Part shown: positions 1-64,000 of the stretch, one piece after another | How the letters are laid out: every line of letters begins with the position of its first letter | Position numbering within the stretch: the stretch's first letter is position 1 | Source of the DNA: Qipengyuania nanhaisediminis | GTDB lineage: Bacteria > Pseudomonadota > Alphaproteobacteria > Sphingomonadales > Sphingomonadaceae | Direction of reading: 5' to 3' | Length of the DNA: 64,000 bases | Assembly (NCBI RefSeq): GCF_900115585.1 | Contig: NZ_FOWZ01000002.1 | Location: 248,001 to 312,000, forward strand | Notes under the pieces: model-generated | Seen by the model: only the letters and a program-made list of their open reading frames with translations | What the model was told of the DNA's origin: nothing | Database searches by the model: none | Program-made: the position numbers and the translations under genes

Positions 1-723
1 GAACTGGCGGTGCGCTTCACCGACAAGCGGTGCTACTTCGTGTCCGAAGCCACGGTTTACCGTCTGCTCAAGGCCCATGATCTGATCACCAGCCCGGCCT
101 ACACGGTGATCAAGGCAGCCGAGGCGTTCCACACAAAGACCACGCGGCCGAACGAGATGTGGCAGACCGACTTTACCTACTTCAAGGTCATCGGGTGGGG
201 CTGGATGTATCTGTCGACCGTGCTCGACGACTTCTCGCGCTACATCATCGCCTGGCGGCTGTGCGCCACCATGTGCGCCAGCGACGTTACCGACACGCTC
301 GACATGGCGCTGGAAGCTTCAGGCTGCGACCATGCCAATGTGCTGCACAGGCCGCGCCTGCTCAGCGACAATGGCCCGAGCTACATCGCGGGCGAGCTGG
401 CCGAATACATCGAGGCCAACAAGATGAGCCACGTGCGCGGCGCGCCCTTCCACCCGCAGACCCAGGGCAAGATCGAACGCTGGCACCAGACCTTGAAGAA
501 CCGTGTGCTGCTGGAGAACTACTTCCTGCCCGGCGATCTCGAACAGCAGATCGCGGCGTTCGTCGAGCACTACAACCACCGGCGCTATCACGAGAGCCTC
601 GACAACGTGACGCCTGCCGATGCCTACTTCGGCAGGGCTCCTGCTATCGTGAAGCGACGAGAAAGGATCAAGCGAAAGACACTCGAACATCGGCGCTTGC
701 AACACCGCAAGCTCGCCGCCTAA
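1..723 (+). CDS. IS3-family transposase OrfB (DDE integrase core), 5' truncated by window edge
   Basis: This is the catalytic half of an IS3-type transposase, which cuts and joins the element's ends. The frame is open from base 1 (Glu-Leu-Ala-Val...), so the GTG at 10 is internal and the true start lies upstream. Catalytic residues of the rve fold are visible: first Asp in QTDFTY, second Asp in SDNGPSY about 70 residues later, and the Glu in GKIERWHQTLKN about 35 residues after that. The C-terminal stretch with YNHRRYHESL and TPADAYFG is typical of IS3 OrfB. The upstream HTH protein OrfA and any programmed frameshift are outside the window. The visible part carries no internal stop, so it may be functional. 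Family assignment is firm; the subgroup is not assigned. Confidence 0.9.
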   Translation, partial: ELAVRFTDKRCYFVSEATVYRLLKAHDLITSPAYTVIKAAEAFHTKTTRPNEMWQTDFTYFKVIGWGWMYLSTVLDDFSRYIIAWRLCATMCASDVTDTLDMALEASGCDHANVLHRPRLLSDNGPSYIAGELAEYIEANKMSHVRGAPFHPQTQGKIERWHQTLKNRVLLENYFLPGDLEQQIAAFVEHYNHRRYHESLDNVTPADAYFGRAPAIVKRRERIKRKTLEHRRLQHRKLAA

Positions 724-797
724 ACATCAATCCCAGACGAGGCCCACACTCCGTAAGCCTACGCCGCAAGTTGTGCCAAATGTTCTGACGACGGACA
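1..797 (+). mobile_element. IS3-family insertion sequence, right-hand part
   Basis: Only the right end is inside the window; the left end lies before base 1. The transposase frame (1-723) is followed by about 70 noncoding bases that finish near 797 in ...GACGACGGACA, that is TGTCCGTCGTC on the other strand, which fits the TG...CA termini of IS3 elements. The boundary is supported by the neighbour: immediately after 797 a histidine-kinase reading frame begins in mid-protein. The exact terminus and target duplication cannot be confirmed without the left end. Confidence 0.75.
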
Positions 798-881
798 GTT
801 ACGCAAACGCCCACGGTCGAAAATGCCCTTTCGATCATCGCTGAGACGTCGCGAGTTGTCGGCAAAGCCTATTTCCCGGTT

Positions 882-2246
882 GTGGTTGAGGGATTGGCAA
901 AGGCCTTGAATGTCCGGTGGGCGTTTGTTTGCCACTTCGATCCGGCAACCCCTCATCAAGCCTCTACCGTAGCTTTCTGGGATCGCGGTCCGGCCGAGAA
1001 CTTCGTATACGAGCTGCTTAACACACCATGCGCTGACGTCGCCTCTCAAGGTGTCTGCTGTTATGCAGACGATATTACAAAGCTCTATCCTTTCGACGAG
1101 ATGCTCGCCGAAATTGGCGCCAAGAGCTATGCGGGTACCGCCCTCAGATCTTTAGATGGTCGCGTCTTAGGCTTGGTCGCCGTAATGGACGACAAACCGT
1201 TTTCCGATCCTGAAATAGTCTCTGAGATAGTCGAGCTTTTTTCAGCGAGGGCGGCTGCCGAGCTAGAACGCTTAGCCAGCGCATCGTTGAATGAGCGGCT
1301 TGGCAAGATAGTCGAAGCGTCAGTTAGCGAAGCTTACGTCTTCGACAGCCGCTCCTTTCGGTTTGAACTCGTGAACCGAGGTGCTCGTGAAAATCTCGGC
1401 TTCACTATGGAGGAGCTCCGGGAGCTTACGCCATGGGATCTCAAACCCGAGTATTCGAAAGAGGATTTTCTCGCTTTTGTAGAGCCACTGCTCAGAGGTG
1501 AGGTTGAAGTTCTTCGGTTCGAAACCGTGCACATGAGAAAAGATGGGTCAACCTATCCCGTATCTGTGCAGCTCCAGTATTTCCCTGATGTAGGGGGTGT
1601 GTTTTTTGCCTCCATCACTGACGAGACAGAGCGGCGGGCGAGAGAAGAGCGCGAGAAATTGATCCTCAACGAGATGAACCATCGTGCGAAGAACGTTTTG
1701 GCGGTCGTTCAGGTTCTGGCCCGGCAAACCGCAAAACAGAATCCAGAGGACTACGTAGCGCAACTCGAGGCCAGGATCGCGGGCCTTTCAGCAAGCCACA
1801 ACGTGCTCGTGCAAAGCTCGTGGCAGGATGTGCCCTTCGAGGAATTGATCAGGTCCCAATTGGGCCATTTCGCGCACTTGCTCGGAAATCGAATCACAGT
1901 TTCCGGCCCACCCACGAGGATTAAAGCGACAGCGGCACAAGGTTTCGGCTTAGCCTTGCACGAACTCGCGACCAATGCTGCGAAGTACGGCGCGCTTTCG
2001 ACTAAGTCTGGATGCGTCGCGATTGCTTGGGATGAAGTCGACGTGGCTGAGGGACGATGTCTCAAGTTGACATGGACTGAAACTGGAGGGCCCGAAGTAG
2101 TCGCTCCGTCGAGAACGGGCTTCGGTTCATATATGATCGAAAAAAGTCTGGCCTCGCAGTTCGGATGCAAGGTCGATTTGAAGTTCGATCCAAAGGGTCT
2201 GCAGTGCCAATTCGTGGCTCCCAGGGAGCGCGTGATTTCTGAGTAA
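882..2246 (+). CDS. HWE-family sensor histidine kinase (GAF-PAS-HWE), N-terminus cut off by IS
   Basis: A cytoplasmic sensor kinase with no membrane segment. Residues 1-130 are a GAF domain, 140-250 a PAS domain ending in TDETERR, and 255-450 an HWE kinase module. The phosphoacceptor is His267 in NEMNHRAKN; the ATP-binding N box is HELATNAAKYGAL, and the LTWTE motif supplies the W and E that name the family. GTG 882 is the first available start, but the same frame is open back to 789 and the codons from 798 (ENALSIIAETSRVVGKAYF) read as the normal beginning of such a GAF domain. The native start was therefore lost when the IS inserted. The gene is either dead, translated from GTG 882 as a shortened protein, or driven from the IS. 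HWE kinases usually phosphorylate stand-alone response regulators; none is nearby. Confidence 0.85.
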   Translation: MVEGLAKALNVRWAFVCHFDPATPHQASTVAFWDRGPAENFVYELLNTPCADVASQGVCCYADDITKLYPFDEMLAEIGAKSYAGTALRSLDGRVLGLVAVMDDKPFSDPEIVSEIVELFSARAAAELERLASASLNERLGKIVEASVSEAYVFDSRSFRFELVNRGARENLGFTMEELRELTPWDLKPEYSKEDFLAFVEPLLRGEVEVLRFETVHMRKDGSTYPVSVQLQYFPDVGGVFFASITDETERRAREEREKLILNEMNHRAKNVLAVVQVLARQTAKQNPEDYVAQLEARIAGLSASHNVLVQSSWQDVPFEELIRSQLGHFAHLLGNRITVSGPPTRIKATAAQGFGLALHELATNAAKYGALSTKSGCVAIAWDEVDVAEGRCLKLTWTETGGPEVVAPSRTGFGSYMIEKSLASQFGCKVDLKFDPKGLQCQFVAPRERVISE

Positions 2247-2537
2247 TGCGACTTGGAAAGGTGGTCGGGTTTGACCATACTTCGAGGTATTGTCGTTCTA
2301 CGTGACAGTGCCATCGAACGGCAGCAAGCCACCCATCTGAAGTCGCTTTCACAGAGTTACAGATGTGCCAGGAGCAGACGGGCGGCTAACGACCCGATAG
2401 CGGAGTTTAGAACCCGGCTGAAGTTTCTGGCAATGCGGTATGGCAAAACGCTTGCCTAGATTCACAAGCAAAAATATTTTGCGATTTCGTGAGGCTTTTT
2501 AGGAACTTTGCCAAGTCAGAGCGCTTAAGGATGCACA

Positions 2538-2750
2538 ATGACTGTTCCTGAGTGGAAATTGGAAGATGCCGCGGACAAGGCCGATTCTTACCAGTTCAAA
2601 AATACCAACCCGAAACTCGTTTTCCTGTTAGCACTCGCTGCAGGCTTACTCGCAGTAGCGATAATCTTTTTCGCCTATGTTATCGTCAGTCTGTCGATCG
2701 ATGTAGGCCTTATTCCGCAGCCCCCGCGCCTCCGCGGTCTCGTCGATTAA
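2538..2750 (+). CDS. small single-pass membrane protein, unknown
   Basis: A 70-residue protein starting at ATG 2538 behind a good ribosome site (AAGGA, 8 bases upstream). Residues 1-25 are polar, and residues 27-53 (VFLLALAAGLLAVAIIFFAY) form one strong membrane helix followed by a short proline-containing tail. It precedes the polysaccharide synthase gene by about 220 bases on the same strand and might belong to the same envelope function, but this is only proximity. I do not recognise the family. A 217-base gap to the next start holds nothing I can identify. Confidence 0.5.
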   Translation: MTVPEWKLEDAADKADSYQFKNTNPKLVFLLALAAGLLAVAIIFFAYVIVSLSIDVGLIPQPPRLRGLVD

Positions 2751-2967
2751 TTCTTACCGGATCGGCAACAAATCCACGATCAGATAAGCGCAATGGCGAA
2801 GTACGCCTTGGCAGCAAAAATACCAAAGGTGAATGCGATGTCGCCGAGGCGGTCATAAATGTCGATTGCCATGGGCTGTTCTCCGTCACGGTCCAGCGGT
2901 CTTGCCGGAAGGACCTTGAAGAACACCTTCGGCACATCCTTACCGCGTTATTTACTTCTTGCCGCCT

Positions 2968-4416
2968 ATGGATCGCATGAACATGGCTGAAGTTACCCCT
3001 AACACGTTCGAAACGGTCTCTCCGGACGACGTCAAAACGCCGACTTACAAGGGCCCCGATCGGCGTGCTTTCGGCCTTCGCCAAGAGATTTCCTATTGGC
3101 GCAAACGCGCCGTTCGCAGGAACTTCATCTTCATTGCATCGCTGGCTTTCGCCACCGCATGGATGCTTTTCAGCATCTGGTTATCAGTCCCGTGGTTAAG
3201 CGATCTGGGCGAACTGACCCATCCAGCGATCGCGATTACTGTCTTGACCTTTATCGCCTACGTCCCGGGCTTTATGAACGCCTTCCTGCTGTCGACATTG
3301 GCGCTGCGTCCTTCGCAACTGAAACAAGAGCCAGAGCACTGGCCTGGCCTTACCGTTCTTGTCGCTGCGTACCAGGAAGAGCAGCTTATCGCGCAAACGC
3401 TCGAGAACCTCAGCGCACTGACCTACCCGGGGAAGGTGGAGGTGATCGTAATCGATGATGGGTCGAAGGACGACACCTTCCGCGTAGCCGAACTCTGTAA
3501 GCCTCACTTCGCCGCGAACCCGAATTACTCGCTGCGGGTCGAGCGAATGAAGCGCAACAGCGGGAAGGCTAAGGCCCTCAACCATGGGCTCGCAATGGCC
3601 GCCCACGAGCTAATCGTCACCATCGACGCCGATACGTTGCTAGAGCCAGGAAGCCTTCGATCAATGGTCGCTCACCTGTACGCCGCGCCGCCTAAAACTG
3701 CGGCGATTGCAGGTGCGATCCTACTCGCGAATCCGATGGAGAGTTGGGCGACCCGCGCGCAGCAATGGGACTATTTTCATGGCATCTCCGCAGTCAAGCG
3801 CATGCAGGGCAACTTCAACGGCACACTGGTGGCACAGGGCGCATTCTCGCTTTACCGCCGCGAAGCGCTGGAGCAAGCTGGCGGCTGGCCTGATACGGTA
3901 GGGGAAGATATTGTCCTGACGTGGTCCTTCCTGCGCCGCGGTTACATCGTGCGTCATGCCGAAGACGCCGTGGCGTGGACCCACGCGCCCGAAAGTTGGG
4001 GCGCGCTTTCCCGGCAACGTAAGCGCTGGGCGCGCGGCATGATTGAGGCGCTGGCAATCCACAAGAGCCTGCTTTCGAAGCTTCGGCTATCGACGATGTT
4101 TATCTATTGGAACCTGATGTTCATTAGCATCGACCTTGCCTTCACGCTGGCCTTCATTCCTGGCTTGCTGTTGGCGGTTTTCGGCATTTATTGGCTCGCA
4201 GGTCCGATCACTCTGCTTGTGCTTCCGCTGGCCGCGCTGTGGAATATTGTGATCTTCCGCATCCAGATGCGCATGCTGAGACGGAACAAAATCAAGATGA
4301 AGAAAAGCGTGGCAGGCTTCGTGCTTTTCGCCTTCGTTTACCCCTTTATCATGCAACCCGTATCTGTCTGGGGCTACGCCGCAGAACTATTCGGGCGAAA
4401 GAAGGAGTGGCATTGA
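2968..4416 (+). CDS. family 2 glycosyltransferase, PgaC/BcsA-like polysaccharide synthase
   Basis: A processive inner-membrane glycosyltransferase that would polymerise a sugar nucleotide and push the chain across the membrane. Membrane helices lie near residues 50-75 and 85-105; the GT-A domain follows with VIVIDDGSKDD and TIDADT (metal/UDP-binding aspartates), GEDIVLT (catalytic Asp) and QRKRWARG (the Q-x-x-RW product-binding motif). Three or four C-terminal helices follow. This layout fits PgaC (poly-beta-1,6-GlcNAc synthase) and hyaluronan/cellulose synthases. ATG 2968 is chosen; TTG 2959 or ATG 2983 are possible, and none has a strong ribosome site. The stop overlaps the next start by one base (TGATG), so the two are translationally coupled. 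No PgaB deacetylase or PgaD partner is present, so the polymer is unknown. Confidence 0.85.
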   Translation: MDRMNMAEVTPNTFETVSPDDVKTPTYKGPDRRAFGLRQEISYWRKRAVRRNFIFIASLAFATAWMLFSIWLSVPWLSDLGELTHPAIAITVLTFIAYVPGFMNAFLLSTLALRPSQLKQEPEHWPGLTVLVAAYQEEQLIAQTLENLSALTYPGKVEVIVIDDGSKDDTFRVAELCKPHFAANPNYSLRVERMKRNSGKAKALNHGLAMAAHELIVTIDADTLLEPGSLRSMVAHLYAAPPKTAAIAGAILLANPMESWATRAQQWDYFHGISAVKRMQGNFNGTLVAQGAFSLYRREALEQAGGWPDTVGEDIVLTWSFLRRGYIVRHAEDAVAWTHAPESWGALSRQRKRWARGMIEALAIHKSLLSKLRLSTMFIYWNLMFISIDLAFTLAFIPGLLLAVFGIYWLAGPITLLVLPLAALWNIVIFRIQMRMLRRNKIKMKKSVAGFVLFAFVYPFIMQPVSVWGYAAELFGRKKEWH

Positions 4417-5336
4417 TGCGCCGCCTTATAAACCTATTCAGCCTTGCAATCGCTTTAGTGACCACGCCGGTCGTTGCTCAGAGCACCGAGGGGTCTGGCC
4501 CAGCCATCGGCACCGAAGTTTTCGTTTCCACCGACAGCGACGAAACCACCGTTTGGCGGGTCGCAGGCAATTTCGACCTCCGGAATGCGCCAGATGGTTC
4601 GCGCATAGGCGTGCGCGTAGAAAAAGCGTGGTACGATCCGCTGGGGCTGGGCGCGCACGAGCGCGAGCGTATATTCCTGCAGGCTGCCGACGGATCGGGC
4701 AATGTGAATTGGTCCGTGAGCGTCGGCACCGATGGCGACACGCTCATCGGTTCGGCTTCGATCAACGACAACAAAACTTTTCGCAAAGAAGCATTCATCG
4801 AGCGTGATATCGTGGAAACGCCAATTGGCCTTGAGCAAGGTCTCTATTCTACCTTTGCGGGGGCGGCAATCGACCTGCCGGCGGACGAGAAGAACGTCTT
4901 CACGCTACTGGCAGGCGTTCAGGAATTCACGGGCGACAACGTCCGGCTGCATTTGCGTGGCAATTTCGTACATGTACTGGATAGCGATGCTGGCCTCAGT
5001 GCCCAACTACGCACGCGCTATTTCCACAGCACGGTGCCCGAGGAGTACGACTATTTCTCGCCAGAGGATTATGGACAGATCCTGCCGATCCTCCAAATGC
5101 GCCGCTTCGTTGATGGCTGGCAGCTGTTAGCCGTTGGCGGCATCGGCATCCAGCGCAGCACCGGTACCGACTGGAAACAGGCCAATTACGCCGAAGCTCG
5201 CGTGATCAGTCCGACCCAAGGCAACTGGTTTGTATCCGGCGAGGCGATCTATTCTCAGACGCCAGGTACCAACACCGTCGTGGGTTCGGGATACGATTAC
5301 TTTCAAGCACGCATCGGGCTTACGCATCGCTTTTGA
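4416..5336 (+). CDS. outer-membrane beta-barrel protein coupled to the glycosyltransferase
   Basis: A 306-residue exported protein. Residues 1-21 (MRRLINLFSLAIALVTTPVVA, cut after VVA) are a Sec signal peptide. The rest alternates polar and hydrophobic residues with many aromatic ends and finishes in ...QARIGLTHRF, the C-terminal Phe signature of beta-barrel outer-membrane proteins. ATG 4416 overlaps the synthase stop by one base, with AAGGAG upstream. The pairing suggests an export pore or sensor for the polymer made by the upstream synthase, analogous in position to PgaA but without its TPR region. The family is not recognised beyond this; the export role is inference. Confidence 0.7.
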   Translation: MRRLINLFSLAIALVTTPVVAQSTEGSGPAIGTEVFVSTDSDETTVWRVAGNFDLRNAPDGSRIGVRVEKAWYDPLGLGAHERERIFLQAADGSGNVNWSVSVGTDGDTLIGSASINDNKTFRKEAFIERDIVETPIGLEQGLYSTFAGAAIDLPADEKNVFTLLAGVQEFTGDNVRLHLRGNFVHVLDSDAGLSAQLRTRYFHSTVPEEYDYFSPEDYGQILPILQMRRFVDGWQLLAVGGIGIQRSTGTDWKQANYAEARVISPTQGNWFVSGEAIYSQTPGTNTVVGSGYDYFQARIGLTHRF

Positions 5337-5628
5337 TCCGTCCCGGCTCTTGGGATCTCGGTTGCAATTTGACGGATCGCATTCGGAAATATCTGCCAAA
5401 TCGCAGGGGCTTTCAGCTCAGCGGCTATGACCGCTGACCACCCATACTCGGACATTGGCGGTGCTCATTACCGGAGCAAAGCTGCCGGTCTGCTTTCAGG
5501 CATACGCAGGGAAAGCCTGAACGTCCGAAATGGGGGCGCAAAGCGGAAGTCATGAGATCGGCTGGCGCCAAATTGCCGGGCCTTGGCAACTGGCCCCGAT
5601 CAAACGACAGCCGGAGTCAGGGTCTGTG

Positions 5629-5934
5629 CTACGTCACTGGAGGTGGAACTCGACTGATGATGATCGACGATGCCTCCAGCTTCGCCTTCGCTAAATCGTG
5701 CGACAACTGCATCCGAAGCAACGCTGCTGCCGAAATCCCAAATGCCTTTTCGAAGCGCATTGCCATGAGAGGAGTGAGACGAGCATTACCATCCAACATT
5801 CGGGTCAGAGCTGACCTAGTAACCTGTAGGTGATCAGCGGCACTCGGTACCGTCATCCCATAGGATTTGATTAAATGTTCGCGCAGCCATGGCCCAGGAT
5901 GGATCGCAAAGCTCTCGTGCAATTCTACCGCCAT
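5629..5934 (-). CDS. HigA-like XRE-family antitoxin without adjacent toxin
   Basis: A 101-residue DNA-binding protein of the HigA/VapI type. It begins MAVELHESFAIHPGPWLREHL, contains the helix-turn-helix (PSAADHLQVTRSALTRMLDG) at residues 28-50, and has the RLTPLMAMRFEKAFG segment typical of HigA. ATG 5934 is chosen because homologous sequence begins there, although the frame stays open upstream. HigA normally represses its own operon and neutralises the mRNA-cutting toxin HigB encoded just upstream. The space upstream here (5935-6010) is too short for HigB, and the next gene does not look like a RelE-fold toxin. It may act as a free regulator or as a rescue antitoxin. The 292 bases between its stop and the outer-membrane gene show nothing recognisable. 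Confidence 0.75.
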   Translation of the reverse strand: MAVELHESFAIHPGPWLREHLIKSYGMTVPSAADHLQVTRSALTRMLDGNARLTPLMAMRFEKAFGISAAALLRMQLSHDLAKAKLEASSIIISRVPPPVT

Positions 5935-6010
5935 GAAAAAAGCCCTTCTATCGATATCCGCGATCCTTGGCCCGTCTGACCGCGTGCTGTCTGGCGCAAG
6001 CTCAGTTGCG

Positions 6011-6271
6011 TTAGCGTTCTTCTCCGAGCAGGTATCGGGTGTTGAGGGCCTCGGCGACCGCACCTTCGACGATTTCGTCGAGCGGAGTGACGATCGCGGA
6101 TGTGTGAATGCATCTTCCATCGGCAAAGCGGTTCTTGCGGTCGCTGGATACGATCCCGACTAGAAGGGGCGTGCCGGGATAGTCGGGCAGCGGTAAAATG
6201 ATCCAATCATGCAAGACGGCATCGTACCCTTGTCCTGATGCTGCTGGCGTATTGGGAAGTGAAGTCTTCAT
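6011..6271 (-). CDS. small hypothetical protein
   Basis: An 86-residue soluble protein starting at ATG 6271. It reads smoothly (LHDWIILPLPDYPGTPLLVG, then HTSAIVTPLDEIVEGAVAEA) and looks like the short proteins of unknown function found on mobile DNA of sphingomonads, where a W-x-x-x-PLP segment and a C-terminal helix recur. I am not certain of that resemblance. It shares orientation with the antitoxin genes on both sides and may be cotranscribed with the HigA-like gene 76 bases downstream. The ribosome site is weak. No function is proposed. Confidence 0.5.
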   Translation of the reverse strand: MKTSLPNTPAASGQGYDAVLHDWIILPLPDYPGTPLLVGIVSSDRKNRFADGRCIHTSAIVTPLDEIVEGAVAEALNTRYLLGEER

Positions 6272-6329
6272 TGCACACGCTCACGCGACAGGGCGAGGGT
6301 GGTAGGCGGCGAGCATGTAAATGGCCTAA

Positions 6330-6728
6330 TCATCTGTAGCGTTCGCTCAGCAAGTACCGAGCGACATCTTCCAGGTCCTTGCGCTTTCCGCTCGTCATCA
6401 GAGACATCGCGCACCTGCCTCCAAATAGCGGAGCTCGATTGGGCGCGCGCACCCAGCCTTTCGATCGATCATGGTTGAGCAGGATCACAAGCGATGCGTA
6501 GATTGAGAGGACACAGCCGATGCCTTCCAGTACATCCTTGGTTAGCGACACGTTATCGCCGGCTCGAAGACGCTCCATCCAGTCCTGCAGGACCTTTTCG
6601 TCGCCGACCCCGAGGAGGTGGCATTGCTCTGAAGCGGTCATGTCCCAATGCGCTGCGATATTACCGAAGGCATGAAGGCAAGCGCTATCTCTTTTCGTAC
6701 TTTCCGATCCGACCGAGGGCGTGCCCAT
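6330..6728 (-). CDS. MbcA/ParS/Xre-type antitoxin-like protein (DUF2384 family)
   Basis: A 132-residue protein. Residues 25-60 look like the all-helical N-terminal HTH of Xre/MbcA antitoxins. Residues 70-130 match the toxin-binding domain: a long helix, then WVRAPNRAPLFGGRCAMSLM and a C-terminal RYLLSERY. Members of this family normally sit next to a RES-domain toxin that destroys NAD+. No RES gene is visible within several kilobases. ATG 6728 overlaps the stop of the preceding gene by one base (TGATG), so it is translated in step with a second protein of the same fold. The FGG turn is normal for the family; partner and activity are unknown. Confidence 0.65.
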   Translation of the reverse strand: MGTPSVGSESTKRDSACLHAFGNIAAHWDMTASEQCHLLGVGDEKVLQDWMERLRAGDNVSLTKDVLEGIGCVLSIYASLVILLNHDRSKGWVRAPNRAPLFGGRCAMSLMTSGKRKDLEDVARYLLSERYR

Positions 6729-7027
6729 CAGATGTAAACCCCGGACTCGATTGCACCGATCATATCGATCACGAACTCAAGACCTTCGTCCGACTGCTCC
6801 GCACGTTCGATAGGTGTTTGGCCATCCAGCCAGGGATGGGACTTGTTCATGAATAGAAGCGTGGAGATCAGGTCGCCGGCATATAGACGAGTGGCGGCTT
6901 CGATAGCTGCTTGAGTTGAGCGGGCGCCGATGCCCCCGACGACCTGTACTCCGTTCTGAAGCATCTTTCGCGCTTCTGATGTGCGGCCACTTTCAAGAAG
7001 TACCGCCAGATTCAGCTCATTTTGCAT
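6728..7027 (-). CDS. second MbcA/ParS-like (DUF2384) protein, coupled to the first
   Basis: A 99-residue protein beginning at ATG 7027, chosen because GGAG lies 6 bases upstream (a TTG at 7039 is the alternative). The C-terminal half carries the toxin-binding-domain signature HPWLDGQTPIERAEQSDEG followed by a helix and IESGVYI, corresponding to the common 'hPxLdGxtPxexA..sdeG...V...L..i..G'. The N-terminal half is a helical pair (SGRTSEARKMLQNG) instead of a recognisable HTH. It overlaps the other DUF2384 gene by one base. Two different DUF2384 proteins in tandem without a RES toxin is unusual; they could pair with each other or be what remains of a toxin-antitoxin locus. Confidence 0.6.
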   Translation of the reverse strand: MQNELNLAVLLESGRTSEARKMLQNGVQVVGGIGARSTQAAIEAATRLYAGDLISTLLFMNKSHPWLDGQTPIERAEQSDEGLEFVIDMIGAIESGVYI

Positions 7028-7136
7028 GGCATGCTCCAATTAAGAGCCGCAGGAGCAGTCTTTCCGAGACTACTGTCTCGATCAAGGTTTACGGAGAGGT
7101 AATAGAAGTAGCCTCCGGCATTGTGCGCTCAGGAAT

Positions 7137-7460
7137 TCAATCATCACGTCGCGCCAATACCGCTAAGGGGCTCCATTCAAGATCCTGAGGTCGGTCACGA
7201 ATAGTTATTCCGGCAGGCAGATGGAGTTGAACCTTGGAACTCCCGCGGGTTCTTCCCACCTCTTCCCAGTCCGTAGAGATTGTTGTGACGAACCCGTCCG
7301 GGTCGACAATTTGGCAACGTTCCTTGCCTCTCCATCCAAGGAAAGAGACAGAAACATCGCTAAGCGTGTCGAGACCTTCTGCCTGCAGAAGATCGCTCAA
7401 TGCGAGAGAGAGTTTTTCCAACTCGTCGACAGCGAAAAAGCCATTAAAAGAAAAATACAT
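7137..7460 (-). CDS. hypothetical protein of the accessory region
   Basis: A 107-residue protein. ATG 7460 is preceded by GGAGG six bases upstream, a strong ribosome site that decides the start although the frame is open further upstream. It begins MYFSFNGFFAVDELEKLSLA, contains a beta-rich middle (SVSFLGWRGKERCQIVDPDG) and ends in ARRDD. No membrane segment, signal peptide or known motif is seen. It is the first gene of the minus-strand group that leads into the two antitoxin-like genes, 109 bases away, so it may be part of that operon. Function unknown. Confidence 0.5.
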   Translation of the reverse strand: MYFSFNGFFAVDELEKLSLALSDLLQAEGLDTLSDVSVSFLGWRGKERCQIVDPDGFVTTISTDWEEVGRTRGSSKVQLHLPAGITIRDRPQDLEWSPLAVLARRDD

Positions 7461-8028
7461 GCCAGTCCTCCATCTGATTGGGGCGGACCGGCAGAGCCGG
7501 GTGTTCGTAACCTGAGCTCTCGCCAAGGCGCCGCCGCCTTTAGGCGGAGCCTTGGACATGCGCGACGGCCACCCGGCCACAGATATGTGACCGGCCGAGA
7601 ACTCTGGGGTTACGACGCCCCACCGCTGGGACTCACCAGCGATGTCTGATGCGTCGCAGAACATTTGGGGCGATGCAAGGGCCTTCCCGAATCTTCCTGT
7701 AAGGGGAAATATCGCCGAAAAACCTTCGTTTTCGTCCCATTTCGTGCCATTTGGTCAAACCATTGAGGCCAAACAATAATGTGCAGGAATCGCCGTTAAT
7801 TCTGGCCAAGAATGCCCTACAAACCGAACGATCTATTCACCTATCGATCCGCGACATCGACCTAATTCCGAGCGCGCTCAAATTCGCGCTATTAGCCCAT
7901 TATTGGAGATATCACGATAAAGAACGTTATCGTGAGTTTGGTCGTTATCGTAGTATTTGATTTGTTCCAATGCTCGTTCGCCAGGAAGGGGAGGGCAGGG
8001 CCACTCCATTTGAGGGAATGAGCCAATG
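7461..8028. other. 568-base noncoding stretch with operator-like repeats
   Basis: No convincing gene. A plus-strand frame at 7751-7960 starts with TTG and has no ribosome site. The stretch is AT-rich compared with the core genome and holds the repeat group at 7913-7951. It separates the antitoxin-like genes from the recombinase operon, both of which read leftward, so it should hold the promoter of the 7137-7460 gene and possibly one end of the recombinase element. Confidence 0.5.
7913..7951. repeat. inverted and direct repeats of TTATCGTG
   Basis: CACGATAA (7913-7920) and TTATCGTG (7927-7934) form a perfect 8-base inverted repeat around a 6-base spacer. A third copy, CGTTATCGTAG (about 7943-7953), repeats CGTTATCGTGAG (7925-7936) directly, 18 bases on. 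The arrangement is that of an operator for a dimeric regulator or a recombinase core plus arm site. No protein can be assigned from the sequence. Confidence 0.6.
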
Positions 8029-8481
8029 CTAAGGTTTGATTTTCTTGGGAGAGCTCATTGGCGGCACCGCTTTCAATCTGGTGAGTGCATCAAGGGAGTC
8101 CTGATGCCGTTCGAAGAAAGCGAGCCAGGCCTTCAGTGCGCCTATTTCGCCGACCGCCGCGTACATTGCTTTGTGCGAAGCCACTAAGAGTTGCAGGTCC
8201 GCTTCCAAGGAGGCAATCTTCTGTGCCTGTGTTTCAATCTTTGCAGCCAGCGTGTTCTTGGAATCTTTTAATTTTGCTGCAGCAAGCCGTATGTTCTTTT
8301 GGCCTTCTTTAGCCTCTATGTATAGTTCACGGATGGCAGGGGGTCTCGTGATATCCGTGGGATGGCGAAACAATCTGGGCAAGCGGGCGATGATGTTCCG
8401 GGTGGTTATGTTCTCGTCCTCGAGGAGCATTTTCTCCAGCACCGCTCCAAGCTTTTCCAGATCCTGATCCGATAATGACAC
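8029..8481 (-). CDS. coiled-coil accessory protein of the recombinase operon
   Basis: A 150-residue protein. GTG 8481 is chosen because AAGGG lies 8 bases upstream; TTG 8487 is the alternative. An N-terminal helical region carries an RLPRLFRHPTDITR motif, and residues 60-105 are a clear coiled coil rich in Lys/Glu/Ala (for example LKDSKNTLAAKIETQAQKIA). It starts about ten bases after the third recombinase gene stops, so it is the last gene of that operon. Its size, coiled coil and place after tyrosine recombinases resemble TnpC of Tn554-type transposons, which helps orientation of transposition. This comparison is positional; sequence relation is not established. Confidence 0.6.
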   Translation of the reverse strand: MSLSDQDLEKLGAVLEKMLLEDENITTRNIIARLPRLFRHPTDITRPPAIRELYIEAKEGQKNIRLAAAKLKDSKNTLAAKIETQAQKIASLEADLQLLVASHKAMYAAVGEIGALKAWLAFFERHQDSLDALTRLKAVPPMSSPKKIKP

Positions 8482-8490
8482 GTACAACCC

Positions 8491-10827
8491 TTACTGCTGT
8501 GACCGGATCGCAGTATCTATCACCGTTGCTGGGCGGTCTATCGGCCTGGCGAGATCATGGCCATTCGGGAACACTTGACTGCCGGGCTTCGCGGCAATTG
8601 CCAGTTTTAGATTCTCAATGACCGTAGATGCATGAGATATCTGATTCCTGATGCCCGGACTGTCACCGGGCCGGCGCTGGGCCTCAAAGAGGTGCTGCTC
8701 CATCCGATCGAGCAGTTGATTAAGATTCTGCTCTTCTACAGGATTTTCGGTTCTGGTGAGATTTCTGCAACCGTTGAAGCATTCGAGGTGCTTCGGACAA
8801 GGATCAACCGTGAAGCTCGAAAGGCAAAATCCATACGGAGTAGCGTGGAAACCATCCGCCTCTGCAGCAAGGTATCGAAAGGCCTGTGCGTCACCTGACT
8901 CACGCTGAATCTCGAGAAATTCTTCTACAATGGGGCCTCGCATCCTTCTAGTCAGCATCAATTTAGCGGTGTCGTGAAGTCTCTCCGGAAGCCCGGATGC
9001 TTCCGGGGGAAGTTCAAGCTCGAGGATTTGTTCGCGCAAGCTCCTGTGATCATAAGCGCCGCTTTGGGCCGTGCTCTGCCTGCCATATCGCTTTGTGATC
9101 ATGGCATCGGTTATGCCTAGCCGGAATAGCTCGGTGTTCTGGAGGTGCCGAAGGCTATGGGTATTCAGGGAAAGCTTTTTGTCATCTTCCGTCTCTCCAT
9201 AGCGATCAAACAGCCCGCTCTTTTTTCCGGAAAGTTGCAAGATGATGTCGTCGGCTGCTAGTCGCCCGACAGAGAAATATTTTGTGACATCAACAATCCC
9301 GCCATTCCGATCCTCAATGAGCGCACGCGAAGGCTGAAGGAACAGGAGTTGGTGTGGATAGAAGGGGTTGCCGTCTGTCGCGATAAATGGACTGGTATCA
9401 GGCAGTTTCGTGGGCATTTCCCTCTTCACAAATTCTTCAATCTCGCTCACCAGAAAATAGCAACGCCTATCAATCGGGCCAGAGATTATTTTGCCTTTCT
9501 GGTCTCTGATCGGGGGGCCGCCTTTCTGGCTTTTCCAATACTGCCGAACTGGCTTGCATGATGTGGTGCTATAGTGGGCAGCTTGCTCCGCCCTAATCGG
9601 ATTTAAGAGTTCGCTATTGTGATCTTGCAGGTACGAATCCTTGAGGTCCGGGCTAATCGCTCGGTTCGAGATTTGAACAGATCCCGCAATCCGGGTGTAC
9701 ATCTCAGCCGCACCGACCAACGCTGTTGGCAAATATTCCGGGATCAGCCGGCCGGAAGTTGATTGAAGTTTCAAGCGCGCCCTCAATGGCGCGGTTGCCT
9801 CGCTTATCTCACCTACGAGATCCTCGATGATATCAGCAAAGTGAGGAGGGATTTCCTGATACCTCTCAACAAGACGAGACTACGCACCAGTCTGGCTACC
9901 TTGCTTTAGTGCAAAATATCGTAGCGACAGCGACTTTGAAAATCCGCCAAGTTCTCCTGCGGAGCGACCATCGACAGCGTAGTAGTCCTTCCACCGTAAG
10001 CAGTGCTCCGGGATCATAACGACTTCACCAATGCGAAGACCTGTCAGAATCTGCAGCTTGATGACGGCGAAGCGGATACGATCAGTAAACGTCCTTGGTC
10101 TCTCTGTGAAAACTATCCTTACCAGTTCCCAGAAGGCGGCCGTCTCAGGAAGCTTTTCCGCAGATTTGCGTTCATTCAGCTCGCTCCGCTTGGCGTGCAC
10201 ATTGTAGTTGTTTCCCTCACGTAATTTTTGACGAGAGACCCTCTCTTCCCCCGCTAGAGCGCTGGCACTCTCATATGGTTTTGCATAGGTCACCAGAGGG
10301 CAGTATTCACTCAGGTGGTTCGCATCGAATAGGACCTTAGCGACCATCGACAAGTTCATCGCGAGTTTACCCGAGGCTCCCGATAGCAACGCAACGTTGT
10401 AGGCCTGTTGGAGATCATCGGGGCGCAACTCCCATGGTGGAGTTTGACCTGCGCAAAGGGAAATCGTCCTTATTGCTCGCGCATGCGCAGAAGCATTCGA
10501 AACTTTGTTTTGCTTGATAAATAGTTCATGTGAAATGCTGGCCTGCAGAAACTCACGCCAATCCTCCGACATTAACTCGGGTGGTTCACAATTAGTCTTC
10601 GGACATTTTGAGACCTTGCGAAGCAACTCAATATCTCGACGTAGATGCCCAAAATTGGACATCCAAATTTCTCTGTCTGGAGGCAAACCGACCGCCGAAT
10701 TCAGACCCCAGCGTTGAGTTTTGGCAACCTTGCCAGTCACATTGTCAAAATCGGGATTCCAACTGAGGCCCCGTCCGATAGCTGTGGATCGCGCGAGCTC
10801 TAGCCAATTAGCGTAGAATTGGTTCAT
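8491..10827 (-). pseudogene. third tyrosine recombinase, interrupted by one in-frame TAG
   Basis: A reading frame of 778 codons from ATG 10827 to the stop at 8491, broken only by an amber codon at 9882-9880 (codon 316). Before the stop the frame holds a SAM-like core-binding region and the first catalytic Arg265 in LTGLRIGEV. After the stop, the frame continues without a shift (SRLVERYQEIPPHFADI...). It holds the rest of the catalytic domain: NTHSLRHLQN (His557, Arg560) and RYGRQSTAQSGAYDH with the Tyr nucleophile. A Cys cluster near the C-terminus (FCLSSFTVDPCPKHLECFNGC) is typical of this recombinase family. Neither fragment (9880-10827, 315 aa; 8491-9786 from an internal TTG, 431 aa) has a complete active site. 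The ATG overlaps the stop of the second recombinase by 4 bases. Confidence 0.8.
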
Positions 10828-12338
10828 GACGGCTGCTCTTTGAATTGGTCAACGAAAGCCTGGGCGATGGATATTGTTCGCTTAAGTTGCACGTAAGCGG
10901 GCGACCTCTCATCACCGAGACCAGCCTTGAAGAAATCCATCACCACCGTGCGAAGCGTATCGACAACATGCTGATGGATTTTAACGTCGCTTACCGCTAG
11001 AAACTTGCGGCACCCATAGCAGCTGAGAACCGGATTTTTTTGGCATAGCGATTGCGGTGAGTCGCACGCTCCGATCCCGGCGATCGGTGAGCCATGAGGC
11101 ATTGCTCCTATCTGACGCTCTTCGGGAATGCCCATCAAAGCTCTTTTGTCGATTAATCTTGTTCGATGAATCTCTGGTAGAACCGAGTAAACTGGCGAGA
11201 TTGCCAAGGCATCGTTGACAAGTTTGGCTTGGTTCGGACTTTGATCGAAATAGACGTTCCCGACTAAAACGCTATTGTGCTGCATGAAGTCAGCTAGTTC
11301 GTCCGCTGAAGCGCCCATATCAACTTGGCGCTGTGCACTTGTGTGACGAAAGTCAGTAGCGGTCCAGCGCGTACCGGTAAGAGATTGAGTTCGATCTGCG
11401 ATGCACCTGGTAACTTCATCGGGGGTAAGACCAAGAAGCTTTGGGTTCGGATCTGCGGCCGTATCTTCCATGTCTCTGAGCTCAAGAAGCGATCGAACTA
11501 TTTGAGCCCAATCTTGCCTTACTTTACGAGTGATATGGATGCGCTGGGAGTGTCGTTGCTTCTTGATCACAGCGGCTGTGATGTGGACCACGCCACCTTT
11601 GTGCACTCGGACATCGGCCACCTTGATACGAGCAATTGTTCCACATCGAAACGCGTGTTGATCGGCAAGAATTATCGCGGTCGCATCGATCAACCTGCGG
11701 AGGTCTACGCTATCATTGCTCGATAGCGATTTCGCGGTCTCATCAATGAAACTATAGATTGCCTTTTGGTCCGCGACGGGGATGAAGCACTCACCTGATC
11801 GGACGATTGCAAAGGGATCTTGACGAGGCGAAGGCAGGTTCGAAACCATGGAATGGTAGGGAGGCGCCCAGCTACCCACACTTTCTCGACAAAAGCAGTG
11901 AAGGACCTTTTTTAGGCAGCTTGCCTCAAACGCATGCGTGAATTCTGGCAGCAAAGCTGTTGACCAAACATCTAGAACCTTTTGCGGCGTTTGATGGGCT
12001 AAGAAGTTTACAATTTTCGGTGTGGCTTTCTCCACGAGTGCGAAAATATGGTTGAGCCAGATTTTCGCGCTGGACGGATCACCGGATTGTAGCAGATGGG
12101 CAGTAATTAATACTATGACCCCACTTTGAAATTCGGACAAAGGCGCAAGGTCATATTGAAAAATCCTCCCGTCGTCGTGAAGGATAATTTCTTTTGACGC
12201 GCTATCGAATCTAAGAATTCGGTCCTTCTCTTCAAAATCATCCCAATATTTCACTGCGCGGGGCAGTGGGGGCAGGGGAGGCTCGCTTCTGCCTTCGGGA
12301 AACGAGGCTTTGGCAAATTTGGCAGGGAGGGTACTCAC
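10824..12338 (-). CDS. second tyrosine recombinase/integrase of the trio
   Basis: A 504-residue site-specific recombinase. The N-terminal 230 residues are a diverged DNA-binding region. The catalytic domain shows Arg in HAFRCGTIARI, Lys in AAVIKKQRHSQ, then TDFRHTSAQ and the nucleophile Tyr in HNSVLVGNVYFD. In the box-II motif, which is usually H-x-L-R-H, the first His is replaced by Thr (T-D-F-R-H), a variation seen here directly. A C-terminal Cys motif (CDSPQSLCQKNPVLSCYGC) could bind zinc. ATG 12338 overlaps the stop of the first recombinase by 4 bases and its own stop overlaps the third gene by 4, so the three are translated as a set. Such trios act together on element ends. Confidence 0.85.
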   Translation of the reverse strand: MSTLPAKFAKASFPEGRSEPPLPPLPRAVKYWDDFEEKDRILRFDSASKEIILHDDGRIFQYDLAPLSEFQSGVIVLITAHLLQSGDPSSAKIWLNHIFALVEKATPKIVNFLAHQTPQKVLDVWSTALLPEFTHAFEASCLKKVLHCFCRESVGSWAPPYHSMVSNLPSPRQDPFAIVRSGECFIPVADQKAIYSFIDETAKSLSSNDSVDLRRLIDATAIILADQHAFRCGTIARIKVADVRVHKGGVVHITAAVIKKQRHSQRIHITRKVRQDWAQIVRSLLELRDMEDTAADPNPKLLGLTPDEVTRCIADRTQSLTGTRWTATDFRHTSAQRQVDMGASADELADFMQHNSVLVGNVYFDQSPNQAKLVNDALAISPVYSVLPEIHRTRLIDKRALMGIPEERQIGAMPHGSPIAGIGACDSPQSLCQKNPVLSCYGCRKFLAVSDVKIHQHVVDTLRTVVMDFFKAGLGDERSPAYVQLKRTISIAQAFVDQFKEQPS

Positions 12339-13561
12339 GCCAGGTGCTCCAAGGTGCGGATAGCGGCGACGTAGTTGTCATAGTTGTCCTGCCTGACGGT
12401 GTCGGATTCAGTCTCGAAGTACGCCCGAGCATACCGCATGGGCATCACAGATTTTTCATTCCAGCCAAAGAAAACTCTGAGCCTTTCTATAGCTTTGGCA
12501 TCGAGGTTTCCATTCGGGCAGTAACCAACAAGCCGCCGCACAGCGCAGGTGTGGCGCAGGTCATGTGGCTGGACGTTGGCTTTACCTTGCCGTTGTAAGG
12601 CTCGAACCGCATCTGCCCTGAGCTCGCCGCTCGCCATCTGGAATATCTCGTTCACTTGCCGCACAGAGAGCGGACGACCGCGTTGCGAAAGAAAGAGGAA
12701 AGGCCAATTACTAACCGGTCGGGCCTCGAGATATTCTTCGTAAGCTTCCAATAGCTCTTCGCTTATAGGTAGAATGCGACGAGCGATGGGGTTCTTGAGA
12801 CTGGGTGGCGGAGACCGTGGATCAATGAGCGACTTGGGGTTTTGGTCATCTTCGAGGTCGCTGAGCACCATCCACGAAATTAGCCGTCCAGTGCTATCGT
12901 CGAACTCGGAGTTGACGGAATTCACGTAAAGAAGAAGCATCTCACTGCGACGAATTCCCGTTTGCAGCAGTGTCAGGAAAATGAGGTAGTTACGAGACCG
13001 GGTTCGTCCGCACCGAAATGGATTTCGTGCCGAGCCAGGATTAAAAATTTCATAGAGGTCCGATACGACTATGGATGGCAAAGATCTGAGGGGCGCAGGC
13101 TGTTTGTCTCGACCATCAAAAGAGAAATTACTGTAAGCAGTTTGAAGCAATCTGACTTGCCTCTTTATCTCAAGCCAGCGGTCGTCCTCTATCTTTCCAA
13201 GGTCCTCCAAGACGTACTCGATAAACGTGATGCACCAAGCCCAGCGTTTCGTCAGATCGACCTTTCGCCGAGTTGCATCGTTATTGAGCTTCTGCAGATG
13301 ACTGTTGAGGCAGATTCTGATCTTTGGGAAATCCAGCGACATCAACGTGATGTCGAGACTTGTCCCATTGACTTCGTAGGCAGTGGCGTGAAGCTGGAGC
13401 AGTGCTCTGGTCGCAGCCTCCCGAGTAGACCGCGCATGAGCGGATAGGCACAACTGGATCCATCTGGTCAGCCAGAAATGAGGGATATGCCTATCATCGC
13501 ATCCGACTGTCCCGCGAAGTGAGGGCGGGACCAGTGGCGAGTTCAAACGTATCTGCTTCAA
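12335..13561 (-). CDS. first tyrosine recombinase/integrase of the trio
   Basis: A 408-residue integrase of the phage-integrase fold. A core-binding domain occupies roughly residues 30-160. The catalytic domain has Arg in LLQTGIRRSEMLLL, HDLRHTCAVRR with His and Arg, the Trp in FFGWNEKS and nucleophile Tyr in RYARAYFE, so all usual catalytic residues are present. The start is TTG 13561, the only one that fits: GGGAG lies 7 bases upstream and no ATG precedes the domain. It opens the operon; the repeat cluster 90-270 bases upstream may be its binding region and would allow autoregulation. Confidence 0.85.
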   Translation of the reverse strand: MKQIRLNSPLVPPSLRGTVGCDDRHIPHFWLTRWIQLCLSAHARSTREAATRALLQLHATAYEVNGTSLDITLMSLDFPKIRICLNSHLQKLNNDATRRKVDLTKRWAWCITFIEYVLEDLGKIEDDRWLEIKRQVRLLQTAYSNFSFDGRDKQPAPLRSLPSIVVSDLYEIFNPGSARNPFRCGRTRSRNYLIFLTLLQTGIRRSEMLLLYVNSVNSEFDDSTGRLISWMVLSDLEDDQNPKSLIDPRSPPPSLKNPIARRILPISEELLEAYEEYLEARPVSNWPFLFLSQRGRPLSVRQVNEIFQMASGELRADAVRALQRQGKANVQPHDLRHTCAVRRLVGYCPNGNLDAKAIERLRVFFGWNEKSVMPMRYARAYFETESDTVRQDNYDNYVAAIRTLEHLA

Positions 13562-13650
13562 TGTTCAGCTCCCGAATCCTGTAGCGTTTATCGCCGCGCA
13601 AAATTCGGGAATCAATGCGAGCTAAGGACCTCAACTAGCTATAAATAATA

Positions 13651-13828
13651 TATTTTCCTGCGATCAGGATCTTTCAGGATCTTTAATTGATTGAAATGCG
13701 GCGAATGGTGGTGCCGGTCAGATGAATGGCAGCCGGAAATATGTTGCTGGATCTTCCAGGCAATCGATCGATCTCAAAGATCGAAGTGCGCGTATTTTTC
13801 CTGTTTGGAGGATCTTTGAGGATTTCGA
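13651..13828. repeat. cluster of direct and inverted GATCTTTNAG repeats, probable recombinase sites
   Basis: Two imperfect copies of a roughly 35-base unit start at 13651 and 13793. Each has TATTTT(T)CCTG, four or five variable bases, and the core AGGATCTTTNAGGAT (13666-13680 and 13809-13823; 14 of 15 bases equal). A shorter relative, GGATCTTCCAGG, lies at 13749-13760. CTCAAAGATC (13773-13782) is an exact inverted copy of GATCTTTGAG (13811-13820). Clustered direct and inverted arm-type sites beside integrase genes are a usual layout of attachment or transposon-end regions; binding is inferred. Confidence 0.6.
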
Positions 13829-13960
13829 GGGCCGGTTTTGGGATTAGCCGCATGGATTGCGGTGAACGCGGTGATCGTCTGGCAAAGTGAGCTAAACTTG
13901 ACTCGGAGAACGGACTAGATTGAAGGAATTGCTACAAGCACGAAATGGCCCGGCCTTAAC

Positions 13961-13974
13961 ATAATATATATTAT
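13961..13974. repeat. perfect 14-base AT palindrome
   Basis: ATAATATATATTAT reads the same on both strands, 68 bases before the mazG start. It could be a regulator site, a promoter -10 region, or the core of an insertion site at the border of the accessory region. Chance occurrence in AT-rich DNA is possible. Confidence 0.35.
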
Positions 13975-14042
13975 CACACCAACATAGGCATCCGTCGCTT
14001 CAGCATCTCCATGTAGAGCTTATCCCCACTCCGGTAGACATT

Positions 14043-14798
14043 ATGACCCAGAATATAGACCGCCTCCTGACGATCATGAAACGTCTGCGTGACCCGGAGC
14101 GCGGCTGCGAATGGGATACGGCCCAAAGCTTCGAAACCATCGCACCATACACGATCGAGGAAGCCTATGAGGTTGCCGATGCGATCGAGCGCAAAGACTA
14201 TGAGGATCTCAAAGGTGAACTTGGCGACCTTCTTTTCCAGGTCGTCTTTCACGCTCAGATGGCCTCAGAGGACGATCATTTCGATTTCGGAGCGGTCGTC
14301 GAGACGATCTCGGACAAGATGGAGCGTCGTCACCCCCACATCTTCGGGAACGAAGGCGGCGTCATGGAAGAGACCCGATGGGAAGATCTCAAGGCTGCGG
14401 AACGCAGTGAGGCAGGATCGGACAGCGCCATGGACGGTGTCGCGAAGGCACTGCCGGCGCTGATGCGCTCGCAGAAGCTTCAAAAGCGTGCGGCTCGTCA
14501 TGGCTTCGACTGGCCGGACGCCGAAGGTCCGCGCGCAAAGGTACTCGAGGAAATCGAGGAGCTAAGCGATGCATCACCCGAAGAGCGCGAAGAGGAAGCC
14601 GGCGATTTGCTATTCGCCGCTGTTAATCTCGTGCGCGCTTACGGCATCGATGCGGAACAGGCCTTGCGTGCCGCAAATGCCAAGTTCGAACGGCGGTTCC
14701 GTTCGATGGAAGACCTGGCCGGCGGAGATTTCGACACGCGTTCACTCGAAGCGCAGGAGGAGCTTTGGCAGGCGGTCAAACGCGCCGAAAAGTCCTGA
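14043..14798 (+). CDS. mazG: nucleoside triphosphate pyrophosphohydrolase MazG
   Basis: Hydrolyses (d)NTPs to the monophosphate and pyrophosphate, cleaning the nucleotide pool. At 251 residues it has the usual two tandem MazG domains. The first shows CEWDTAQSFETIAPYTIEEA and the Mg-binding EEAYEV...ELGDLLFQVVFHAQ acidic motif. The second shows EEIEELSD...EEAGDLLFAAVNLVR. It is the first gene of the core genome after the accessory region and lies tail-to-tail with hflX (stops adjacent at 14798/14799). No clear ribosome site precedes ATG 14043, but the conserved start of the family fits it. Confidence 0.95.
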   Translation: MTQNIDRLLTIMKRLRDPERGCEWDTAQSFETIAPYTIEEAYEVADAIERKDYEDLKGELGDLLFQVVFHAQMASEDDHFDFGAVVETISDKMERRHPHIFGNEGGVMEETRWEDLKAAERSEAGSDSAMDGVAKALPALMRSQKLQKRAARHGFDWPDAEGPRAKVLEEIEELSDASPEEREEEAGDLLFAAVNLVRAYGIDAEQALRAANAKFERRFRSMEDLAGGDFDTRSLEAQEELWQAVKRAEKS

Positions 14799-16139
14799 TC
14801 AGAGGCTTTCGAACTGGCCCAGTTCCTTGGGATTGAGCCTGACCGTGAAGCGCCTCATGGGCCCATTGGCCCCCTCCTCCAGCGCCTCTTCCTCCAGAAT
14901 GTCGCCGTGAGCATGAAGCCACGCGATCCGGCGTCCGTCGCTGGCCGGTAGTTCAAACTGGCGTACCGTGGCTTGGGACGTCAGGATTTCCCCCACCCGC
15001 TCGAGGAATTGGGGCACCCCTGCCCCGCTTAGCGCCGATAGGGCGACTACGTCATCGGAAGCTTGGGCCAGCCCGCCGAGTTCTTCGGCTGTCTCTTCGT
15101 CGAGCAAATCCCACTTGTTCCACACTTCCAGAATCGGGATCGCTTCAGTTCCGTCCTCCGAACTGATCACATCTAGGTCGCGCAAAACATTGAGAACTTG
15201 TGTTTTTTGTGCGTCCGCCGAAGGGTTCGACATATCGCGCACATGGCAGATCAGGTCCGCCGCGGTCACCTCTTCCAAGGTCGCCCTGAATGCTGCCACG
15301 AGCTGTGTCGGCAAGTCCGAAATGAAGCCGACCGTGTCGGACAATATAGCCTTCTCGACCCCCGGGAGCGCGATCGCCCGCATCGTCGGGTCCAGGGTTG
15401 CAAACAGCAGGTCTTCGGCCATTACCTCGGCGCCGGTCAGCCGGTTGAAAAGCGTCGATTTGCCCGCATTGGTGTAGCCGACAAGCGCTACGACGGGCCA
15501 CGGGGCACGCTCGCGCCGCTCACGGTGAAGGCCGCGGGTCTTGCGAACCTGTTCCAGTTCCTTGCGCAGGCGTCCCATGCGCTGGCGGATCATACGCCTG
15601 TCGGCCTCGATCTGCGTCTCACCAGGCCCGCCCAGAAAGCCGAAGCCACCACGCTGGCGCTCAAGGTGGGTCCAACTGCGCACAAGGCGGCTTTGCTGGT
15701 AATCAAGATGGGCGAGTTCGACCTGCAAGCGCCCCTCGGCCGTGGCCGCACGTTCGCCGAAAATCTCGAGGATCAGGCCCGTCCGGTCGATGACCTTGCG
15801 CGCCAGCTTGTCTTCTAGATTGCGCTGCTGGATCGGGCTGAGCGCACCGTCGACGACGACCAATTCCGCCTCGTTCTGTTCGCAAGCGATGCGGATGTTT
15901 TCCACCTGCCCCGACCCGAACAGGAGGTTTGGTTTCACGTCGCGGACGGGCAGCACGAAGCTGTCAGCCACGACTATGCCGATGGCAAGCGCAAGGCCTT
16001 CCGCTTCCTCGAGACGGCTTTCCGCATCGAGGTCATAGCCCATACCCCTGATGTCGGGGCACACGACGAGGGCCCGCGCACCGCGCGAGACTTCGCCCAT
16101 CAGATCGTCATCGAAGCTCAGTGTTCGTCCTCGTCCCAA
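14799..16139 (-). CDS. hflX: ribosome-splitting GTPase HflX
   Basis: A GTPase that binds the 50S subunit and splits stalled ribosomes. An N-terminal HflX domain ([16 protein letters not shown], the [16 protein letters not shown]-like region and the [16 protein letters not shown] coiled segment) precedes the G domain with the P-loop [12 protein letters not shown], switch [21 protein letters not shown] and NKWD. The frame opens at TTG 16139, inside the 3' end of hfq; the first ATG is 16100 (14799-16100). The upstream codons ([19 protein letters not shown]) resemble the family N-terminus, so the non-ATG start is preferred, with moderate certainty. hfq-hflX linkage is conserved in proteobacteria. 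Confidence 0.93.
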
Positions 16140-16654
16140 TCCTCGGACAGATCGACCGGGGTAGCAGGTTGGATAGTGGATACGGCGTGCTTGTATGCAA
16201 GCTGCACATAGCCATCGCGTTCCAGCATCATGCAGAAAAGGTCGTAGGCGGCGATCTTTCCCTGGAGCATGACGCCGTTCACGAGGAACATCGTCACCTG
16301 CGCCTCTGCCTCGCTAACCCGGCTGAGAAAGACGTCCTGCAACAACCGCTGCTTTGCGCCCGATCCCTGGCTGGCGAACTGCTCGGCATCCACCGGTTGT
16401 CCGGGCATGATCGTGCTGACCGCGTGCTTGTAGACGAGCTGCGACTGTCCGTCGCGCCGCAACAGGATCGAGAAATTGTCGAACCAGGTGACAATGCCCT
16501 GCAGCTTCACGCCCTTGACGAGAAATACCGTCACCGGGGCCTTGTTCTTGCGCAGCAGGTTGAGAAATGCGTCCTGCAAGCTCGGGGCCTTGCCCTTGCC
16601 TTGGGGTTCCTGGGCAGCGCGTGGTCGCGCAGATAGGGTGCGTTCGCCGGCCAT
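16118..16654 (-). CDS. hfq: RNA chaperone Hfq with two tandem Sm domains
   Basis: Hfq forms a ring that pairs small RNAs with mRNAs. Normal Hfq has one Sm domain of about 70 residues; this 178-residue protein has two. Domain 1 (about residues 22-85) runs from [14 protein letters not shown] to [10 protein letters not shown]; domain 2 (about 100-163) runs from [16 protein letters not shown] to [10 protein letters not shown]. Both keep the LQD proximal-face Gln and the YKH motif; domain 2 is more diverged on its surface. ATG 16654 is chosen because AAGGAG lies 8 bases upstream; ATG 16660 is in frame but too close. Duplicated Hfq is known in Zymomonas and other sphingomonads, where a trimer of two-domain chains would make the ring. 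It is followed by overlapping hflX. Confidence 0.95.
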
Positions 16655-16824
16655 AATCATCGCTCCTTCTTTTTGGCGCCTGCATCGGCAGACGCAATCT
16701 GGACGCTCTTGCGGCGTCCGGGGTTCGGGCAACGAGTCCCGCAACCAGGGGCAATGTGACGTTTCCGCGCTTTTTCGGCAACAGGATTATTCTACTGTCG
16801 CAAAAGCGCAGGTTGTGGCCGGGC

Positions 16825-18207
16825 CTATTTGCGTTCGTTGTTTCGGCGCTCGGCCATGCCGAGGAGCTTGAGCTTCCGGTGCAAAGCCGAACGCTCCATC
16901 CCGATGAAGCTCGCGGTTTTCGATATGTTGCCGGAGAAACGGCGGATCTGGATGGCAAGGTATTCGCGCTCGAAGCTTTCGCGCGCTTCGCGCAAGGGGG
17001 CACCCATCAGCTGTGCCATGCCGCCGCTGTCACCCAGCTTCCCGCCCGTCACTTCTTCGGAGAGCATGTCGGCTTCGACGGTGTCGAGGTTCTCGCGCGG
17101 GGTGAGGATGATGGTTCGCTCGACGACGTTGCGAAGTTGGCGGACGTTGCCGGGCCAGTCGTATGCCTGGAGCGCCGCCATCGCTTCTTCGCTGATTTCC
17201 GGAGGGCGGATGCCCTGCTCGATCGCGTAGCGTGCGAAGAAATGCTCCGCCAATGACGGTATGTCGTCACGCCTTTCCGACAGGGACGGCACTTCGACGG
17301 GGACCACATTGAGGCGGTAGAAGAGGTCTTCGCGGAAGCGTTTCTCCGACATTTCCGCTTCCAGGTCGCGGGCGGTGGAAGAGACGACCCTCACGTCGAC
17401 CCCGATCTGACGCGTTCCGCCGACGCGCACAAAGCTCTGGTCGGTGAGGACCCGCAGGATCCGCGCCTGCGTTGAAAGCGGCATGTCCGCCACTTCGTCG
17501 AGGTAGAGCGTGCCTCCGTCGGCGGTTTCCAGGAGGCCGGGACGCACCAGCTTGCCTTCGGCTTCTTCCCCGAACAGCTCTTCTTCGAAACGTTCCGGGG
17601 TAATCCGGGCAGAATTGACCACGATAAACGGCTTGTCGGCACGGGTGGACCAGCTGTGCAACAATCTGGCGGCGACTTCCTTGCCGGACCCCGCAGGACC
17701 GCTGATCAGGACGCGACTGCCTGTATTCGCCACTCTCTTCAGCGTCGCGCGTACTGCGTTGATGGCAGCGGAGTTGCCTGTGAACTCGCCCCCCTCGCCC
17801 ATGCCTTCGCGAAGGCGGGAATTTTCGCGCCGGAGACGTTCCGTTTCGGTCGCCCGTTCTACTAGGTGAAGCAGGCGTTCCGCCTCGAAAGGCTTTTCGA
17901 TGAAGTCCATTGCGCCGCGACTGACGGCAGAAACAGCGGTATCGATATTGCCGTGACCTGAGAAGATGATGACCGGCAATTCCGGCTCGCGAACCTTGAT
18001 GGCATCGAGCACTTCGAGACCGTCCATCTGGCTGCCGTGAAGCCAGACGTCGAGCAGTACCAGGCTGGGCCGCTTTTCATCGACCGCGGCAAGTGCCGAG
18101 GTGCTGTCGGCCGCCGTGCGACATTCGTAGCCTTCGTCGCTCAAGACGCCGGCCACGAGCTCCCGAATATCGCGTTCGTCGTCGACGATGAGGATGTCGA
18201 GTGCCAT
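16825..18207 (-). CDS. ntrX: response regulator NtrX lacking the GAFTGA motif
   Basis: Cognate regulator of NtrY. Residues 1-120 are a receiver domain (LIVDDERD, phospho-Asp in LVLLDVWLHG, Lys in IEKPF). Residues 140-370 are an AAA+ domain (Walker A GPAGSGKEV, Walker B GGTLYLDEVADMP), followed by a Fis-type HTH (KTASFIGMERSALHRKLK). The loop that in sigma-54 activators carries GAFTGA here reads FGEEAEGKLVRPGLLE, so it should not engage sigma-54 in the usual way and may work as a DNA-binding regulator with sigma-70. ATG 18207 follows the ntrY stop by one base (TAAGATG), so the pair is coupled. Confidence 0.93.
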   Translation of the reverse strand: MALDILIVDDERDIRELVAGVLSDEGYECRTAADSTSALAAVDEKRPSLVLLDVWLHGSQMDGLEVLDAIKVREPELPVIIFSGHGNIDTAVSAVSRGAMDFIEKPFEAERLLHLVERATETERLRRENSRLREGMGEGGEFTGNSAAINAVRATLKRVANTGSRVLISGPAGSGKEVAARLLHSWSTRADKPFIVVNSARITPERFEEELFGEEAEGKLVRPGLLETADGGTLYLDEVADMPLSTQARILRVLTDQSFVRVGGTRQIGVDVRVVSSTARDLEAEMSEKRFREDLFYRLNVVPVEVPSLSERRDDIPSLAEHFFARYAIEQGIRPPEISEEAMAALQAYDWPGNVRQLRNVVERTIILTPRENLDTVEADMLSEEVTGGKLGDSGGMAQLMGAPLREARESFEREYLAIQIRRFSGNISKTASFIGMERSALHRKLKLLGMAERRNNERK

Positions 18208-18208
18208 C

Positions 18209-20449
18209 TTATCTTCCTGCTTTCTCGGTATTCGGACGCTCTTCGCCCATGCCAGGACCGCGGTGCGGATCCCGCGCAATTTTGAGGGTGACCCGCGTTC
18301 CGCCTTCTTCGATCGAAGAGAAGTTCATTTCGCCGCCGTGCTCTTCGACGATCTTGTTCACGATCGCGAGGCCGAGCCCAGTGCCCTTCTCTCGGGTTGT
18401 CACATACGGTTCGACGATCCGTTCACGGTCTTGAGGCAGGCCGATCCCGTTGTCGCTGATCGCAATCACGATGAATTTGGCATCTTCTGCCACTTCGACG
18501 CCGATGCGGCCTCGATAGTCAGGTTCCGCATTCGCCGCGCGGGCCTCGATCGCCTCGGCGGCATTCTTGAGAATATTCGTGACCGCCTGACCCAGCTGGT
18601 GGCGGTCCGCTTCGACCATCAGGGGACCGTCGATTTCAGTCGTCAATCCGTAATTGACCTGGGGGTTAGCCACCTCCTGGAGGAACATCGACTGCCGCAC
18701 GAGATCGAGAATGTCTTCCTGCCGGAAAACCGGCTTAGGGAGCCGTGCAAAGGACGAGAACTCGTCCACCATCGTGCGCAGTTCACCGACCTGCCGGACG
18801 ATCGTATTGGTCAGCTCGTCAAACAGCTCGCCATCCTGCTCGATCTGCTTGCGATAGCGGCGCTTGAGCCTCTCGGTCGCCAGCTGGATCGGGGTCAGCG
18901 GGTTCTTGATTTCGTGCGCAATCCGGCGTGCGACATCCGACCAGGCTGCTTGGCGCTGGTCGAGGAGCTGGCGTGTGATGTCTTCGAAGGTGATGACATG
19001 CCCGTCGCCTTCCGGAACAAGGCGCACAGCGAGCGTCATCAATTCGCCATGGCGCGAATGGCTGACCACGCCGCGATCGAGGCCCGCTTCGACAAGGACC
19101 GCGATTTGCGGGACCATGGCGTCGAGAGTTTCGGGATGCTCGCTGCCCTCCCCACCTTCGAGCAACATGTTCTGGGCCGGCGCATTCATGAGGAGGACGC
19201 GGCGCTTGCCGTCGATGGTGATGACGCCGGCACTGACCGATTCCAGCACTGCCTCGATGAAGCTGCGGCGGTCCTCCAGTTCCTCGTTCGCGCCGACAAG
19301 CGCATCGGTCTGCTTCTCGATCTGTGCGGTCATACGGTTGAAGGCACGGTTCAGCAGTCCGATTTCGTCGGCTCCCGTGCGGCCTTCGACGCGAAGTGCA
19401 AAGTTGCCCGCACCGACTTTGCGAGCCGCAGCCACCAGATCGGTCAGGGGTTCGACCTGCCGATCGGCGAAGCGCAGGGCAAACCAGACTGCCAATCCGA
19501 CTAGGGCAAGGCTGACGAAGAACAGCGCGAGGTTGAAGCGAAGCTGGAGCGCCCTCGCCCGCTTGGTCAGTTCTTCATAGGCCGTCGAGATAGAACGCGC
19601 GCTTTCCCAACTCCGGAAGCTGGCCGCCTCGGCGTTGCGCGCGGTGTAGAGATAAATGCCGGCGGTCCGGTCGATGGGCGCTATGGCCTCGATGCGTTCC
19701 GGGCTGCCCTTGATCGCCACCGGCTCGCCTCCACGAAGCGCCCGCAGGCTCTCTTCGGTGAAGCTCACAGGATCGCTTGCCTGGTTGATGCCGTAGACCA
19801 CGGCAACGCGCGAGGTCCCGTCGGGCATGGCCTGCATGATCGCGCTCTCGATGACGTCACGCGGTTCCGCCTGGTAACGGTAAGCCAGCTGGAAATCCGG
19901 ATCGGTAATCGAAACCTGCTGCAGGATGGAGCGCATATCCATCGCCATCGAGATGGTTTCCTGCCCAAGGTCGAGCTGGTTGTCCTCGTAATAGACCTCC
20001 GCAAGCTGGTTCGCATTTTCCATCAGCCCGCGCGAGTTGTCGGAGAACCAGAAGTCGACGCCCGACTGGAACAAGACCGCAGCGAATGCAGACACCAGCA
20101 GCGTCGGTACGGCGGCAATCATCGAGAAGAAAAACACGAGCCGCACATGCAATCGCGCCGTGCTTCCCGCAGCCCTGCGCAAGGCAAGCCGGCGTCCCGC
20201 AAGGACCAACAGGGCCATTGCGGGGATAAGTGTCCCGATAAGCAAGACCGCGACCTGACGGCTCGGCAAGAGCTCGCCCGTCGGAGGCGCCCTCGTGAAT
20301 GCGGCCCACGTAGTGGCAACCATGATGGCAAAGATCGCCACCGCCATGATTTCGACCAGGGAGAACAGGTTGGCGCGCCGGGACGCGACGACAAAACGTC
20401 GCCACCAGCGCGGAGTGCGCTTCTGCGTAGAACCGGCTAAAGTCGCCAT
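18209..20449 (-). CDS. ntrY: membrane sensor histidine kinase NtrY
   Basis: A 746-residue inner-membrane kinase for NtrX, linked to nitrogen, redox and envelope control in alphaproteobacteria. Three or four N-terminal membrane helices (roughly residues 20-130) precede a periplasmic region and another helix near residue 315 (LFFVSLALVGLAVWFAL). HAMP, PAS (VSAGVITIDGKRRVLLMNAP), HisKA with [19 protein letters not shown] and the HATPase domain (NILKNAAEAIEA, DNGIGLP, GTGLGLAIV) follow. ATG 20449 is used; a TTG at 20479 would add ten residues. It lies 61 bases after ntrC and directly before ntrX. Confidence 0.94.
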   Translation of the reverse strand: MATLAGSTQKRTPRWWRRFVVASRRANLFSLVEIMAVAIFAIMVATTWAAFTRAPPTGELLPSRQVAVLLIGTLIPAMALLVLAGRRLALRRAAGSTARLHVRLVFFFSMIAAVPTLLVSAFAAVLFQSGVDFWFSDNSRGLMENANQLAEVYYEDNQLDLGQETISMAMDMRSILQQVSITDPDFQLAYRYQAEPRDVIESAIMQAMPDGTSRVAVVYGINQASDPVSFTEESLRALRGGEPVAIKGSPERIEAIAPIDRTAGIYLYTARNAEAASFRSWESARSISTAYEELTKRARALQLRFNLALFFVSLALVGLAVWFALRFADRQVEPLTDLVAAARKVGAGNFALRVEGRTGADEIGLLNRAFNRMTAQIEKQTDALVGANEELEDRRSFIEAVLESVSAGVITIDGKRRVLLMNAPAQNMLLEGGEGSEHPETLDAMVPQIAVLVEAGLDRGVVSHSRHGELMTLAVRLVPEGDGHVITFEDITRQLLDQRQAAWSDVARRIAHEIKNPLTPIQLATERLKRRYRKQIEQDGELFDELTNTIVRQVGELRTMVDEFSSFARLPKPVFRQEDILDLVRQSMFLQEVANPQVNYGLTTEIDGPLMVEADRHQLGQAVTNILKNAAEAIEARAANAEPDYRGRIGVEVAEDAKFIVIAISDNGIGLPQDRERIVEPYVTTREKGTGLGLAIVNKIVEEHGGEMNFSSIEEGGTRVTLKIARDPHRGPGMGEERPNTEKAGR

Positions 20450-20510
20450 CGTGGCCTGTTTACGACACCTCTGTTGCAAATATGCAAGGTCAAAAACGAC
20501 AAAATGAACA

Positions 20511-21923
20511 TCAACGTCGTCGGACGTAGCGTTCAGGCTCTATTTCCAGGTCGCTTAACCGTTTCCGAAGGGTGTTGCGATTTATCCCCAAGAGCTGCGC
20601 AGCACGCAGCTGGTTTCCTTCGGTTTCGCGCAGGGCATGTTCGAACAATGGCTTTTCGAACGCGGCGAGCGCAGTGTGATAAAGGACGCCGGGCGCGCTG
20701 GAGCTTCCCGACAGCCAGGCCTGCAATGCGGTCTCGAAGGGCGTTTCGCTTCCACTCGCCATTTCCTGTGTGGCTGGCAGAGCATCGTCCACAGTGTCCG
20801 CATCGATAACGTCCTCGCGCGCAGTCAAAGCCAGGCGGAAGACGACGTTACGCAATTCGCGCACGTTGCCCTTCCATCGCTGCGCTTCCAGACGCTTGAT
20901 TGCGGCATCGGAAATGCGGTGGTTGGGCAGCCCTTCGGCCACTGCCTGTCCGAGGAAGTGCTTGACCAACGCGCCGACATCTTCGCGGCGCTCGCGCAAC
21001 GGCGGCAGATGGATCGGGACCACGTTGAGGCGATAGTAGAGGTCTTCGCGGAAGGATCCGTTCGCGATCATCGGGCCAAGGTCCTTGTTGGTCGCCGCGA
21101 TGATCCTGACGTCGACACCGATCTCCTGGCGCCCGCCGACGCGGCGGATCTTGCCTGACTGAAGCGCCCTCAGCAGGCGCGTCTGCGCCTCGGCGGGCAT
21201 GTCACCGATTTCATCGAGGAACAAGGTGCCGCCATTTGCCTGTTCGAACTTGCCGATCTGCTGGGACACCGCCCCGGTGAAAGCACCGCGTTCGTGCCCG
21301 AACAATTCGCTTTCTAGGAGGTCATGCGGGATGGCGGCCATGTTGACGGCGATAAACGGGCCGGTGCGCCGCGATCCGAGTTCGTGGATTGCCTCTGCCA
21401 CCAGTTCCTTACCGGTGCCGCTTTCGCCCGTGACAAGTACCGAGAGATCGTTGCGCAGGACCCGCGTGATCATGCGATAGACGTCCTGCATCGCCTTGCT
21501 GCGCCCGATGAGAGGTAGCGAGCCTTCGCCTTCCCCATCGATGCTCTCGGCGCTTTCAGCAGAACGCTTGGTCGCCTGGCGTACGGCATGCGTGAGTTCG
21601 TCGAGGTCGAAGGGCTTGGGGAAGTATTCGAAGGCGTGACTGTCGCTCGCCCTCACGGCCGTATCCAGCGTGTTCTGCGCAGAAAGAACGATGACCGGCA
21701 TGTTCGGGGCGGCTTCATGAACATTCGAGATCGACGCCAGGCCATCGCCGTCTTCCAGCATGACGTCAGTCAACATGACGTCAAACCCGTGGTTTGCGAG
21801 CAAGGCGTCACGCTTGCTTACACTGCTGCACGCCGTGACGTCGAAGCCTTCATCCCTGAGAGCCTCGGTAATGACGGTGGCGATCGCGCGATCGTCTTCG
21901 ACGAGGAGGACGCGGTTCGTCAT
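20511..21923 (-). CDS. ntrC: nitrogen regulator NtrC, sigma-54 activator
   Basis: A 470-residue response regulator phosphorylated by NtrB under nitrogen limitation; it drives sigma-54 promoters of ammonia-assimilation genes. The receiver domain has VEDD, phospho-Asp in MLTDVMLEDG and Lys in YFPKPF. The AAA+ domain has GESGTGKEL, an intact GAFTGA in GHERGAFTGAVSQ and GGTLFLDEIGDMP. The C-terminal Fis HTH reads NQLRAAQLLGINRNTLRKRL. All motifs for sigma-54 activation are present, in contrast to the neighbouring ntrX. ATG 21923 follows ntrB by 3 bases. Confidence 0.96.
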   Translation of the reverse strand: MTNRVLLVEDDRAIATVITEALRDEGFDVTACSSVSKRDALLANHGFDVMLTDVMLEDGDGLASISNVHEAAPNMPVIVLSAQNTLDTAVRASDSHAFEYFPKPFDLDELTHAVRQATKRSAESAESIDGEGEGSLPLIGRSKAMQDVYRMITRVLRNDLSVLVTGESGTGKELVAEAIHELGSRRTGPFIAVNMAAIPHDLLESELFGHERGAFTGAVSQQIGKFEQANGGTLFLDEIGDMPAEAQTRLLRALQSGKIRRVGGRQEIGVDVRIIAATNKDLGPMIANGSFREDLYYRLNVVPIHLPPLRERREDVGALVKHFLGQAVAEGLPNHRISDAAIKRLEAQRWKGNVRELRNVVFRLALTAREDVIDADTVDDALPATQEMASGSETPFETALQAWLSGSSSAPGVLYHTALAAFEKPLFEHALRETEGNQLRAAQLLGINRNTLRKRLSDLEIEPERYVRRR

Positions 21924-21926
21924 GGA

Positions 21927-22988
21927 TCAGTCTTCCTTCTGCGCGACTGGCAGGTTGATGCGGAAATGGGTCAGGCCGGCGCGCTCGTCGCGTTCATGCG
22001 CGACCCTTCCGCCCATATCGCGCAACAGCTTGCGTACCAGGGCGAGGCCAAGGCCCTGACCCTGCGATTTTCCCGATACGAAGGGCTCGAAGATCTGATC
22101 GCGCAATTCCGGCGGCACGCCCCTGCCCATGTCGGTGACGGTGATTTCAACCGGCAGGCGAACCGGCTTGCCCAGCCTGATGGCGGAAAAGACCAGCCCG
22201 CTAACGAAGCGGGTACGCACCACGACACGGGCATCCTCGACGCCGACACTCGCATCGCAGGCATTCGCGAGGAGGTTGATGAGCACTTGTTCCAGAGCGC
22301 CGCGATCCGCCTGGACCTGCGGAAGCGAGGGGTCGAATTCCTCCACCAGCTCGCAGGCGTTCGACCGCCCCGCCCTGACCGTGGCCATCGCGCCGCGGAT
22401 TGCCTCGTGCAAATTGCAGGGTTCGGTCTCGACGGGATTGGAGCTTCCCAATTGCTGCATGCGGTCGATCAGTTCGGCGATACGGGCAACCTCGCCCTCG
22501 ATCATGGTCGCCAGGGGCTTGTCCCGCTCGCTCGCCCGTTTCGCTAAAAGCTGGCTTGCGCCGCGTATTGCCGAAAGCGGGTTCTTGATCTCGTGTGCCA
22601 GTACTGCAGGCGCACGAAGCTCGGTGCGGTCGTCGTCCTCGTTCTCGTTGCCACCCTGCCCCGCTTCGGAAACGGTGATGACACGCCAACCCGGATGGGC
22701 ATGCAAAGGCGAACAACTCAGATTGACGAGATGGTCACGACCCGCTGCGTTGACGGTCAGCCCGCGCGCGATCAGCTGGGTGTCGGTCTCGAGGAGCGAC
22801 TTTTCCACCCGCTCTGGAGCAATGCTCATCAGGTCGAGAAGCCTGCAGCCGATGATCCGCCGGGCGCTCCTTCCGAGCAATTCTTCCGCCGAAGGATTGG
22901 CTTCATGCACAAGCCCTTCCGGATCGACCAGCAGGACGGCAAAGACCATTCCTGCAAGCTGTACCGACGCCGAGGGCGCTTCGCTCAC
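21927..22988 (-). CDS. ntrB: nitrogen sensor kinase/phosphatase NtrB
   Basis: A soluble 353-residue partner of NtrC, normally controlled by the PII protein. An N-terminal PAS domain ([19 protein letters not shown]) precedes HisKA with phospho-His in [15 protein letters not shown], then the ATPase domain with [19 protein letters not shown] and [16 protein letters not shown] 22988 overlaps the dusB stop by 4 bases, as in the dusB-ntrBC operons of many alphaproteobacteria. The ntrC gene begins 3 bases after its stop. Confidence 0.95.
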
Positions 22989-24004
22989 GCTGCTCGCCGT
23001 TTGAGGAACGGTTCATAGAACTGCTCAAGTTCATCAAGAACAACAGGGGCTTGGTCGATAAAATTCACGCGATTGCGGAACTCTGCGGAGCCGTGCATCC
23101 CCTTGGTGTACCAGCCGAGGTGCTTGCGCGCGATCTTCACGCCGACGTCCTCGCCGTACAACTCCAGCATATCGCGGTAATGCTCGACCACCACTTCGTA
23201 CTGTTCGTCGAAGGTCGGGCTTTCGAGCACGTCCCCGGTGCGCCACCAATGCATGACCTGCGAAAGCAGCCAGGGCTTACCATAGGCGCCGCGGCCGATC
23301 ATCAGGCCGTCGGCCCCCGACTGGTCGAGTGCCTTGGCGGCATCGTCGACGGTGCAGATATCGCCGTTCACGATTACCGGGATGGAAACCGCGTCCTTGA
23401 CCTTGCGCACGAAGGCCCAGTCTGCGCTTCCCTTGTACATCTGGTTGCGCGTGCGGCCGTGGACAGTGACCATCTTCACGCCCAAATCCTCGGCGATATG
23501 CGCCAGCTCCGGAGCATTGAGATCGGAGTGGTCCCAGCCCATCCGCATCTTCACCGTTACCGGCACGTTCACCGCCTTGACCGTCTCTTCCATCAGCTTG
23601 GTCGCAAGGCCGACCTCGCGCATCAGTGCCGATCCGGCGAGTTGGCCGACGACCTTGCGGACCGGACAGCCGAAATTGATATCGATGATCTCGGCGCCGT
23701 TTCCTTCCTGCAGCTTGGCCGCTTCGGCCATGCTGGACGGGTCGCAGCCGACGAGCTGCATTGAAACCGGTTCTTCCGTCGGGTCCCAAGCGGCCTTCTG
23801 GACGGATTGGCGGGTTTCGCGGATTGCGGCCTCGCTCGCAATCATCTCGGTCACGTTGAGGCCCGACCCGTACCGCCGAACCATCTTCCGGAAGGGCAGG
23901 TCCGTGACACCCGTCATCGGGGCCAGAACGACAGGCGTGTCGATCCGGACATTGCCGATATCGATCGGCGCAGGTGCTACGGGCGGTTTGGGATGGGCGC
24001 TCAT
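22985..24004 (-). CDS. dusB: tRNA-dihydrouridine synthase DusB
   Basis: An FMN enzyme that reduces specific uridines of tRNA to dihydrouridine. It is a TIM barrel of 339 residues with [12 protein letters not shown] at the N-terminus, the catalytic Cys in [30 protein letters not shown] and the flavin-phosphate site [13 protein letters not shown]. It is the first gene of the nitrogen-regulation operon. Its ATG (24004) lies 79 bases from the divergent ispDF start, so a divergent promoter region must sit between them. Confidence 0.95.
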
Positions 24005-24083
24005 GATTTTCGCGTGTGCCTAATAATTGGGCAGGCACATAGTGCGTTGCAGCGAAAACGGCAAGCGGCTAGCGGGCAAGGCG

Positions 24084-25223
24084 ATGGCAGACCATCCTCC
24101 CCTTCCCTCTTTCGCCGCGATCGTGGTCGCTGCCGGCAAAGGCGTGCGCGCCGGCCAGCCGCTTCCGAAACAGTTCGCTATCTGGCGAGGGAAGCCCGTA
24201 GTGCGGCACTCGGTCGAGGCCTTGATTGCCGCGGGTGCCAGTCGGGTTATCGTTGCTATCCCTCCGGGCGGCGAAGAACTCGCTCGTGAGGCCCTGGTGG
24301 GAATGGAAGTCTCCTTAGTAGAGGGCGGCACTACGCGGCAGGAATCGGTGTCGAAGGCGCTAGGCACTATCGATGCGGCCGAATTCGTCCTGATCCACGA
24401 TGCCGCGCGTCCCGATGTGCCCCGCGCGGTGATCGCCGGCTTGCTGGCGGCGCTGGATCGACACCAAGGTGCAATACCCACCCTCCCCGTCGTAGACAGC
24501 CTCGCGATCGACACTGATGGCGTAATGACCGGGGCTGCAAACCGGGACGTCTTGCGGCGCGTCCAGACACCGCAGGCCTTTCGCTTCGCTGCGATCCGCG
24601 ATGCGCACAAGGCGTGGACCGGCGGACAAGATGCCGGCGACGATGCTCAGGTCCTGCGCGCACACGGCGGCGAAGTGGCGCTGGTCGAGGGTGACAAACG
24701 CCTGAAAAAACTGACATTTGCGGAGGATTTCGTGAGTCAGACCCCGGACGTAAGAACTGGAATGGGCTTCGACGTGCATCGCCTTGTCGCTGGCGAGGAA
24801 TTGTGGCTCGGCGGCATTCGGATCGAGCACGACAAGGGCCTGTCCGGCCATAGCGATGCTGACGTCGCTCTCCATACCATTGTCGATGCGCTTCTCGGCG
24901 CGGTTGCCCGCGGCGACATCGGCGATCATTTTCCGCCGAGCGATCCGCAATGGAAGGGCGCCAGCAGCGACAAGTTTCTGCTCCACGCCGTCAAACTGGT
25001 GGGCGAGGCAGGATACCGGATCGGCAATATCGACCTCACCCTTATCTGCGAGGAACCCAAGATCGGCCCCCATCGCGAAGCAATGCGGGCGCGGATTGCA
25101 GAACTCGCTGGCGTTGACATCGACCGCATATCGGTGAAGGCGACCACCACCGAAAGGCTCGGGTTTCCCGGCCGCGGCGAAGGTATCGCGGCGCAGGCTA
25201 TCGCGACGGTCATCCGCAACTAG
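24084..25223 (+). CDS. ispDF: bifunctional IspD/IspF isoprenoid enzyme
   Basis: Catalyses two non-consecutive steps of the MEP pathway: CTP addition to 2-C-methylerythritol 4-phosphate (IspD) and cyclisation to the 2,4-cyclodiphosphate (IspF). Residues 1-220 are the cytidylyltransferase (AAIVVAAGKGVRAGQPLPKQ; LIHDAARPDVP). Residues 222-379 are IspF (GMGFDVHRL with metal ligands Asp and His, SGHSDADVALHTIVDALLGA, TTTERLGFPGRGEGIAAQA). The fusion is common in alphaproteobacteria. ATG 24084 is chosen because the IspD domain starts immediately after it, though the frame is open back to 24027. Confidence 0.95.
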   Translation: MADHPPLPSFAAIVVAAGKGVRAGQPLPKQFAIWRGKPVVRHSVEALIAAGASRVIVAIPPGGEELAREALVGMEVSLVEGGTTRQESVSKALGTIDAAEFVLIHDAARPDVPRAVIAGLLAALDRHQGAIPTLPVVDSLAIDTDGVMTGAANRDVLRRVQTPQAFRFAAIRDAHKAWTGGQDAGDDAQVLRAHGGEVALVEGDKRLKKLTFAEDFVSQTPDVRTGMGFDVHRLVAGEELWLGGIRIEHDKGLSGHSDADVALHTIVDALLGAVARGDIGDHFPPSDPQWKGASSDKFLLHAVKLVGEAGYRIGNIDLTLICEEPKIGPHREAMRARIAELAGVDIDRISVKATTTERLGFPGRGEGIAAQAIATVIRN

Positions 25224-25237
25224 TTCAAGAGGTGAGC

Positions 25238-25741
25238 ATGACGCTCCACACCCTACTCCCCCAGGAAGTCGACGATCTTGCGAAGCGCGTGATCGAGGAG
25301 AACTCGGCCATCGGACGCAAGGTCGTTCTGGCGGAAAGCTGCACTGGCGGGCTTGTCGCGGGCGCGCTGACCGAAATTCCCGGCTCGTCTGCAGTCCTCG
25401 ATCGCGGGTTCGTGACCTATTCCAACGAATCGAAGATGGAGATGCTCGATGTGTCGCTCGACATTATCGAGACGTTCGGAGCTGTCTCGATCGCCTGTGC
25501 CTGGGCCATGGCGAAGGGCGCGCTTGCACGCAGCAATGCGGATGTCGCCGTCGCCATCAGCGGCGTGGCGGGGCCCGGCGGGGGAACGCAGCTCAAACCG
25601 GTTGGCACGGTGGTCTTCGCCAAGGTCGTGCGCGGCGACGAGGGTGAACCGGAAGGCGAGTTGAAACGCTTCGAGCCGACATCGCGTGCCGACATCCGCA
25701 AGGAAGCGACGCTCTGCGCGCTGGACCTGCTGCTACCCTAA
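25238..25741 (+). CDS. pncC: nicotinamide-nucleotide amidohydrolase (PncC/CinA C-terminal domain)
   Basis: Deamidates nicotinamide mononucleotide to nicotinate mononucleotide, recycling NMN from DNA ligase. It is a 167-residue stand-alone CinA C-terminal domain with the catalytic Ser in AESCTGGLVAGAL, DRGFVTYSNESKMEML, and AVAISGVAGPGGGTQLKPVG. ATG 25238 follows AGAGGTG; a GTG six bases earlier is possible. It lies 14 bases after ispDF and is likely cotranscribed. Its stop overlaps the convergent COQ10-like gene by 4 bases. Confidence 0.92.
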   Translation: MTLHTLLPQEVDDLAKRVIEENSAIGRKVVLAESCTGGLVAGALTEIPGSSAVLDRGFVTYSNESKMEMLDVSLDIIETFGAVSIACAWAMAKGALARSNADVAVAISGVAGPGGGTQLKPVGTVVFAKVVRGDEGEPEGELKRFEPTSRADIRKEATLCALDLLLP

Positions 25742-26193
25742 AGGTTAGCTGCGGCGTTTTCGCGGCCGTAAAGGTCGTCGGCGCGCTTTTCGAACGCTTC
25801 GACCATCTTGCGGAACGCGCGGTCGAAATACTGGCCTGCCAGCGCTTCGAAGACTGAATTGCGGAAACTGAAATCGACGCAAAAATCGATCTCGCATCCG
25901 CCATCGGGCAGGCAGCGGAACGTCCACTTGTTGTCGAGATCCTTGAGCGGGCCGTCGACGTAGAAAACCTCGATGAAATCGGGGCGGCTCTTCACCACGC
26001 GGGAGGTGAACTTTTCGCGGATAGCCTTGAAGCCGACCAGCATGTCGGCGACCATTTCGGTCTCGCTATCGCTGCGCACCCGCGTCGCGACGACCCAGGG
26101 CAGGAATTTGGAATAGCTGCCGACGTCCGCGACAAGGTCGAACATCTGCTCGCAGCTATAGGGTAGCCGCCGGGTCTCCGAGATGCCTGGCAT
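25738..26193 (-). CDS. COQ10/RatA-like START-domain protein
   Basis: A 151-residue polyketide-cyclase/START fold protein. The sequence ISETRRLPYSCEQMFDLVAD, YSKFLPWVVATRV and the DGPLKDLDNKWTF core place it with mitochondrial COQ10 and bacterial RatA. In this class the protein is thought to carry coenzyme Q to the respiratory chain; the name 'ribosome toxin RatA' comes from E. coli and should not be assumed here. Its ATG overlaps the lipA stop by one base, so it is coupled to lipA. This lipA-COQ10 arrangement is common in alphaproteobacteria. Confidence 0.9.
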   Translation of the reverse strand: MPGISETRRLPYSCEQMFDLVADVGSYSKFLPWVVATRVRSDSETEMVADMLVGFKAIREKFTSRVVKSRPDFIEVFYVDGPLKDLDNKWTFRCLPDGGCEIDFCVDFSFRNSVFEALAGQYFDRAFRKMVEAFEKRADDLYGRENAAANL

Positions 26194-27158
26194 CAGGCGG
26201 ACGCCCTCGCCTGCTCCTTCGCAAGCTTGGCTTCGCGCGCCGCCCTCATTTGCGCAAAATCGTCGCCCGCGTGATAGCTCGATCGCGTCAGAGGGCTCGA
26301 GGCGACCTGCAGGAAGCCCTTCGCACGCGCGATCGAACCATATGCCGCAAACGCCTTCGGCGTGACGAAATCTTCCACCTTGGCGTGGCGCGGCGTGGGC
26401 TGGAGGTACTGGCCCATGGTGATGAAATCGACGTCGGCGCTGCGCATGTCGTCCATCACCTGGTGCACCTCGAGACGCTGCTCGCCGAGGCCGAGCATGA
26501 TGCCCGACTTGGTGAAGATCATCGGATCATGCGACTTCACCTCTTCCAGCAACCGCAGCGAGGCATAGTAGCGCGCGCCAGGCCGGATCGTGGGGTAGAG
26601 TCGCGGAACGGTTTCGAGGTTGTGGTTATAGACGTCGGGACCCGCTTCGCAGATCGCCTCTACCGCCGAGCGCATCTTCCCACGAAAATCGGGTGTGAGG
26701 ATTTCGATCGTGGTGTCGGGCGTCTCGCGGCGCAGGGCCTTGATCACCTTCACGAACTGGCCAGCGCCGCCATCGGGAAGATCGTCCCGGTCGACGCTGG
26801 TGATGACGATGTGCTGCAGGCCCATCTGGCCAGCCGCAATCGCGACATTCTCCGGCTCCATCGGATCGACGAGGCGCGGCATGCCGGTCTTAACGTTGCA
26901 GAACGCGCACGCCCTGGTGCAGACGTCGCCAAGGATCATGACCGTTGCGTGCTTCTTGTCCCAGCATTCGCCGATATTGGGACAGGCCGCTTCTTCGCAC
27001 ACGGTGTTGAGCTTCAGGTCGCGCATGAGTTTGCGCGTTTCCTGATAGCCCTTGCTGACGGGTGCCTTCACCCGGATCCAGTCCGGCTTGCGCTGCTTGC
27101 GCGGACGTTCGTCTTCGGGGGCGGGAGCGGAGGAAAGGTCGTTCATTGCGCCGCCCAT
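26193..27158 (-). CDS. lipA: lipoyl synthase LipA
   Basis: A radical-SAM enzyme that inserts two sulfurs into protein-bound octanoyl groups to make lipoate. The auxiliary cluster motif C-x4-C-x5-C is in [12 protein letters not shown] and the radical-SAM motif C-x3-C-x2-C in CTRACAFC; the C-terminal [14 protein letters not shown] carries the conserved RSSYHA. Length (321) is normal. ATG 27158 is used; ATG 27146 is possible. Lipoate is needed by the pyruvate dehydrogenase whose E1-beta in this window (39651-41033) carries a lipoyl domain. Confidence 0.96.
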
Positions 27159-27258
27159 CTAGTCGCGAAGAGGGTATCCCGCAACCTTGGGTATGTCTTA
27201 TCCGGCAAGCGATTCGTGCTCTTGCCTCCGGTTCGATTTGAAGGCAGCTACGCCAGCC

Positions 27259-27897
27259 ATGAAGACTTTCGACCAAATGATCGACGGCTATCGCCACTTC
27301 CGCAGCTCGGACTGGCAGGAGCAGCGCGAACGCTGGGCGCAGTTGGCCGAAGGTCAATCCCCGCAAGTGATGGTGATATCCTGCTCCGACAGCAGGGTTG
27401 ATCCTGCGCAGATCCTCGACGTCGCGCCGGGCGAAATTTTCGTTTTGCGAAATGTCGCAGCGCTCGTCCCGCCGTTCGAAACCACGCCGGGCCGTCATGG
27501 CGTGTCTGCGGCAGTCGAGTTCGCCGTCCAGTTCCTCAAGGTGAAGGAAATCGTCGTGATGGGCCACGGCTTGTGCGGGGGCTGCCAGGCCGCCCTCACG
27601 CAAGACCTGCACGGCAACGAGATCGGCGAAGGCGGCTTTGTGGCCCACTGGGTCGATATGCTCGACGATGTTCGCGGCCCGATTGCCGAGAAGCTTGGTA
27701 CGACCGGCCGCGAGGCGGAACTCGCCATGGAACTGGCCGCAGTGAAGATCAGCCTGCAAAACCTCATGACCTTCCCGTATGTCGACGAGAAGGTAAACAG
27801 CGGTGCGCTCTCGCTGAGAGGCGCGCATTTTGCCATCTCCGACGGCATCCTGCGCCTGCTGGATCCCGAGACTGGCGAATTCACCGCAGCGGAATAA
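27259..27897 (+). CDS. beta-class carbonic anhydrase
   Basis: Interconverts CO2 and bicarbonate. The 212-residue protein has all zinc-site residues of beta enzymes: Cys42, Asp44 and Arg46 in ISCSDSRVD, and His103 and Cys106 in MGHGLCGGC. ATG 27259 is chosen because the fold begins there (MKTFDQMIDGYRHFRSSDW); the frame is open to 27187. It is transcribed divergently from lipA and is followed after 34 bases by the NYN gene. Confidence 0.93.
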   Translation: MKTFDQMIDGYRHFRSSDWQEQRERWAQLAEGQSPQVMVISCSDSRVDPAQILDVAPGEIFVLRNVAALVPPFETTPGRHGVSAAVEFAVQFLKVKEIVVMGHGLCGGCQAALTQDLHGNEIGEGGFVAHWVDMLDDVRGPIAEKLGTTGREAELAMELAAVKISLQNLMTFPYVDEKVNSGALSLRGAHFAISDGILRLLDPETGEFTAAE

Positions 27898-27931
27898 GCC
27901 GCCCCTCCCTTTCGGAACCGATTGAGCTTTC

Positions 27932-28657
27932 ATGCCTGAAAAACCGCTGCAAAACATCGCGCTGCTGATCGATGCAGACAATACCTCGCCCAAGGGGATC
28001 GATCCGGTCCTGACTGTCATGGCCGAACTGGGGCAGGTCAACATCAAGCGGGCCTATGGCAATTTCACCAAGCCGAACCTGGCAAACTGGGGTCCGCTCA
28101 GCCACAAGTACGGCATCCTGCCCTACCAGCAATTCGACATGACGGCGGGCAAGAATGCCACCGACATGGCGATGACGATCGATGCGATCGACCTCCTTTA
28201 TCAAGGGAAGGTCGACGGCTTCGGGATCATGAGTTCGGATAGCGATTTTACGCCGTTGGCCACCCGTCTCAGGCAGGACGGACTGCTCGTCTACGGCTTC
28301 GGGAGCAAGAACAAGACACCGGATGCGTTCAAGAGCGCCTGCACGCGCTTCATCGATATCGATGCCCTCATCAAGGGCGCTTCGGACGAGGCGGATGCTC
28401 CCAAGCAGAACGGGAAGAAGAGCAAAGGCAGCATCGATGAAGAGCTGGTCGAACTGCTCGGCACGGCATGGAAAGCCGCCCGGCGAGATGACGAAGGTTT
28501 CGCCCAGATGGGAGAGGTCGGCCAGATCGCGGGCAACCGGTCCAGCTTCGACGTGCGTAACTACGGTTTCAAGCGACTTTCGGACCTGTTCGAGGCTATC
28601 GAGCAATTCAAGGTCGAGCGCCGCGACAACACGGTCTGGGTCAAGCGTCTGCGCTAG
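27932..28657 (+). CDS. NYN-domain protein with C-terminal LOTUS/OST-HTH-like domain
   Basis: A 241-residue predicted ribonuclease of the LabA/MARF1 class. The PIN-like NYN domain (1-150) has the acidic residues of the metal site: LLIDADN, TDMAMTIDAIDLL and SSDSDFTPLATRL. A basic linker (KQNGKKSKG) leads to a second small domain (170-241; LGTAWKAARRDDEGFAQMGE...DVRNYGFKRLSDLFEAI) that matches the OST-HTH/LOTUS RNA-binding fold. Substrate unknown. Confidence 0.85.
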   Translation: MPEKPLQNIALLIDADNTSPKGIDPVLTVMAELGQVNIKRAYGNFTKPNLANWGPLSHKYGILPYQQFDMTAGKNATDMAMTIDAIDLLYQGKVDGFGIMSSDSDFTPLATRLRQDGLLVYGFGSKNKTPDAFKSACTRFIDIDALIKGASDEADAPKQNGKKSKGSIDEELVELLGTAWKAARRDDEGFAQMGEVGQIAGNRSSFDVRNYGFKRLSDLFEAIEQFKVERRDNTVWVKRLR

Positions 28658-28660
28658 ACA

Positions 28661-28696
28661 AGAAAACGGCGCGAACCCCGTGTGGGATCCGCGCCG
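28661..28696 (-). terminator. rho-independent terminator of the TPR-like gene
   Basis: CGGCGCG (28667-28673) pairs with CGCGCCG (28690-28696). Read on the minus strand the hairpin is followed by TTTTCT. It lies 24 bases after the stop of the leftward 28721-30010 gene and may also stop the rightward NYN transcript. Confidence 0.75.
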
Positions 28697-28720
28697 CTCC
28701 TCAATCAGAAGATTGCAGTC

Positions 28721-30010
28721 TTACATGCCGCCCTGCTGTTCGGCATAAATCGCCCACAGCTTGGCAATGGCAGCACGCTGGCCTGCAACGGCGTTGAAGC
28801 TCTCGATAGCTTCCGCACTCTTGCCCTGCTCCAGCTGCGCGATACCGAGACGCGTGTGAGCGAGATCGGAGTTGACGCCGGCGAGGCCCAAGGCCTTCGT
28901 GTAAAGCGTTTCGGCAGCTGCGTAATCGCCATAGCTGAGCGCGAGGTCGGCGCCTGTCATGACGGTGCGAAGATCGGAAGCTCCGCGTGCACCGGTCAGG
29001 ATACCCGAAAGATCGGCGCGGTCGGTCTTGGCACGATCAGTCGCCATACCGAAGATTTCCGAGACATAGGTATCGGTGCGCTTCAGCGTACCCTTGGTGT
29101 AGCCTTCGTTGATGACGGCAGCGACTTCACCGGGGAGACGGCGATAATCGGCGCTGTCGATGTAGTCAGCGTACATACGCTCGTCGCGCAGGGCATCCGC
29201 GTCACGTGCAAGGCGCATGAGATCCAGGATTTCCGGGTTCTGCCAACCGCCACCATATGCGGTGATCGCAACGACCTCGCCCCAGTTCTGCTGGGTCGGG
29301 AAATGCGTGATGAAAAGCTGCGCGAAGTCAGTCAGCTCGGCCTTCATCTGGTTGTTGTAGGACATCTGCAGGCCGCGACGGACCCACTGCTCGTTGACCG
29401 GCTCGCCGGCGGCTTCACGCGCGGCGATGGCGGACGCCAGATAGTCGAGGCCTGCCTTGTAGTTTTCTTCGCTGAAATAGGATTCGGCGATCAGGCCTTC
29501 GGGCTGGCTTTCGATCGCACCAAGCTCGACCGCCTTCATCAGGTAGGTACGCGCCTTGGGATACTGGTCGAAGTTATAGGCGAGCTGGCCCGCGAGCAGG
29601 TTGTACTGGCCGAGGGATTCGGGCGCGACCTTGCCGCTTGCGAGCATCAGTTCGACGCCTTCAAGCTGGAGTTCGCGGTTCTCGAGGTTGCTGCCCATGC
29701 TGTAGATGAGGTTGCCCGCGATCATGCGGTCATCATCGGTTTCTACAGCGGCCACCACTGCGGGGCGCTGTGCCGCAATCGCGGTCCAGTCGGGCGCATC
29801 GCCGTTCACCTGGGCGGCGATCGGCTGATAGACTGCGATAAATCCGTCGGAATACTTCTTCGCGTCGGCCTTATCGTCCTTCTTTTTCTTCTGCGCGAAA
29901 GCGGGCTGCTCCAGTGCGACGGTCGCAGCTGTCCCGGTTGCGCCGAGGATCATGGCAAGGGCGAGCGCGGACGACGTGCTCGATGCCTTGGAAAGACGGG
30001 TGAAAATCAT
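28721..30010 (-). CDS. exported TPR-like repeat protein
   Basis: A 429-residue secreted protein. A signal peptide of about 40 residues ends in EQPAFA|Q, followed by a Lys/Asp-rich linker. The rest consists of helical hairpins with TPR-like spacing (for example LGQYNLLAGQLAYNFDQYPK, ADLALSYGDYAAAETLYTKA, RLGIAQLEQGKSAEAIESF). Function is unknown; such proteins act as periplasmic scaffolds. ATG 30010 is supported by GGGAG six bases upstream. Transcription diverges from gyrA across a 302-base gap. Confidence 0.8.
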   Translation of the reverse strand: MIFTRLSKASSTSSALALAMILGATGTAATVALEQPAFAQKKKKDDKADAKKYSDGFIAVYQPIAAQVNGDAPDWTAIAAQRPAVVAAVETDDDRMIAGNLIYSMGSNLENRELQLEGVELMLASGKVAPESLGQYNLLAGQLAYNFDQYPKARTYLMKAVELGAIESQPEGLIAESYFSEENYKAGLDYLASAIAAREAAGEPVNEQWVRRGLQMSYNNQMKAELTDFAQLFITHFPTQQNWGEVVAITAYGGGWQNPEILDLMRLARDADALRDERMYADYIDSADYRRLPGEVAAVINEGYTKGTLKRTDTYVSEIFGMATDRAKTDRADLSGILTGARGASDLRTVMTGADLALSYGDYAAAETLYTKALGLAGVNSDLAHTRLGIAQLEQGKSAEAIESFNAVAGQRAAIAKLWAIYAEQQGGM

Positions 30011-30312
30011 ATGTAACTCCCAAGAGTGGATAGGGGGAATGAGCGCGGGGGCGCCGAATTCACTCAACGGTGCGGCAATTGGCCTTTTAACGCTCTCATT
30101 GCAAATCTTGTAGGGTTTTCGCGCTGAATGGACATTGAATGACGCCCTGACCGGCCATTCAGCAAACCGATGCGAGAGGCCTCAAGACATATGTGGAAAA
30201 AGCGCCGATTCCGGCCCCGTTTCCCCCTTCGAAATTGGCATGAATCCGCCGCTTCCCCTAAGGTGGCGGCTTGAACTGATCCCTCGATCGCAGATCATGG
30301 AAACACAGCGTT
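30011..30312. other. 302-base divergent intergenic region upstream of gyrA
   Basis: Contains the promoters for the leftward TPR-like gene and rightward gyrA; I cannot place either -10/-35 pair firmly. Near its right end a seven-codon frame (ATG 30297 to TGA 30320, METQRFV) overlaps the TTG start of gyrA in another frame. Whether it is translated is unknown. Confidence 0.4.
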
Positions 30313-33147
30313 TTGTCTGACGAAACCGAATTGATGGAAAACCCGGCTCCGGGCTCCGAATACACCCGCATCGACATCGTCGATGAGATGAAGACCAGCT
30401 ATCTCGATTACGCGATGAGCGTCATCGTCAGCCGCGCCCTGCCCGACGTTCGGGACGGGCTGAAACCGGTCCATCGCCGTATCCTCTTCGCCAGCCAGGA
30501 AGGCGGCTTCGTCGCCGGCAGGCCGTATCGCAAGAGCGCCAAGATCGTCGGTGACGTGATGGGTAATTATCACCCGCACGGCGACGCTGCGATCTACGAT
30601 GCACTGGCCCGCATGACGCAGGACTGGTCGCTGAGGGTGCCGCTGGTCGATGGCCAGGGCAACTTCGGATCGATGGACCCGGATCCGCCTGCGTCCATGC
30701 GCTACACCGAAGCGAGGCTGGCGCGCGTCGCCAACTCGCTGCTCGACGATCTCGACAAGGATACGGTCGATTTCACCGACAACTACGACGGTTCGCGGCA
30801 GGAGCCGACCGTGCTCCCCGCCCGTTTCCCGAACCTGCTGGTCAATGGCGCTGGCGGTATCGCGGTCGGCATGGCGACCAACATTCCGCCGCACAACCTC
30901 GGCGAAGTGATCGATGGCTGCCTCGCCTATATCGATAATCCCGGGATCACGAGCGAGGAACTGTTCGAGATCATCCCCGGTCCCGACTTCCCGACCGCTC
31001 CGCTGATCCTCGGCAAGAGCGGCGCACGTGCTGCCTACACCACGGGTCGCGGTTCGATCCTTATGCGGGCCCGTCACGAGGTGGAAACCAAGGCAAAGGA
31101 TCGCCAGTCGATCGTCCTCACCGCCATCCCCTACCAGGTCGGCAAAAACGCGCTGGTCGAAAAGATCGCAGAGGCCGCCAAGGACAAGCGGATCGAAGGC
31201 ATCTCGGACATTCGCGACGAATCGAGCCGCGAAGGCGTGCGCGTGGTCGTGGACCTCAAGCGCGATGCTTCGCCCGAGGTCGTGCTCAACCAGATCTGGC
31301 GCTACACCCCGGCGCAGGCCAGCTTCCCGGCCAATATGCTCGCCATTCGCGGCGGACGACCGGAAGTCCTGACGCTGCGTGAATTCATCCAGGCTTTCAT
31401 CACCTTCCGTGAAGAGGTCATCACACGCCGCACCAAGTTCGAGTTGAACAAGGCGCGTGAACGGGCTCACATCTTGCTCGGCCTCGTGGTCGCGGTTTCC
31501 AACCTCGACGAAGTGGTCGCGATGATCCGCGGCTCCTCCAACCCGGCGGAAGCACGCGGCAAGTTGCTGGCGAAGGAATGGCCGATTGGCGACATCGGCC
31601 AGTATATCGCGCTGGTCGAAGCGATCGAACCGACCGACGAACAGGACGGCGGAACCTATCGCCTGTCCGAACGGCAGGTGAAGGCTATCCTCGACCTCAG
31701 GCTCCACCGCCTGACCGCGCTCGGCCGCGACGAAATCGGTGACGAGCTCAAGGAGCTCTCGATCGCCATCGAAGAGTATCTCTCGATCCTTGCCGACCGC
31801 GTGAAGCTTTACGGCGTTATGCGCGAAGAGCTGGACGAGATTCGTGCTACCTACGCCACGCCGCGTATCACCGAGATCGCGCCTGCATGGGACGGGATCG
31901 AGGACGAGGATCTGATCGAGCGCGAGGAGATGGTCGTCACGGTTACTCACGGCGGTTACATCAAGCGCACGCCGCTCGAAGCCTTCCGTGCCCAGGCACG
32001 CGGGGGCAAGGGTCGTTCCGGCATGGCGACGAAGGACGAGGACGCAGTCGTCGAAATGTTCGTCACTTCAACGCACAACCCCGTGCTTTTCTTCACGAAT
32101 ACCGGCCGCGTCTACCGCATGAAGGTCTGGAAACTGCCGGAGGGCAGCCCCCAGACAAAGGGACGTCCGATGGTCAACCTCCTGCCGCTCGGCGACGAAG
32201 AGCGGGTGACCAACGTCCTCGCCCTGCCCGAGAACGAGGACGAGTGGTCCAAGCTCAACATCGTCTTCGGAACGGAACAGGGCATGGTCCGCCGCAATTC
32301 GATGGATGCCTTCACCAATGTGCCCAGCAACGGCAAATACGCCATGGGCTTCGTCGAGGGCAGCGGCGACCGTCTGATCGGTGTCGAATTGCTCAGCGAG
32401 AACCAGGAGGTTTTCCTGGCATCCGACGCCGGCAAGGCGATCCGCTTTGCGGCCACCGATGCTCGCGAAACCAAGAGCCGGACCGGTATCGGTGTTCGCG
32501 GCATGACGCTCAAGAACGATGCCAAGGTTGTTTCCATGGCCGTGCTCGATCCGCTGACTGCCGATATGGAGACCCGCGAGGCCTATCTTCGCGCCGCCCA
32601 TTGGAAGAACAACGACGCGGTCCATACGCTCGATGCCGATACCGTCGCCTCGATGGAAGAGGAGGAGGAGTTCATCCTCACACTGACGGCAAACGGCTAT
32701 GGCAAAATCACCTCGGCTTACGAATATCGCACCATCGGGCGCGGTGGTCAGGGCCTGACGAACATTGGCACGCCCGACAGCAATCCGGAGCGTAACGGCC
32801 CCGTAGTCGGCAGCTTCCCGGTCAGGCACGGCGCGCAGCTTATGCTCGTTACCGACCAAGCCAAGCTGATCCGCCTGCCGATCGATTTCCGTCACGAGAT
32901 TCCCAACGGGTTCGAAGACCACAAGGGCTTCGCCATCTCCGGTCGCGGATCATCGGGTGTCCGCATCTTCGACGTCGCCAAGGGCGAGAAGATCGTCGGT
33001 GCGGCTTTGATCGACGAGACGGAAGAACCGGAGAACGAGGCGGAAGAGGCTATAGCGGAAGAAATCGCGGACAATGCCGCGAAGACGACCGAACCTTACA
33101 CCACCGCCCATTCCGACAAGAATATCGAAGGCGAGCCGGGCGGATGA
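30313..33147 (+). CDS. gyrA: DNA gyrase subunit A
   Basis: The DNA-cleaving subunit of gyrase. Residues 17-500 are the breakage-reunion domain ([20 protein letters not shown], catalytic Tyr131 in MRYTEARL) and 520-890 the six-bladed C-terminal domain with a [10 protein letters not shown] GyrA box. At 944 residues it is longer than E. coli GyrA because of an acidic tail ([12 protein letters not shown]). The quinolone pocket reads [10 protein letters not shown]: the position of E. coli Ser83 is Ala92 here, while the acidic Asp87 equivalent (Asp96) is kept. The start is TTG 30313 (MSDETE...); the first in-frame ATG (30334) would remove seven residues. The stop overlaps the next gene by 4 bases. 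Confidence 0.96.
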
Positions 33148-33985
33148 CTGTCACTGCGGAAAGAAGCGATGGGCCGTTCGGCGCCAGGGTGACCGGCGTC
33201 GACTTGTCCCGAGCTCTTTCCGCAGCAGACATCCAACGGATCCGCGAGCTTTGGCTCGAGCACAAGGTGCTGGCCTTTCCTGGCCAGGCCATGGACGACG
33301 ACGATCTGGAACGGTTCACCATCGCCATGGGCGGCTTCGGAGAAGACCCTTTCTTCGACCCCATCGAAGGCCGCAAGAACATTGCCGCGATTCTGCGCGA
33401 GGCAGATGAAACCAGTCCGTTATTCGCGGAGAACTGGCATAGCGACTGGAGTTTTCTCGAATATCCGCCTGCCGGTACATGTCTCCTTGCCGTCGACATT
33501 CCATCGACCGGCGGCGACACCCTGTTCGCGGACCAGCAAGCCGCCTTCGAGGCGCTTTCCGAGGACCGGAAGGATTTCCTGAGAGGCCTGACGGCCATTC
33601 ACAGCGCCCAGCTCGCCTATGCTCCCGAGGGAACATATGGGGAGAGGGATCAGGGCCGATCGATGGCGATCCGCCCCAATGAGACGCGCGAGAAACCAGG
33701 ACGCATCCTCTGGTCCAGAAACACCCGGAAACGGGTCAGGAGTGCCTCTATTCAACGCTTGGATATATTATCGGCATCGAGGGAATGGAGCAGGCAGAAG
33801 CGATTGCCCTGTTGGCCGAACTTGCCGAGTGGCAGTCGCGCGACGAATTCGTCTATCGCCACAAGTGGGAACCCGACATGCTCGTCATGTGGGACAATCG
33901 CGCCGTGCTGCACAAGGCATCCGGGGGCTACGAGGGACAGCGGCGCGAACTGCACCGCACGACCATTGCGGCGTGGCAGGCCTAG
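33144..33985 (+). pseudogene. TauD/TfdA-family Fe(II)/2-oxoglutarate dioxygenase, frameshifted
   Basis: The enzymes oxidise small substrates such as taurine or aryloxyacids; the substrate here is unknown. The first frame (from ATG 33144) gives the N-terminal 180 residues, with the HxD iron motif in NWHSDWSF, then loses homology after NETREK. From about 33695 the frame one base back gives the rest (THPLVQKHPETG, LYSTLGYIIGIEGMEQAEAI and WDNRAVLHKASGGYEG with the second His and the RELHRTT Arg) to TAG 33985. Adding one A to the AAA run at 33693-33695 restores one protein of about 280 residues. If left unrepaired, the first frame would run to 34001 with unrelated sequence. Either a recent mutation or a homopolymer sequencing error. 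ATG overlaps the gyrA stop. Confidence 0.85.
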
Positions 33986-34653
33986 GCTTTTCCAGCCCTG
34001 AGCTCCGGATGCCGCAGGGTCTGGACCACACCGGTCGCGATCAGGAATTGCCCGCCGTAATATAGCGGCCAGATGAGCCATTCCGCGACCTCGTTCGGTA
34101 TCCTGCCCGCTTCCCGACCGAAGATGAGCAAATCGGAGACGACGAACAACACCGCGCCAGCACCCACTCGGTAACGCGGGAAATTACTGGTCCAGGCAGC
34201 CGCCGCCATTGCGCCGACGAGGAAACTGTAGCCTGCGGCGAGTTCCCAGTTTGGAAGCGGATAGGTAAGTAGCGCGGCAAGGATTGGCGTGAAAATCAGC
34301 AAGGCTAACCCCGCCGATTTCTGGCTTCCGGCTGTCGCCGCACGCCGATGGCGCAAGTACAGCCATATCGCGATGAGGTGGCCTATCGCGAAAAGCCCCC
34401 CGCCGATGAGGAAGCTCACCTCCAGCAGCGCGTCGCCCATCGCTCCGAAGGCCATCACGGCAGCAATAAGCCATGCATCGAAGCCCTTTCCGCGATGCGC
34501 GGCGTAAAGCGCGAGGAATCCGACCCCTGCTGCTTTCCATCCCATCAACCAGATCCCGCCGATCGGATCGTTCGCCACGAAATAGTAGCTCACAGCAGCG
34601 ATCAGGCTGGCCAGCAGGTAGGGACGATGTTCGGATAAAGCGCGTTTCGGCAT
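33982..34653 (-). CDS. YhhN-family membrane protein (lysoplasmalogenase-like)
   Basis: A 223-residue protein with about eight membrane helices (for example LLASLIAAVSYYFVA, GFLALYAAH, WLIAAVMAFGAMGDALLEV, GLFAIGHLIAIWLYL). The GAMGDALLE motif and conserved acidic residues place it in the YhhN/TMEM86 family, some members of which hydrolyse the vinyl-ether bond of lysoplasmalogens. The activity in bacteria without plasmalogens is unclear. ATG 34653 follows GAGGGGAATCC. The stop overlaps the dioxygenase stop tail-to-tail. Confidence 0.85.
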   Translation of the reverse strand: MPKRALSEHRPYLLASLIAAVSYYFVANDPIGGIWLMGWKAAGVGFLALYAAHRGKGFDAWLIAAVMAFGAMGDALLEVSFLIGGGLFAIGHLIAIWLYLRHRRAATAGSQKSAGLALLIFTPILAALLTYPLPNWELAAGYSFLVGAMAAAAWTSNFPRYRVGAGAVLFVVSDLLIFGREAGRIPNEVAEWLIWPLYYGGQFLIATGVVQTLRHPELRAGKA

Positions 34654-34721
34654 GGATTCCCCTCTTAGCCGGGCGGTAAGCCTTGATAGAGGGCATGTGC
34701 AAGCACTAGGTGCGCATCGCA

Positions 34722-36089
34722 ATGACGCACGACATCCAGATTATCGGCGGCGGTCTCGCGGGCAGCGAGGCGGCATGGCAATTGGCGCGGCGCGGTTTCA
34801 AGGTGCGCTTGTCCGAAATGCGCGGCAGCGGTGACATGACCGCTGCCCACCAGACCGACGGGCTGGCAGAGCTCGTTTGCTCCAACAGCTTCCGTTCGGA
34901 CGATAGCGACAAGAACGCGGTCGGCCTGCTGCATGATGAGATGCGCAGGCTCGACAGCATCATCATGCGTGCGGGCGAAGTTGCGCGGGTTCCTGCGGGG
35001 AGCGCCATGGCGGTCGACCGCGATGTGTTCTCGGCCGAAGTGCAGCGCACGCTCGACGAACATCCTAACGTTACCGTGGTACGCGAACGGGTCGATGCCC
35101 TCCCCGCTTCCGGCCCGACCATCGTCGCGACAGGCCCCCTCACCGCGCAATCGCTAGCCGAGAGCATCGTCGGAGCAACAGGCCAGGACCGGCTTGCGTT
35201 CTTCGATGCCATCGCGCCCATCGTCCACCGGGACAGCATCGATATGTCGAAATGCTGGATCCAGAGCCGCTGGAACAAGCGGACCGAGGCCTCCAACGAG
35301 GACGGCGATTACATCAATTGCCCGATGACGAAGGAGCAATATCTCGCGTTTCACCAGGGCCTGATGGACGGCGAAAAGACGGAGTTTCGCGAGTGGGAGG
35401 CCGACACGCCTTATTTCGATGGCTGTATGCCGATCGAGGTCATGGCGGCGCGCGGTGTGGAAACGCTGCGCTACGGTCCTATGAAGGGTGTCGGGTTGGA
35501 CAATCCCTATGACACCACGGAAGAGCATCCGCAGGGGCGCTGGCCCTATGCGGTGGTACAGCTTCGCCAGGACAACAAGCTCGGCACGCTATGGAACATG
35601 GTCGGCTTCCAGACGAAGCTGAAATACGGAGCACAGATTAAGCTGTTCCGGACCATTCCGGGGCTGGAGAACGCCGAATTCGCGCGGTTGGGCGGTCTCC
35701 ATCGCAATACCTTTATCAATTCGCCGCTCGTGCTTGACCGCCAGCTGCGGTTGCGCGGAGCCGAACACATCCGCTTCGCTGGCCAGATCACCGGTTGCGA
35801 AGGCTATGTCGAGAGTTCCGCGGTCGGTTTGATGGCCGGGATGATGGCGGCGGCCGAACTCAATGGTGCGCAATGGACGGCGCCTCCGCGTACTACCGCT
35901 TTCGGGGCGTTGCTTAGCCACATTACCGGTGATGCGGAAGCCGACACGTTCCAGCCCATGAACGTCAATTTCGGGCTCTTCCCGCCGCTACACGATGTGA
36001 AGAAGAAGCAGCGCAAGGAAGCCTATACCTCTCGTGCAAAGGCCGAGATGGGCGAATGGATCGCCAGCCTGGACGCTGTGCCTGCCTGA
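34722..36089 (+). CDS. trmFO: folate-dependent tRNA (uracil-54) methyltransferase TrmFO
   Basis: Makes ribothymidine at tRNA position 54 using methylene-tetrahydrofolate and FADH2. The FAD-binding motif [19 protein letters not shown] opens the 455-residue protein; [37 protein letters not shown] and the C-terminal [16 protein letters not shown] are family signatures. ATG 34722 is chosen; GTG 34710 would add four residues. It ends one base before the convergent EF-hand gene. Confidence 0.95.
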
Positions 36090-36560
36090 TCAGCAGGCGC
36101 AGCGCGCTTTCCGTTTTTTGGGTTTCGGCCGCGTGGTGGCAAATTCGCCCGGGGTCAGCTCGTTGTCGCCATTGGCGTCGGCACCCTCAAATTTGTCCAC
36201 CGTGGTCACGGCCCATTCCTCGAAGGTCAGCAGGTTGTTGCCATCCTTGTCCAGTTTCCTGAACGCGGCACTGCGGGTGGGTAGCATCTCCGTGCGCGAA
36301 ATGCGCCAGTCCCGGTCCCTATCGTAGCGGAAGAAGCGTTGCTGCTCCTTGGTCAACTCGCTGGCTTCCGGTGGGGTCGGCCCGATCATGTCGGATGCAT
36401 CGGCAATCGGCAGTCCCTCGGGTGCGGCGTCTTCGATCAGGAGCGAGGAAAGGTCTGGCGGGGGCGCGGCTTCTTCCACTTCTGCCCTGCCCTGATACCA
36501 GAAAAGTCCCAGGCCCATCGCGGCGAGCGTGACCAAGGCCCCGGTAATTGCATGCTTCAT
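36090..36560 (-). CDS. membrane-anchored EF-hand calcium-binding protein
   Basis: A 156-residue protein. An N-terminal hydrophobic helix (ITGALVTLAAMGLGLFWY) anchors or exports it. After a Pro/Ala/Glu-rich linker come three EF-hand loops: DRDRDWRISRTEM, DKDGNNLLTFEEW and DANGDNELTPGEF, the latter two with good 12-residue calcium-ligand spacing. It ends in a basic RPKPKKRKARCAC tail. Probably a periplasmic calcium-binding protein; partner unknown. Stops meet tail-to-tail with trmFO. Confidence 0.85.
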   Translation of the reverse strand: MKHAITGALVTLAAMGLGLFWYQGRAEVEEAAPPPDLSSLLIEDAAPEGLPIADASDMIGPTPPEASELTKEQQRFFRYDRDRDWRISRTEMLPTRSAAFRKLDKDGNNLLTFEEWAVTTVDKFEGADANGDNELTPGEFATTRPKPKKRKARCAC

Positions 36561-36594
36561 CCCTGCGCCCCCAAATTCTGCGTTAAGTCACTGT

Positions 36595-37266
36595 CTAGCG
36601 GCCGGAAATCCCTATACGCAAGGCCAGTAGTGCTGCCCCCCGCCCCTCAAGCAAAGGCTTGCCTCCCGATGTTAGTGAGCGTTCGGCCAGTCCTGACAGG
36701 ATTGCCAAGGGGCGCGCGCGACGGTGCATTGCCCCATGTCCCGGAGTTGTGTCCGCACGGCTGAGGACTAGGTTGCGCTCATTTTCATCGGATAGATGCG
36801 CAGCCAGATCCGCCAGAGCCCATCGATAGCCCGCAAGGCGCGCGTTATCTTGCTCGGCTTCGGCAAAGCCTAGTCCGCGAACAGCCGCACTCCATGCACT
36901 GGCACGTCCTTTACAGAACTGATCCAGGGTCTCGGGTTCGAGGGCTTCTGCAACCAGTAGCGCTTCCCAGCCATCGACAAGCTTTGTGAGCGCTTCCGCT
37001 TCCTCGCCCCAAGCATCACTAATGCTCGTGACCAAGGGTTCGCCCAATGGCCTTTCGCTTGCCGGCTTGCAGAGAAGATCCCTCCACCAAGCAAGCCGCA
37101 TCTGGCCGATAACGGTTTCGCTGCTTGTGGCCACAACGCCTGCAAGCCGTCGATCCAGTTCGAACATGGACCTCAACAGAGGTCGGTCAGCCGGGCGTGC
37201 ATAAGCAAGGGCTAGCTGAACTTCCTCAGCAAGATCCTGTTGGCGGGTTTGGGCTGTTTCGACCAT
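36595..37266 (-). CDS. squalene/phytoene synthase-fold protein (NDUFAF6-like)
   Basis: A 223-residue protein related to squalene/phytoene synthases, with FELDRRLAGVVATSSETVIG and QMRLAWWRDLL matching the first conserved block. The two Asp-rich motifs needed for prenyl transfer (DxxxD) are not seen, as in the NDUFAF6 branch that assists assembly of respiratory complex I. A catalytic role is therefore doubtful. ATG 37266 is used because homology begins there; the frame is open to 37320. It is 67 bases downstream of the TadE genes. Confidence 0.75.
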   Translation of the reverse strand: MVETAQTRQQDLAEEVQLALAYARPADRPLLRSMFELDRRLAGVVATSSETVIGQMRLAWWRDLLCKPASERPLGEPLVTSISDAWGEEAEALTKLVDGWEALLVAEALEPETLDQFCKGRASAWSAAVRGLGFAEAEQDNARLAGYRWALADLAAHLSDENERNLVLSRADTTPGHGAMHRRARPLAILSGLAERSLTSGGKPLLEGRGAALLALRIGISGR

Positions 37267-37333
37267 GCCCTCGCCATGACGAACATGTAGGTCGGGCGCA
37301 AGACGCGCCCTTCCTGGCACGTCTGAATGGGCG

Positions 37334-37741
37334 TCAGAGCTGCGGGTACGACCGCTTTGTCAGGCGCACAGGAATGGTGCCCAGGTCGACAAAGACGAGG
37401 TTCACATAGATCCCGCCTGTCGCTTCCAGATCGACATAGTCCCTGCCCGACACATCGGTGCCATGCGTGATGGCGAGCTGGGCATTCCCGAATTGCTGTG
37501 CGCTGAGCAAGTGATCGGTGAATTCGGTTTGCAATTCGGCATCGGACGGCACCGGCCAGACGGAAACCGCCCTCGATGCCTCGTCGAGAGCCGAGGAAAG
37601 CGAGTTCTGGAAGAACAGGTAGATGCTCATGTTGAGCGTGCCGAGCAGCATCGTCACGGTCAGCGGCAGTACGAGTGCAAACTCGACCGCGGCAGTTCCA
37701 CGGTTGTCGCGCAGGAAGGTCTTGATCCTTTTCAGCATCAT
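37334..37741 (-). CDS. TadE-family pseudopilin
   Basis: A 135-residue minor pilin-like protein of the Tad (Flp) system. It has the class hallmark: a short basic start (MMLKRIKTFLRDNRG), then TAAVEFALVLPLTVTMLLGT with the conserved Glu inside the membrane helix, and an extracytoplasmic domain. ATG 37741 overlaps the stop of the preceding TadE gene and follows AAGGA. It is the last gene of a TadG-TadE-TadE operon. No flp pilin, TadA ATPase or secretin is present nearby. Confidence 0.85.
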   Translation of the reverse strand: MMLKRIKTFLRDNRGTAAVEFALVLPLTVTMLLGTLNMSIYLFFQNSLSSALDEASRAVSVWPVPSDAELQTEFTDHLLSAQQFGNAQLAITHGTDVSGRDYVDLEATGGIYVNLVFVDLGTIPVRLTKRSYPQL

Positions 37742-38196
37742 TGCGTCCTTATCGTTACCGAACCGACATGCGTTTGCTTGGTGGCGTAATCCGCGATGCC
37801 CTTGATGTTGAGCATCGGTTCCCAGTCCTCGGTGACCGTAATCGTCATGTATTTCGTTTCGACGGCTGTGGGATTGACGCAAAACGGAGCGCCGATGGTC
37901 TGCTTGTTTCCATCGCACTCGATCCGGGTCTGAACCTTGATTGCGCCACCGGGCATGCCCGTTGCGTCACTAATAGCTTTTGCCACGATCGGATCCGCCG
38001 GGACATCCTCAAGGGTGCCCATCACATATTCCGCGCCCAGCTGTGCAGTTTGCTGCATTTCGATCTTGTGGCGATAGCCCATGGCAAAATCGATGCCGCC
38101 GAGAGCCATCGCAAGGACGAGCGGCATGACCAGAGCAACCTCGATCGTCGCGTTGCCGCGCGTGCTGCGGATGAGTTTTGAAACAACAGAGATCAT
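37738..38196 (-). CDS. TadE-family pseudopilin, second copy
   Basis: A 152-residue TadE-like protein. The N-terminus SKLIRSTRGNATIEVALVMP shows the basic start, the G-N/T-A/T-x-E-x-A-L-V-x-P motif and membrane helix of the family. The C-terminal domain has two Cys (IECDGNK, APFCVNP) that may form a disulfide. It overlaps both neighbours (start by 4 bases with TadG, stop by 4 with the other TadE). Confidence 0.85.
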   Translation of the reverse strand: MISVVSKLIRSTRGNATIEVALVMPLVLAMALGGIDFAMGYRHKIEMQQTAQLGAEYVMGTLEDVPADPIVAKAISDATGMPGGAIKVQTRIECDGNKQTIGAPFCVNPTAVETKYMTITVTEDWEPMLNIKGIADYATKQTHVGSVTIRTQ

Positions 38197-39455
38197 TTGC
38201 GCAACCTCAAGACGTCGTCACCGAAGAAAGAGGCCACACCGCGACCGGCGCGGCAGCGGTTCACAACCTTCGTGTTGCCGGTGAAGGTGATGAACTGACT
38301 AACGATCTGCAGGCAGTCGGTATTCATGCCGGAGTTTCCGCTGAAGCTTACCGTGGTCGAAGGGGCGTAAATGGAGCCGTCGAAAATAGAACCGTTATCG
38401 CCGGTAATGAACATGGAGGTGCCAGGAGGAGTTCGGCTGTCTTGATGGATCACGACCCCTTCATACGGGCCGGTGTCCGGAGCACTCAGCTTGATTTCCG
38501 CAGTACCATTACCGGTGAATGTTCCGACCTTCTTGTCGTTGAAGGGAATAGACGTACTCGTGAAAACAATCGTAACACCATCGCCTTCTAGAGTAGCCTG
38601 CCCGTTCACGACCAGACCGCCACTTCCGATGTAATATGTACCTGGGAGAAGTGTCAGAGTTTGCTTGGCATTGATCGTAATGCCCTCATAGCATCCCGGC
38701 CCCAATATCGTTGTATTCTTGATGCGCTGGGCAGCGTTGCACGACGAAATTGCAGGGTCGAAGATTATTCCGTCGAATGGGTCTTTGACTGGGGAGATGC
38801 CGTTGTGGACCGCAGTGTCGGTGGTGATCGACCCGCCTGCGTTGACGGATCCTACTGCAGACAGCGCACCTGCGCGGATGTGATCCGAAGTTGTCGCGTC
38901 GAAGTTCGAGTTCGATGCCAGACCGCAGTTCATGTCCACACTCGCCGATCCGGATATCGTCAGTCCTGTACCGCTCGTATCGAGCGCGATCATGCAGTTC
39001 GGGACTTCCGAGCTCGACTGCGCAACGGCCTCGACGCTGATCGTCGGAGCATTCGCCAGGAACAGGCTGGAGAACGGCAGTTCGCGCGAAGTGCTGAGCA
39101 CGACGCGGACCATGCTGTTGTCGCCTGCGAAGTCACCGGCAGTGGGCGGCGTTTCGATCGCATCGATGGTGTAGATGTGCTGGTAGTTTTCGCCGAGGAC
39201 CTTGGTGACGACGGTCTTCACGTCTTCACCATTCTTCATGGCAAGCGCACCAGCCATCGCGCCCGCGTCGGCGGCGCTGTGGAGATCGCGGCGCCAGCTG
39301 ATCCACTGGGCTGCGTCGACGGCAAGGCCCATGGTGCCGACCATGGGAACAAGCGAAGCGGCCACGAGCACGAGCACATTGCCACGCGCATCGTCGCGAA
39401 CCTGCTTCAGAAACTGCACCGCTTTGCGAAGCATTGCGTACCCCATATCCAACAT
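38193..39455 (-). CDS. TadG-like protein with N-terminal Tad domain
   Basis: A 420-residue envelope protein. Residues 15-60 carry the Tad/TadG N-terminal segment (ARGNVLVLVAASLVPMVGT, then LAVDAAQWISWRRDLHSAAD, DAGAMAGA), which anchors the protein. The rest is a beta-rich extracellular region with repeated Gly/Thr/Ser strands (TLEGDGVTIVFTSTS, GTFTGNGTAEIKLSAPDTG) resembling a right-handed beta-helix; no von Willebrand A metal site is evident. ATG 39455 follows GGGAG by 7 bases. It opens the TadG-TadE-TadE operon. Confidence 0.85.
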   Translation of the reverse strand: MLDMGYAMLRKAVQFLKQVRDDARGNVLVLVAASLVPMVGTMGLAVDAAQWISWRRDLHSAADAGAMAGALAMKNGEDVKTVVTKVLGENYQHIYTIDAIETPPTAGDFAGDNSMVRVVLSTSRELPFSSLFLANAPTISVEAVAQSSSEVPNCMIALDTSGTGLTISGSASVDMNCGLASNSNFDATTSDHIRAGALSAVGSVNAGGSITTDTAVHNGISPVKDPFDGIIFDPAISSCNAAQRIKNTTILGPGCYEGITINAKQTLTLLPGTYYIGSGGLVVNGQATLEGDGVTIVFTSTSIPFNDKKVGTFTGNGTAEIKLSAPDTGPYEGVVIHQDSRTPPGTSMFITGDNGSIFDGSIYAPSTTVSFSGNSGMNTDCLQIVSQFITFTGNTKVVNRCRAGRGVASFFGDDVLRLRK

Positions 39456-39650
39456 GTCGAGGCTCCCTCTTAGGGTCCCCGGATGTCGGCGAGGTAAAAC
39501 AACAGCCCTAAGGACAGGTTAAAATGAGATGCCGCGCCTTTCCGGAACACGGAGAACGCAGCGAGTCCCTGACTTTGGGAGAGAGGTTAACGCGTCACAG
39601 AACCTAGCGGCAAAAGCGAATCAGCCCGGCAGGTGGCGGAGGCGTGATCC

Positions 39651-41033
39651 CTAGTCCCGGTAACAAACCTTCTTCGCAGCTTCGACGATGCGCGCGCTGT
39701 CGATCAGCGCCATCTTTTCCAGATTGGCGGCATAGGGGAGCGGCACATCTTCGTTGCATACCCGCGTGACAGGAGCATCCAGATGATCGAAGCCTTCCTC
39801 CATGCAGATCGCCGTGATCTCCGAAGCGATCGAGCAAGTGGGCCAACCCTCTTCGGCAATGACGACACGGTTGGTCTTGGCAAGGCTCTTCAGCACCGCC
39901 TCCTTGTCGAGCGGGCGCAAGGTGCGAAGGTCGATCACTTCGGTATCGATGCCTTCACCAGCCAGTTCCTCTGCCGCTTCCAGCGCGAGGCCGACAGCGA
40001 TGGAATAGGACACGATAGTCACATCGCTGCCTTCGCGCATGATCCTGGCCTTGCCGATCGGCAGCACATGGTCGTCCAGTTCAGGCAGTTCGAACGTGCG
40101 GCCATAGACGAGTTCGTTCTCGAGGAAGACCACCGGGTCTTCACAGCGGATAGCCGCTTTGAGCAGGCCCTTGGCGTCCGAGCTGTCGAACGGCGCGATG
40201 ACGATCAGGCCGGGCACGCTTGCATACCAGGGACCGTAGTTCTGGCTGTGCTGCGCGCCGACGCGGCTTGCCGCACCGTTGGGGCCGCGGAAGACGACCG
40301 GGCAGCGCATCTGTCCGCCGGACATGTAATTGGTCTTGGCTGCGGAGTTGATGATGTGGTCGATGGCCTGCATCGCGAAGTTGAAGGTCATGAACTCGAC
40401 CACCGGGCGCAACCCGCCCATCGCTGCACCGGCACCGATGCCGGCAAAGCCATATTCCGTGATCGGCGTATCGATCACGCGCTTGGGGCCAAATTCGTCG
40501 AGCAGCCCCTGCGTGACCTTGTAGGCACCCTGGTACTGGGCCACTTCCTCGCCCATCACGAAGACGCGCTCGTCGCGGCGCATTTCCTCGGCCATGGCAT
40601 CGCGCAGCGCTTCGCGGACGGTGACCTTGGCCATGTTCGTGCCGTGCGGAACTTCGGGATCCTTCACGTCCGCCTTGCGGGCAGGCTTGGTGATCTCGGC
40701 TTCCGAAGCGTCTTGGCCGACGTCCTTGCCCTCGCCCGGAACGTCATCCACTTCGGCGGTTTCAGGAGCTGTGAGGTCGGAGGCGTCTTCGCCCTCGCCT
40801 GCAAGCATGGCGATGACCGTGCCGACTTTCACGCCTTCGGTGCCTTCTTCGACCAGGATCTTGCCCAGCGTGCCTTCATCGACCGCTTCGAATTCCATCG
40901 TAGCCTTGTCTGTTTCGATCTCGGCGATGATGTCGCCGATCTCGATGGCATCACCTTCCGACTTGAGCCATTTGGCGAGCGTACCTTCTTCCATGGTGGG
41001 AGACAGCGCGGGCATCTTCAGTTCGATAGCCAT
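39651..41033 (-). CDS. pdhB: pyruvate dehydrogenase E1 beta subunit with N-terminal lipoyl domain
   Basis: With PdhA forms the thiamine-dependent E1 that decarboxylates pyruvate for acetyl-CoA synthesis. Residues 1-80 are a lipoyl domain ([15 protein letters not shown], lipoyl-Lys in [12 protein letters not shown]). An acidic/Ala linker follows, and residues 130-460 are the transketolase-like E1 beta ([40 protein letters not shown]). A lipoyl domain on E1 beta is usual in alphaproteobacteria. It starts 3 bases after pdhA. Confidence 0.96.
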
Positions 41034-41036
41034 GGC

Positions 41037-42119
41037 TCAATACTCCTCCACCAAGACATCGGTGTAGAGTTCGGAAGCCTCCGGCTCGGGCGAATTCTCG
41101 GCAAAGTCGGCAGCCTCGCTGACGACCTTGCGAATGTCCTTGTCGATGGCCTTCAAGTCTTCCTCTTTCGCGCCGTTTTCCAGCAGGACCTTTTTCAAGC
41201 CCTCGATCGGGTCCTTGTGATCCTTCATGTCCTGCACTTCCTCGCGCGTGCGGTATTTAGCAGGATCCGACATGGAGTGTCCGCGATAGCGATAGGTTTC
41301 GCATTCCATCAGGACGGGGCCCTTGCCGTCGCGCACGTGCTTGAACGCGATCTCGGCCGCCTGGCGAACCTCGAGGACATCCATGCCGTTGACCTTCATC
41401 CCCGGGATGCGGAACGCAGTGCCGCGGCGGAAGAATTCGGTTTCCGCGGACGAACGGCTGACCGCGGTGCCCATGGCGTACTGGTTGTTCTCGATGACGA
41501 ATACGATGGGAAGCTTCCAAAGCGCGGCCATGTTGAAGGTTTCGTAAACCTGGCCCTGGTTCGCCGCCCCGTCACCGAAATAGGTAAGGCACAGGCCGCC
41601 GTCTTCGTTGTACTGATGCGCGAGCGCCAAGCCTCCGCCAAGCGCGACCTGCGCGCCGACGATGCCGTGGCCGCCGTAGAACTTATGTTCGGTCGAGAAC
41701 ATGTGCATCGACCCGCCCTTGCCCTTGGAGATGCCGGCTTCGCGACCGGTCAACTCGGCCATGATGACCTTGGGATCGATACCGTAAGCGAGCATGTGGC
41801 CGTGATCGCGGTAGCCGGTGATCACGCTGTCCTTGTCCCCGTCGAGCGCGGACTGCAGGCCGATGGCAACGGCTTCCTGCCCGATGTAGAGGTGGCAGAA
41901 ACCGCCGATGAGGCCGAGGCCGTAGAGCTGGCCTGCCCGCTCTTCGAACCGACGGATGAGCAGCATCTGTTCGTAGAAGTGCATCATCTGGTCGGTGCTG
42001 GCATCGAAGCGCTGCTTCTTTTCCAGTTCTTCCTGCAGGGAGTGCAGGACGAAATCCGTATCTTCAGCGGGACTCTTGGGGGCCTTTGCGGCTGCTTTGC
42101 TCTTGGGGGCCTTTGCCAA
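41037..42119 (-). CDS. pdhA: pyruvate dehydrogenase E1 alpha subunit
   Basis: The thiamine-diphosphate-binding subunit of pyruvate dehydrogenase. The TPP motif is GDGAANQGQVYETFNMAALW...ENN, and the regulatory/active loop is TYRYRGHSMSDPAKYR. An Ala/Lys-rich N-terminus (AKAPKSKAAAKAPKSP) precedes the fold. Length is 360. The operon presumably starts in the 125-base gap to the FtsB-like gene; E2 and E3 genes are not in the window directly downstream. Confidence 0.96.
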   Translation of the reverse strand: MAKAPKSKAAAKAPKSPAEDTDFVLHSLQEELEKKQRFDASTDQMMHFYEQMLLIRRFEERAGQLYGLGLIGGFCHLYIGQEAVAIGLQSALDGDKDSVITGYRDHGHMLAYGIDPKVIMAELTGREAGISKGKGGSMHMFSTEHKFYGGHGIVGAQVALGGGLALAHQYNEDGGLCLTYFGDGAANQGQVYETFNMAALWKLPIVFVIENNQYAMGTAVSRSSAETEFFRRGTAFRIPGMKVNGMDVLEVRQAAEIAFKHVRDGKGPVLMECETYRYRGHSMSDPAKYRTREEVQDMKDHKDPIEGLKKVLLENGAKEEDLKAIDKDIRKVVSEAADFAENSPEPEASELYTDVLVEEY

Positions 42120-42244
42120 ACTACAGCTTCCTTTATCTTCCGGGGAGGAATATGGCTCAGCCTATAGGCATAGCGGCCCGTGCCGCGCAACGCCCAAGCT
42201 GCGCGCATACGAAAACCTTACGGAATTGAGGGCTTGGAGCCCAC

Positions 42245-42559
42245 TCAGTCGTCGAGCTTGATGACCACTTCGTCCGGATGGACGACGTTGAGCTGGCTGC
42301 GGAGCAGTTCGCCAACCATGTCCGGATCGGCGTGATCGGGATGCAGCAGAGCGACCTTGTTCTGGAGCGCGGCGCGTTCTCTCTGCAAAGCGGCCAACTG
42401 CGCTTCACGCTGGTCGAGGAGGCGCAGGTTCTCGCTCCACGCCAACAGGCCGGATGGTCCGGCCACGGCAATTCCGCCCATCACCAGCAACGCCGCAAGC
42501 GCCGCGGTGTGCGACGCTTTCTGCCTTTGCCGTGTGTTGAGTCTGACCTTGCCTCTCAT
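42245..42559 (-). CDS. ftsB: septum formation initiator FtsB/DivIC-like protein
   Basis: A 104-residue bitopic membrane protein. A short basic cytoplasmic start (MRGKVRLNTRQRQK) is followed by one membrane helix (ALAALLVMGGIAVAG) and a periplasmic coiled coil (ENLRLLDQREAQLAALQRER). The layout matches FtsB, which links FtsL and FtsQ in the divisome. Position immediately upstream of pdhA is the usual one in sphingomonads. ATG 42559 is used. Confidence 0.8.
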   Translation of the reverse strand: MRGKVRLNTRQRQKASHTAALAALLVMGGIAVAGPSGLLAWSENLRLLDQREAQLAALQRERAALQNKVALLHPDHADPDMVGELLRSQLNVVHPDEVVIKLDD

Positions 42560-42613
42560 CAGGGACACAGAATCACAGTTAACCTTTACGCGCAAGGGCT
42601 ATTTGCAGTCCCG

Positions 42614-43768
42614 TCAGTAGGAGCGCGGCAGTCCGAGCACATGCTCTGCCAGATAACTGAGGATCAGGTTCGTGCTAATCGGGGCGACCGTGTACAGGCG
42701 AGCTTCGCGGAACTTGCGTTCGACATCGTATTCCTCGGCGAATCCGAAACCGCCCAGCGTCTGCACGCACATGTCGGCAGCCGCCCAGCTAGCTTCGCTG
42801 GCGAGCATCTTGGCCATGTTGGCTTCAGCCCCTGCATTCCCGCCTTCGTCGTAAACCTCGGCGGCATGGTGGACCATCAGCTCGGCGGCACGCATCTGCG
42901 CGTAGCAGCGCGCGATAGGGAACTGCACGCCCTGGTTCTGGCCGATCGGTCGCGAGAATACCTGGCGCTCCTTGGCGTAGTCGCTCGCCTTTTCGATGAA
43001 CCATTTCGCATCGCCGATACATTCGGCGGCGATCAGGATACGCTCGGCGTTCATGCCCGACAGGATATAGCGGAACCCCTTCCCTTCCTCCCCGATCAGC
43101 GCCGACGCCGGGATACGCATGTCGTCGAAAAAAACCTCGGTCGTCGAATGGTTCATCATCGTGCGGATCGGCTTGATGGTCATGCCGTTCCCGACCACTT
43201 CGCGCATGTCGACCAGGAAGAGCGAGAGGCCTTCGGTCTTCTTGGCCACCTCGTCACGCGATGTCGTGCGTGCCAGCAGGACCATGAGATCGGAATGTTC
43301 GGCGCGGCTCGTCCAGATCTTCTGGCCGTTGATCACATATTCGTCGCCTTCCCGCTTGGCGAAGGTGCGCAGGGAAAGCGTGTCGGTTCCGCTCGTCGGT
43401 TCGGAAACGCCGAATGCCTGCAGGCGCAGGTCTCCGTTGGCGATGCCCGGAAGATAGCTGCGCTTCTGTTCCTCGCTGCCGTAGCGAAGCAGCGTATTCA
43501 TCACGTACATCTGGGCATGGGCGGCGGAGCCGTTGCAGCCGGATGCCTGGATTTCCTCCATGATGACCGCCGCGGAATCGAGTCTGAGACCACTGCCGCC
43601 GTATTCTTCCGGGATGAGCGCCGCGAGAAAACCAGCCCGCGTGATCGCATCGACGAATTCTGCCGGATAGGCGCGCTCGCGGTCTTTCTCTCTCCAGTAT
43701 TCACTAGGGAAATCGGAGCAGACTGCGCTCACGGCGCGGCGGATTTCATCTAGGTCTTCTTTTGCCAT
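42614..43768 (-). CDS. acyl-CoA dehydrogenase
   Basis: A flavoenzyme oxidising acyl-CoA thioesters at the alpha-beta bond. The 384-residue protein has the typical three-part fold: helical N-terminus (GFLAALIPEEYGGSGLRL), beta middle (LQAFGVSEPTSGTDTLSL, with substrate/FAD-binding residues) and helical C-terminus (QTLGGFGFAEEYDVERKFRE, carrying the catalytic Glu region). ATG 43768 is chosen; the frame extends to 43822. It is divergent from hppD, so a role in aromatic amino-acid or branched acyl breakdown is possible but not shown. Confidence 0.9.
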   Translation of the reverse strand: MAKEDLDEIRRAVSAVCSDFPSEYWREKDRERAYPAEFVDAITRAGFLAALIPEEYGGSGLRLDSAAVIMEEIQASGCNGSAAHAQMYVMNTLLRYGSEEQKRSYLPGIANGDLRLQAFGVSEPTSGTDTLSLRTFAKREGDEYVINGQKIWTSRAEHSDLMVLLARTTSRDEVAKKTEGLSLFLVDMREVVGNGMTIKPIRTMMNHSTTEVFFDDMRIPASALIGEEGKGFRYILSGMNAERILIAAECIGDAKWFIEKASDYAKERQVFSRPIGQNQGVQFPIARCYAQMRAAELMVHHAAEVYDEGGNAGAEANMAKMLASEASWAAADMCVQTLGGFGFAEEYDVERKFREARLYTVAPISTNLILSYLAEHVLGLPRSY

Positions 43769-43841
43769 CGATCGACACATGGACTCGTCCCGTCCGGAAG
43801 GCAATCCGTCGGAACAGGCCATCTTGCGCTCCGTTGGTTTC

Positions 43842-43884
43842 TTGACTTTCGGGGCGCGTCCCCGTATTTGGTTTCTATTGAAAC
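43842..43884 (+). promoter_or_regulatory. predicted hppD promoter with adjacent palindromic operator
   Basis: TTGACT (43842-43847) and TATTTG (43865-43870) are separated by 17 bases, a good sigma-70 spacing, about 38 bases before the hppD ATG. Immediately after the -10 region, GTTTCTATTGAAAC (43871-43884) is a perfect 5-base inverted repeat with a 4-base spacer. A regulator bound there would sit on the transcription start; which protein is unknown. Confidence 0.55.
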
Positions 43885-43908
43885 TAACTCAGATGACAGA
43901 GGATTGAG

Positions 43909-45030
43909 ATGCCCGATCTTTTCGAAAACCCCATTGGCCTCGACGGCTTCGAATTCGTCGAATTCTGCGCCCCTGAAAAAGGCGTGATAGAGCCGGTTTT
44001 CGAAGCGATGGGCTTCTCGCACGTGGCGAACCACCGTTCCAAGGACGTGCAACTATGGCGCCAGGGCCAGATCAACCTGATCCTCAACTACGAGCCAAAG
44101 AGTGCCGCGTGGTTCTTCGCCCGCGAACACGGCCCGTCTGCCTGCGGCATGGGTTTCCGCGTCCGCGATGCGAAGAAAGCCTTTGACGAACTGATCGAGC
44201 GTGGTGCTGAACCGGTCGCGAACGAACCCGGCCCGATGGAACTGCGCATCCCCGCGATCCGCGGCATTGGCGGAGCGATCGTCTACCTGATCGACCGCTA
44301 TTCCAGCGAAGCCGGCGAAGGCATGTCGATCTACGACATCGACTTCGAATATCTGCCCGGTGTGGAGAAGCACCCGGAAGGCGCCGGCTTCGATGTGATC
44401 GATCACCTCACGCACAACGTCTACAACGGCCGCATGAAGTACTGGGCGGATTACTACGAAACGCTCTTCAACTTCCGCGAAATCCGCTTCTTCGACATCA
44501 AGGGTGAATATACCGGCCTGACCTCCAAGGCGCTGACCGCACCGGACGGCAAGATCCGCATCCCGCTCAACGAAGAAGGTGAAGGCGGCAAGGGACAGAT
44601 CGAGGAGTTCCTGCGCGAATTCAACGGCGAAGGCATCCAGCACATCGCACTTATCTGCGACGATCTCGTAAAGGCCTGGGACAAGCTGAAGGACTTCGGC
44701 GTTCCCTTCATGACGGCCCCGCCCGAAACCTATTACGAAATGCTCGAAGAGCGCCTGCCCGGCCACGGTGAAAAGGTCGAAGACCTCAAGATGCGCGGCA
44801 TCCTGATGGACGGCACCACCGAAGGCGGCACTCCGCGCCTCCTGCTCCAGATCTTTGCGGAAGCACAGGTCGGTCCGGTCTTCTTCGAGTTCATTCAGCG
44901 CAAGGGCGACGACGGCTTCGGCGAAGGCAATTTCAAGGCCCTGTTCGAAAGCATGGAGCGCGACCAGATCAAGCGCGGCGTGCTCAGCGTAGAGGACGCG
45001 CAGACCGTCGAAGCGGAGCCTGCCGAATGA
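43909..45030 (+). CDS. hppD: 4-hydroxyphenylpyruvate dioxygenase
   Basis: A non-haem Fe(II) enzyme that converts 4-hydroxyphenylpyruvate to homogentisate in tyrosine breakdown. The 373-residue chain has two vicinal-oxygen-chelate halves; the C-terminal one binds iron through His in [11 protein letters not shown], His in [10 protein letters not shown] and Glu in LLQIFAEAQ. The [18 protein letters not shown] segment is a strong signature. ATG 43909 follows AGAGGA. It overlaps the next gene by 4 bases (ATGA). Confidence 0.95.
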
Positions 45031-45599
45031 GCGACGTAGCCCGTCATCCCGTAAAGCTGGGCGGCGTCCACCACGCCGCCTATCGCTGCAAGGACGCAAA
45101 AGAGACCGTCGAGTGGTACGGCAAGGTGCTTGGCATGGATTACACCACTGCCTTCGCCGAGGATCATGTGCCTTCGACCGGAGCGTATGATCCCTACATG
45201 CACGTGTTCCTCGACGCGGGTAACGGCAACATCCTCGCCTTCTTCGAACTGCCCAACCAGAAAGACATGGGCCGCGACGAGAACACTCCGGCCTGGGTAC
45301 AACACCTTGCATTCAAGGTCGCCTCGGAAGAGGAACTGCTGGCGGCCAAGGACCACATCGAAAGCCTCGGCATCGATGTGCTCGGCCCCACCCATCATGG
45401 TATCTTCAAGTCGATCTACTTCTTTGATCCGAACGGTCACCGTGTGGAACTGGCTGCGGATATCGGCACCGACGAACAATACGCCGAACTCAAGCGCGTT
45501 GCCCCGATGATGCTGGAAGAATGGAGCGAGACGAAAAAGGCCCCTCGCCACGCCGATTGGCTGCATGAAATCGCGCGCAAAGAACACGGCAACAATTAA
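45027..45599 (+). CDS. VOC-family (glyoxalase/dioxygenase fold) protein coupled to hppD
   Basis: A 190-residue vicinal-oxygen-chelate protein. It starts with a paired beta-alpha module ([20 protein letters not shown]) and has [14 protein letters not shown] and [17 protein letters not shown], with candidate metal ligands His, His and Glu. It overlaps hppD by 4 bases and is likely an accessory enzyme of tyrosine or homogentisate breakdown. No maleylacetoacetate isomerase or homogentisate dioxygenase gene follows, so the substrate is open. Confidence 0.8.
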
Positions 45600-45683
45600 G
45601 CCTAAGGCTGGCAAACCCTAATAGTTTGCAATTCCGGAACCCTGCCGGAGGCATGACGTTGCCTCCCAAAGGGAGTTCTTCGG

Positions 45684-46562
45684 GTGAATTACATCGCAAC
45701 GCTGCGCGACCAGCTGCAGGAAATGGGCACTGGCCTGGTAGAGGCGCTGCCCAGCTTCGCAATCGCGCTCATTATCTTGCTCGTGACATGGATTGTCGCG
45801 CGTTTTGCCGTGAAGATTTCGGATGCGATCGTCGGTCGCACTGAAATCCGCGCCAGCCTCAAGAACCTCATTGATACGCTGGTGCGCCTCGGCATCTGGC
45901 TGGTAGGTCTGTTCATTGCCGCAGTCGTCGTCATCCCCAGCCTCACGCCGGCCAGCTTGCTCGCCGGCCTAGGGATCGGCGCCGTCGCCATCGGCTTCGC
46001 CTTCCAGGACATCTTCGAAAATTTCCTCGCCGGCGTTCTCATCATGTTGCGCGAGAAAATGCGTATCGGCGATATCATCGAGTGCGAAGGCATCACCGGC
46101 AAGGTGGAGCATATTACCCTGCGTGAAACCCATGTTCGCAAGCTGTCTGGTGAACTCACGGTCGTTCCCAATTCGATATTGTTCAAGAACCCGGTGGAAA
46201 TCTTTACCGATGAGGACCAGCGCCGCCATGATGTTGTGATCGGAGTTTCCTACGATACCAATCTCGATCATGCCGCCGACGTGATCCGCCGCGCTGTGGA
46301 AGATGTGGAGGACGTGCTCGCCAGCAAGGGCGTCGACATCTTCGCGCAGGAATTCAATTCCAGCTCGGTCGATTTCCTGGTGCGCTGGTGGGCCGGCTCG
46401 ACACCGCGCTCGGGTTGGGAAAGCAAGGACAAGGTGGTGCGTGCGATCAAGGCAGCGCTGGACGATGCGGGTATCGAGATCCCGTTCCCTTATGTGACGC
46501 ACACGTTCAAGGAGACGGTGCCGGTTAGCCAGCTTGGTGACAGCGGCAAGCCGACGCCCTAA
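45684..46562 (+). CDS. small-conductance mechanosensitive channel (MscS family)
   Basis: A 292-residue inner-membrane channel that opens under osmotic downshock. Three membrane helices lie in the first 110 residues; the pore-lining TM3 reads LLAGLGIGAVAIGFAFQDIFEN with the Gly/Ala packing of MscS. A beta domain follows (GDIIECEGITGKVEHITLRET) and then the alpha/beta cytoplasmic vestibule. The start is GTG 45684 (GGGAG eight bases upstream). It stands alone between the hppD pair and the haloalkane dehalogenase. Confidence 0.9.
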   Translation: MNYIATLRDQLQEMGTGLVEALPSFAIALIILLVTWIVARFAVKISDAIVGRTEIRASLKNLIDTLVRLGIWLVGLFIAAVVVIPSLTPASLLAGLGIGAVAIGFAFQDIFENFLAGVLIMLREKMRIGDIIECEGITGKVEHITLRETHVRKLSGELTVVPNSILFKNPVEIFTDEDQRRHDVVIGVSYDTNLDHAADVIRRAVEDVEDVLASKGVDIFAQEFNSSSVDFLVRWWAGSTPRSGWESKDKVVRAIKAALDDAGIEIPFPYVTHTFKETVPVSQLGDSGKPTP

Positions 46563-46623
46563 GGGTTGCGAACAGAAACCGATTGAGAATGCCTTCCGTT
46601 CTCTTCGGCGATGGGAGAGCCCG

Positions 46624-47538
46624 ATGAAAATCCTTCGCACACCAGCAGATCGCTTCGCCGACATTCCCGACTATCCATTCGCCGAGAACTGGAGCGATAT
46701 AGACCTCGGCGAAGGGTACACCGCGCGTCAGCATTACGTCGACGAAGGCGATAAATCGGCTCCTCCTGTTCTTCTGTTTCACGGCGAGCCGAGCTGGTCT
46801 TTTCTCTATCGCAAGATGATCCCCATCCTCGTCGATGCAGGCTTTCGCGTACTCGCTCCGGACCTCATTGGCTTCGGTAAGAGCGACAAGCCCGACGATC
46901 CCGAGTTCTTCACCTACGAACGACACGTCGATTGGTTGAAACAGTGGCGAGCAGCCGTAGAACCGCGCCCGGCTGCCCTGTTCGTGCAGGACTGGGGCGG
47001 TTTGCTAGGCTTGCGGATGCTTGCTCATGATCCAGACCTCTTCACCTGCGTCGTGGCGAGCAATACCTTCCTTCCAGCTGGCGGCACCCCCTCCCCGGCA
47101 TTTCTCGCATGGCGGGAATTCGCCCGGTCATCTCCCGAATTTCGCATCGGCGCCTTGCTCGACCGCGCAACTGCGACGGAGCGAACCGAAGCCGAAATCG
47201 CCGCTTATGACGCTCCCTTTCCAGATGAACCGTCCAAAGCCGCAGCGCGCGCTTTTCCAAGCCTGGTCCCGGTAGAAGACGGGATGCCGGGAGTGGAAGA
47301 TAACAAGCGAGCCTGGCCGGCGCTCGCGGCATTCCAGGGGCCGTTCCTCACGCTATTCGGCGAAGACGATCCCATCACAAAGGGTAGCGAAAAGTTTCTT
47401 ATCGAACGCATTGCAGGCGCCAAGGGGCTGGACCACCGGACGCTCCCGACCTGCGGCCATTTCTGCCAGGAGGACCAGCCTGAAGAGCTGGCGGCCGGAT
47501 TGATCGCAATGGCTCGTAAAGCGGGCCATCTGGGGTGA
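46624..47538 (+). CDS. haloalkane dehalogenase (HLD-I type alpha/beta hydrolase)
   Basis: Cleaves carbon-halogen bonds of haloalkanes with water. The 304-residue alpha/beta hydrolase has HGEPSWSFLYRKMIP (oxyanion hole), nucleophile Asp123 with the halide-binding Trp124 in FVQDWGGLLGLRM, an acidic residue in LFGEDDPIT and catalytic His in CGHFCQED. These match DhlA/DhmA (subfamily I). ATG 46624 is chosen because the family starts there. Its stop overlaps the GTG of the MFS transporter by 4 bases, suggesting coupled expression. The natural substrate is unknown. Confidence 0.88.
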   Translation: MKILRTPADRFADIPDYPFAENWSDIDLGEGYTARQHYVDEGDKSAPPVLLFHGEPSWSFLYRKMIPILVDAGFRVLAPDLIGFGKSDKPDDPEFFTYERHVDWLKQWRAAVEPRPAALFVQDWGGLLGLRMLAHDPDLFTCVVASNTFLPAGGTPSPAFLAWREFARSSPEFRIGALLDRATATERTEAEIAAYDAPFPDEPSKAAARAFPSLVPVEDGMPGVEDNKRAWPALAAFQGPFLTLFGEDDPITKGSEKFLIERIAGAKGLDHRTLPTCGHFCQEDQPEELAAGLIAMARKAGHLG

Positions 47539-48710
47539 CCTCGCCCGCGCTGATGACGCGCTCGCAACAATACTTTCTCGCCATCGCCGCGGCGGTGGTG
47601 ACGGCCAACGCCTATTACATCCACCCGATCATCGGCGAGGTCGCCGACTATTTCGGGGTCAGCGAGGCAAGGATCGGGCTGGTGCCAGCCCTGAACCAGC
47701 TCGCGCTGGCGCTCGGCATCCTGCTCCTGCTCCCCTTGGGCGACAGGTACTCGAACAGACGCCTGACCATTGCGTTTACGGTGGGTCAGACCGTCAGCCT
47801 TGGGGTCATGACTGTGGCGGGCACTTTCGGGCAGTTCCTTGCTGGTTCCACCGCTCTCGGCTTCTTCACCATCGCTCCCTACCTCCTGCCCGCTTACGCA
47901 TCCAAGCGCGTCGCCCCCGAGCGACTGGGGCAGGTCACCGCCTTGCTGACGGCTGGGGTCATCCTTGGCATTCTCATCGCGCGCGTCGGCGCCGGCTGGA
48001 TAGCGGAGCACTATGGCTGGCGGCTGGTATACTGGATCGCGACGGGCCTGATGATCAGCGTTACGATCGCCCTTCCCTACCTGATGGAGGGCGGAGAACG
48101 CGAGCGAGGCAAGGCCAGGTACTGGTCGCTAGTGGGTTCGGTATTCCCGCTCGCTCGGCAGCATCGCGACGTAGTTCTTTCCGGTGCGATCCAGGCGCTG
48201 AATTTCGCGCAATTCATTGCGCTGTGGTTGGCTCTCGCGCTTTATCTCACCTCTCCGGAGGTGGGATACGGCACCGATACGGTGGGCTATCTCGCTGCGA
48301 TTGCTGCCGTCTCCATTTTTTCGACGCCCCGGCTGGGCCGCTGGGCGGACGTGGTTGGAGCGCGCAAGGCACGACTGGTATTCGCAGGCATCCAGTTGAT
48401 AGGCATCGCCCTGTTTTATCCGCTCAGCGGTTCGCTCTGGGGGCTGATCGTGCCGCTGGTACTGGTGAACCTGGTCGGCCCGGGGATCGACGTCACCGGC
48501 CGCATGACCTTCCTTTCGCTGGCCACGGACCTGCGGACGAGGCTCACCACGATCTACATCGTCCTGATGTTCGTTGGAGGCGGGATCGGCAGCATCACAG
48601 CCACCGCAATCTATGACACCTTCGGCTGGGGCGGCGTGTGCCTCGCGCTCGTGATTTCCTCTGCAGTGCTGACCGCGCTGGCAGCGTATTCCTTCAGGAA
48701 AAATCGCTGA
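47535..48710 (+). CDS. MFS transporter coupled to the haloalkane dehalogenase
   Basis: A 391-residue major-facilitator permease with twelve predicted helices. The loop 2-3 motif is LGDRYSNRR and the loop 8-9 equivalent LGRWADVVGARKARL. GTG 47535 overlaps the dehalogenase stop by 4 bases. It could import the dehalogenase substrate or export its product; the family (YnfM/arabinose-efflux-like) does not settle this. The gene ends three bases before the tRNA gene on the other strand. Confidence 0.85.
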   Translation: MTSPALMTRSQQYFLAIAAAVVTANAYYIHPIIGEVADYFGVSEARIGLVPALNQLALALGILLLLPLGDRYSNRRLTIAFTVGQTVSLGVMTVAGTFGQFLAGSTALGFFTIAPYLLPAYASKRVAPERLGQVTALLTAGVILGILIARVGAGWIAEHYGWRLVYWIATGLMISVTIALPYLMEGGERERGKARYWSLVGSVFPLARQHRDVVLSGAIQALNFAQFIALWLALALYLTSPEVGYGTDTVGYLAAIAAVSIFSTPRLGRWADVVGARKARLVFAGIQLIGIALFYPLSGSLWGLIVPLVLVNLVGPGIDVTGRMTFLSLATDLRTRLTTIYIVLMFVGGGIGSITATAIYDTFGWGGVCLALVISSAVLTALAAYSFRKNR

Positions 48711-48712
48711 AA

Positions 48713-48789
48713 TGGTGCGCCCGACAGGATTCGAACCTGTGGCCCCCAGATTAGGAATCTGGTGCTCTATCCGACTGAGCTACGGGCGC
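48713..48789 (-). tRNA. tRNA-Arg, anticodon CCT
   Basis: The minus strand folds as a complete cloverleaf. The acceptor stem GCGCCCG pairs with CGGGCGC, the D arm is GCTCAGTCGGATAGAGC, the anticodon stem CCAGA/TCTGG holds the loop TTCCTAA (anticodon CCT), and the T arm is ACAGGTTCGAATCCTGT. Discriminator A and CCA are encoded. It reads AGG codons. tRNA genes are common integration sites, but nothing here suggests an element. Confidence 0.96.
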
Positions 48790-48827
48790 CCCGGCGCTTC
48801 GTATAGCGCCTGAGTTTTTCGTGGCAA

Positions 48828-49304
48828 TCAGTTGAGTTCGTCGGGAGGGGCGATCGGGAAAAGGATCGGCGCCACCGCAATGCCTTCCGAAGCCAGGTCC
48901 TCTGCCTCTTCACGCGTTGCCTTCCCGTGGATGGGTGTCTCGTCGATCTCGCCATAATGCTGGGACCGCGCTTTCTCGGCGAACTTGTCTCCGACCCAGG
49001 TACTTTTCTCCAGTGCCTTGGCCTGCGCTTTCGCAAGCGTCTCAAGCGCCTTCTTCACCTCCGGCGGCATAGGTGCGTTGGAAAGCTGCGCCTCGGCTTT
49101 CGGCTCTTCGACCGGCCTTGCCACTTGCGAGGCATTGCCCTTGGCCGGAACGGCGGGGGCCATGGGGGCTTTGCCCACCACGGACGATCCGCACTCCGGA
49201 CAGTCGAGGAGGCCGCGTTCCCTCTGCTGGTCGTAATCGGCAGAAGACCCGAACCATCCCTCGAAGCGGTGGCCATTGTCGCAATGAAGGTCGAATACGA
49301 TCAT
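48828..49304 (-). CDS. DUF1178-family protein
   Basis: A 158-residue protein. It begins MIVFDLHCDNGHRFEGWFGS and has CPECGSS, so two Cys pairs may bind zinc; the C-terminal half carries KFAEKARSQHYGEIDETPIH and EGIAVAPILFPI, both signatures of DUF1178. An Ala/Lys/Glu-rich linker (KKALETLAKAQAKALEKS) joins them. It follows the nitrilase gene by 6 bases. This nitrilase-DUF1178-glutaredoxin cluster is conserved in alphaproteobacteria; function unknown. Confidence 0.85.
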   Translation of the reverse strand: MIVFDLHCDNGHRFEGWFGSSADYDQQRERGLLDCPECGSSVVGKAPMAPAVPAKGNASQVARPVEEPKAEAQLSNAPMPPEVKKALETLAKAQAKALEKSTWVGDKFAEKARSQHYGEIDETPIHGKATREEAEDLASEGIAVAPILFPIAPPDELN

Positions 49305-49310
49305 GGGCGC

Positions 49311-50126
49311 CTAAATGGCGATTTCTCGCCGATTGGCAAGGCTCGGCACCTGTGCACGCACGGTTTCTATGCGGCTGCGATCGATCTGAGCAAAACCAAG
49401 TTCACCTGCGCCCTCACCCATGTCCAGAATGACTTCGCCCCAGGGGTCCACGACGAGGCTGTGCCCATAGGTTTCGCGACCGTCCTCGTGCTTGCCCGAC
49501 TGTGCCGCGGCGATGACGAAAGCGCTGGCTTCGATGGCGCGTGCGCGCTGCATCACATGCCAATGTGCTTTCCCGGTGGGAACCGTGAATGCTGCGGGAG
49601 TAGCGATTGCATCGCATTGTAGGCGGCCGAGCGCCTCGTAAAGTGCGGGAAAGCGAAGATCGTAACAGATCGTCAGGCCCAGCTTACCCACCGGACAATC
49701 GACGGTGACGACCCTGTCGCCGGGCTGGTAGGCGTTCGATTCCCGCCAACTCTCCCCGCTATCCAGATCGACGTCGAACATGTGCATCTTGTCGTAACGC
49801 GCCGCGATTTCGCCGGTCTCATTGATCACGAAGGCGCGGTTGGCCCACTTGCCTTCCCCCGCCTCGACTGCAAGCGAACCGAGATGGACCCAAAGCCCGC
49901 GCTTCGCTGCCTCGTTCCTCACAGCGGCGAGGACCGGATCGCTGCTCTCATGCACGATATTGCCCGCAGCTCGCTTGCGATCGCGATCGAGCAGCCCCGA
50001 CATTTCGGGAGTGAAAAGCATCTGTGCCCCGCCCCCGGCTGCCGAACCGACCGCCTCGACCAACGCAGCAGCATTGCGCGACGGGTCTATACCGGTAGTC
50101 GACTGGAACAGGGCGATCCGGGTCAT
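49311..50126 (-). CDS. carbon-nitrogen hydrolase (nitrilase superfamily)
   Basis: A 271-residue amidase-type enzyme with the Glu-Lys-Cys triad: Glu in LFTPEMSGLL, Lys in ARYDKMHMFDVD and Cys in GLTICYDLRFP. Close relatives (Nit1/deaminated-glutathione amidase) repair deaminated glutathione, which fits the overlap with the glutaredoxin gene, but this is inference. ATG 50126 overlaps the grxC stop by 4 bases. Confidence 0.9.
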   Translation of the reverse strand: MTRIALFQSTTGIDPSRNAAALVEAVGSAAGGGAQMLFTPEMSGLLDRDRKRAAGNIVHESSDPVLAAVRNEAAKRGLWVHLGSLAVEAGEGKWANRAFVINETGEIAARYDKMHMFDVDLDSGESWRESNAYQPGDRVVTVDCPVGKLGLTICYDLRFPALYEALGRLQCDAIATPAAFTVPTGKAHWHVMQRARAIEASAFVIAAAQSGKHEDGRETYGHSLVVDPWGEVILDMGEGAGELGFAQIDRSRIETVRAQVPSLANRREIAI

Positions 50127-50389
50127 TCTGCAGCCAGCAGCGCGTCCAGCTTGCCCGCCCGCTCGAGCGCGGCAAGTTCATCCGATCCGCCGACGTAGGT
50201 TTCGCCGATGAATATCTGCGGCACCGTTCGCGCGTTGGGCGCGCGCTCGAGCATCTCGTCGCGCTTGGGGCCGCCCATCGTGATGTCGTGTTCCGCGTAT
50301 TCGGCACCTTTGCTGTCGAGCAGGCTCTTCGCGCGATAACAGAAGCCACAGCCGAACTTGGTGTAAATATCGATCTTGGGGTGGCTCAT
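50123..50389 (-). CDS. grxC: glutaredoxin 3 (GrxC)
   Basis: An 88-residue dithiol glutaredoxin that uses glutathione to reduce disulfides. The active site is CGFCYRAK near residue 14, with cis-Pro in TVPQIFIGETYVGGSDEL. ATG 50389 starts the fold directly (MSHPKIDIYTKFGCGFC). It heads a glutaredoxin-nitrilase-DUF1178 operon and diverges from hsp20. Confidence 0.93.
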   Translation of the reverse strand: MSHPKIDIYTKFGCGFCYRAKSLLDSKGAEYAEHDITMGGPKRDEMLERAPNARTVPQIFIGETYVGGSDELAALERAGKLDALLAAE

Positions 50390-50442
50390 CGGGTGTCCTT
50401 CAGGGCTTGTGTGGAAGAACGACTTAGCTGACAGGCGGGCGG

Positions 50443-50471
50443 CTTGAAAGCGTTTGGTCGCTGACTATCTT
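50443..50471 (+). promoter_or_regulatory. predicted RpoH (heat-shock sigma) promoter of hsp20
   Basis: CTTGAA (50443-50448) and CTATCTT (50465-50471) are 16 bases apart, fitting the alphaproteobacterial RpoH consensus (CTTGAA, then C-Y-TAT-x-T). Transcription from it would begin near 50477 and give a leader of about 80 bases holding the two hairpins described next. Confidence 0.65.
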
Positions 50472-50495
50472 GGTTCTGTCGCTGCACGAGGTAGC

Positions 50496-50562
50496 GATAT
50501 CGGAGCGCCGGTTTCGGGCTCCTCATATTGTCAAATTGCTCAACAGAGGATTTGTTTCGATG
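50496..50562 (+). promoter_or_regulatory. ROSE-type RNA thermometer in the hsp20 leader
   Basis: Two stem-loops lie before the start. The first (50496-50530) pairs GATAT...GGAGC..CCG with CGG..GCTCC...ATATT. The second puts TTGCT (50536-50540) opposite AGAGGA (50545-50550), the ribosome site, across a short CAAC loop. That TTGCT/AGGA pairing with an unpaired G is the core of ROSE elements, which hide the ribosome site of small heat-shock mRNAs at low temperature and melt on warming. Confidence 0.65.
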
Positions 50563-51027
50563 AACCGTTTTGATACCACACCCTATCGCCGTTCCACCGT
50601 CGGTTTCGACCGCCTGTTCGACCTGATGGAACGCCAGGCTCGTAATGCCGGCGGCGATAACTATCCCCCTTTCAATATCGAGCGCCGCGACGATGACGAA
50701 TATCGCATCACGCTGGCAGTCGCGGGCTTCCGTCCCGAAGACCTCGATATCACCGCGCAACAGAACCTGCTGACGATCCACGGACGCAAGCGCGACGACC
50801 AGCCCGAAGGCGACATGCTGCACGTCGGCATCGCGAACCGCGGCTTTGAACGCCGTTTCGACCTCGCGGATTACGTGCGCGTTGAAAATGCCGATCTAAA
50901 GGACGGCATGCTCGTCATCGATCTCGTTCGGGAAGTGCCGGAGGCGATGAAGCCCAAGAAGATCGCGATCGGCGGTCAGAAGCCGCTCGAAATCGTCAAG
51001 GATGACGACGACAGCGCTGCTGCCTGA
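50560..51027 (+). CDS. small heat-shock protein (Hsp20/IbpA family)
   Basis: An ATP-independent chaperone that holds unfolding proteins. The 155-residue protein has an alpha-crystallin domain at about 38-130 (PPFNIERRDDDEYRITLAVA, GFRPEDLDITAQQNLLTIHG, GFERRFDLADYVRVENADL, DGMLVIDLVRE). A short C-terminus ends in acidic residues; the I-x-I motif is represented by KIAIGG. ATG 50560 is preceded by AGAGGA. Expression is predicted to be double-locked by heat: an RpoH promoter and a ROSE leader. Confidence 0.93.
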   Translation: MNRFDTTPYRRSTVGFDRLFDLMERQARNAGGDNYPPFNIERRDDDEYRITLAVAGFRPEDLDITAQQNLLTIHGRKRDDQPEGDMLHVGIANRGFERRFDLADYVRVENADLKDGMLVIDLVREVPEAMKPKKIAIGGQKPLEIVKDDDDSAAA

Positions 51028-51055
51028 TCCTTCGTTTGAACGTCTGAAACGAAAG

Positions 51056-51083
51056 GGGGCGGCACCCGAAGGTGTCGCCCCCG
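51056..51083 (+). terminator. hsp20 downstream hairpin
   Basis: GGGGGCGGCACC (51056-51067) pairs with GGTGTCGCCCCC (51072-51083) around a CGAA tetraloop. It is 28 bases after the stop. The hairpin is very stable but no T-run follows, so it may act mainly as an mRNA-stabilising 3' end. Confidence 0.6.
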
Positions 51084-51239
51084 CGACGTCTAGCGCCGCC
51101 GAGCCCCTAATTCGGCCGTCCGGGTCGCAGAAGACAACCGAACTCGAGGCAAGCCCACCGCTTGCTGGCGCAGCGTTAGTCTGTAAATTCAAGGGTCCGC
51201 GACCTCTGTACTCAGTAGGGTCTGCATCAAATGCAACAA

Positions 51240-51269
51240 AAGATAAAGACCCCCTCTCGGCAGAGAGGG
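51240..51269 (-). terminator. rho-independent terminator of pyrG
   Basis: Read leftward, CCCTCTC pairs with GAGAGGG around a short loop, followed by GGTCTTTATCTTTT. It lies about 90 bases after the pyrG stop. Confidence 0.7.
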
Positions 51270-51357
51270 AGCCTTAGTGTCGCGCCCATACAATTTGTAG
51301 AAAAACGACATGTGAGAAAACAAGTGTTTACGCTCACATAGTAGTCGCAAATTTTTT

Positions 51358-52992
51358 TTAGACGAGGCGTTCCTGATCCAGTGCCGCCCCGATAAATCCG
51401 GCAAAAAGTGGATGAGGATCAAAGGGTTTCGACTTCAGCTCCGGATGGAACTGCACGCCGACGAACCACGGATGGTCCGGACGTTCGACGATCTCGGGAA
51501 GCAATCCATCGGGTGACATGCCCGAGAAAATGAGGCCCTGTTTTTCCAGCGGCTCGATATAGGCGCCGTTGACCTCGTAGCGATGACGATGCCGCTCGGA
51601 AATTTCGTTCTTCCCGCCATAGATCGCCGAAACGTGGCTGTTCGCAGCAAGCTTAGCGTCATAGGCGCCGAGGCGCATGGTTCCGCCCAGGTCCCCGCCC
51701 GCTTCGCGCTTTTCCAGGCCTTCCTGCGTCATCCATTCGGTAATGATACCGACCACCGGTTCTTCCGTGCTGCCGAACTCGGTCGAGCTGGCCTTTTCGA
51801 ACCCGGCGGAACGCGCGCCTTCGATGCACGCCATCTGCATGCCGAGGCAAATGCCAAGGAACGGCACCTTGCGTTCGCGAGCGAAGCGTACGGCGGCAAT
51901 CTTTCCTTCGCTGCCGCGTTCCCCGAAGCCGCCGGGCACCAGGATGCCGTGCATCGGCTCGAGCTGGGCTGCGATATCGCTGTCGCCCTGTTCGAAGACC
52001 TCGGCATCGATCCACTTGATGTTGACCTTGACGCGGTGCGCCATCCCACCATGGACCAGCGCCTCGTTCAGCGACTTGTAGGCGTCTTGCAGACCGACAT
52101 ATTTGCCGACCACACCGATCGTGACTTCGCCTTCGGGATTGGAGTGGCGGTCCACCACATCGTACCAGCGGGACAGGTCCGGTTCGGGCGCATCGGTAAT
52201 GCCGAAGCCGCGCAGGACTTCCGTGTCGAGACCTTCCCCGTGATACTGCAGCGGCACTGAATAGATCGACGGCGCATCGAGAGCGGGAATGACCGCTTCC
52301 TTGCGCACGTTGCAGAAGTTCGCGATTTTCTGGCGTTCGCCGTCGGGAATGGGATGTTCCGCGCGGCAGAGCAGCACGTCGGGCTTGATCCCGAGGCTGG
52401 CGAGTTCGCGCACTGAGTGCTGCGTCGGCTTCGTCTTCAATTCACCTGCAGCCGCGATGTAAGGCACCAGCGTCACGTGAACGCTGAGCGACTGCATCGG
52501 CTCCAGCTCGTTACGCAGTTGGCGGATCGCTTCCATGAACGGAAGGCTCTCGATATCGCCGACCGTGCCGCCGATTTCGCACAGGATGAAATCGTGATCG
52601 TCCTGCCCTGCCAGCGCGAACTCCTTGATCGCATCGGTCACGTGCGGGACCACCTGCACCGTCGCGCCGAGGTAATCGCCGCGGCGTTCCTTAGCGATGA
52701 TCTGCTGGTACACCCTGCCAGAGGTGATGTTGTCGCCCTGGTGGGCCGAAACGCCAGTGAAGCGTTCGTAGTGACCGAGATCGAGATCGGTCTCAGCCCC
52801 GTCGTCCGTTACATAGACTTCGCCATGCTGATACGGGCTCATCGTGCCCGGATCGACATTGAGATAGGGATCGAATTTGCGGATGCGGACCTTGTACCCG
52901 CGCGCCTGAAGAAGCGCTGCGAGGCTCGCAGCCATGAGACCTTTGCCGAGCGAGGAGACCACGCCGCCGGTGATGAAAATATACCGCGCCAT
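51358..52992 (-). CDS. pyrG: CTP synthase
   Basis: Makes CTP from UTP with glutamine and ATP. Residues 1-270 are the synthase domain ([35 protein letters not shown]). Residues 290-544 are the glutaminase domain with Cys in [14 protein letters not shown] and His/Glu in [10 protein letters not shown]. Length 544 is normal. A terminator separates it from upstream secG, so it probably has its own promoter. Confidence 0.97.
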
Positions 52993-53032
52993 GGGAGTTG
53001 GGCCTTAAGCGTGGGGAGTGAGTCGGCGCAAG

Positions 53033-53056
53033 GATAAAGACGCGCAGAAATGCGCG
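53033..53056 (-). terminator. rho-independent terminator of secG
   Basis: Read leftward, CGCGCA and TGCGCG form a stem around a four-base loop, followed by TCTTTAT. It lies about 38 bases after the secG stop and before pyrG. Confidence 0.65.
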
Positions 53057-53093
53057 CCGTCCACAGACGCCAGCGAAATAGGTTGTTTTTGGC

Positions 53094-53453
53094 TTAGTCG
53101 GCCAGCGGGTCGACCGGCTCTGCAGGTGCAGCGTCCGGTGCCGGTGCCGCGCCCGGGCCGCCCAGCGGATCAACGGTCTCGGCAGGTGTGACCGAACGAT
53201 CGAGGGTCGATTCCACGCCGTCCACGCCAACGCCTTCGACAGCCATGGCAGCCAATGCGATGGACAGTACGACGAATGCCACCGCCAGCCACTTAGTCGA
53301 GCGGGTAAGGAAGTCCGCCGCACCGCGCGCACTAAGCATTCCCGACGGGCTACCGCCGATACCCAATCCGCCGCCTTCGCTGCGCTGCATGAGGATTACG
53401 CCAACGAGCGCTGCCGCGACGATCGCCTGAACGACGGTGAGGAAGAGAAACAT
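53094..53453 (-). CDS. secG: protein translocase subunit SecG
   Basis: A small accessory subunit of the SecYEG channel. The 119-residue protein has two membrane helices (FLTVVQAIVAAALVGVILMQ and WLAVAFVVLSIALAAMAVE) joined by the conserved RSEGGGLGIGG turn. The C-terminal 45 residues form a Pro/Ala/Asp-rich tail longer than in E. coli. It follows tpiA, a linkage common in proteobacteria. Confidence 0.93.
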   Translation of the reverse strand: MFLFLTVVQAIVAAALVGVILMQRSEGGGLGIGGSPSGMLSARGAADFLTRSTKWLAVAFVVLSIALAAMAVEGVGVDGVESTLDRSVTPAETVDPLGGPGAAPAPDAAPAEPVDPLAD

Positions 53454-53529
53454 GGGTATCTATCTCGATCGAATTGAATTTGACGCGCAGCATCTAGGCG
53501 TGCGCACGTGAAACAGCAAGGTTTGCGAC

Positions 53530-54291
53530 TTAGGCGTCCTCTGCCTCGGATGCGGCGACCACGATGCCAAGGAAGCTCTCTGCCGAGAGGCTTGCCCCAC
53601 CGACAAGTGCGCCGCCGACTTCCGGAGTCGACAGGATGTCGCGCGCATTATCGGGATTGACCGAACCGCCATAGAGGATGCGGACCTCGGCCGACTGCTC
53701 CGGCCCATAGGTTTCGTCCAGCAGTTTGCGGATTGCCGCATGCATCGAAGCGATGTCTTCGAGAGTGGCAGTGCGCCCGGTGCCGATCGCCCAGATGGGT
53801 TCGTAAGCGACGGTTACGCGTTCCGCAGCGTCTTCGATTTTCGGCAGGCTCGCACGCAGCTGGCCGAGAACGAATTCTTCAGCCTTTCCCGAATCGCGAA
53901 GCTCCAGGCTCTCACCGCAGCACAGGATGATCCGCAGACCTGCATCCAGGGCGCTTTCGATCTTCGCATTGATAAGATCGTTCGATTCGCCGTGGGCACC
54001 GCGCCGTTCGCTGTGCCCGAGGATCACGAATTTCGCACCGGCATCGGCAAGCATGGTGGCGGAGATATCGCCGGTGTGCGCGCCTTCTGCTCCGGGATGG
54101 CAATCCTGGGCGCCCACACCGATCTGCTCCGCTTCGCGATGAACGGCATGGATCAGCGTGTACGGAGGTGCGACGGCGACTTCCGCCTTCATGTAACGCT
54201 GGGCAGCACGGTCGATCGCGCGTGCTTCGCTGAGCATGGCACGCGTGCCGTTCATTTTCCAATTGCCAACAATATAGGGCCGATCGGCCAT
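53530..54291 (-). CDS. tpiA: triose-phosphate isomerase
   Basis: Interconverts glyceraldehyde 3-phosphate and dihydroxyacetone phosphate. The 253-residue TIM barrel carries the catalytic residues: Lys in GNWKMNG, His in VILGHSERRG and Glu in AYEPIWAIGTG; the phosphate loop is ILYGGSVNPDN. It is divergent from the PpiD-like gene (214-base gap in which no convincing gene is seen). Confidence 0.97.
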   Translation of the reverse strand: MADRPYIVGNWKMNGTRAMLSEARAIDRAAQRYMKAEVAVAPPYTLIHAVHREAEQIGVGAQDCHPGAEGAHTGDISATMLADAGAKFVILGHSERRGAHGESNDLINAKIESALDAGLRIILCCGESLELRDSGKAEEFVLGQLRASLPKIEDAAERVTVAYEPIWAIGTGRTATLEDIASMHAAIRKLLDETYGPEQSAEVRILYGGSVNPDNARDILSTPEVGGALVGGASLSAESFLGIVVAASEAEDA

Positions 54292-54505
54292 GTAAATTTC
54301 CTGTCACGTCATCAGATCTGGCTGGCGCTATATAGAGAGCGCGCGCGCAATCGCCAGACCGGGCTTGTAATTGCGTCAAAAGCGGACAGCACCTGTTGCG
54401 GGGAGGTCGCATGGCGGATAAAGCGCCCTGCTCGAAACGGTATCGCTTCGTGCCCCAGTCGGGTGCGGCGCGCTCCAAAGCATCGAAGAGGCATTCCCGC
54501 AAGTC

Positions 54506-56443
54506 ATGCTCACTTTTTTCCGGAATTTCTTTAAGACGAAGGTCGGCCTCGCCATCGCCCTCGCCTTTCTCGGCCTGATCGGCTTCGCCTTCGCCAGTAT
54601 GGATGTCTCCAGCACGGGCGCTTTCGGCGGCGTTGCAGGTGGTGATCGTGTTGCAGTTGTCGGTGACGAGAAAGTCTCCACCGCGGCGCTCAATGACGCG
54701 GCAAGCGAAGCGCTGCGCCGGGTGCGGGAGGAGAATCCGGATGCGACCATCCAGACCCTGCTGGCAGGCGACGGCCTCGACAATGTTCTTGGCGGCCTCA
54801 TCGACCGCTATGTGCTTATCGCGTGGGGCGAAGAAAACGGCCTGCGTGCAGGGCGAAACCTGGTCAACAGCGAGATCAGGCAGATCCCGGGAGCACGCGG
54901 CCCGAGCGGGAATTTCGAAGAAAGTGCCTACCAGGCGTTTCTCAGCGCGCAGAGCCTGACCGATGCGCAATTGCGCCAGCAGGTCCGCACGTCGCTGTTC
55001 TTCCGCCAATCGGTCATTCCGGCCACCTACGGAACGATTGTGCCGGATTCCATCGCCGAAACCTATGCGCGTACGTTCAAGGAACGCCGCCGCGGGTTCG
55101 TAGCGGCCATTCCCGCCGCCGCATTTGCGCCGACCGGCAACCCGACCGATGCGCAGCTTCGTGAATTCTATGCCGAAAACGGCCAGCGGTTCGTCCGTCC
55201 GGAACGCCGCAGTCTTCGCTATGCGAGCTTCGGTGCAGATGCGCTTGGCGAGACCATCGAGCCTAGCGATACCCAGATCCAGGAATATTTCCGCGAGAAT
55301 GCGGAAGACTACGCCGCCCGTGAAACCCGCAGCTTCACCCAGCTGATCGTCTCCACCCGCCAAGGAGCAGAGGCGATCGCGCAGCGCGTATCGTCGGGTC
55401 AGAGCTTTGCCGCTGCTGCTGCCGAGGCGGGTTTCCGCACAGCCCAGCTCGAGAACCAGGAGCGCGAAACCGTCCGTGAGCAGGCGAGTGCCGCAGTGGC
55501 GGACGCGTATTTCTCGGCTTCCGAAGGCGGTCTGACCGCTCCTGCCCGCAGCCCGCTCGGCTGGCATATCGCCCGCGTGGACGACGTGAACCAGGAAGCA
55601 GCAAAAAGCCTTGCTTCGGTCCGCGGCGAAATCGCTGACGTCTTGCGCGAACGTAATCGTCAGCGCGGTATCGCCGAGCTTGCGACCACGATCGAGGATC
55701 GCCTTGCGGACGGAGCCTCGCTGACGGCTGTTGCAGAGGAACTGGACCTTGAAATCCAGTCCACCCCCGCACTGACGGCGTCCGGCTTCGTTTACGGAAC
55801 GCAGCAGCGCGCGCCTGAAGCACTGCTTCCAACTCTCGATTTCGCTTTCCAGATCGATGAAGGCGAACCCGAGATCGCCGCACTTCCCGACGGCCAGAAT
55901 TTCATTGTCTACGAAGTTGCCACGATCACGCCTTCGGCAACCGCACCTCTGGCAGAAATTCGCGACAATGTGATCGCCGAATGGCGCAGGGTACGCGGCA
56001 ACGAAGGCGCGCGTGCTGCGGCAGACCGCGTCCTCAAGCGGGTAGAGGGTGGTGCCACTCTGGCAGCGGCCCTTTCCGCCGAAGACGTTGCACTTCCCAA
56101 TCCGGATGGTGTCAACATCACCCGCCAGGAAATCGCGCAGATGCGTAATGCGAGGGTACCCGCGCCGTTGGCACTCTTCTTCTCGATGGCAGAGGGCACC
56201 ACGAAGAAGCTTCAAGGCAGCCAGGACCAGGGCTGGTATATCGTCGCGCTCGATGACATCTCGCTCGGCGAGCTGGAGGAGAATGACCCGCTTATCGCGC
56301 AGGCTAAGGGCCAGATCTCGCAGGGTTGGGCGGCAGAGCTTTCGGAACAGATGATCGCCGCGATGCGCGCAGAAGTCGGTGTCGAGCGCAATCCCGATGC
56401 AATCGCGGCCGTGCGCCGTCAATTGCTCGGCGAACCGAACTGA
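54506..56443 (+). CDS. PpiD/SurA-like periplasmic peptidyl-prolyl isomerase
   Basis: A 645-residue membrane-anchored chaperone that helps fold exported proteins. The N-terminus MLTFFRNFFKTKVGLAIALA with one membrane helix leads into a SurA-N-like region, followed by a parvulin domain at about 250-370 (RSFTQLIVSTRQGAEAIAQR, SPLGWHIARVDDV). The layout matches PpiD. ATG 54506 is used. It lies 8 bases before trpE; this ppiD-trpE order is seen in other sphingomonads and suggests one transcript. Confidence 0.88.
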   Translation: MLTFFRNFFKTKVGLAIALAFLGLIGFAFASMDVSSTGAFGGVAGGDRVAVVGDEKVSTAALNDAASEALRRVREENPDATIQTLLAGDGLDNVLGGLIDRYVLIAWGEENGLRAGRNLVNSEIRQIPGARGPSGNFEESAYQAFLSAQSLTDAQLRQQVRTSLFFRQSVIPATYGTIVPDSIAETYARTFKERRRGFVAAIPAAAFAPTGNPTDAQLREFYAENGQRFVRPERRSLRYASFGADALGETIEPSDTQIQEYFRENAEDYAARETRSFTQLIVSTRQGAEAIAQRVSSGQSFAAAAAEAGFRTAQLENQERETVREQASAAVADAYFSASEGGLTAPARSPLGWHIARVDDVNQEAAKSLASVRGEIADVLRERNRQRGIAELATTIEDRLADGASLTAVAEELDLEIQSTPALTASGFVYGTQQRAPEALLPTLDFAFQIDEGEPEIAALPDGQNFIVYEVATITPSATAPLAEIRDNVIAEWRRVRGNEGARAAADRVLKRVEGGATLAAALSAEDVALPNPDGVNITRQEIAQMRNARVPAPLALFFSMAEGTTKKLQGSQDQGWYIVALDDISLGELEENDPLIAQAKGQISQGWAAELSEQMIAAMRAEVGVERNPDAIAAVRRQLLGEPN

Positions 56444-56451
56444 GACCGGTC

Positions 56452-57966
56452 TTGGCCAGGCATCTCGAGGGGGTCGAAAACGCTCGCGCTGAACTCGAGG
56501 CCGGGCGACCCTCGCTGGTTTGGCGCAAGGTCGTTGCCGATACGGTGACGCCGGTTGGTGCGGCGCTGAACCTGATGGAAGACGGTCGCGGCGACTTTCT
56601 CCTCGAATCCGTGGAAGGCGGGGAAGTCCGCGGGCGCTACAGCCTGCTCGGGCTCGACCCAGATCTTGTTTTCCGGGCCGAGGGCGCGAAGGCAGCGATC
56701 AATCGCGACTGGAAGCGGGACCGGAGCAGGTTCGACGATTGTGACACGTCGACTCTGGACGCGTTGCGCAGCCTGCTGGCGGAATGCCGCTTCGACGTCC
56801 CCGGAGAGCTGCCGCCAGCGCTCGCCTGCCTGGTCGGCTACTTCGGTTACGAGACGATCGGTCTCGTCGAGAAGCTTCCGCAGCCCAAGTCCGCACCGCT
56901 CGAAGTGCCGGATATGCTGTTCGTCCGTCCGACGCTCATCCTTGTTTTCGATAATCTGTCGGACCAACTGTTTTGTATCGCGCCCCTGTGGCCCGAGCAG
57001 ACCGGCGAGGACGATCCCGTCTCCCGCGCTGCGGACCGGATCGACACGGCTCTTGCGCGCCTCGGTGCGCCCGTTGCCCAACTTCGCGAGAACACATCCG
57101 CCCTTCCCGATATCGAACCGCAGTCAACGATGGCAGCGGACGATTATGAAGCGATGGTTGTGCGCGCCAAGGAATACATCGCGGCAGGCGACATCTTCCA
57201 GGTCGTATTGTCACAGCGATTCACCGCGCCTTTTCCGCTGCCGCCGATTGCTCTTTATCGCTCGCTGCGGCGGGTGAACCCTTCGCCGTTCCTCTATTTC
57301 CTGGACATGCCGGGCTTCGCGATCGTCGGGTCAAGTCCCGAAATCCTTGTACGCGTGCGCGATGACGAGGTTACGATCCGACCGATCGCCGGCACGCGGC
57401 CAAGGGGAGCGACAACAGCGCTCGACCGCGAGGCCGAGGCTTCGCTCCTTGCCGATCCTAAGGAACTGGCCGAACACCTCATGCTGCTCGATCTGGGCCG
57501 CAACGATGTGGGCCGTGTTGCGGAAAGCGGGACTGTGACCGTGACTGACAGCTATACTGTCGAGCGTTACAGCCATGTCATGCACATCGTCAGCAACGTA
57601 ACCGGAAAACTGGCCAGCAAGTTCGACGCGCTCGACGCCATGTTTGCAGGATTTCCCGCCGGAACGGTCAGCGGCGCGCCCAAGGTCCGTGCCTGCGAAA
57701 TCATTGCAGACCTCGAACCTGCCAAGCGCGGCGCATATGCCGGCGGTGTCGGCTACTTCGCACCCGACGGCACGCTCGACAGCTGCATCGTACTGAGGAC
57801 CGCAGTCATCCAGGACGGGACCATGCACGTCCAGGCCGGCGCGGGAATAGTGGCCGACAGCGATCCCCGCTACGAACAACGAGAATGCGAAGCCAAGGCA
57901 GGTGCGCTATTTGCAGCAGCACGCGATGCCATCCGCCTCGCCAAGGAACCCGGTTACGGTCAATGA
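56452..57966 (+). CDS. trpE: anthranilate synthase component I
   Basis: Makes anthranilate from chorismate with ammonia supplied by TrpG, the first step of tryptophan synthesis. The 504-residue chain has the N-terminal feedback-binding region and the chorismate-binding core (AGDIFQVVLSQRF, PIAGTRPRGATTALDREAEA, DLGRNDVGRV, GFPAGTVSGAPKVRACE). No ATG is available before the fold; the start is taken as TTG 56452, 8 bases after the ppiD stop. The end overlaps the next gene by 4 bases. Confidence 0.94.
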   Translation: MARHLEGVENARAELEAGRPSLVWRKVVADTVTPVGAALNLMEDGRGDFLLESVEGGEVRGRYSLLGLDPDLVFRAEGAKAAINRDWKRDRSRFDDCDTSTLDALRSLLAECRFDVPGELPPALACLVGYFGYETIGLVEKLPQPKSAPLEVPDMLFVRPTLILVFDNLSDQLFCIAPLWPEQTGEDDPVSRAADRIDTALARLGAPVAQLRENTSALPDIEPQSTMAADDYEAMVVRAKEYIAAGDIFQVVLSQRFTAPFPLPPIALYRSLRRVNPSPFLYFLDMPGFAIVGSSPEILVRVRDDEVTIRPIAGTRPRGATTALDREAEASLLADPKELAEHLMLLDLGRNDVGRVAESGTVTVTDSYTVERYSHVMHIVSNVTGKLASKFDALDAMFAGFPAGTVSGAPKVRACEIIADLEPAKRGAYAGGVGYFAPDGTLDSCIVLRTAVIQDGTMHVQAGAGIVADSDPRYEQRECEAKAGALFAAARDAIRLAKEPGYGQ

Positions 57967-58814
57967 AATATCTTCTGGTCGCACTTCCAGCCCTGATCCT
58001 TTCCTCTTGCGAACCGCCGCCGGCAGGTGAGCCGGTAACGCGTACGCGTATCGACGGTCAGCCCGGAGCGTCGCCCGCTGCGACTGCCTCTCCGTCCGAA
58101 GCGCCTTCCGTTGCATCGGAAGTCGAAAGCGCGTGCCGTTCGATCATCTTCGAAGACACCTCGCTTACGCATTGCCTCGCGGTGCCGTCGCGTCACCGGA
58201 TTGCCATGACGCTTGGGCCTGACGGTGGAGAACCCTATCGCAGCCTGACGGCCTACTCCCGGTCTCGAGGGGCCGACGGGCTCGCCTTCGCGATGAATGC
58301 GGGAATGTTTGGCGATGACGGCAGGCCGATCGGCTACTTCGTCGTCAATTCGCAGCGTCTCAAGACCCTCAATACGGCGGACGGGGAAGGCAACTTCCAC
58401 ATGAAGCCGAACGGGGTCTTCTTCGGTAGCGGCGACAAGTGGGAAATCCGCACGACCGAGGATTTTCTCGCCAATGTGTCCGACCGCCCCGAATTCGGCA
58501 CCCAATCCGGGCCGATGCTGGTCATCGATGGCAAGATACATCCCGAAATTACCCAGAACGGACCGTCGCGCTACGTTCGCAATGGCGTCGGCGTCGACGA
58601 ACGGGGGCGCGCGCACTTCGTGATTTCCAACGCCCCGCTTTCGTTCGGGAAGCTGGCCCGCTTCTTCAAGGACGAACTCAACGCAACCAACGCGCTGTTC
58701 CTGGACGGAAACGTCTCGGCACTGTGGAACCCCGCGACGGATCGGCTCGATACCGGCGCTCCGATCGGTCCCATCGTGCTGGTCGAGAGAAAGGATATTC
58801 CCGATGAGGAATGA
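57963..58814 (+). CDS. lipoprotein with phosphodiester-glycosidase (DUF2233/NAGPA) domain
   Basis: A 283-residue exported lipoprotein. The signal sequence MKYLLVALPALILSSC ends in a lipobox (L-S-S-C, Cys16), followed by a Pro/Ala/Ser-rich linker. Residues 90-280 form the DUF2233 fold (GLAFAMNAGMFGDDGRPIGY, KPNGVFFG, GTQSGPMLVIDG, NALFLDGNVSALW). Relatives remove sugars linked through phosphodiesters; the substrate here is unknown. ATG 57963 overlaps the trpE stop (ATGA) and the end overlaps pip by 11 bases. Confidence 0.85.
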   Translation: MKYLLVALPALILSSCEPPPAGEPVTRTRIDGQPGASPAATASPSEAPSVASEVESACRSIIFEDTSLTHCLAVPSRHRIAMTLGPDGGEPYRSLTAYSRSRGADGLAFAMNAGMFGDDGRPIGYFVVNSQRLKTLNTADGEGNFHMKPNGVFFGSGDKWEIRTTEDFLANVSDRPEFGTQSGPMLVIDGKIHPEITQNGPSRYVRNGVGVDERGRAHFVISNAPLSFGKLARFFKDELNATNALFLDGNVSALWNPATDRLDTGAPIGPIVLVERKDIPDEE

Positions 58815-59766
58815 TCTGCGGACGCTCTATCCCGAGATCGAGCCCTACGAGACCGGCATGCTCGACGTGGGCGAAGGCCATTCGCTCTATTATGAGCGCG
58901 TCGGCACACCGGGGGCGAAGCCTGCGGTATTCCTCCACGGTGGACCGGGCGGCGGGATGAGTCCCGACCATCGGCGCCAGTGGGACCCGGAACTTTACGA
59001 CGTCTTGCTGTTCGACCAGCGCGGCTGCGGAAAGTCACTTCCCTTCGCCGAGATCGAAAACAACGATACCTGGCGGATCGTCGAGGACATCGAGCGCCTG
59101 CGCGAAATGTGCGGCCACGAGAAATGGCAGGCATTCGGTGGCAGCTGGGGTTCTACGCTGGCGCTCGCCTATGCGCAGAAGTACCCCGAGCGGGTTAGCG
59201 AACTTGTCCTGCGCGGCGTTTTCCTTGCCCGTGCGCAGGAAAAGAGCTGGCTGTACAGTTACGGCGCGAGCCAGATCATGGCGGAAGCCTGGGACGATTT
59301 CATCTCCATCATCCCCGAGGACGAACGCGAAGACCTGGTCAAAGCCTATTACGCACGCCTGACCAGCGAAGACGAAGAAACCCGTCTCACCGCGGCGAAA
59401 GCATGGTCGATCTGGGAAGGACAGGTGGCAACGCTGCTTCCCAACGAAGACCTGCTGGAAAGCTTTGCCGATGCTTCCAAGGCGCTGCCCTTCGCACGTA
59501 TTTGTGCGCGCTACTTCCTCAATGACTTCTACCTCGAAGAAGCGCAGCTGCTCCGCGATCTCGGCAAGATTGCCGGGATACCGGGCATCATCGTGCAAGG
59601 GCGTCACGACATCTGTACCCCGCCGACCAGCGCCTGGGCACTCAAGAAAGCGTGGCCCGAAGCCAAGCTGCACATTGTCCACGATGCCGGTCACAGCGCG
59701 AGCGAGCCGGGCATAGTCGACGGGCTCGTGCGCGCGACCGACGAACTGGCCGGCAAGCAGGCCTGA
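58804..59766 (+). CDS. pip: proline iminopeptidase
   Basis: Removes N-terminal proline from peptides. The 320-residue alpha/beta hydrolase has HGGPGGGMSPDHRRQWDP, DQRGCGKSLP, nucleophile Ser in GGSWGSTLALAYA and catalytic His in HDAGHSASEPG; these are signatures of peptidase family S33. It overlaps the lipoprotein gene by 11 bases and lies about 60 bases before trpG. Confidence 0.92.
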   Translation: MRNDLRTLYPEIEPYETGMLDVGEGHSLYYERVGTPGAKPAVFLHGGPGGGMSPDHRRQWDPELYDVLLFDQRGCGKSLPFAEIENNDTWRIVEDIERLREMCGHEKWQAFGGSWGSTLALAYAQKYPERVSELVLRGVFLARAQEKSWLYSYGASQIMAEAWDDFISIIPEDEREDLVKAYYARLTSEDEETRLTAAKAWSIWEGQVATLLPNEDLLESFADASKALPFARICARYFLNDFYLEEAQLLRDLGKIAGIPGIIVQGRHDICTPPTSAWALKKAWPEAKLHIVHDAGHSASEPGIVDGLVRATDELAGKQA

Positions 59767-59825
59767 CGCCGCGCGACGCAAAGCTTGCTTGAAACCCGTC
59801 GCCTGCCCAGCCATTGACGAGCCGA

Positions 59826-60440
59826 ATGACCGAAAACCGCTCTATCCTCGTCGTCGACAATTACGACAGCTTCACCTTCAATCTCGTCCATTACCTTATG
59901 GAGCTGGGGGCCGAGGTCGAAGTCGTTCGCAATGATGCGATCACCGCTGCCCAGGCGCTGGATAGCGGTGCTGCCGGTTTCCTGATTTCGCCGGGCCCGT
60001 GCACCCCGAACGAGGCGGGCGTGAGCCTCGATCTCGTCGCTGCTGCGGCCGATGCGGGAAAACCCCTCCTCGGGGTGTGCCTCGGGCATCAGGCCATCGG
60101 TCAGCATTTCGGCGGCAAGGTCGTTCGCGGCGGCTTGATGCATGGCAAGACCAGCCCGGTCACGCACGACGCTACAGGTGTTTTCGAAGGTCTGCCCTCG
60201 CCCTTCCTCGCGACCCGTTATCACTCGCTCGTGGTAGAAGACATTCCCGACACCCTGCTAGCGAATGCGCATAGCGAAACCCCGGGCCTCGACGGGATCA
60301 GCGTGATGGGTTTCCGCCACCGCGAGCTCCCCATTCACGGCGTCCAGTTCCACCCTGAAAGCATTGCGACGGAGCACGGCCATGCCTTGCTCGCGAACTT
60401 CCTCAAGATTTGCGGTATTCCCGCCAAGGTTCCGGCATGA
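59826..60440 (+). CDS. trpG: anthranilate synthase component II (glutamine amidotransferase)
   Basis: Supplies ammonia from glutamine to TrpE. The 204-residue class I amidotransferase starts with [18 protein letters not shown], and has Cys in [12 protein letters not shown] and His/Glu in [17 protein letters not shown] 59826 is preferred over TTG 59814. Its stop overlaps trpD by 4 bases (ATGA). Confidence 0.95.
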
Positions 60441-61429
60441 AACAGCTCCCCTCTGCAGATACCCATCTCGATGCGGCACAGTCCGAAGAGGTTTTCGGCT
60501 GGATCCTCGATGGCGAAACCAGCGACGACGAGATCGCTCGCTTTCTCGTAGATATGTCCGCGCGGAGCGAGACGGCGGAGGAAATCGCAGGCGCGGCCCG
60601 TGCGTTGCGTGCCCGCCTGATCCCGATCGAAGCGCCCGAAGGCACTGTCGACTGCTGCGGCACCGGCGGTGACGGCCACCACACGCTGAATGTCTCGACC
60701 GCGGTCAGCTTGGTCGTCGCTTCCTGCGGCGTGCCCGTCGCCAAGCATGGCAATCGCGCCGCAAGTTCCAAGTCCGGCGCAGCCGATACGCTGGAAGCTC
60801 TCGGCCTCGACATGGATGCAGTCGGCCGCACCGCCGAGAAGACGCTTGAGAAACTCGGCATCTGCTTCCTGTTCGCGAAGAACCACCACCCGGCGATGGG
60901 GCGTATCCAGCCCATCCGCCAAAAGCTGGGTGTACGCACGATCTTCAACCTGATGGGACCGCTGTCCAATCCGGCTGGCGTTAAGCGCCAACTTATCGGC
61001 ATCGCCCGTCCAGCCTATGTCCCGATCTATGCGCGCGCAAAGGCCACTCTCGGCACCGAGCGCAGCTTTATCGTGTCCGGAGACGAAGGCCTCGACGAAC
61101 TCTCGCTCGCCGGCGGTAACGAACTTGCCGATGTGCGCGACCATGATTTCGAAATGCGCCGCGTCGTCGCAGTTCAGGCCAACCTCGCCCATGCCCCGGT
61201 CGAAGCCATCCGTGGAGGCGATCCGCTGCATAATGCGAAAGCCCTGGAAGCGCTTCTCTTCGGGACCCCCGGAGCATATCGCGACGCGGTTCTCTTCAAT
61301 GCCGCCGCTACCCTGATCGTGGCGGGGAAATCGGACGACTGGACCGAAGCTGCCGAAATGGCGGCCGAGGCCATCGACAGCGGTCGTGCGCGCAAGCTGC
61401 TGACCGACTGGATCGAGCTCGCCCAATGA
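60437..61429 (+). CDS. trpD: anthranilate phosphoribosyltransferase
   Basis: Joins anthranilate and PRPP. The 330-residue protein has the PRPP loop [40 protein letters not shown] and [17 protein letters not shown] 60437 overlaps the trpG stop, and its own stop overlaps trpC, both by 4 bases. The frame is open slightly upstream (60410) but the overlap start fits the operon. Confidence 0.96.
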
Positions 61430-62229
61430 ACAAGCTCGACGAAATCTGCGCCACCAAGCGACTGGAGGTGGCGGATCGCCGCAAGGCCGCCTCGCTCGAC
61501 GATCTGGACAAGAGTGCACGCGAGCGGAGCGAACCGCGCGGGTTCATGAGAGCTCTCGAAACGGCCCAGCAAACCGGCTTCGGCCTGATCGCGGAGATCA
61601 AGAAAGCTTCGCCGTCCAAGGGCCTGATACGTGCCGATTTTTCTCCTGCGGATCACGCCCGTGCATACGCCTCCGGCGGGGCAAGCTGCCTGTCGGTCCT
61701 TACCGATGCGCCCTATTTCCAGGGCCACGAAGACTACCTGATCGAAGCGCGCGCAGCCTGCGACCTGCCTGTGCTCCGCAAGGATTTCATGGTCGACCCT
61801 TGGCAAGTCGCCGAGGCCCGCGCACTCGGAGCCGACGCCATCCTCATCATCGTGGCTGCGCTGGAAAACGGCCAGATGGAAGAAATCGAAGCTGCGGCAA
61901 TCGAGCGCGGCATGGATGTTCTGGTCGAAGTACATGACGAGGAAGAGCTCGCCCGTGCCGCTCGCCTCCAGTCGCGCCTGCTCGGCGTGAACAACCGCAA
62001 TTTGAAGACCTTCGAGACTGATCTCGCGACCACCGAACGGCTGGCGTCATTGGCGCCTCAGGACGCCTTGCTTGTCGGTGAAAGCGGCATTTTCACGCAT
62101 GACGACTGCCTGCGACTGGCCCAAGCGGGCGTAAAGAGCTTCCTCGTTGGAGAAAGCCTCATGAGACAAGCCGATGTGGAATTGGCTACTCGGCGCCTGT
62201 TACATGGCGAACAAGCGGCAAAGGCATGA
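61426..62229 (+). CDS. trpC: indole-3-glycerol-phosphate synthase
   Basis: Closes the indole ring in tryptophan synthesis. The 267-residue TIM barrel has [19 protein letters not shown] with the catalytic Lys, [36 protein letters not shown] and [12 protein letters not shown]. Overlaps trpD and moaC by 4 bases each. trpF, trpB and trpA are not in the window, so the pathway genes are split. Confidence 0.96.
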
Positions 62230-62699
62230 GCAAGCTTACCCATCTCGATGACGACGGCGCGGCCCACATGGTCGACGTATCGGACAAGCAGGTGACGCGG
62301 CGTTCCGCGACAGCCGAAGGCCGTATCCTCATGACAACCGAAGCCCTTGCAGCGATCACGCAAGGCGATCTGCCCAAGGGTGACGCAATCGCCGCCGCCC
62401 GCATTGCGGGTATCATGGCGGCGAAGAAGACCGGTGAGTTGATCCCGCTGTGCCACACGCTGGGTCTCGAAGCTGTGTCGATCGAGTTCCACCCTGAAGA
62501 CGAAGGCATACGGGTCGTTGCTACAGCCTCGCTTAGCGGAAAGACCGGAGTGGAGATGGAGGCGCTGACCGCCGCGAGCGTCGCCTTGCTCACCCTATAC
62601 GACATGGGCAAGGCGCTCGATAAGGGAATGCGGATCGACGGCATCCGCCTGATCGCCAAGACCGGTGGCAAATCCGGCGACTGGCACGCCCGGGACTGA
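62226..62699 (+). CDS. moaC: cyclic pyranopterin monophosphate synthase MoaC
   Basis: Acts with MoaA in the first step of molybdenum cofactor synthesis. The 157-residue protein shows [37 protein letters not shown] and the C-terminal [20 protein letters not shown]. It overlaps trpC by 4 bases; trpC-moaC linkage is common in alphaproteobacteria. No moeA follows here; lexA comes next with its own promoter. Confidence 0.96.
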
Positions 62700-62748
62700 A
62701 ACGGGAACGGTTGTTCCGCTGCAATCACCTCCGAAATGGCTGAATTGC

Positions 62749-62805
62749 TTGACTTGCGAAAATTGGTTGCCTAATTGTTCCACATTCGTTCACAAGGTTG
62801 TGAAC
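62749..62805 (+). promoter_or_regulatory. lexA promoter with SOS box and adjoining palindrome
   Basis: TTGACT (62749-62754) and TAATTG (62772-62777), 17 bases apart, form a strong sigma-70 promoter. The alphaproteobacterial SOS box GTTC-N7-GTTC lies at 62777-62791, directly on the transcription start. GTTCACAAGGTTGTGAAC (62788-62805), a perfect 8-base inverted repeat, shares its first GTTC with the box and could be a second binding site. Confidence 0.85.
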
Positions 62806-62824
62806 AGGAATATGGGAGTGACCT

Positions 62825-63529
62825 ATGCTGACCGCAAAGCAGCATGAACTGATCCGCTTCATCCAGCAAAAGCTGGAAGACACCGGTATTTCGCCTTCGT
62901 TCGAAGAGATGAAGGAAGCCCTCGATCTCAAGAGCAAGTCTGGCGTTCACCGGCTGATCTCGGCCCTGGAAGAACGCGGTTTTATTCGGCGCTTGCCGAA
63001 CCGTGCGCGCGCCCTGGAAGTCATCAAGCTGCCCGAAGACGCGGTGACAGGATCGAATGCTCCCGCACCCTCGCCCGCTCCCGCGGCGAACGACTCTATT
63101 CTCGCGGCCCACGCCGCAAAGACAGTGGCGCCCTCACCTGCGAACGATATCATCGAAGTTCCGCTGCACGGCCGGATCGCGGCCGGCGCCCCGATCGAAG
63201 CGATTGAAGGCCAGTCGAGCATGCCGGTACCCGCAGCACTGCTCGGACCGGGCGATCACTACGCGCTGGAAGTGTCGGGCGACTCGATGATCGAAGCGGG
63301 TATCTTCGATGGCGACTTTGCCCTCGTCCGCAGGGCCGATTCGGCCCGCGACGGGGAAATCGTCGTGGCACTGGTCGATAACGAGGAAGCCACTCTCAAG
63401 TACCTGCGCAAAGAAGGACCGATGATCCGCTTGGATCCGGCCAATGGAGCCTACGACCCGCAAGTCTACGAAGCGAACCGTGTGCAGGTTCAGGGCAAGC
63501 TGGCAGGCCTCCTGCGTCGCTACCACTGA
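62825..63529 (+). CDS. lexA: SOS repressor LexA
   Basis: Represses DNA-damage genes and cuts itself when RecA is active. The winged HTH is residues 1-65 ([39 protein letters not shown]). A long Ala/Pro linker (75-105) precedes the protease domain, with cleavage site Ala120-Gly121 in [10 protein letters not shown], Ser154 in SGDSMIEAG and Lys192 in [10 protein letters not shown]. Total 234 residues. GGGAG precedes the ATG. Its own SOS box indicates autoregulation. Confidence 0.97.
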
Positions 63530-63553
63530 GACCCATCTATAATTTGAATTTTT

Positions 63554-63588
63554 GAAAGGGCGTCCAGCAAGGCGCCCTTTCTCTTTGG
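63554..63588 (+). terminator. rho-independent terminator of lexA
   Basis: GAAAGGGCG (63554-63562) pairs perfectly with CGCCCTTTC (63573-63581), followed by TCTTT. It lies 25 bases after the lexA stop. Confidence 0.75.
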
Positions 63589-63594
63589 GTTTCG

Positions 63595-64000
63595 TCAATC
63601 TTGGGCGGGTTGCCACCAGCCATGATCGCCTTGCGATGATGCCACGGTGCGGACTTGCTCGTCCTCCAGGTAGATCGAGACGCCGCCATTACGCTCGAGA
63701 TAGCGCCGATCCACTTTCAGCCAGCGCGGCATGCAGCTACGTGGCAACCAGCGGTCCGCGACAACGATATCCGAGAGTTCGCACGCTGCGGCCAATTGGC
63801 GCTCGTCGATGCGCTGCTTGTTTAGCGCAACAAGAACAATCCACTCCCTCTCACTGGTCTTCCGCCCGATCGTGCAAAAATCGGCACTGCAATTGGCACC
63901 CTCATAGGCACGGATATTCCGGGGTTCTATCTCGCTCCCGGCAAGCTCGACGATGTTGGTACGCGCATAGGTGCCCGGTGCACCTCGCAGGACGAAGAGA
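63595..64000 (-). CDS. comEC: ComEC/Rec2-family DNA-uptake protein, C-terminal end only
   Basis: The last 134 residues of a protein that continues past the window. The frame is open from base 64000. It contains YARTNIVELAGSEIEP, DRWLPRSCMPRWLKVDRRYL and GGVSIYLEDEQVRTVASSQG, which resemble the end of the metallo-beta-lactamase-like domain of ComEC, the inner-membrane channel for transforming DNA. Position back-to-back with lexA is typical of sphingomonads and supports the call. An internal Met (63795) is not the start. Confidence 0.75.
   Translation of the reverse strand, partial: LFVLRGAPGTYARTNIVELAGSEIEPRNIRAYEGANCSADFCTIGRKTSEREWIVLVALNKQRIDERQLAAACELSDIVVADRWLPRSCMPRWLKVDRRYLERNGGVSIYLEDEQVRTVASSQGDHGWWQPAQD

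Follow-up and report, generated by a model that had tools for sequence, protein, structure and literature searches.

The island beside mazG in Qipengyuania nanhaisediminis is very probably an element of the GInt type that inserted into the chromosomal dif site, and in which a later change of one nucleotide replaced a glutamine codon of ginC by TAG, with the loss of GinC and of the ability of the island to move by itself. All positions given below are those of the window, the whole stretch of 64,000 nucleotides that was analysed.

The gin operon and the stop in ginC

The minus strand carries an operon of four frames of 408, 504, 778 and 152 codons, in which 4-nt overlaps join the first to the second and the second to the third (Table 1). 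By the number, order and sizes of its genes it corresponds to the ginABCD type of GInt islands, the type proteins having been compared by layout alone, and an identical gene order is found in Qipengyuania xiamenensis, in the genome G321 and on several plasmids. The fourth gene, ginD, has homologues at the equivalent place of the operon that are 91% identical in Q. xiamenensis and 35% in G321, and no Pfam family matched its product above the cut-off of that family.

Table 1. Features of the island and its flanks in the window.
Feature	Position	Strand	Evidence or remark
ginA-type gene, tyrosine recombinase of 408 aa	12335..13561	-	open; PF00589 E 1.9e-13, over cut-off; overlaps ginB by 4 nt
ginB-type gene, 504 aa	10824..12338	-	open; PF00589 E 1.8e-05, under curated cut-off; 4-nt overlap with ginC
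ginC-type gene, the operon's third tyrosine recombinase	8491..10827	-	translation; alignment; weak Pfam Phage_integrase match
In-frame TAG, codon 316, within a variable stretch beyond K308	9880..9882	-	translation; alignment
ginD-type gene, small protein of 152 aa, TTG start	8029..8487	-	homologues at matching place of operon; absent, like the ends of the island, from the original prediction
Cargo common with the Q. xiamenensis island, including two adjacent Xre/MbcA/ParS-type ORFs at 6330-7039	5431..8028	-	
Accessory DNA absent from the Q. xiamenensis locus compared: HWE histidine kinase, glycosyltransferase, ORF without Pfam family	798..5430	+	
Portion of an insertion sequence of 1511 bp, identical in all three copies (contigs C2, C8, C9)	1..797	+	
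Conserved island terminus of ~75 bp, ginA side, common to three elements at dif	13877..13955	-	sequence comparison
6-nt core TGTTAA, common to ginA-side junction, far junction and empty site	13956..13961	-	comparison of occupied and empty sites
Chromosomal dif, 28 nt, positions 1-26 kept beside the island	13954..13981	-	weight matrix; published dif table; conserved place
mazG, host gene flanking dif	14043..14798	+	

Translation of the ginC frame (window:8491-10827:-) gave 778 codons and a terminal stop, and confirmed the single internal stop of the assembly that had first drawn attention to the gene, a TAG at 9882-9880, beyond which the same frame is open again; recombinase-like sequence stands on either side. 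Matches to Pfam Phage_integrase are weak, with an E-value of 0.23 for the C half of the window's ginC alone and of 0.0031, under the curated cut-off, for the full-length GinC of Q. xiamenensis. An alignment of GinC from the window with 15 others proved more informative about the residues concerned: R265 (in the motif TGLR), K308, H557, R560 and Y592 are kept in all 16 sequences, the H-x-x-R box reads H557-S-L-R560 and Y592 stands 35 residues past H557. K308 is taken here to be the catalytic lysine, and the spacing of Y592 is presumably that of XerD. As all five residues are invariant, and R265 and K308 precede codon 316 while H557, R560 and Y592 follow it, the stop separates what are predicted to be the catalytic residues of GinC. 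Its place between Arg265 and the His-x-x-Arg box (codons 557-560), as originally described, was therefore upheld, both boxes being invariant, and the suggestion that neither half would be active alone fits the alignment. The accompanying statement on the intactness of the other two recombinases is borne out by their frames, both of which are open, but not by the H-x-x-R box of GinB, which reads Thr-Asp-Phe-Arg, with Thr for His, in the window's genome and in Q. xiamenensis alike.

A search of genome contigs yielded one relative, Q. xiamenensis 1XM1-15A, the nearest found, which carries the same island with an open ginC. Its GinC is 95% identical in amino acids over the C-terminal half and colinear across the stop, and its codon 316, which the original prediction had proposed to compare, is a glutamine codon that differs from TAG at one position. 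The stop, the open homologue and the conserved residues to both sides of codon 316 are direct observations. The ancestral residue of this variable column was probably Gln, inferred from a single genome because the gin operon was found in just one close relative.

Two matches were obtained from 397 genomes of the family, the gene itself with its one TAG and that of G321 (40% identical, ginC without a stop), and two from 387 genomes of the class, again the gene itself and that of G796, where the ginC match holds one TAA. Plasmids gave 25 matching records at 1e-20, from which 15 ginC genes were sampled and 12 found open, one of these being only 643 aa long; the alignment excludes L106 (degraded) and L112 (frameshift), and the ten records outside the sample include H51, interrupted by an IS5 transposase gene, and H52-H55, which are partial. 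GinC from an operon on a plasmid of Pseudomonas koreensis shares 35% identity with the GinC of Q. xiamenensis; a scan of viral contigs with the latter detected no relative.

Damage to gin genes has several forms. The ginC of Rhizobium binae has a stop at codon 278 and is annotated as two CDS, that of R. beringeri TP37 is frameshifted and lies in two CDS (TP24 has no such frameshift) and that of S. meliloti L6-AK89 is degraded. The ginA of G321 is split by ~1.3 kb, and the ginB genes of R. binae and S. alkalisoli are each annotated in two pieces. With gin genes broken in several other elements such breakage is not rare, and the TAG by itself is an ordinary nonsense mutation in a gene of a mobile element.

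The chromosomal dif site and the ends of the island

The identity of the dif site was examined with a weight matrix made from 31 published sites. It scored 30.6, compared with 15.5-47.5 for the published sites and 14.5 for the best shuffle, and with as many as 3 mismatches allowed it is still the only such site in the genome. It is intergenic and at a conserved place in relatives: an exact 19-mer is found beside mazG in 27 of 30 loci of the genus, the present one included, and the last 21 nt of the empty site in the closest congener, G333, are shared with the Hahella dif in the table of PMC2731167. The profile of GC skew over the 64-kb window is weak, too weak to prove a terminus. Among ten congeners in which the mazG region was inspected, the next host gene adjoins dif directly in nine and the site is occupied in one (G441); over the congeners compared, three sites are occupied as against nine that are empty.

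Comparison of occupied and empty sites defined both ends of the island. Similarity to G333 (94% over 2684 bp) ends at position 13956, inside GATAATATATATTATGTTAA, and contig C8 of the window's genome carries the far end of the island together with the host DNA that flanks the empty site on that side. The ginA-side junction runs from dif through TGTTAA and then into GGCCGGGCC, the far junction reads CCGCTCAG(A/C)CTGTTAA and then host DNA, and the empty site consists of dif through TGTTAA and then host DNA. Both ends of the island and its target, dif, are likewise observed directly. The exchanged core amounts to dif positions 21-26, in the outer XerD arm and not at the centre, and positions 1-26 remain on the ginA side. 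Host XerCD is unlikely to be the integrase of the island, since the core lies in the outer XerD arm and not at the centre of dif; integration by host XerCD in the manner of IMEX was rejected for this position of the core.

The right end was recovered from 3 of 60 genomes of the genus, namely the window's, G441 and G446 (by its coordinates Q. xiamenensis), and a reversed control pattern from none. The element of Q. xiamenensis is ~36.9 kb long. That of G441 (2647-11863 of its locus, L090) is a 9.2-kb element at dif with both ends as in the island and without gin genes; it holds a frame of 1884 codons with glycine-aspartate-rich repeats and was perhaps moved in trans. GInts have a 3' end that is short and rich in AT; the GC content of the last 200 bp of the far end is here 50% as against 61% in host DNA, the corresponding values being 48% in Q. 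xiamenensis and 59% in the gin-less element. A 43-bp intergenic sequence is >90% identical in the three genomes (window 2362-2404, L004 of Q. xiamenensis 10851-10893, L090 2918-2960).

The gin genes differ by 2-9% from those of the Q. xiamenensis island whereas neighbouring mazG differs at 28% of sites, a disparity that points to horizontal transfer of the island. Both ORFs at 6330-7039 end in an Xre/MbcA/ParS-type domain, and in Q. xiamenensis there is a difference of 4 bases in the frame of the second. The stretch at 798..5430 is probably further cargo. Copies of the insertion sequence stand at the starts of contigs C8 and C9 and at window 1-797, and the true neighbours across them are uncertain; none of the copies showed a recognisable target-site duplication. 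Were C8 joined to the window across the insertion sequence, a compact island of ~23 kb would result. The assembly joins other DNA at the insertion sequence, not C8, and a 10-kb piece of that DNA had no match in G333 in a search run without a positive control. On the other side of dif, at 16118-16744, a 208-aa ORF has, by eye, what appear to be two Hfq-like domains in tandem.

Age of the stop and proposed loss of mobility

The course of events considered most probable begins with an island of the GInt kind, with ginABCD at one end, which would have used recombinases of its own to enter dif in the outer XerD arm, so that positions 1-26 of the site stayed next to it. After its kinship with the Q. 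xiamenensis island was set, a change of one nucleotide would have converted the Gln codon of ginC to TAG. Translation would then stop after 315 residues to give a product with the DNA-binding part, R265 and K308 but without H557, R560 and the nucleophile Y592. GinC would thereby be lost, and the expression of ginD may be lowered through polarity. From this we infer loss of protein function and, by analogy, loss of mobility: the island would be unable to excise or integrate by its own means because each gin gene is essential in GInts, where mutants in each of ginA to ginD formed no circle and did not integrate according to the results available from Bardaji et al. 2017 (PMC5385486).

Estimates of dN/dS for ginC between the window and Q. 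xiamenensis are 0.135 for the N-terminal part (bootstrap 95% 0.078-0.217) and 0.126 for the C-terminal part (bootstrap 95% 0.071-0.207), with overlapping ranges. Those for ginA and ginD, 0.40 and 0.39, are higher but based on few changes, with bootstrap upper limits above 1, and support no conclusion. Values of ~0.13 in both halves, together with the open colinear homologue, indicate one gene cut by a stop and not two adjacent ORFs. Since a long time without selection would have raised the C-terminal value, the TAG is probably young relative to the divergence from Q. xiamenensis, with dN/dS summing both lineages. Use of dN/dS as a clock for the mutation was rejected, as the sum over both lineages sets an upper limit alone. 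The view that the module had been frozen recently by one point mutation thus gained from both the Gln codon of the relative and the low and equal dN/dS of the two halves.

Mobility might have been preserved in trans, by gin proteins of another island or by the remaining GinA, GinB and GinD. The ends of the island look intact and the gin-less element of G441 has the same ends at dif; nevertheless this is unlikely, in that no second gin operon was found in the window's genome (the C half of GinC gave a single match) and every gin gene is reported as essential in the experiments described in PMC5385486. About as unlikely is an error of assembly or sequencing, or a minority variant of the culture, with the gene itself intact. 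The genome is a draft of 12 contigs and the TAG is known from the assembly consensus, the other three gin genes are open and dN/dS indicates past constraint on ginC. Against this, the difference is a plain substitution and not an indel in a homopolymer, and Q. xiamenensis aligns cleanly on either side of it.

Occasional read-through of the TAG, which had been raised as the alternative to a frozen module and would give a low, regulated level of full-length GinC, is highly improbable. Constraint on both halves of ginC and the variable stretch around codon 316, which tolerates several residues, would be in keeping with it. The amber suppressor tRNA that it had been proposed to look for was not found, however, none of the 44 tRNAs of the genome having a CTA anticodon, and release factor 1 (RF1) is present, so that read-through is unsupported by the tRNA and RF1 searches; moreover, neither the closest homologue nor the other 14 aligned GinC have a stop at this column, that of R. 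binae lying 38 codons earlier and at no common position. Natural encoding of ginC as two proteins that end and start at the TAG is scarcely credible and was rejected on the alignment. The TAG does leave two ORFs, with a TTG at 9786 as the start of the second, and ginC of R. binae is annotated as two CDS; but ginC is a single frame in the closest homologue and in 14 of the 16 aligned sequences, R. binae has its split at a different place and the TTG is 31 codons past the stop. Mutation of an intact ginC in an island already related to that of Q. xiamenensis remains the favoured explanation.

Plasmid dif-like sites and known elements

The dif matrix was also run over 17 gin loci, a locus passing if its best site scored above all 100 shuffles (first-order resamplings) of that same locus. 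A dif-like site was found 136-483 bp before ginA in 12 of the 17 operons, which are related to one another, so that the counts are not independent trials; five of nine passed among the loci added after the idea of dif had arisen. Five of the 17 failed the scan. The best sites of L125 (R. ruizarguesonis; score 6.6, 218 bp before ginA) and L127 (Paraburkholderia; 11.3, 127 bp before ginA) were at the expected place but not above their shuffles, and the scan revealed no dif-like site at L086 (G321), L128 (P. koreensis) or L130 (C. metallidurans). A dif-like site beside ginA was seen at L103-L107, L122-L124, L126 and L129, on plasmids of Bradyrhizobium, Sinorhizobium, Mesorhizobium, Rhizobium, Caulobacter and Cupriavidus.

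The flank of the element on S. meliloti pEm1132b is also present on other Sinorhizobium plasmids, as judged from 4 of 203 records. Two of these (L131 and L134) depart from similarity at the end of the dif-like site and have no gin genes nearby; the other two plasmids share ~20-30 nt of the end of the element, again with no gin genes. The dif-like site thus occurs without the element on Sinorhizobium plasmids too.

These comparisons favour a general interpretation which is likely, if less secure than that of the single island. A subgroup of GInts in the alpha- and betaproteobacteria would target chromosomal dif and dif-like Xer sites of large plasmids, with the crossover by the recombinase trio in the XerD arm, in its outer half, and with dif positions 1-26 left beside the element, so that segregation in the host can be spared. 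Elements without gin genes and with the same ends would share the site, and the copy in the window would have been immobilised by the TAG in ginC.

Several known systems resemble the island in part. GInts, in the account of PMC5385486 available, likewise have a trio of tyrosine recombinase genes followed by a small fourth one, in the same order and at one end, cargo that begins past ginD, site-specific insertion with an exchanged core of 6 nt and a GinC that is the largest and least recognisable recombinase. Their short imperfect direct repeats with exchange of 6-7 nt have a counterpart here in TGTTAA, found at both ends and in the empty site. The present island differs in targeting dif, the targets reported in that account being an ABC-transporter gene, ssb and a ribonucleotide-reductase gene, and in having one gin gene broken. 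A further difference is that five residues of the catalytic type are present in 16 GinC here, while the GinC of GInts is reported as lacking the first arginine (PMC5385486) or the catalytic motif (PMC10214605) in the passages available; GinC of the present subgroup, to judge by the alignment, keeps the tyrosine-recombinase residues that the literature calls missing.

Strand-biased circularizing elements (SEs) share a four-gene module of recombinases with a small protein and a 6-bp footprint, but have the order intA-tfp-intB-srap, other protein families and, by the account of the paper as available, a distribution in Gammaproteobacteria only (PMC10214605). RIT elements also have three adjacent overlapping tyrosine recombinase genes; in the portion of PMC3414803 consulted, however, they are ~3.5 kb long and have inverted repeats, and neither a fourth gene nor cargo is reported for them. 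The island has a fourth gene and cargo, its ends are by inspection not inverted repeats of one another, and it was judged by layout to lie outside the RIT family, for which no match was obtained in Pfam or NCBIfam. IMEX such as LME-1 are likewise islands at dif, yet in the description available from PMC9765430 they carry a dif mimic and recombine via host Xer, whereas the present island leaves one dif, has its core at positions 21-26 and not in the central hexamer, and has recombinases of its own. A single dif in the genome, an off-centre core and the presence of recombinase genes thus set it apart.

The machinery of transposition of Tn5053/Tn402 is a different one. These 'res site hunters' are comparable as mobile elements that target the resolution site of another replicon, although in the text available from PMC7765201 the sites are res sites of serine resolvases and not Xer sites. 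A search of the literature, in which most subscription papers were outside the scope, found no paper that describes a GInt at dif or Xer sites, and the word dif has zero occurrences in the available text of PMC5385486 and PMC10214605.

If the general interpretation is true, the dimer-resolution site, which is present in nearly every chromosome and many large plasmids and separates joined chromosomes or plasmids, joins the targets of recombinase-trio islands. This would explain how one integration module finds a safe and conserved site in very different replicons, and would provide a sequence signature with which both ends of such islands can be defined. The division of labour between GinA, GinB and GinC would also become testable on a site of known architecture, with its XerC arm, centre and XerD arm.
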